DNA of 19,471 nt from Prolixibacteraceae bacterium. GTDB taxonomy: Bacteria; Bacteroidota; Bacteroidia; Bacteroidales; Prolixibacteraceae. Shown one piece after another: positions 1-19,471 of the stretch. Each line of letters opens with the position of its first letter. Position 1 is the stretch's first letter. A model generated the notes under the pieces. The model was given only the letters and a program-made list of their open reading frames with translations, did no database searches and had not been told where the DNA came from. The stretch spans positions 1-19,471 of the forward strand of contig JAGODU010000073.1 of the NCBI GenBank assembly GCA_017998095.1, read 5' to 3'. Made by a program: the position numbers and the translations under genes.

Positions 1-520
1 GAAAGTTTCATTAATAATATATTTAGTAATTTTTCATGTTTACTAAGCATTGTACTTCAATTATATATTTTCGAGAGAATGTTAATAAACATATTTAAAT
101 ATTATTGTACTGTTTTTTTTTTTTTTGTTACATTTGAATTATTGAATAATTAAACAACAAATTAACCGACCCTTATTAACTAAAAAAGAAATGACCTACA
201 TGAAGAAGAATTCATAATTACTTTCATTTTAAATATAATTCACTGTTAAATTTTTCTTTTGGTTATCGGGTTAGCATTTTTTATAAAGTGCCTATGAGAT
301 GATATAATTCGTGCTGTGCTTGAATTTTGCCTTTAAAGCGGCGGAAATAATAAAGGCAACATAGCTCGAAAAAAAACCATGCCGCCTTAGATTACAAATG
401 ATTAATTTGAACAGGGAGCGATAACTCCCAGTTTGCTTAATTAATAATTTACAATATTTAATAAAATAAAGCCTCTAAAGCAATTATAAATCAATCTAAT
501 TAATTTTAAAATATAAAAAC
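1..520. other. AT-rich region with no recognisable gene
   Basis: I see no coding region in this 520-base stretch. It holds a run of 14 T (113-126). It also holds a 7-bp inverted repeat, GCCTTTA (329-335) with TAAAGGC (351-357), and a small hairpin GGGAG/CTCCC (414-418 and 425-429). The region upstream of the first gene is very AT-rich. A TTTG at 432-435 could be a -33 element, but the -7 box expected about 20 nt later matches poorly, so I do not call a promoter. Confidence 0.5.
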
Positions 521-976
521 ATGAAAAAATATTATATCATATTATTATTGTTGATAGTAACTTCAGCAAGTTTTGGAGCTTATTGCACATGTTCTTCAAA
601 TATGTATAAAGCAGAAGAGGGAACGTTTGAAGGCTCTTTTGAAACATATCAAGGATTATCTATATCTGGTTATTGTTGGAAAAAAAGCAGTAATTCTGCT
701 AATTATTCTGCTAACAAAACATTCTATATTCAGCTGGATGCATACTCTACAAATGAGGCTTGTGGTTATGCTGAAGCTTATGTTGTATTTACAGACATTT
801 TTAATTTTTCTACTACAATTGGAAATGATACAGATTTTTATAATGAATGCACCAGAAATTTGAGACATGATACAGGTTTTTGGGATTTTGGTGTATTAAC
901 AGTTTATGCTAACGTAGGACAATTTGATGGAACAACAGGTTGCTATACAAATGCTACAGCATATGTGACATGGTAA
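521..976 (+). CDS. small secreted hypothetical protein with six mature cysteines
   Basis: Function not recognised. The 151-residue product starts with a clear Sec signal peptide (MKK, then a Leu/Ile-rich core, predicted cleavage around residues 19-20 after SFG). The mature part is about 130 residues with six Cys (22, 24, 52, 81, 109, 141), many Tyr, Thr and Asn, and few charges. An even cysteine number suggests disulfides in the periplasm or outside the cell, which is inference. There is no lipobox and no T9SS sorting domain. It lies 32 nt upstream of the PpiC-like lipoprotein gene on the same strand, so it probably heads that operon. The ATG at 521 is chosen because it gives the complete signal peptide. 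Confidence 0.7.
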   Translation: MKKYYIILLLLIVTSASFGAYCTCSSNMYKAEEGTFEGSFETYQGLSISGYCWKKSSNSANYSANKTFYIQLDAYSTNEACGYAEAYVVFTDIFNFSTTIGNDTDFYNECTRNLRHDTGFWDFGVLTVYANVGQFDGTTGCYTNATAYVTW

Positions 977-1008
977 TATTTGTTTTAAATTAGAGGTTTT
1001 ATTTTATT

Positions 1009-1418
1009 ATGAAAAAAATTTCACTATTTCTATCTGTTTTTTTCATTATGAGTTGTGCTCATAATGAAATAGAAAATAAGATAATATTAAAAATAAATGA
1101 TTTAGAAGTCAGCGAATATGAGTTTTATAAGAATTTGAGTAAATCGTCTTTACCAAATTTGGATACAAAAACTATAAATAGAAATGATAAAGAGATAATC
1201 GAATATTTGAGAGATTATTATTTTGTTTGTGATGCATTAAACTTAAAGTATGATACTTTAAGTTCTTTTAAAAAAGAAATATTTTACACCTCTGGATTTA
1301 TGATGACTCAAAAGTATGGATATTTATGGAAAAATAATGTGTCTCCTATAGTCGATAATTTTAAAGAATTAAACAAAAATAAATTAGAAAATAGGAAACG
1401 TGTTTTTTATTTTGATGT
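1009..1418 (+). pseudogene. 5' part of an IS-interrupted PpiC/SurA-like lipoprotein gene
   Basis: The sequence encodes a lipoprotein signal peptide (MKKISLFLSVFFIMSC, lipobox Cys16) and then INDLEVSEYEFYKNL, typical of the start of SurA/PpiC-type periplasmic foldases, and a helical region up to residue 136. The native frame ends at 1418, where an IS3-family element begins. The frame runs into the IS for about ten codons and stops at 1449. Joined to 2780-3998, it gives 1629 nt, one uninterrupted frame of 542 residues (…RVFYFDV|IEIEDL…). The intact protein would be an outer- or inner-membrane-anchored periplasmic chaperone or peptidyl-prolyl isomerase. This fragment keeps only the lipid anchor and part of the N-terminal domain, so the gene is probably non-functional here. 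Confidence 0.82.
1415..1418. repeat. left target-site duplication ATGT
   Basis: ATGT immediately precedes the left IS end (GGTACTAGG…). The same ATGT follows the right end at 2776-2779. A 4-bp duplication fits the IS407-type branch of IS3, and deleting the IS plus one copy restores the host reading frame exactly. Confidence 0.8.
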
Positions 1419-1447
1419 GGTACTAGGCCATCTTTTTAAGACAGTTT
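1419..1447. repeat. left terminal inverted repeat of the IS
   Basis: It starts GGTA and contains GGC, a CTTTTT run and GACAG. These elements are mirrored in the same order at the right end (2746-2775) with several mismatches and one gap. The outermost G rests on assigning ATGT to the target duplication. Confidence 0.68.
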
Positions 1448-1491
1448 AAAATTAGAGTTTTTATTAATTTTAACACTTAAAAAGAAAAAAG

Positions 1492-1758
1492 ATGAAGAAG
1501 ATCCGATTTTCAGAAGCACAGATTTTAAAAATTCTCAAAGAACAAGAGCAAGGCAGCAAGGTGTCAGATATTTGCCGCAAGCATGGCATCAGTGATGCCA
1601 CCTTTTACAATTGGAAGGGCAAATACTCAGGTATGTCTGTTAACGAGCTTAAACGATTAAAGGATCTGGAATATGAGAATTCCAGGTTAAAACGGATGTT
1701 TGCAGATATAAGCCTTGAAAACGAGGCATTAAAAGACATTGTATCAAAAAAATTCTAA
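1492..1758 (+). CDS. IS3-family transposase OrfA (helix-turn-helix subunit)
   Basis: This 88-residue product provides the DNA-binding part of the transposase. It begins KKIRFSEAQILKILKEQEQG, the typical HTH_Tnp_1 opening, followed by a helix-turn-helix (about residues 21-43, SDICRKHGISDATFYNWKGK). Residues 52-80 form a leucine-zipper-like helix with the motif ELKRLKDLEYENSRLKR. The pattern is that of the IS407 branch of IS3. OrfA alone is normally a regulator of transposition; fused to OrfB by frameshifting it recognises the IS ends. It ends SKKF at a TAA just after an A7 run (1746-1752). The ATG at 1492 follows the purine-rich stretch AAAAAGAAAAAAG. Confidence 0.92.
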   Translation: MKKIRFSEAQILKILKEQEQGSKVSDICRKHGISDATFYNWKGKYSGMSVNELKRLKDLEYENSRLKRMFADISLENEALKDIVSKKF

Positions 1759-1830
1759 CACCTGGGCAAAAGGTGCAATGCTTGACTTACCTGAAAGACA
1801 GATTTACTAAGTTGAGTCACGCCCAGGTGT
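1746..1830 (+). promoter_or_regulatory. programmed -1 ribosomal frameshift signal (A7 slippery site plus stem)
   Basis: A AAA AAA lies at 1746-1752, in phase for tandem slippage from the OrfA frame to the OrfB frame. Five bases downstream, ACACCTGGGC (1758-1767) is a perfect 10-bp complement of GCCCAGGTGT (1821-1830), giving a stem with a 53-nt loop. A local competitor stem, CACCT/AGGTG (1759-1763 with 1771-1775), could also form. After slippage the frame reads KILTPGQKVQCLTYLK straight into OrfB, giving a fused 358-residue transposase. Such structures are known stimulators in IS3-family elements. The actual frameshift rate is not visible from sequence. Confidence 0.82.
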
Positions 1831-2567
1831 GCAGAATGATCAATTGCACCAGGACCTGTTCTTATTATCAAAAAAAGATGCCACTAAAGGACGAACAGAT
1901 AAGAAAGGCAATAAAGAGCGTACTTGGCAATAGCCGAAAAGGCCGCTGCAAGGTAATTATACTTGTTCGCAAAAAATATCCTCAATACGGCGCGGGTCAG
2001 ATTCGCAGGGTATACGAACAATCAGGTTTTTCGTTGACCAGGAAGCTCCGCAGGCGCATCAAGGACAATCCTGCAAACCCGATAGACATTCCTTTTAAAG
2101 AGAATGTTGAATGGGCGATAGACTTTATGAGCGACGCACTGACCGATGGTCGTCGCATACGTACACTGAATGTTATTGACCATTTTAACCGTAAATGCGT
2201 GGGGATCAAAATTGCAGTTAACCTTCCATCAAGGGCAGTGATAGAATATCTCGAACAACGTATTGACCTCTATGGCAAACCACAAAGAATAAGAACAGAT
2301 AATGGGCCCGAGTTCCGTTCCCATCTATTCCAGAAATGGATGTACAACAACAATATAGAATGGAGCCGTATACAAAAGGGCAAACCTCAGCAGAATGCAA
2401 TTATAGAACGGTTTAACAGGACTTACCGACAGGATGTACTGGATGCCAACCTGTTCCGTAATATTGAAAGTGCAGTTGAAATTACAAATATCTGGGTGCA
2501 GGAATATAACAATGATCGCCCGCACCAATCGTTGAACTATAAAACACCAACGGAATATGCAGCGTAG
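1773..2567 (+). CDS. IS3-family transposase OrfB (DDE catalytic domain)
   Basis: This is the catalytic half of the transposase, with an rve-type integrase core. Numbered from the GTG at 1773, the product is 264 residues. Residues 1-45 form the usual region before the core (CRMINCTRTCSYYQ). The catalytic triad is D117 (WAIDFM), D176 (RTDNGPEF) and E212 (IIERFNR), with exactly 35 residues between D176 and E212. It ends with the family's usual HQSLNYKTPTEYAA. The frame is open upstream back to the A7 site and lacks an ATG, so the protein is most likely made mainly as an OrfAB fusion by -1 frameshifting. The GTG start is only a nominal choice. No internal stop or frameshift is seen. Confidence 0.92.
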   Translation: MQCLTYLKDRFTKLSHAQVCRMINCTRTCSYYQKKMPLKDEQIRKAIKSVLGNSRKGRCKVIILVRKKYPQYGAGQIRRVYEQSGFSLTRKLRRRIKDNPANPIDIPFKENVEWAIDFMSDALTDGRRIRTLNVIDHFNRKCVGIKIAVNLPSRAVIEYLEQRIDLYGKPQRIRTDNGPEFRSHLFQKWMYNNNIEWSRIQKGKPQQNAIIERFNRTYRQDVLDANLFRNIESAVEITNIWVQEYNNDRPHQSLNYKTPTEYAA

Positions 2568-2581
2568 GTTTTTTTCAGGCA

Positions 2582-2636
2582 TGATACCTCCAAAGTATCA
2601 ATACAAAAAAACGGGCGCATTAATTGCAACCCGTTT
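2582..2636 (+). terminator. tandem hairpins after the transposase gene
   Basis: Two consecutive stems lie 15 to 70 bases after the orfB stop: TGATAC with GTATCA, then AAACGGG with CCCGTTT. The A7 between them (2605-2611) and the T3 after them are not a strong U-tract for either strand, so a terminator role is plausible rather than certain. They might instead shield the transposase gene from read-through. Confidence 0.35.
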
Positions 2637-2745
2637 GAACTTTATACTTTGTCGGCAGGACATATCCCTGGCAGGTTGCTCCTCAGCAGAGCCTGCTTCC
2701 GTTTCTGCCCAGCAAATACAAAATTCAACCAGATTTACTATATTT

Positions 2746-2775
2746 ACAACTTGTCAAAAAAGGTAGCCATTTACC
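2746..2775. repeat. right terminal inverted repeat of the IS
   Basis: The end reads …TTGTCAAAAAAGGTAGCCATTTACC. Its reverse complement aligns with the left end: GGTA, GGC, the CTTTTT run and GACA are conserved in order. Confidence 0.68.
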
Positions 2776-2779
2776 ATGT
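2776..2779. repeat. right target-site duplication ATGT
   Basis: It is identical to 1415-1418 and directly follows the right IS end (…TTTACC). Fusing across one copy gives codons GAT GTT ATT GAG, restoring the split protein in frame. Confidence 0.8.
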
Positions 2780-3998
2780 TATTGAGATAGAAGACTTAAT
2801 AAAATTTAAATCTTTAAATAAACCTATTTGCAATCAGCAACAATTTCTTGAATTAAAAAATATGTGTCATCATACTAAATTCTTAAAGAATAGTTATACC
2901 TCAATTCAATGGCCGTTTATTTCTTTTATTGGGAATATGGAATATATTAACAATATGAAGGTCGGAGAAGTCTCTAGAATCCTTAATACAGAAGGCAATA
3001 ACTTCATTTTATATTTAGATCATGTTGAAACAATTGAAATTAATGAAAAAGAAAAAAATAAACTTAAAACAGAACTACAGTTATATAAAGAATGGGAATT
3101 GGATAAAGAAAAAGAAAAAGAAATATTAAAAAAAGGGGAATTAAAAATTAATAATGAGAGTCTTAATTGTTTTCTGGATTATTATTCAAATAAATCAATT
3201 ATGAAAAAAAATGGGGAAAAAATAATCGCAGAATACTGTTTAAAAGGGAATAATTGCAAATTAAGTTTTTTAGAATTTAAAGATTACTTGACCTTCTCTC
3301 CATTCGGAATAAAAAGCCTTGATACAGAAAGTATAGTCAATTTTTTGAATCAATATTTTTGGGATGAATACCTCAAAGAAGAAGCTAAAGATTTAGGACT
3401 TTTTAATTCAGATAAATTTTTACTTGATCAAAAAAATTATAAAAACAACTTATTGAAAAATAATTATTTAAAAAGAGAGATTTGGGATAAAATTATAGTT
3501 GACTCAAGTAGAGTCAAATTATATTATGGAAAAAACATTGATGTTTTTACTAAGCAAAGAATATTAATTGGGGATGTTTATTTATTTAAAGAATATTACG
3601 ATGCTTTGAATAGTATCCCACAAATAATTACTGAGTTAAACTGTAGCCAAAAATCCAATTCCCCATTTGATATTAAAAAAATCCCGAATCTTCTAAACAT
3701 AAAAAATGACTTTTTGGTGGAATTTGACAAATTATCTATTCCAGAAGAAATATTCTCGGATATAATTTTAAATCCAAATGAAGAATTTTATAAAAAACCA
3801 ATTAAAATGGGGAATAAATATTTTATGTTTTACAAAAAAGAATATTGGGATAAATATAAAATGAATTTGAGTGCTGTATATGGGCAGGTAGAATTAATAA
3901 TTAAGCAAGAAGATTTTCTTATTAATAAACAAAGATTGCTCGAACGACTTAAAGACAAATATGAAATAATCTATAATAAGACCGGGTATGATTTTTAG
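2776..3998 (+). pseudogene. 3' part of the IS-interrupted PpiC/SurA-like lipoprotein gene
   Basis: This piece continues the frame of 1009-1418 after the IS; 2776-2779 is the duplicated ATGT. It encodes about 406 residues with no signal peptide or native start. Near its beginning, NNMKVGEVSRIL followed by a hydrophobic strand (NNFILYLDHVETI) resembles the end of a parvulin-type PPIase domain ('G-x-V-S' then 'hydrophobic strand, x-V'). The rest is Lys/Asn/Glu-rich and helical, as in the chaperone domains of SurA-like proteins. An open frame extends upstream to an ATG at 2649, but that stretch is IS sequence, so I begin the gene at the IS boundary. It ends 36 nt before susC, so the intact gene probably was in an operon with it. 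The foldase assignment rests on weak motifs. Confidence 0.78.
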
Positions 3999-4034
3999 CA
4001 TTAACAAGGTTGAAAAAGTTTTAAAGAATTTCAA

Positions 4035-7000
4035 ATGAAAAGGCTTACCCTTATATCTTTTCTTCTTATATCATTGCTAATCCTTTCTTTATCAATTTCT
4101 TCATTGGCACAAGGAAATGGAGAAGTCTTCACTGTAAAAGGGTTTGTAAAAGATAACTATACTAATGAAAAACTGCCGGGAGTTAATATTTTTTTAAAAG
4201 GAACTTCAAGAGGGACTGTAACTGGGGCAGATGGAAATTACTTGCTTAAGGTAACAGCTGGTAGATATAAAATTGTCTATAGTTTTGTTGGTTATGAAGT
4301 GCAGGAGAAAGAGTTAAATATTAATTCAGACAAGGTTATAATGGTAGCCCTTGAACCGGATAAAAAGATTCTGGATGAAATTGAAATAACTGCACAAAGA
4401 AAGTTTTTTGGTAATATGGAATATGGCCGGGACCTTCCAACTATTGATGCCCGGGATATTATCAAACAAAATTCAACTAACGCCTCCGATCTTCTTCATG
4501 CCCGACTATCAGGAGTTTGGACAACAAAAACATCAGGTGCTCCAGGTGACCAGACAAAAATACGCATACGTGGTCAAACATCGTTCTTTTCTTCTGCTGA
4601 ACCCCTTTTTGTGATTGATGGCGTTCCTGTTCCGATTGTTAACCTTGCAAGTTTAGGTATAGCAGACCTTAACGTTTATGACATAGAGAATATCACGGTA
4701 CTTAAGGACGCATCTTCTACCGCGTTGTATGGTTATCAGGGAGGTAATGGTGTCATTCTTATCGATACAAGGAGGACAAGCAATAACTTTATTAATTTTT
4801 CAGTTAAAACTGGCATGAATTGGTTTGACAATTTTTATGACCTAATGAATACTAAAGAATTTTTGAATTCTGTTCAATTAGCGTCAGATAAAATAGGTTC
4901 AAAAATGGAATTATATAATCCTCCATACAATGATACCCTGTGTGACCATAACAGGCAAAAAGAAATCTTTAATACTGCATTTTTTCAAGAGTACCAGCTT
5001 TCGACTGGCTTTCAAAAAAAATCTTTCAAATGTTATCTTTCAGGAAATTACACTAAACAAGAAGGAATTTTACCGGGTTCATTATACCAAAGAGCAACGC
5101 TTGCAGCAAATTTAAACAAGCATTTTGGTACAAAATTAGCAATTGGGATAAGCTACAGAGGTAGTTATCAGTATAATCAAAATAACCAAAATGAATATAA
5201 TGGGAACAGGCTGTTATTTGAAGGGATTACCAAATCTCCCTGTCTCGAAGATACACCTGACTCGATGATAAACAATCCAAAACCTCCTTACCAAAGTTAT
5301 ATCAGGATTCATAATAAATATGAAATTTTGAATGACAGCGAGCTTCTACAATCAATAATCGACAACAACAATAATGCATTACCCATTATTTCGAATGCCA
5401 TCAGTTTTTCGGGAAGGTATCAATTGACAAAGCATTTAAATATGGATATAATTGAATCTTATATGTATAGGTGGACCAACTACCAATCAAAATCTCAATA
5501 TTATGCAATAAATATTGGGAAGCCAAAAGTTGAATTGTCAAGTGTTGAAAAAGTAAAATTGATGAACCATCAAATAAATATCTCATATAACAATTCCTTT
5601 GGTGCAAATGATATTAGTTTACTTTTTGCCAATAGAATTTATGCCGATAACCTGAGCTGGGAAGTTGATTCGATGAACAATAAATTACCTGAACACTACT
5701 ATCTCAGGAATTCAATGGCTTGTTATGGCAAAAAAGGATCGGTGATCAGACGTATTAATTCATACATTGTCCATGCCAGTTACAATTACCAAAGAACATA
5801 TTTTGCGTCAGTTGTTGCTAATTTAAGTAGGTTAAGAGAAGGTTCGTTTATCGACTACTATACACTATTTCCTTCTTTATCACTGAGTTGGAATATCTTA
5901 AAAGAACCATTCTTCAATTTTCAAAAAAGATCAGGTGAACTGCATTTTTATTTTAATTATGGGACAAGTGGGAACTATCCATTGAACGGTCTGTCAAATG
6001 ATCTTTATAATGTTGAGTATTGGAACACCAATAGTGGGAACTATGTGAATTTACACATTATTGACCAACTTGCCAACCATCATTTGAAGCATGAAAGCAC
6101 CTCTGAATTCGATGTAGGAATAAAAAGTTCGTTTTTTAAAGAAAGGTTGAAACTAAATGCTGCAATATTCAACAAAAGTATCAGTAATCAAATTATTAAA
6201 CGTGATATTCCCCGTTATTATGGAGGAGGAAAAATTTATGTCAATATGGGCGATATTGACGTAGAAGGATACGAATTTAGTGTGGAAGCCATACCTATAA
6301 AAACAAAAGATGTTGACTGGTACCTAAATGGAAGTTTTTCTACTTCAAATCAAACAATATCTAAGCTTATTGATAATCAGGATATGTTGTTCCGCAATGA
6401 AGATATTCTTTTTCCTGAATTCATAATAAAAGAAGGGGCTCAATTGGGCGATATTTTTGGATATCAGTGTTTGGGGAAATGGGAGGAAAAATATGAGGGA
6501 AAGAAGTTGTATTATAATCTGGGGAATATGGCTTTTCTGAACAAAGACACCACCAATATGAATATCGATGAAAATGATAAAGTGGTAATCGGGAATTCTG
6601 TCCCCGATTTTACATGGAATCTTTCCAGTTCTCTACGTTATAAGAATTTAAGTCTTGATTTTATCATTTATTCTGTTTGGGGTGTCGAGAAATATAATGC
6701 TACAAGGGCTGGAACAATTATGACTGGTGTTAACAGAGAAATTATTGAATTTTATAAAGAAAATATAAAGGCAATTCAAAACAAAAGATTTTACGAATCA
6801 TCTTTGTTTATCGATGATGCCAGTTTTATTCGCTTGAAGAGTGTGACTCTGAATTACGAACCAGATAAAGCATATAAGGGAGTTAGATTCAGCTTTTCAT
6901 TGAGTTTAGAAAACGTTGTAACAATAACAAAATATAACGGATATGATCCTGAGGCTACTACATTTACAGATAATAATTTTTCGGACAATGCAATAGACAG

Positions 7001-7055
7001 GGGAGCATATCCCAGCCCTAAGGGCGTAATTGCTACAATAAACCTCAAATACTAA
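4035..7055 (+). CDS. SusC/RagA-family TonB-linked outer-membrane transporter
   Basis: SusC proteins form the outer-membrane beta-barrel of a TonB-powered importer for glycans or peptides, lidded by SusD. The 1006-residue product has a signal peptide (1-26, ending SLAQ). A carboxypeptidase-regulatory-like domain follows (33-107, with VKGFVKD…LPGVNIFLKGTSRGTVT). The plug domain is at about 133-247, with LLHARLSGVWTTK, KIRIRG, PLFVIDGVP and VLKDASSTALYG, all SusC hallmarks. The remainder is a long barrel ending in an aromatic C-terminus (KGVIATINLKY). The length is normal and no frameshift is seen. It lies 36 nt after the split PpiC-like gene and 4 nt before susD. The substrate cannot be inferred, because no glycosidase, peptidase or binding protein lies nearby. 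The IS upstream could reduce its expression if it depends on an upstream promoter. Confidence 0.95.
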   Translation: MKRLTLISFLLISLLILSLSISSLAQGNGEVFTVKGFVKDNYTNEKLPGVNIFLKGTSRGTVTGADGNYLLKVTAGRYKIVYSFVGYEVQEKELNINSDKVIMVALEPDKKILDEIEITAQRKFFGNMEYGRDLPTIDARDIIKQNSTNASDLLHARLSGVWTTKTSGAPGDQTKIRIRGQTSFFSSAEPLFVIDGVPVPIVNLASLGIADLNVYDIENITVLKDASSTALYGYQGGNGVILIDTRRTSNNFINFSVKTGMNWFDNFYDLMNTKEFLNSVQLASDKIGSKMELYNPPYNDTLCDHNRQKEIFNTAFFQEYQLSTGFQKKSFKCYLSGNYTKQEGILPGSLYQRATLAANLNKHFGTKLAIGISYRGSYQYNQNNQNEYNGNRLLFEGITKSPCLEDTPDSMINNPKPPYQSYIRIHNKYEILNDSELLQSIIDNNNNALPIISNAISFSGRYQLTKHLNMDIIESYMYRWTNYQSKSQYYAINIGKPKVELSSVEKVKLMNHQINISYNNSFGANDISLLFANRIYADNLSWEVDSMNNKLPEHYYLRNSMACYGKKGSVIRRINSYIVHASYNYQRTYFASVVANLSRLREGSFIDYYTLFPSLSLSWNILKEPFFNFQKRSGELHFYFNYGTSGNYPLNGLSNDLYNVEYWNTNSGNYVNLHIIDQLANHHLKHESTSEFDVGIKSSFFKERLKLNAAIFNKSISNQIIKRDIPRYYGGGKIYVNMGDIDVEGYEFSVEAIPIKTKDVDWYLNGSFSTSNQTISKLIDNQDMLFRNEDILFPEFIIKEGAQLGDIFGYQCLGKWEEKYEGKKLYYNLGNMAFLNKDTTNMNIDENDKVVIGNSVPDFTWNLSSSLRYKNLSLDFIIYSVWGVEKYNATRAGTIMTGVNREIIEFYKENIKAIQNKRFYESSLFIDDASFIRLKSVTLNYEPDKAYKGVRFSFSLSLENVVTITKYNGYDPEATTFTDNNFSDNAIDRGAYPSPKGVIATINLKY

Positions 7056-7059
7056 TGAA

Positions 7060-8718
7060 ATGACAAAACCCTTTAAACCTGAAATGGAAATATTTGGATC
7101 CCTAATAATATCTATGATCACTCGTATCATGCATGTTGTATTTGTATTTGTTTTTTCAATCGTGTTTATGGGATGTAATTTGTTTTTTGATAAAGAAGAA
7201 ACAAGCTTAGCTCAATTGAAAAGTTTTACAGATTATGAAGATGCAATAAACGGAGTATATGGAATATTAAATATTTCTATTAACAACAATAGGAACATTG
7301 ATTATTTTTATGCCAATTTAAAAGCCGATGATCTGTCGATATGGGGAGGTTTTAGGTCTGATTACTATATTACTCCCGAAAATTATATTGATTATCTTTA
7401 CAATTCAGGCTCAAATTCCTGTAATCAAATCGGCTCTGGATACAATCAAGAAGATGGCACAAATACTTCCTATACATGGAATAATTTATATAAAACCATA
7501 GTATCGGCAAATAATATAATTGGCCAGTATCCCGCATATAAAGATGATGGAAAAATATATGGGATCATTGGAGAAGCATACCTGATAAGAGCTTATTGCT
7601 ATTTTCGCCTCACCCATATTTACGGGGAAATACCATTAATTGAAGATACTGATGTAAACTTTACTGTTCCAAAATCACCATTTGTTGAAATATATGAGTT
7701 GATAGAATATGATCTTATGATGGCAAAGAAATTTTTGCCATCAAATAATGATTCGGCCAGAATTCCATTTGTCACACCACATAAAGGTACTGTAGGGACA
7801 ATTTTGGCTGAACTTTACCTCTGTTGGGCTGGATACCCAGTTAAAGATTATTCAAAATATGAAATGGCTATGAATACTGCCAGTACAGTAATCGATAGTA
7901 TGGATTATTTTGGAATGGGATTAGTAGATGATTTTGCCGGGTTATGGGGGAATAATAATTTATATAATAAAGAAGCTGTATTTAGTGTTTACTCTAACAA
8001 AGAAAAGATTCGATATTTTAATGTCCCGGAGTCCAAAATTTTTGATATTTATAATGGGTCTTATTACTATACAGAATATGAATTTTACAATCATTATCCA
8101 AAAAATTACAGGAGAGATATTACTTTCATTAATAAGCTGTATTATATCACCATTTCACTAACTGAGTCTGGTGAATATTATGTGAAAGTTGATTCCTTAT
8201 ATATTGACAAAGCACTTCCATGTGTTAATTTGATATATCGGAAGTTTAATTATTTTGATATTTTCCGGGATAAGAACTTTACCCTTGATACCATAAATAG
8301 GGAATGCTATGGTAATCAACGATTCGACCTTTACCGTTTTGCACATACCTTGTTGACTTACTCCGAAGCCGCTGCGCGATGTGGGCATTTGGATTCTAAG
8401 GCTTATGAATGTGTAAACATGATCCGTCGCAGGGCTAATCATCTTGATTTACATACTCCTTCAGAGTTTGATCTTAAGCCCGGGCTTTCAGCTGAAGCTT
8501 TTATCGATTCGGTAGTTGCTGAACGCGGATGGGAATTGGCCGGTGAACCAGAAGGTCGTTGGTTTGACCTTATAAGGCTCGAGAAAGTCGAAGATTTGCC
8601 GCAATTAAGGGGAATTAGAGACATTGATTTTCCTTTTAACAAAATTGTTACCAAAGAAGATTATTATTTTCCCATTCCACAAGGAGATATTCTATTGAAT
8701 CCGGCTTTAGGAAAATAG
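7060..8718 (+). CDS. SusD/RagB-family outer-membrane nutrient-binding lipoprotein
   Basis: SusD-type lipoproteins sit on the cell surface and close over the SusC barrel to deliver substrate. From ATG 7060 the product is 552 residues. A hydrophobic stretch precedes a lipobox FMGC at Cys39. The internal ATG at 7114 (MITRIMHVVF…) would give a more ordinary 20-residue signal peptide and may be the true start. The N-terminal part has the TPR-like pattern of the family (DAINGVYGIL, GEAYLIRAYCYFRLTHIYGEIPLI). The C-terminal part has the conserved LLTYSEAAARCG…CVNMIRRRA, then ERGWELAGEPEGRWFDLIRL and the YYFPIPQGDILLNP ending. The length is normal and it is certainly paired with the preceding susC, the gap being 4 nt. 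Confidence 0.95.
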   Translation: MTKPFKPEMEIFGSLIISMITRIMHVVFVFVFSIVFMGCNLFFDKEETSLAQLKSFTDYEDAINGVYGILNISINNNRNIDYFYANLKADDLSIWGGFRSDYYITPENYIDYLYNSGSNSCNQIGSGYNQEDGTNTSYTWNNLYKTIVSANNIIGQYPAYKDDGKIYGIIGEAYLIRAYCYFRLTHIYGEIPLIEDTDVNFTVPKSPFVEIYELIEYDLMMAKKFLPSNNDSARIPFVTPHKGTVGTILAELYLCWAGYPVKDYSKYEMAMNTASTVIDSMDYFGMGLVDDFAGLWGNNNLYNKEAVFSVYSNKEKIRYFNVPESKIFDIYNGSYYYTEYEFYNHYPKNYRRDITFINKLYYITISLTESGEYYVKVDSLYIDKALPCVNLIYRKFNYFDIFRDKNFTLDTINRECYGNQRFDLYRFAHTLLTYSEAAARCGHLDSKAYECVNMIRRRANHLDLHTPSEFDLKPGLSAEAFIDSVVAERGWELAGEPEGRWFDLIRLEKVEDLPQLRGIRDIDFPFNKIVTKEDYYFPIPQGDILLNPALGK

Positions 8719-8757
8719 AAGGTTAGGTCTATATAATTAAGATTCAGAATATATTTA

Positions 8758-8767
8758 CCCCCCCCCC
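8758..8767. repeat. C10 homopolymer tract between AT-rich palindromes
   Basis: Ten consecutive C in an otherwise AT-rich intergenic region, between the susD stop and a truncated gene. It is flanked on both sides by AATATATT-like sequence. Such tracts are prone to slippage, but no promoter or start codon is obviously placed to be switched by it. Confidence 0.7.
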
Positions 8768-8859
8768 AATATATTAATAATCAAATACTATTTAATTATC
8801 CATACCGTTATTGTTAAATACTTCTGATGGAAAGCATTTAAAATAGCTATAATAAAATC

Positions 8860-9042
8860 ATGAGATATTTTTTTACAATTCTTTTATTTTCATTGTTTCC
8901 AATAGCTTCATTCTCCCAACCATTTCAGGTAAAAGGGTATGTGAAGGATAAATCATCAGGGGACATTCTTCCTAATGCTCATGTTTTTATTGATACTCAT
9001 GAAAAAGTTATAGTTGCCAATAATTATGGGTTTAAATTCTAA
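8860..9042 (+). pseudogene. N-terminal stub of a TonB-receptor-type gene (carboxypeptidase-regulatory-like domain)
   Basis: Only 60 residues: a signal peptide (MRYFFTILLFSLFPIASFSQ) followed by VKGYVKDKSSGDILPNAHVFIDTHEKV…NNYGF. This is the opening of the carboxypeptidase-regulatory-like domain found at the start of Bacteroidota TonB-dependent receptors. Such a domain normally continues for about 40 more residues and then a plug and barrel. Here the frame stops two codons after NNYGF. Skipping one base near 9035 would extend the reading (…GFNSKLTLLLK…) for a few more domain-like residues, suggesting a frameshift followed by a large deletion. The rest of the receptor is missing and the mutA promoter begins about 55 nt later. 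It cannot work as a transporter. Confidence 0.72.
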
Positions 9043-9098
9043 GTTAACATTACTGCTAAAAATCAGCTTTTTTTCTCCCTTAACTTATATAAATCAAT

Positions 9099-9106
9099 TA
9101 CCTTTG
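9099..9106 (+). promoter_or_regulatory. Bacteroidota -7 promoter box TACCTTTG upstream of mutA
   Basis: TACCTTTG matches the Bacteroidota sigma-ABfr -7 consensus TAnnTTTG exactly and lies 33 nt before the mutA ATG. A clear TTTG -33 box is not visible at the right spacing; a T-rich stretch occupies that place. It supports the mutA start at 9140 and shows that the mutase operon has its own promoter. Confidence 0.55.
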
Positions 9107-9139
9107 CCCACGTTTTTTAATTTTCAACACAGTTATGTT

Positions 9140-11053
9140 ATGGCAGAGAATAATATAAATCTCTTTAAAGAGTTCCCTCCGGTTTCAACTGCCGATTGGC
9201 AGGCTAAAATTGAAGCCGACCTGAAAGGGAAAGATTTCGAAAAAACACTGGTATGGAGAACAAATGAAGGTTTTAATGTTCGTCCGTATTACAGGGAAGA
9301 AGATCTTCAAAGTTTAAAGTATCTTAATACTTTACCGGGGCAGTTTCCTTATGTCAGGGGCACTAAAGAAAGCGGCAATGAGTGGCTGATTCGTCAGGAT
9401 ATTGAAGTCGGCTGTTTTAGTGAAGCTAACAAGAAAGCTCTTGAATTGTTGAACAAGGGAATTAACTCTCTCGGGTTCATCATCAAAGGTGATGAAGACC
9501 TTACTGCTTCTGATCTTGAAAGACTTCTCAATGGTATTGACCTCAATGCATGTGAAGTGAATATTTCACGTTGTCATCACAAACCAGCAAGCTACAGCCT
9601 TCTTGCTCAGTACATAAAAAAGAATTACGGTGAAAATTCAACTGTAAAGGCATCCGTAAAGGTTGACCCTATCGGAAGATTGGTGCGTAAAGGCTCTTTG
9701 GAAATGTCTGAATTTGATGGTTTGAAAATGCTTATTGAAGAAACTGAAACTTTGAGCAATTTCAAGGTTGTTTCTGTCAATGGTAAATTCCTTCGTGATT
9801 CTGGTTCTTCAATTGTTCAGGAACTTGGTTTCTCACTTGCTCAGGGCGCAGAATACATGACACGCCTTACTGAAATGGGAGTTGAAGCTTATGATGCAGC
9901 ATCGAAAATAAAATTCAACTTTGGTGTTGGTGCCAATTATTTCATGGAAATAGCTAAGCTTCGCGCAGCACGCTTGATGTGGGCTAAGATTGTTGAAGCT
10001 TATGAGCCAAAATGCAATTGCGGCGATGATTGCGATTGTGAAGACGAATGTAAAGACGGCATTTGTAATTGTTGTGGTGCAATGGCTATTCATAGTGAAA
10101 ATACAATCTGGAACAAGACTGTATATGATCCATACGTAAATATGCTTCGCACTCAAACAGAAGCAATGAGCGCTGTTCTTGGCGGAACAGATTCATTGAC
10201 TGTATTGCCATTCAATGCTATTTATGAAAAGCCAACTGATTTTTCTGAAAGGATAGCCCGCAATCAACAGTTGCTTTTAAAAGAAGAATCACATTTCGAT
10301 AAGATAGCAGATCCTGCAGCCGGTTCATACTATATTGAAAACCTTACTAATAATATTGCTGACCTTGCATGGAAATTATTCCTTGATGTTCAGGAAAAAG
10401 GTGGTTTCATAGCTGCATTTAAAGAAGGATTTGTTCAATCACAGATTGAAGCTACAGCTGCTAAACTTGATTCAGCAATAGCTACACGCAGGGAAAACCT
10501 GCTTGGAACAAATCAGTTTCCAAACTTTACTGAGTATATTCAGAATGAGCTTGACGCAGAAATATTTGCAAGAAAATCATGCAAATCTGCTGATGCTATA
10601 GCTGAACCTTTGAAACGTTATCGCGGTGCACAGGCTTTCGAATCATTGCGTTATGCAACTGACATGTATGCAAAAGATCGTAAACGTCCGCTGGTATTCA
10701 TGCTTACTATTGGCAATCTTGCAATGAGGAAAGCTCGTGCACAGTTTGCTTGTAATTTCTTCGCTGTAGCAGGTTTTGATGTTGTAGAAGGCAAAGGTTA
10801 TTCTGATGTTGAGGAAGGTATAGTTGACGCTGTTGAAGCCGGAGCTTCAATTGTAGTTATCTGTAGTTCAGACGATGAATATGCTGAGTTTGCTCCTCAG
10901 GCAGCTGAAAAGCTTATTGATGAAATCTTTGTTGTTGCCGGTAACCCTGCATGCAAGGAAGAATTAGAAGCTAAAGGGATAAGTAATTTCATCCATGTTA
11001 AGAGCAATCTTTTGAATGAATTGATCAGATATCAAAAGGAATTGGGTATTTAG
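9140..11053 (+). CDS. mutA: methylmalonyl-CoA mutase small subunit
   Basis: This is the non-catalytic beta subunit of the heterodimeric adenosylcobalamin enzyme that interconverts succinyl-CoA and (R)-methylmalonyl-CoA. The product is 637 residues from the ATG at 9140 (MAENNINLFKEFPPV). An open frame extends further upstream to 9014, but that part is leftover receptor sequence and promoter. The N-terminal half is the TIM-barrel mutase domain (ADWQAKIEADLKGKDFEKTLVWRTNEGF; later KIKFNFGVGANYFMEIAKLRAARLMWAKIVEAY; then TVYDPYVNMLRTQTEAMSAVLGG). The C-terminal part is a degenerate B12-binding-like domain lacking the DxHxxG cobalt-ligand motif, as expected for this subunit. An odd feature is a cysteine-rich insert at residues 292-312 with eight Cys (292, 294, 298, 300, 304, 309, 311, 312), next to the barrel's active-site helix region. 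mutB follows after a small inserted gene. Confidence 0.95.
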   Translation: MAENNINLFKEFPPVSTADWQAKIEADLKGKDFEKTLVWRTNEGFNVRPYYREEDLQSLKYLNTLPGQFPYVRGTKESGNEWLIRQDIEVGCFSEANKKALELLNKGINSLGFIIKGDEDLTASDLERLLNGIDLNACEVNISRCHHKPASYSLLAQYIKKNYGENSTVKASVKVDPIGRLVRKGSLEMSEFDGLKMLIEETETLSNFKVVSVNGKFLRDSGSSIVQELGFSLAQGAEYMTRLTEMGVEAYDAASKIKFNFGVGANYFMEIAKLRAARLMWAKIVEAYEPKCNCGDDCDCEDECKDGICNCCGAMAIHSENTIWNKTVYDPYVNMLRTQTEAMSAVLGGTDSLTVLPFNAIYEKPTDFSERIARNQQLLLKEESHFDKIADPAAGSYYIENLTNNIADLAWKLFLDVQEKGGFIAAFKEGFVQSQIEATAAKLDSAIATRRENLLGTNQFPNFTEYIQNELDAEIFARKSCKSADAIAEPLKRYRGAQAFESLRYATDMYAKDRKRPLVFMLTIGNLAMRKARAQFACNFFAVAGFDVVEGKGYSDVEEGIVDAVEAGASIVVICSSDDEYAEFAPQAAEKLIDEIFVVAGNPACKEELEAKGISNFIHVKSNLLNELIRYQKELGI

Positions 11054-11107
11054 AGATAAGTATCAAGACACAAGACACAAGACACAAGACACAAGACACA
11101 AGACAAG
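11053..11107. repeat. 7-bp tandem repeat array, left boundary of the four-helix-bundle cassette
   Basis: Heptamers run AGATAAG, TATCAAG, then five perfect ACACAAG (11068-11102) and a partial ACAAG. The array lies between the mutA stop and the next small gene. The 11-mer AAGTATCAAGA (11058-11068) is exactly complementary to TCTTGATACTT (11479-11489) at the end of that gene. Confidence 0.9.
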
Positions 11108-11115
11108 ATAGGGAT

Positions 11116-11484
11116 ATGCATAATTATTTGGAATTGAAATTTTGGAAGAAATCGAGAGAGTTGGTAAAGCAGGTTTATCTGATTACTGATTCATTTCCTA
11201 AGAATCAACAATTCTGTCTTTCAAATCAGATGCAGCGTGCTGTTATATCAATTCCATCTAATATTGCAGAAGGAGCCGGTCGTAATTCAAGTAAGGAATT
11301 TGTTCGTTTTCTTGACATTGCTAATGGTTCAGCCTTTGAGTTAGAGACTCAGCTGTTTTTAAGTTATGATTTTGGATATGTTACTTCAGAAATAATAAAT
11401 TCATTGATTTCTGATCTAAAAGAAATTCAGAAGATGATTTACAAGTTCAGACTGAATCTTGAAAAGAAAGATCTTGATTCTTGA
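11116..11484 (+). CDS. four-helix-bundle protein of the S23 / 23S rRNA intervening-sequence family
   Basis: This 122-residue protein shows the full family pattern: LKFWKKSRELVKQVYLITDSFP, LSNQMQRAVISIPSNIAEG (the signature), GRNSSKEFVRFLDIANGSAFELETQLFLS, then a C-terminal helix. The family forms small helical-bundle oligomers. Members are encoded in intervening sequences of 23S rRNA in several bacteria and as free genes, and are related to the Avd proteins of diversity-generating retroelements. Their biochemical role is unclear, and binding of nucleic acid is the usual suggestion. Here it sits between mutA and mutB (62-nt and 43-nt gaps), inside inverted arrays of 7-bp repeats. Its stop codon lies within the right array. 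The arrangement looks like a cassette inserted into a metabolic operon; a role in mutase function seems unlikely. Confidence 0.9.
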   Translation: MHNYLELKFWKKSRELVKQVYLITDSFPKNQQFCLSNQMQRAVISIPSNIAEGAGRNSSKEFVRFLDIANGSAFELETQLFLSYDFGYVTSEIINSLISDLKEIQKMIYKFRLNLEKKDLDS

Positions 11485-11502
11485 TACTTGATACTTGATA
11501 CC
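11471..11502. repeat. 7-bp tandem repeat array, right boundary of the four-helix-bundle cassette
   Basis: Heptamers run ATCTTGA, TTCTTGA, TACTTGA, TACTTGA and a partial TACC. They are inverted relative to the left array: TCTTGATACTT (11479-11489) is the exact complement of 11058-11068. The first two units are the last codons and TGA stop of the four-helix-bundle gene. Confidence 0.9.
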
Positions 11503-11527
11503 AATTATAAAATAAAAGAAGACAATT

Positions 11528-13684
11528 ATGAATCCGAATTTTAAAAATATAAATATTAAAGAATCAAAAGGTACTTGCTGCTGTGGCGATTCTTCCAATG
11601 TAGAAGTTGGTAAAGAAAACATGTGGAACACACCTGAACAGATACCTGTTAAACCTGTATATACAAAGTCTGACCTTGAAGGTATGGAACATTTGAATTA
11701 TGCAGCCGGTATTGCTCCTTTCCTCCGCGGACCTTATTCAGGCATGTATGCAATGCAACCATGGACAATACGTCAGTACGCCGGTTTCTCAACTGCTGAA
11801 GAATCAAACGCTTTCTACAGAAGAAACCTTGCTGCCGGACAAAAAGGTCTTTCAGTTGCATTCGACCTTGCTACTCACCGTGGTTATGATTCAGATCATC
11901 CACGTGTAGTTGGTGATGTTGGAAAAGCCGGTGTGGCTATCGATTCAATCCTCGATATGAAGATTCTTTTCGATCAGATACCACTCGACAAGATGTCTGT
12001 TTCAATGACAATGAACGGTGCTGTACTACCTGTACTTGCATTCTATATTGTTACAGGTCTTGAACAGGGTGCAACCCTTGAACAGCTTTCAGGTACTATA
12101 CAAAACGATATCCTGAAGGAATTCATGGTGCGTAACACCTATATTTATCCTCCTGAATTTTCAATGAAGATCATTGCTGATATTTTTGAATATACAGCGA
12201 AGAATATGCCTAAGTTCAATTCAATTTCAATATCAGGCTACCACATGCAGGAAGCAGGGGCAACTGCTGATATTGAAATGGCTTATACACTTGCCGACGG
12301 ACTTGAATATCTGAGAGCAGGTATAGCAGCAGGGATGGACATCGATGCATTTGCGCCTCGTCTTTCTTTCTTCTGGGCTATCGGGATGAACCATTTCATG
12401 GAAATAGCCAAGATGCGTGCAGCGAGAATGATTTGGGCAAAGCTGGTTAAACAGTTCAATCCAAAGAATCCAAAGTCAATGGCTTTGCGTACACACTCAC
12501 AAACATCAGGATGGTCGCTTACTGAGCAGGATCCTTTCAATAATGTGGGTCGTACAGCTATCGAAGCAATGGCTTCAGCATTAGGTCACACACAATCACT
12601 TCATACAAATGCACTTGACGAAGCAATTGCATTGCCTACTGACTTTTCAGCACGTATTGCACGCAATACTCAGATTTATATTCAGCAGGAAACTGAAATA
12701 TGCCGTTCACTCGACCCATGGGCAGGTTCTTATTATGTAGAGTCATTGACAAAAGACCTTTACACAAAAGCCTGGGCTTTGATTGAAGAAGTTGAAAAAC
12801 TTGGCGGTATGGCCAAAGCAATTGAAACAGGCGTACCAAAAATGCGTATTGAAGAAGCTGCTGCACGTACACAGGGACGTATCGATTCAGGCAATCAGAC
12901 TATCGTTGGATTGAACAAGTATCGTCTTGAAAAAGAAGATCCTATTGATATTCTTGAAGTAGACAATACTGCAGTGCGTATTTCACAGATTGAAAGACTT
13001 AAAAATCTTCGTGCCAACAGGAATGAAGAAGAAGTTAAGGCAGCCCTTGCAGCTATTACCAAATGTGCTGAAACAAAACAAGGCAACCTTCTTGAGTTAT
13101 CAATAGAAGCTGCTAAGAAACGTGCATCATTAGGTGAAATTTCAGATGCCTGCGAAAAAGTGGCAGGAAGATATAAAGCAATAATCAGAACAATTGAAGG
13201 TGTGTATTCATCAGAAGCTAAAAATGACGGTGACTTTGCCCAGGCTGTGAAGTTAGTCGAGAAATTTGCAGAATTAGAAGGTCGTCAGCCTCGAATTATG
13301 ATTGCAAAGATGGGACAGGACGGACATGACCGAGGTGCTAAGGTTGTAGCAACAGGTTATGCTGACCTTGGCTTTGATGTTGACATGGGACCACTGTTCC
13401 AGACACCTGAAGAAAGTGCTAAGCAAGCCGTTGAAAATGACGTGCATGTATTGGGTGTTTCTTCTTTAGCAGCAGGTCACAAGACTCTCGTTCCTTCAGT
13501 AATTGAAGAATTGAAGAAGCTTGGCAGGGAAGACATCATTGTAATAGCAGGTGGTGTAATTCCGGCACAGGATTATCAATATCTTTATGATGCTGGCGTT
13601 GCTGCTATCTTTGGACCCGGAACAAGCGTTGCTACTGCCGGAAAGAAGATAATGGAAATACTTCTTGAGATTTACTCAGAATAA
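11528..13684 (+). CDS. mutB: methylmalonyl-CoA mutase large (catalytic) subunit
   Basis: This catalytic, cobalamin-binding subunit makes the succinyl-CoA/methylmalonyl-CoA interconversion used in propionate or succinate metabolism. The 718-residue product has the normal length. The TIM-barrel substrate domain shows [52 protein letters not shown] and [15 protein letters not shown]. In the C-terminal B12 domain the lower cobalt ligand is H600 in D598-G-H600-D-R-G603, followed by [14 protein letters not shown] and [11 protein letters not shown]. The ATG at 11528 follows AAAAGAAG. An odd feature is a CCC triplet (Cys17-19) in the N-terminal arm, before the conserved [10 protein letters not shown]; this arm normally wraps onto the small subunit, which here carries its own cysteine cluster. 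A terminator follows directly. Confidence 0.97.
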
Positions 13685-13705
13685 ATCAGAATTCATTATA
13701 AAAAT

Positions 13706-13741
13706 AAAGCTCTGTCGTAAAAGGCAGAGCTTTGTTTTTTT
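13706..13741 (+). terminator. rho-independent terminator after mutB
   Basis: AAAGCTCTG (13706-13714) pairs perfectly with CAGAGCTTT (13725-13733), and a G followed by seven T ends the signal (to 13741). It lies 21 nt after the mutB stop, between convergent genes. The T-rich reverse side (AAAATAAAG upstream) means it could also serve the minus-strand gene. Confidence 0.88.
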
Positions 13742-13772
13742 ATAATATATTCTATATGGCTGTTCATAAATA

Positions 13773-13860
13773 CCAGATTATCAATACGTGGCAATCTGTT
13801 GTATTGCATGGTCATTGGGAGCGCAGCGCGGCAATCTGTTCTTATAGGGGGGCCAGATTA
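13773..13860. repeat. REP-like intergenic repeat patch
   Basis: GGCAATCTGTT occurs at 13790-13800 and again at 13830-13840, exactly 40 bp apart. CCAGATTA occurs at 13773-13780 and 13853-13860, 80 bp apart. CAGATT and AATCTG face each other, giving a nested symmetric layout. The core TCATTGGGAGCGCAGCGCGG between the two copies resembles, from memory, the dispersed GTCATTGCGAGG…GGCAATCT repeats seen in many genomes. The last copy overlaps the stop codon of the next minus-strand gene. Confidence 0.6.
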
Positions 13861-15213
13861 TTCTTTTATCAGATTATAACAAGTAACCTTTTCTTTATTA
13901 CTTAATTTAACTACAAAAACTCCTTTTTCAAGTGTTGTTATGTCAATAGGGTTTGTGAATATCGATTGATCCAATACTTTACGACCATTCAAATTAAAGA
14001 TTTGAATGCTATTGCTTTCCTCTGACAGATTGCTGAACCATATTTCAGAATTAGCAGGGTTTGGATAGATATAATTATCATTGGTTTCTTTCATTCCTGT
14101 TCCGGCTGTTTCCTGAACCGTAATTTTAAATGTTGTACTGTTCGAACTGTAACCTTTGTCAATACCAAGGATTTTCACAGTGAACTTCCCTGCTTTTTCA
14201 GCAATACCGGTAATGGTCATTGTACTATTGTCAAAAGTTAAGCCCTTGGGTAAATTTGATAGTGAATAAGTTATTTCATCGCCTTCATCAGGATCTGAAA
14301 ATAGAACAGGAATTTCAATATTAACCTTATCATTTTTGTTGATCAGAGTATCTTTCATCGTGCCTTTTTTTTCAGGCATCAGATTTGAAAAGTAGATAGA
14401 GTCATTTACTATTAGCTTTTCCATTGAACCTCCAAATACTAAAATCGGGGGGAATCCTTCACCAAGATTGGCGACTCTGTTTCTTACATTTTTTACATCA
14501 GCCATACTCACGTGCATCAATATTATACATTTTGCCTTGAGATGTCTTTTGAAGAATTCACTGTTAGTCTTAGATTTCAAAAGTGCATTATTATTAAGGA
14601 ATGCAATGTCTATTTGTTTGTCTAACAGGCCACTGTTGATATATTCGGTTGTATCTTCCAGTGTATTATCACCTGTGTGGAATATCTTCAGTCCGTTAAT
14701 ATCAATCCAGTAACCCAGATTGTAAAGAGGGTAGGCGTTATCGTGTTTCAGATTGTACCCTGTAAAATTTATACCATTGATTGTAGTATCTACAGAGCCG
14801 TATTTCTGAGGTTTTAAGCTAAACATACGATCTCCTGCTTCAGAGGTTAAAGTGCTTGTCCTGGTTGTTGAATCACCGACAAATACAGATTGTGGATTGT
14901 TTACAAGATATGTTTTTATCATGCCTATACTGTAATGATCGGGGTGAGTGTGGGTCACAAAGTAAAGATCGCTTTTGTCAAAAGGAGATTCTCCTTTTTG
15001 AATCATATCATTCACAAATGTCTCTGCATTATCAATGCCATTCCCAACGGGATAACTATACAATGCGTCGATTAGAACTTTCTTATCATTGTTTTTAATC
15101 ATGAAACTTTCGGTTCCTATAAAAGTAATTTCAGCATTAGGTTTTACCTGGGAAAAGGCAGTAAAAACAGATGTCAGCAGAAGTGCCGACATAATAAAAG
15201 AATGTTTTTTCAT
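13858..15213 (-). CDS. secreted metallo-beta-lactamase-fold hydrolase with Ig-like and T9SS sorting domains
   Basis: A 451-residue exported protein. The signal peptide is residues 1-21 (…FTAFSQ). The MBL-fold domain (about 27-270) has the metal motif H88-T-H90-P-D92-H93, with H157, D182 (HTGDN) and H234 as likely further ligands. The UlaG-like, substrate-unspecified type is the best match. About 285-368 is an Ig/cadherin-like domain (FSDPDEGDEITYSLSNLPKGLTF…ITGIAEKAG). The C-terminus (379-451) is a T9SS type A sorting domain: YIYPNPANSEIWFSN, IQIFNLNGRKVLDQS, IDITTLEKGVFVVKL. The protein should therefore cross the inner membrane by Sec and the outer membrane by T9SS. It is convergent with mutB and probably a single-gene unit. 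The natural substrate is unknown. Confidence 0.88.
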   Translation of the reverse strand: MKKHSFIMSALLLTSVFTAFSQVKPNAEITFIGTESFMIKNNDKKVLIDALYSYPVGNGIDNAETFVNDMIQKGESPFDKSDLYFVTHTHPDHYSIGMIKTYLVNNPQSVFVGDSTTRTSTLTSEAGDRMFSLKPQKYGSVDTTINGINFTGYNLKHDNAYPLYNLGYWIDINGLKIFHTGDNTLEDTTEYINSGLLDKQIDIAFLNNNALLKSKTNSEFFKRHLKAKCIILMHVSMADVKNVRNRVANLGEGFPPILVFGGSMEKLIVNDSIYFSNLMPEKKGTMKDTLINKNDKVNIEIPVLFSDPDEGDEITYSLSNLPKGLTFDNSTMTITGIAEKAGKFTVKILGIDKGYSSNSTTFKITVQETAGTGMKETNDNYIYPNPANSEIWFSNLSEESNSIQIFNLNGRKVLDQSIFTNPIDITTLEKGVFVVKLSNKEKVTCYNLIKE

Positions 15214-15321
15214 GGCTATTTAAATATGTTAATTAATGACTTTAAGACAACCGTTTTTAATGTTACCCTTATGCAATTATTTATAAATATTTATGAATAT
15301 TACTGTCTCTGAGGTGAAACA

Positions 15322-15354
15322 TTTTACAAATGAGCAACTTGAAGTGTTGTAAAA
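15322..15354. repeat. inverted repeat between two minus-strand genes
   Basis: TTTTACAA (15322-15329) pairs with TTGTAAAA (15347-15354) around a 17-nt loop that contains the small palindrome ACTTGAAGT. It lies 22 nt past the end of the cytidylate-kinase-like gene and may act as its terminator, but there is no U-tract on the minus strand. Confidence 0.35.
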
Positions 15355-15376
15355 ATCAAATTATTTTTCCGGCATC

Positions 15377-16003
15377 TTATTTTAAGCCAAACTTTTTTTC
15401 CGCAAACTTGCAGATAAAGTTTACCGTTTCGTCAATACCAAGAGCAGAAGAATTTATGCACAGATCATATGATTCAGCTACACCCCACATCTTGTTGCTG
15501 TAGTAGTTGTAATATGAAGCACGCTTCTTATCCATCTTTTCAATGAAGTCTTTGGCTTTATTTTCAGGAAGGTTATGCATTTCAGATACCCGCTTAATCT
15601 TGTCTTCCATATTGGCACTTAAAAAAACATTAAGGCAATGGGGATGGTCATTAAGTACATAATCAGCACAACGGCCAATGAAGACACATGATTTTTCTTC
15701 AGCAAGGTTTCGTATTATATCACTTTGAATAGTAAACAGGGTTTCATTATTGAGATAATTGTTTGAATACATATCATCTGAATGTAATCCCCTGAGAGAC
15801 AGGAAGCCTCCAAAAAAACTGTGGCTGTCTTTTTCATCAAACCTTTCAAAGAATTCCTTTCCTAATCCGCTTTCTTTGGAAGCAATATTAATCAGCTCTT
15901 TGTCATAAAAGGAAATATTCATCATTGATGCAAGTTTTTCTCCTATCAGAAGGCCTCCGCTTCCTAACTGCCGTCCTATTGTAATGACAAAATTTTCTTT
16001 CAT
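15377..16003 (-). CDS. cytidylate-kinase-like P-loop protein
   Basis: The 208-residue product belongs to the cytidylate-kinase-like (AAA_26) family, distinct from the housekeeping Cmk. The P-loop is near the start: ITIGRQLGSGG (residues 8-18). The family motif FYDKELINIASKESG follows. Then come the CVFIGRCADYVL segment and the C-terminal RASYYNYYSNKMWGVAESYDLCINSS, which carries the typical Arg and the 'Y-D-L-x-I-N/D-S' strand. It presumably phosphorylates a nucleotide or a related small molecule; the substrate is not established for this group. It starts 27 nt after the MATE gene stop on the same strand, so the two are probably co-transcribed. The ATG at 16003 immediately precedes the conserved strand, so it is well supported. 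Confidence 0.85.
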   Translation of the reverse strand: MKENFVITIGRQLGSGGLLIGEKLASMMNISFYDKELINIASKESGLGKEFFERFDEKDSHSFFGGFLSLRGLHSDDMYSNNYLNNETLFTIQSDIIRNLAEEKSCVFIGRCADYVLNDHPHCLNVFLSANMEDKIKRVSEMHNLPENKAKDFIEKMDKKRASYYNYYSNKMWGVAESYDLCINSSALGIDETVNFICKFAEKKFGLK

Positions 16004-16030
16004 AATAAGTTGAGCTATAGTATTGTAAAA

Positions 16031-17377
16031 TTAATTTTTTATTGTTGAATTTCTGTAGTAGTTAATAAGAAATAGTGCCGAAACAATACTTGACAAGATA
16101 TCCGCAGTCGGCATGCTATACCATATTCCAATTACTCCAAAGAAATGAGGTAATATTAAAAGACCGGGTAAAAGGAAAAGAATCTGGCGTGTCAGTGACA
16201 TTAGAATTGCTTTTTTAGCTTTACCAATACTTTGGAAGAAATTGCCTGTAACCATCTGGAATCCTACTATCGGGAAGAAAATAAATACTACTTTCAATCC
16301 TTGAGCAGCAAGATTAATAAGAGTTTCATCTGTAGTAAACATTGATGCTACTGCATGTGGGAAAAGCTGACAAACAATAAAGCCAATGATAACTACCCCT
16401 GAGGCAAGCATAATAGTGTACTTCAATACTTTATTAACCCTGTCCGTTTGTCTGGCCCCATAGTTATAACCTGCTATAGGTTGCATCCCCATGTTGATAC
16501 CCATGACTATCATTACAAACAAGAAGGCAATCCGGTTGACAATGCCATAAGCTCCTACGTATAGGTCTCCTCCATGTGTAATGAAACCACGGTTTAAAAT
16601 GATTACAATTACTGACGCAGTAGAATTCATTAAAAATGGTGAAATACCAATAGAAAGAGTATCCAGAGCAATCTTTTTATTGAATTTGAATATTCCGGGT
16701 TTAATATGTATAAAGCTGTTTTTATTGCTGAAAATGCTTATCTGCCATATCAGCATTGAAGTTTGAGCAATGACTGTAGCAAGTGCAGCTCCTGTGATAC
16801 CCCATTTAAAAACAAATATAAAAATAGGGCTTAGAACCAGATTTATTAACACTGAAACCAATGTTGTGTACATCGACTTCTTTGGATTCCCTGTTGCCCT
16901 TAATAATGAATTCAATCCAAAATACAGGTGAGTTATGACATTTCCCAGAGATATGATAATCATAAATTCACGGGCATAAGGCAATGTGTCTTTGCTTGCT
17001 CCGAAGAATATTAATATCGGATCAAGGAAAATTAAAACAACTACTGTGTATATGAGCCCAAATACGATGTTCATTAAAAAAACATTGCCCAGAATGTTAT
17101 TTGCTGTTGAATAATCCTTCTGTCCAAGCCGGAGTGACATGATTGCTGCTGCTCCAACACCAACTAGTGAACCAAAAGCAGCAGAAAGATTCATAAGAGG
17201 AAAAGTGATTGCAAGTCCTGATATTGCAAGAGGACCAACTCCCTGCCCAATAAAAATACTATCAATGATATTATAAAGCGATGATGCTGTCATTGCAATA
17301 ATGGAAGGGATAGCAAATTGCATCAGCAATTTCCAGATGTTTTCAGTACCAAGGGCTGTAGGATTACCTTTTTGCAT
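16031..17377 (-). CDS. MATE-family multidrug/cation antiporter
   Basis: An inner-membrane exporter with about 12 transmembrane helices in 448 residues, the usual length. The first helix pair contains the family's IWKLLMQFAIPSIIAMTASSLYNIIDSIFIGQGVGPLAISGLAITFPL region. The second half repeats the MATE fold (residues ~235-445), with MGINMGMQPIAGYNYGARQ and FFQSIGKAKKAI. MATE proteins use Na+ or H+ gradients to export drugs or metabolites; the cargo here is unknown. The ATG at 17377 is the first in frame, with a promoter box 56-63 nt upstream. The cytidylate-kinase-like gene follows at once and could act in the same process. Confidence 0.93.
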   Translation of the reverse strand: MQKGNPTALGTENIWKLLMQFAIPSIIAMTASSLYNIIDSIFIGQGVGPLAISGLAITFPLMNLSAAFGSLVGVGAAAIMSLRLGQKDYSTANNILGNVFLMNIVFGLIYTVVVLIFLDPILIFFGASKDTLPYAREFMIIISLGNVITHLYFGLNSLLRATGNPKKSMYTTLVSVLINLVLSPIFIFVFKWGITGAALATVIAQTSMLIWQISIFSNKNSFIHIKPGIFKFNKKIALDTLSIGISPFLMNSTASVIVIILNRGFITHGGDLYVGAYGIVNRIAFLFVMIVMGINMGMQPIAGYNYGARQTDRVNKVLKYTIMLASGVVIIGFIVCQLFPHAVASMFTTDETLINLAAQGLKVVFIFFPIVGFQMVTGNFFQSIGKAKKAILMSLTRQILFLLPGLLILPHFFGVIGIWYSMPTADILSSIVSALFLINYYRNSTIKN

Positions 17378-17432
17378 TGAAAAAGTTTTAATTAATGCAC
17401 GCTTTTTATCGTAACCTTTAAGGTATGAGATT

Positions 17433-17440
17433 CAAAATTA
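17433..17440 (-). promoter_or_regulatory. -7 promoter box TAATTTTG for the MATE operon
   Basis: On the minus strand TAATTTTG matches TAnnTTTG exactly, 55 nt before the MATE start codon. The hairpin at 17441-17462 abuts it on the upstream side, occupying the place where a -33 box would be expected; no clean TTTG is seen. Confidence 0.5.
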
Positions 17441-17462
17441 AGACTGTTTTATGAAACAGTCT
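17441..17462 (-). terminator. perfect 9-bp hairpin downstream of the sigma-factor remnant
   Basis: AGACTGTTT (17441-17449) pairs perfectly with AAACAGTCT (17454-17462) around TATG. On the minus strand it is followed by TTAATTTTG, only moderately T-rich. It sits 17 nt after the stop of the truncated ECF gene and directly before the MATE promoter box, so it could be a terminator or an operator-like site. Confidence 0.5.
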
Positions 17463-17479
17463 ATATAATTAAAGAAGTT

Positions 17480-17650
17480 TTATAATTTAGATTGAAGAAT
17501 TAATGTTATAAACTGAGGGATTGTCTTATTTATTTTTATTAATAGGTCATTCATATCGATTACCTGATCACAATATAAATGACTGATTTTAAAAATCAGC
17601 TTTTTGTTTTCTTCAATTAAATCAAGAAATTTCTCAGTTGAACTTTCCAT
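17480..17650 (-). pseudogene. truncated ECF-type RNA polymerase sigma factor (region 2 only)
   Basis: A 56-codon frame on the minus strand: MESSTEKFLDLIEENKKLIFKI (first 22), then SHLYCDQVIDMNDLL and TIPQF. From memory, Bacteroidota ECF sigma factors begin the same way: '…FLxLIEENxxxIxKIxxLYCDxxxDxxDLxQEIxxxLWKxxPxF', the start of sigma region 2. Here the core-binding 'QEIxxxLWK' part is shortened by about three residues and the frame stops soon after. The promoter-melting part of region 2 and all of region 4 (the -35-binding part) are missing. It cannot be a functional sigma factor. A genuine small protein is possible but less likely. It is divergent from the patatin gene. Confidence 0.55.
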
Positions 17651-17732
17651 AGTAAATCAGAATCTTTTTTGAAATGTTAGTCGAAAAAGAATCATAAAAA
17701 GTCACAGTCATTATTAAATAAAATTACCAATA

Positions 17733-17764
17733 TTTGTAGAATATTTATCAGTTAGTTATATTTA
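17733..17764 (+). promoter_or_regulatory. candidate Bacteroidota promoter for the patatin gene
   Basis: TTTG at 17733-17736 (-33) and TATATTTA at 17757-17764 (-7, one mismatch to TAnnTTTG) are separated by 20 nt, the spacing expected for Bacteroidota. The start site would fall near 17770, just before the ATG at 17787. Confidence 0.5.
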
Positions 17765-17786
17765 GCATAATTCTAAATTTTAAAAG

Positions 17787-18634
17787 ATGGGGTAAGTAAT
17801 AATCCGAAAGTTGCTGTAGTTCTGGGTCAGGGAGGTCTGAGACCTTTTGCAGCACTGCCTCTTTTTACTTTTCTTGAAGAAAATAATATTCCTGTCGATC
17901 TGCTTGTTGGTTGTAGCGGGGGATCGATTGTATCAGCATTTATTGCTGCCGGGTATAAACCTGATTTCATTGAAAAGAATGTTATTCCAAGGATAACGAA
18001 ATCATTTTTCAAATTGAACTGGAAGACTGTCCTTTCAATCATTGGAATCCCTGTTAGCAGTTTAGGCAAACATGGAGCACTGATAAATCCGAAAACAATT
18101 GTAAAGCTTGGTAAAGAATATTTAAAGGGTAAAAATATTGAAGACCTGAATATTAAAACTGTCTTTCAGGTTACTGATTTCGATACAGGCGAAGGGGTAG
18201 GTCTTGAATCCGGAGATCTTATTCAAAGTATGTTGGCTTCTTCTGCTAATTTTCCTATTCTTCCTCCTGTACAGATCGGTGAGAGATGGTTTTTCGACGG
18301 GGCTTTTACATCACCAGTACCAATAATGCAAGCTGTTAAGAAAGGTGCCAATGTTATCATTGCCGTTGATTTTCAGGATGATCTTCAATCAGATAAAACC
18401 GGTGTTTTCAATTCAATAATGCATATATGCAATGTTTTTCAAAAGACCATCGGGTGTCAGGAAATGACTTTATCAATTGACCTTCATCCTTATGAGATAA
18501 TATACATGAAGGTGAAGTATGATATTCCTGTTGATATTTTTGATTTTAAAAGCTTCCCAACAATTCTGGGAGCCGGCGAAAAAGCCCTGGATGCAATAAA
18601 GGATGAACTTTTATATCTTTGTAATAAAACATAG
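17787..18634 (+). CDS. patatin-like phospholipase (apparent one-base frameshift at its start)
   Basis: A serine lipid acyl hydrolase of the bacterial patatin family. The oxyanion-type loop [13 protein letters not shown], the nucleophile elbow GCSGGS and the dyad partner [11 protein letters not shown] (Asp of DGA) are all present, giving a Ser/Asp catalytic dyad. The frame containing them is open from 17777 but has no ATG, GTG or TTG before residues past the active site. The only suitable ATG (17787) reads ATG GGG TAA. Adding one G to the GGGG run (17789-17792) would join it to the main frame and give a 282-residue protein ([17 protein letters not shown]…), a normal length. So either a base was lost in the genome, a base was miscalled, or an unusual start such as ATT 17777 is used. 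A later ATG at 18014 would remove the nucleophile and is not credible. nfo starts 5 nt after the stop. Confidence 0.8.
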
Positions 18635-18639
18635 AAATC

Positions 18640-19471
18640 ATGAAATATATAGGTGCTCATGTTAGTGCTTCAGGGGGAGTGGAATTTGCCCCGATAAATG
18701 CTCACAATATAGGCGCAACAGCTTTTGCCCTTTTTACAAAAAACCAGAAACAGTGGTTTTCCAAACCTTTTACCCCGGAAAACATTTCCATTTTCAAGGA
18801 GAATTGCAATAAGTATGGTTATAAACCTGAACAGATTCTTCCTCACGACAGCTATCTTATTAATCTTGGCAATCCGGAAGCAGAGCCATTAATGAAGAGC
18901 AGGGAGGCGTTTTTGGATGAACTACACAGATGTAATCAGCTTGGACTTGATCGTTTGAATTTTCACCCCGGAAGCTATCTTACGGGCAATATTGAAACTT
19001 GTCTGAAGACAATTTCAGAAAGTATAAATTGGGCTTTAGACCGCTCGGAAGGTGTTATTGCTGTTATTGAAAATACTGCCGGCCAGGGAACTAATGTAGG
19101 TTACAAGTTTGAACATATAAGAGATATCATCGATAAGGTTGAAGATAAAAGCAGGGTAGGGGTTTGTATTGATACCTGTCATGCTTTCACTGCCGGTTAT
19201 GAGATGAATACCCTTGAAGGATACAGCAAGACATGGAAAGAATTTGAAGAGATTATTGGTTTTGAATATCTGAAAGGTATGCATATCAATGATTCCAAAA
19301 AAGATTACGGAACAAGAGTTGACAGGCACGATAATATTGGTGTGGGGTTCATTGGCAACGAGCTGTTTAAATGGATAATGAACGATCCGCGTCTTGATGG
19401 TATTCCTTTAATTCTTGAAACTCCTGATGAGGAAAAGTGGGCTGAGGAAATAGCATTGCTGAAAAGCTATA
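18640..19471 (+). CDS. nfo: endonuclease IV (AP endonuclease), cut by the window end
   Basis: Endonuclease IV nicks DNA 5' to abasic sites in base excision repair, using three Zn ions. The 277 residues in view begin [15 protein letters not shown] and cover nearly the whole protein; the E. coli enzyme has 285. All nine metal ligands are in place: H69, H109, E144 (VIENTAG), D178 and H181 (CIDTCHAF), H215 (GMHINDSK), D228 and H230 (VDRHDNIG), and E260 (LILETP). The frame is open at the window edge, so the stop is not seen. It starts 5 nt after the patatin stop on the same strand and is probably co-transcribed. Confidence 0.97.

Follow-up and report, generated by a model that had tools for sequence, protein, structure and literature searches.

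The window (the whole 19,471-nt stretch of DNA analysed) carries, between the methylmalonyl-CoA mutase genes mutA and mutB, a small S23/IVP gene with inverted heptamer arrays at its ends. We think it likely that this feature belongs to a widespread class of compact (~480 bp) mobile cassettes, each consisting of one small gene with inverted heptamer-array ends. The comparisons support a mobile cassette, probably a homing-like one. A sequence-only reading of the window had offered both a mobile cassette and an RNA-processing element. The mobile cassette is supported by presence and absence at the junction, by replacement there with another cassette, by arms that track the gene, and by copies elsewhere, at unrelated sites, whose homology stops at the arrays. 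To our knowledge, the tandem heptamers of bacterial genomes have so far lacked an explanation and been treated apart from S23 genes; the cassette would tie the two together, the repeats forming the termini of a compact unit that moves.

Arms and gene of the element

The inverted arrays flanking the S23 gene were already noticed in the sequence-only reading, and Tandem Repeats Finder and profile matches bear them out. The left array (11064-11105) comprises 6.0 copies of CAAGACA with 100% matches, and the right array (11473-11501) 4.1 copies of CTTGATA with 95% matches. The protein matches PF05635 (E 5.7e-40, 136 bits, cut-off 33.8) and TIGR02436 (E 3.3e-37, 127 bits), and is a sequence relative of the solved chains 2gsc and 2rld. 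The left arm lies 4 nt from the mutA stop and the right arm 25 nt from the mutB start (Table 1). Arrays are present on both sides, the right one starting within the final codons of the gene.

Table 1 Coordinates of the element and its host genes in the window
Feature	Position	Strand	Description
mutA	9014..11053	+	Methylmalonyl-CoA mutase small subunit, upstream host gene; start perhaps 9137
Left arm	11058..11105	+	AAGTATCAAGA leading into 6 CAAGACA heptamers, head-to-tail
S23/IVP gene	11116..11484	+	Four-helix-bundle protein, 122 aa (PF05635, TIGR02436)
Right arm	11472..11502	+	~4 CTTGATA heptamers, inverse to left arm
mutB	11528..13684	+	Methylmalonyl-CoA mutase large subunit, downstream host gene

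The exact 11-bp complement reported earlier is present (AAGTATCAAGA at 11058-11068, TCTTGATACTT at 11479-11489). The arms align best over 18 nt, 2 of them mismatched, and the resulting score of 26 is reached by 0 of 5000 dinucleotide-block shuffles; with the same arm geometry slid over 19,001 positions, it occurs at 30 offsets, 28 of them here and 2 near 2995. The arms pair well only in part because their units differ (CAAGACA on the left; CAAGTAT on the right, reverse-complemented), with CAAG common to both. S23 is the only ORF between the arrays, where neither a transposase nor a Y1 TnpA_REP protein is encoded, and Rfam returned nothing at E<=1 in 10900-11700. Separately, an IS3-like pair is found at 1492-2567, ~8.5 kb from the cassette.

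The flank survey left out matches with less than 60 nt of flank; collapsing identical proteins took 180 to 162. Inverted complementary flanks (score >=24) were found at 82 of the 124 S23 genes sampled, compared with 65 of 1612 swapped flank pairs (4%) and 57 of 1005 other ORFs. A flank match at threshold was seen in neither orientation for 33 of the 124, and 11 scored higher in direct orientation, 9 of these having no inverted match at threshold; two of the 11 (L212 and L227) are unlike heptamer arrays by eye. Inverted arms are also present at 8 of the 10 plasmid loci opened (7 cyanobacterial, 1 Azospirillum). In two 400-kb stretches (800 kb), all five strongly periodic, long-loop inverted arrays enclose S23-type genes, under limits chosen after the table was seen. 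The scan behind this result finds 4 of the 7 S23 places listed in these stretches, and so is specific but not sensitive. The sequence of the heptad unit varies between lineages, and the S23 protein is under purifying selection (median dN/dS 0.075 in 35 pairs).

Gene and arms form one unit, polymorphic at the mutA-mutB junction

S23 pairs that are at least 65% identical and have flanks with no detected similarity share a mean of 0.547 of their arm 5-mers, and 15 of 17 such pairs share at least 0.25, about three quarters of the 17 coming from one lineage and so not being independent. Pairs less than 35% identical share 0.056, and 0.055 if they lie at related sites. One copy (L171) is 88-93% identical over 525-533 bp to L167 (two copies), L170 and L177, with the identity stopping at the arrays, and its flanks match none of theirs (for one copy each of L167 and L168 a contig or stretch end cuts the outer limit of homology). 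Counting against the cassette, DNA similarity gives out at the gene or close to it, before the arms are fully covered, when L176 is compared with L106, L178 and L179, and likewise for L103/L172. Because the arms track the gene and not the site, and in one lineage homology between copies at different sites ends at the arrays, gene and arrays form one unit of ~480 bp.

The mutA-mutB junction is polymorphic. In relatives it is cleanly empty, holds an S23 cassette, or holds a cassette with an unrelated PDDEXK gene (GxxExxY), which also has array ends. Among 81 mutA-mutB rows, 17 have S23, 10 have GxxExxY and the others are gene-less (L011, which ends in mutB, is counted as empty; L003, L004 and L008 end within or soon past the cassette, and L003 and L004 are absent from the S23-tree and congruence tests). 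The sequence-only reading had pointed to this comparison, and the clean presence and absence runs contrary to a gene that is always carried there. On the MutA tree there are at least 23 changes of occupant, a total partly dependent on gene-less hairpin labels given by eye, the S23 and GxxExxY labels being independent of them. Close sisters are unlike (GxxExxY in L023, S23 in L027), and empty junctions are nested among filled ones.

Thirteen gene-less junctions were called hairpins by eye. A shuffle test of the 26 gene-less junctions of at least 25 nt supported 11 hairpins at <=5%: those labelled as such in L021, L026, L029, L032, L041, L047, L048 and L050, and three labelled empty (L051, L059 and L067); it gave no support to the hairpin labels of L007, L025, L049, L052 and L054. 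As to whether heptamers occur apart from the gene, a point raised at the outset, the strongly periodic, long-loop arrays of the 800 kb all enclosed S23-type genes; at mutA-mutB, array hairpins with no gene are also seen.

Could S23 instead have long resided in the operon, with ordinary slippage repeats or regulatory hairpins alongside? In keeping with such a history, both flanks are common to 66 of the 95 pairs of S23s with 65% identity or more. The S23s of the mutase junction, 15 of the 124 rows, can also be accounted for by only 3 changes on the S23 tree, and most of them therefore look like a single lineage. However, a single clade for them is rejected (p-AU 0.032), empty junctions are nested among filled ones, the arms follow the gene and copies lie at unrelated sites. 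With species-level presence and absence and the copy data already speaking against it, we regard a resident gene as very improbable. The junction S23s show no significant congruence with MutA (13 rows, rho 0.22, a value matched or exceeded in 307 of 2000 permutations). The GxxExxY genes at mutA-mutB are congruent (10 rows, rho 0.63, 0 of 2000 permutations), and that type may have been inherited vertically and lost in places. A homing-like reading of these comparisons uses MutA as a proxy for the species tree, on quick trees that are weakly resolved, and would be mimicked if the mut operon were transferred as a whole.

S23 genes show an orientation bias: 105 of 114 share the strand of the genes on either side (10 S23 and 4 GxxExxY elements had no called neighbour on one side). 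Of 70 armed, co-directional cassettes, 48 have 60 nt or less of other DNA in the junction; same-strand gaps this small account for ~4% of the intergenic DNA, by length, of two 400-kb samples. On cyanobacterial plasmids the strand bias is weaker: 6 of 9 annotated copies are co-directional and 3 are antisense to both neighbours.

Two further candidates were rejected: an origin in phages (a match in 1 of 50,697 phage records) and an anti-phage defence gene (PADLOC, 0 families for two S23 proteins and one GxxExxY protein). IMG/VR yielded 11 loci, with an inverted score >=24 in 4 of the 11; four of the remaining loci give identical values and are probably one sequence.

Arrays as possible RNA stems or DNA ends

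Like a 23S rRNA intervening sequence (IVS), the element might act in RNA, with its arms pairing in the polycistronic mRNA and RNase III cutting the stem, so that the gene is excised or the message split. The shared strand with both neighbours (105 of 114) would suit this, and the window RNA, closed by the stem GUAUCAAG/CUUGAUAC, has a better fold than any of 100 shuffles (z -2.9). The Coxiella 23S rRNA IVS, which combines heptamers with a 28-bp terminal stem, is described as cleaved by RNase III in vitro (PMC4990558). However, arm mismatches show no wobble excess (67 G.U versus 71 A.C, p 0.80), which leaves selection on an RNA stem unsupported, and complementarity is largely kept after unit permutation (34.1 to 29.4). 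Only 1 of 58 periodic elements is individually significant in the permutation test, which has little power for a single element with so few units to permute. The elements that match better in direct orientation and the antisense plasmid copies likewise argue against a stem. We therefore consider action in RNA unlikely, and the earlier suggestion of an RNA-processing element draws no support from the mismatch and permutation results.

Alternatively, the arrays may be protein-binding ends at the DNA level (iteron-like, or multi-site transposon ends), the cassette being mobilized by an enzyme acting in trans, with S23 as cargo or helper. Conservation within the heptad is phase-uneven in 22 of 43 periodic elements (p<=0.05, ~2 expected), as a short core plus 2-3 freer positions, although slippage that homogenizes units could also make phases uneven. 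The lack of wobble bias is consistent with such ends, as is the fact that mutA-mutB also hosts GxxExxY, an unrelated gene that likewise has arrays at its ends. On the other side, the cassette encodes no transposase, and no target-site duplication beyond chance was seen among 66 examined, 6 sharing a k-mer of at least 6 with 5.9 expected, a comparison whose power is limited by fuzzy cassette ends. Weighing these, we give DNA-level ends somewhat less than an even chance.

The reading we prefer is the homing-like mobile cassette. Its two ends are inverted arrays, built from a degenerate heptamer, around one small gene, here S23/IVP. It occupies stop-to-start junctions between closely spaced co-directional genes (presumed operons), itself co-directional, and its gene is presumably expressed via read-through. 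At mutA-mutB it is gained and lost, alternating with the GxxExxY PDDEXK cassette type. It may pass from one species to another in a homing-like way, entering alleles in which this junction is empty, and the S23 pentamer (an Avd relative) may recognize the heptad arrays. Two unrelated proteins alternating at one junction provide a natural comparison for end recognition, and the cassette link suggests what S23 might do: bind its own array and promote spread into an empty junction.

Comparison with known systems

REP/RAYT elements are short intergenic repeats with gene-less forms and a Y1 transposase, and the tandem heptamer repeats of cyanobacteria are known as STRR. Like MITEs such as BrickBuilt (PMC4596501), the cassette is a short intergenic repeat element of which gene-less forms exist, but it differs from MITEs and REP/RAYT in enclosing a non-transposase gene, in having heptad arrays of variable sequence as ends and in having no Y1 transposase. 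Unlike an insertion sequence, it encodes a single S23 ORF and no transposase. The window S23 is of the same superfamily as Avd, the accessory protein of diversity-generating retroelements (NF033474, E 1.5e-7; bAvd, E 5.1e-5; both below curated cut-off), a kinship stated in PMC10053308; unlike such a retroelement, the 13 window proteins scanned included no reverse transcriptase family.

Tandem hepta- and octanucleotides paired on opposite strands, as here, are described in Geobacter metallireducens, but as predicted global regulator binding sites (PMC2700814). The intergenic heptamers of Xanthomonas, Nostoc and Beggiatoaceae (GGGAATC, TAACTGA) are also tandem, form inverted pairs in 70 and 75 cases and are unevenly conserved within the unit (Rehm 2015, PMC4692102). 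The text consulted of that paper links them to no partner gene, and 'S23' and 'helix bundle' have 0 counts there, whereas our arrays enclose a gene, either S23 or GxxExxY. No earlier account of the S23-heptamer link, or description of such a cassette between protein genes, was found in the open-access literature searched.

The closest known kind is the 23S rRNA IVS, of which the cassette looks like a counterpart between protein genes. An IVS likewise has complementary flanks and, in ~430 nt, one ORF of the S23/IVP family, and in Coxiella, alongside which S23/IVP ORFs of Leptospira and Brucella are named, tandem heptamers (GACAGAT) precede that ORF (PMC4990558). With these heptamers and the terminal stem, the 'same plan' seen by the sequence-only reading holds anatomically. 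Unlike an IVS, the cassette lies between mutA and mutB and not in a 23S rRNA gene, and its unit changes from lineage to lineage; Rfam found no family at gathering score in 18 S23/GxxExxY loci, picked mostly for odd or missing neighbours. The cassette findings suggest a broader element that has the rRNA IVS among its branches. At nearly even odds, inverted heptad- or octad-array cassettes could be a general minimal homing-like class with at least two unrelated proteins (S23 and GxxExxY PDDEXK), occupying operon junctions in Bacteroidota, cyanobacteria and at least some proteobacteria and leaving gene-less hairpins, which would explain many intergenic heptamer repeats and make the 23S rRNA IVS its ribosomal branch.

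S23 genes between inverted heptad arrays

Between mutA and mutB, the genes for the small and large subunits of methylmalonyl-CoA mutase, the window carries a gene of the S23 four-helix-bundle family. The sequence-only reading had described it as bracketed by inverse heptamers that share an exact complement, and both points were borne out: AAGTATCAAGA, the first left stretch, is the exact complement of TCTTGATACTT (11479-11489). The match between the two arrays, or arms, scored 26, a value equalled in 0/5000 shuffles and, when the same geometry was slid along the window, found at the cassette site only, except for two offsets near 2995. Upstream of a SusC/SusD-type pair (4035-8718), the window also holds a transposase pair (1492-2567; HTH_Tnp_1 and rve domains) that we take to be IS3-like.

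Features of the cassette and its host junction in the window
Feature	Position	Location
mutA	stop ends at 11053	upstream of cassette
Left array, six CAAGACA units	11064-11105	before S23 gene
S23 gene, PF05635/TIGR02436, 122 aa	11116-11484	between mutA and mutB
Right array, about four CTTGATA units	11473-11501	at end of S23 gene
mutB	start 11528	downstream of cassette

We sampled 80 contigs that encode a MutA relative (from MAGs and isolates whose titles place them in Bacteroidota), the whole genomes behind 27 of these and, from the phylum, a further sample of 99 genomes. PF05635 was present in 26/27 and 75/99 genomes, with up to 16 matches. The element set comprised 162 unique elements: 124 S23 genes and 38 genes of GxxExxY, an unrelated PDDEXK family that forms a second cassette type. 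For each gene, the preceding 150 nt were aligned with the following 150 nt in reverse complement; scores of at least 24 were obtained for 82/124 S23 and 24/38 GxxExxY genes, compared with 65/1612 swapped partner pairs and 57/1005 other ORFs. The window scores only 20 by this measure, since the array on its right begins within the S23 gene. By better-scoring orientation, S23 arms were inverted in 80 cases, direct in 11 and neither in 33, and GxxExxY arms were inverted in 15, direct in 15 and neither in 8; by eye, several GxxExxY genes lie between two complete hairpins. Mean autocorrelation peaked at lag 7 in S23 flanks, followed by lags 14 and 8, and was highest near lags 8 and 10 in GxxExxY flanks.

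Arrays around S23 genes also emerged when inverted pairs were sought regardless of genes in two contiguous 400-kb stretches. Thirteen pairs had a periodicity of at least 0.5 in both arms. With limits chosen after the table of pairs was seen (loop >100 nt, periodicity ≥0.6 in both arms), five pairs remained and 5/5 enclose S23-type genes, four from our earlier listing and one new (TIGR02436, E 3e-19; PF05635, E 1.6e-9). The other eight pairs had short loops or weak periodicity, and the search recovered 4/7 listed S23 places in these stretches.

The cassette as a unit and its placement

The repeat unit varies by S23 lineage (AGATATT, CAGTGTT, GTTACAA, GGAGACC and others), being common to related S23 proteins and rarely to different S23 genes of one genome: among 91 elements, 1/88 same-genome pairs <70% identical shared ≥0.2 of arm 6-mers. 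Mean arm 5-mer sharing was 0.547 for pairs ≥65% identical in which no flank-gene similarity was found (15/17 at ≥0.25; about three quarters of these 17 belong to one lineage, with proteins starting MDFKEL, and are not independent). It was 0.056 for pairs <35% identical, and 0.055 for the 41 such pairs with both flanks related. At the DNA level, the relative locus L171 aligns over 525-533 bp with copies at different sites, namely L170, L177 and both copies of L167; the matches begin 81-90 nt upstream of the ATG and end 55-71 nt downstream of the stop, and so run from array to array. Thirteen DNA alignments were classed as different-site, eight of them in the L171 lineage, one between adjacent copies in L168 and four others; for L176 against L106, L178 and L179, and for L103 against L172, homology ends at or near the gene. 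Taken together, the comparisons show that S23 gene and arms form one unit. In L168, the two neighbouring copies share 96% identity over 514 bp and are enclosed by direct TTCTCAC arrays, which suggests tandem amplification through the arrays. Elsewhere, two S23 cassettes with different units (L146:483-854 and G022:C81:161380) stand on either side of one gene, presumably hisH-like by its sequence.

S23 genes were co-directional with both neighbours in 105/114 cases and reversed to both in 2/114, and GxxExxY genes were co-directional with both in 31/34; other adjacent gene pairs in the same loci were on the same strand in 147/202. Among 76 armed S23 cassettes with both neighbours, the 70 co-directional ones had a median length of 482 and lay a median of 9 nt from upstream stop to left arm and 10 nt from right arm to next start. 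In 48/70, the junction held at most 60 nt of non-cassette DNA; same-strand gaps of ≤60 nt account for 3.7% of intergenic length in one of the two 400-kb samples and 4.1% in the other (crude ORF caller). Strand and spacing indicate that the gene runs around cassettes are probably operons, and either operon junctions are targeted by insertion or persistence is limited to sense insertions in transcribed junctions.

The mutA-mutB junction was compared across 80 loci and the window, and some relatives lack a cassette cleanly. S23 occupies 17/81 junctions and GxxExxY 10/81 (L001, L002, L014, L016, L017, L022, L023, L024, L028 and L039), and 30/53 other fully read junctions are ≤30 nt; the last 300 nt of mutA are 93% identical between L012 (empty, 10 nt) and L008 (S23). 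Some gene-less junctions contain array-like hairpins (11/26 tested beat shuffles at 5%). The junction GxxExxY genes, of which the three tested matched TIGR04256 and PDDEXK_3, also lie between arrays (ACACAAAGTCAC... / ...GTGTCTTCGTGTT), inverted and octamer-type; in L016, L017, L023 and L028 a second, gene-less array hairpin follows the cassette. At least 23 occupant changes fall on the MutA tree (hairpin labels partly by eye). The MutA sisters L023 and L027 (path 0.027) carry GxxExxY and S23, respectively, and L001 and L002, the loci closest to the window by MutA, both carry GxxExxY.

The 15 mutA-mutB S23s in the set require only three changes on the S23 tree, and the ten junction GxxExxY proteins form one side of a branch in theirs. 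A single clade for the junction S23s was rejected (p-AU 0.032). Arms and sequence suggest that the S23s of L058 and L068 stand apart from the others. S23 was not significantly congruent with MutA over 13 junction rows (rho 0.22, 307/2000 permutations), whereas GxxExxY was congruent over ten (rho 0.63, 0/2000). These patterns point to a lineage tied to this junction in each family and suggest that S23 was gained across species at this one site and not simply by descent.

RNA stem or arrayed DNA motif

Processing by RNase III, as the sequence-only reading had proposed, predicts that G.U is tolerated over A.C in arm pairing. The predicted selection for an RNA stem did not appear: G.U and A.C numbered 67 and 71 in 82 S23 arm pairs (p 0.80), and 24 and 22 in 24 GxxExxY arm pairs. 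Permuting units within one arm lowered the mean score only from 34.1 to 29.4 (58 periodic S23 elements), and conservation within the heptad was uneven in 22/43 elements (about two expected). These three observations are better matched by a short core motif arrayed in opposite orientations than by a stem in which every base pair is maintained, although slippage homogenisation can also produce uneven heptad phases. RNA processing of the cassette, without support from these selection signals, is possible because the arms close the structure of the folded window RNA (z -2.9; as DNA, z -2.2) and because the intervening sequence (IVS) of Coxiella 23S rRNA was cut in vitro within such a stem, according to PMC4990558.

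That paper describes the Coxiella copy as decaying, whereas the S23 genes here are under purifying selection (median dN/dS 0.075; 35 pairs, 68-99% identity, dS <1.8); the GxxExxY median was 0.124 (13 pairs). Among sequence relatives of S23, structures have been solved for 2gsc and 2rld, and PMC4990558 describes the Xanthomonas protein as forming a toroidal homopentamer. Kinship to Avd, stated in PMC10053308, was visible in profile searches below the cut-off. The heptads may be bound by a toroidal ring of this kind.

Plasmid copies and relation to known elements

Using tblastn with the window protein, we found 25 plasmid records, mostly cyanobacterial. Ten loci were opened, and eight had inverted arms (scores 30-63), seven cyanobacterial and one from the alphaproteobacterium Azospirillum (L279, where a stretch resembling S23 lacks annotation but has clear inverted heptad arms; gene limits set by hand); L271 had direct arrays, and no arms were found in L272. 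Of the nine annotated copies, six share the direction of both neighbours and the other three run antisense to both, so a strict sense bias of S23 is not universal. On two cyanobacterial plasmids (L271 and L273; Pseudanabaena and Anabaena), S23 lies between cas6 and cas4, with cas1d also annotated in L273. Hitch-hiking of such cassettes could explain the links reported between the S23 family and CRISPR loci.

IVS elements, intergenic heptamers and the S23 family are each already known separately. The relevant passages of Rehm 2015 (PMC4692102) report inverted heptamer pairs in Xanthomonas and name no partner gene, whereas the cassettes here enclose S23 or GxxExxY; MacGregor 2015 (PMC4679880) presents, in the part concerned, TAACTGA arrays as possible translational regulators. 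The literature searched held no account that ties heptad arrays to genes of either the S23 or the GxxExxY family. There is a fair chance that the cassettes form a broader class. Because the parts are known separately and a joint account was not found, we judge the cassette to be an IVS-type element placed between protein genes, with the link of S23 and GxxExxY to heptads apparently being new.
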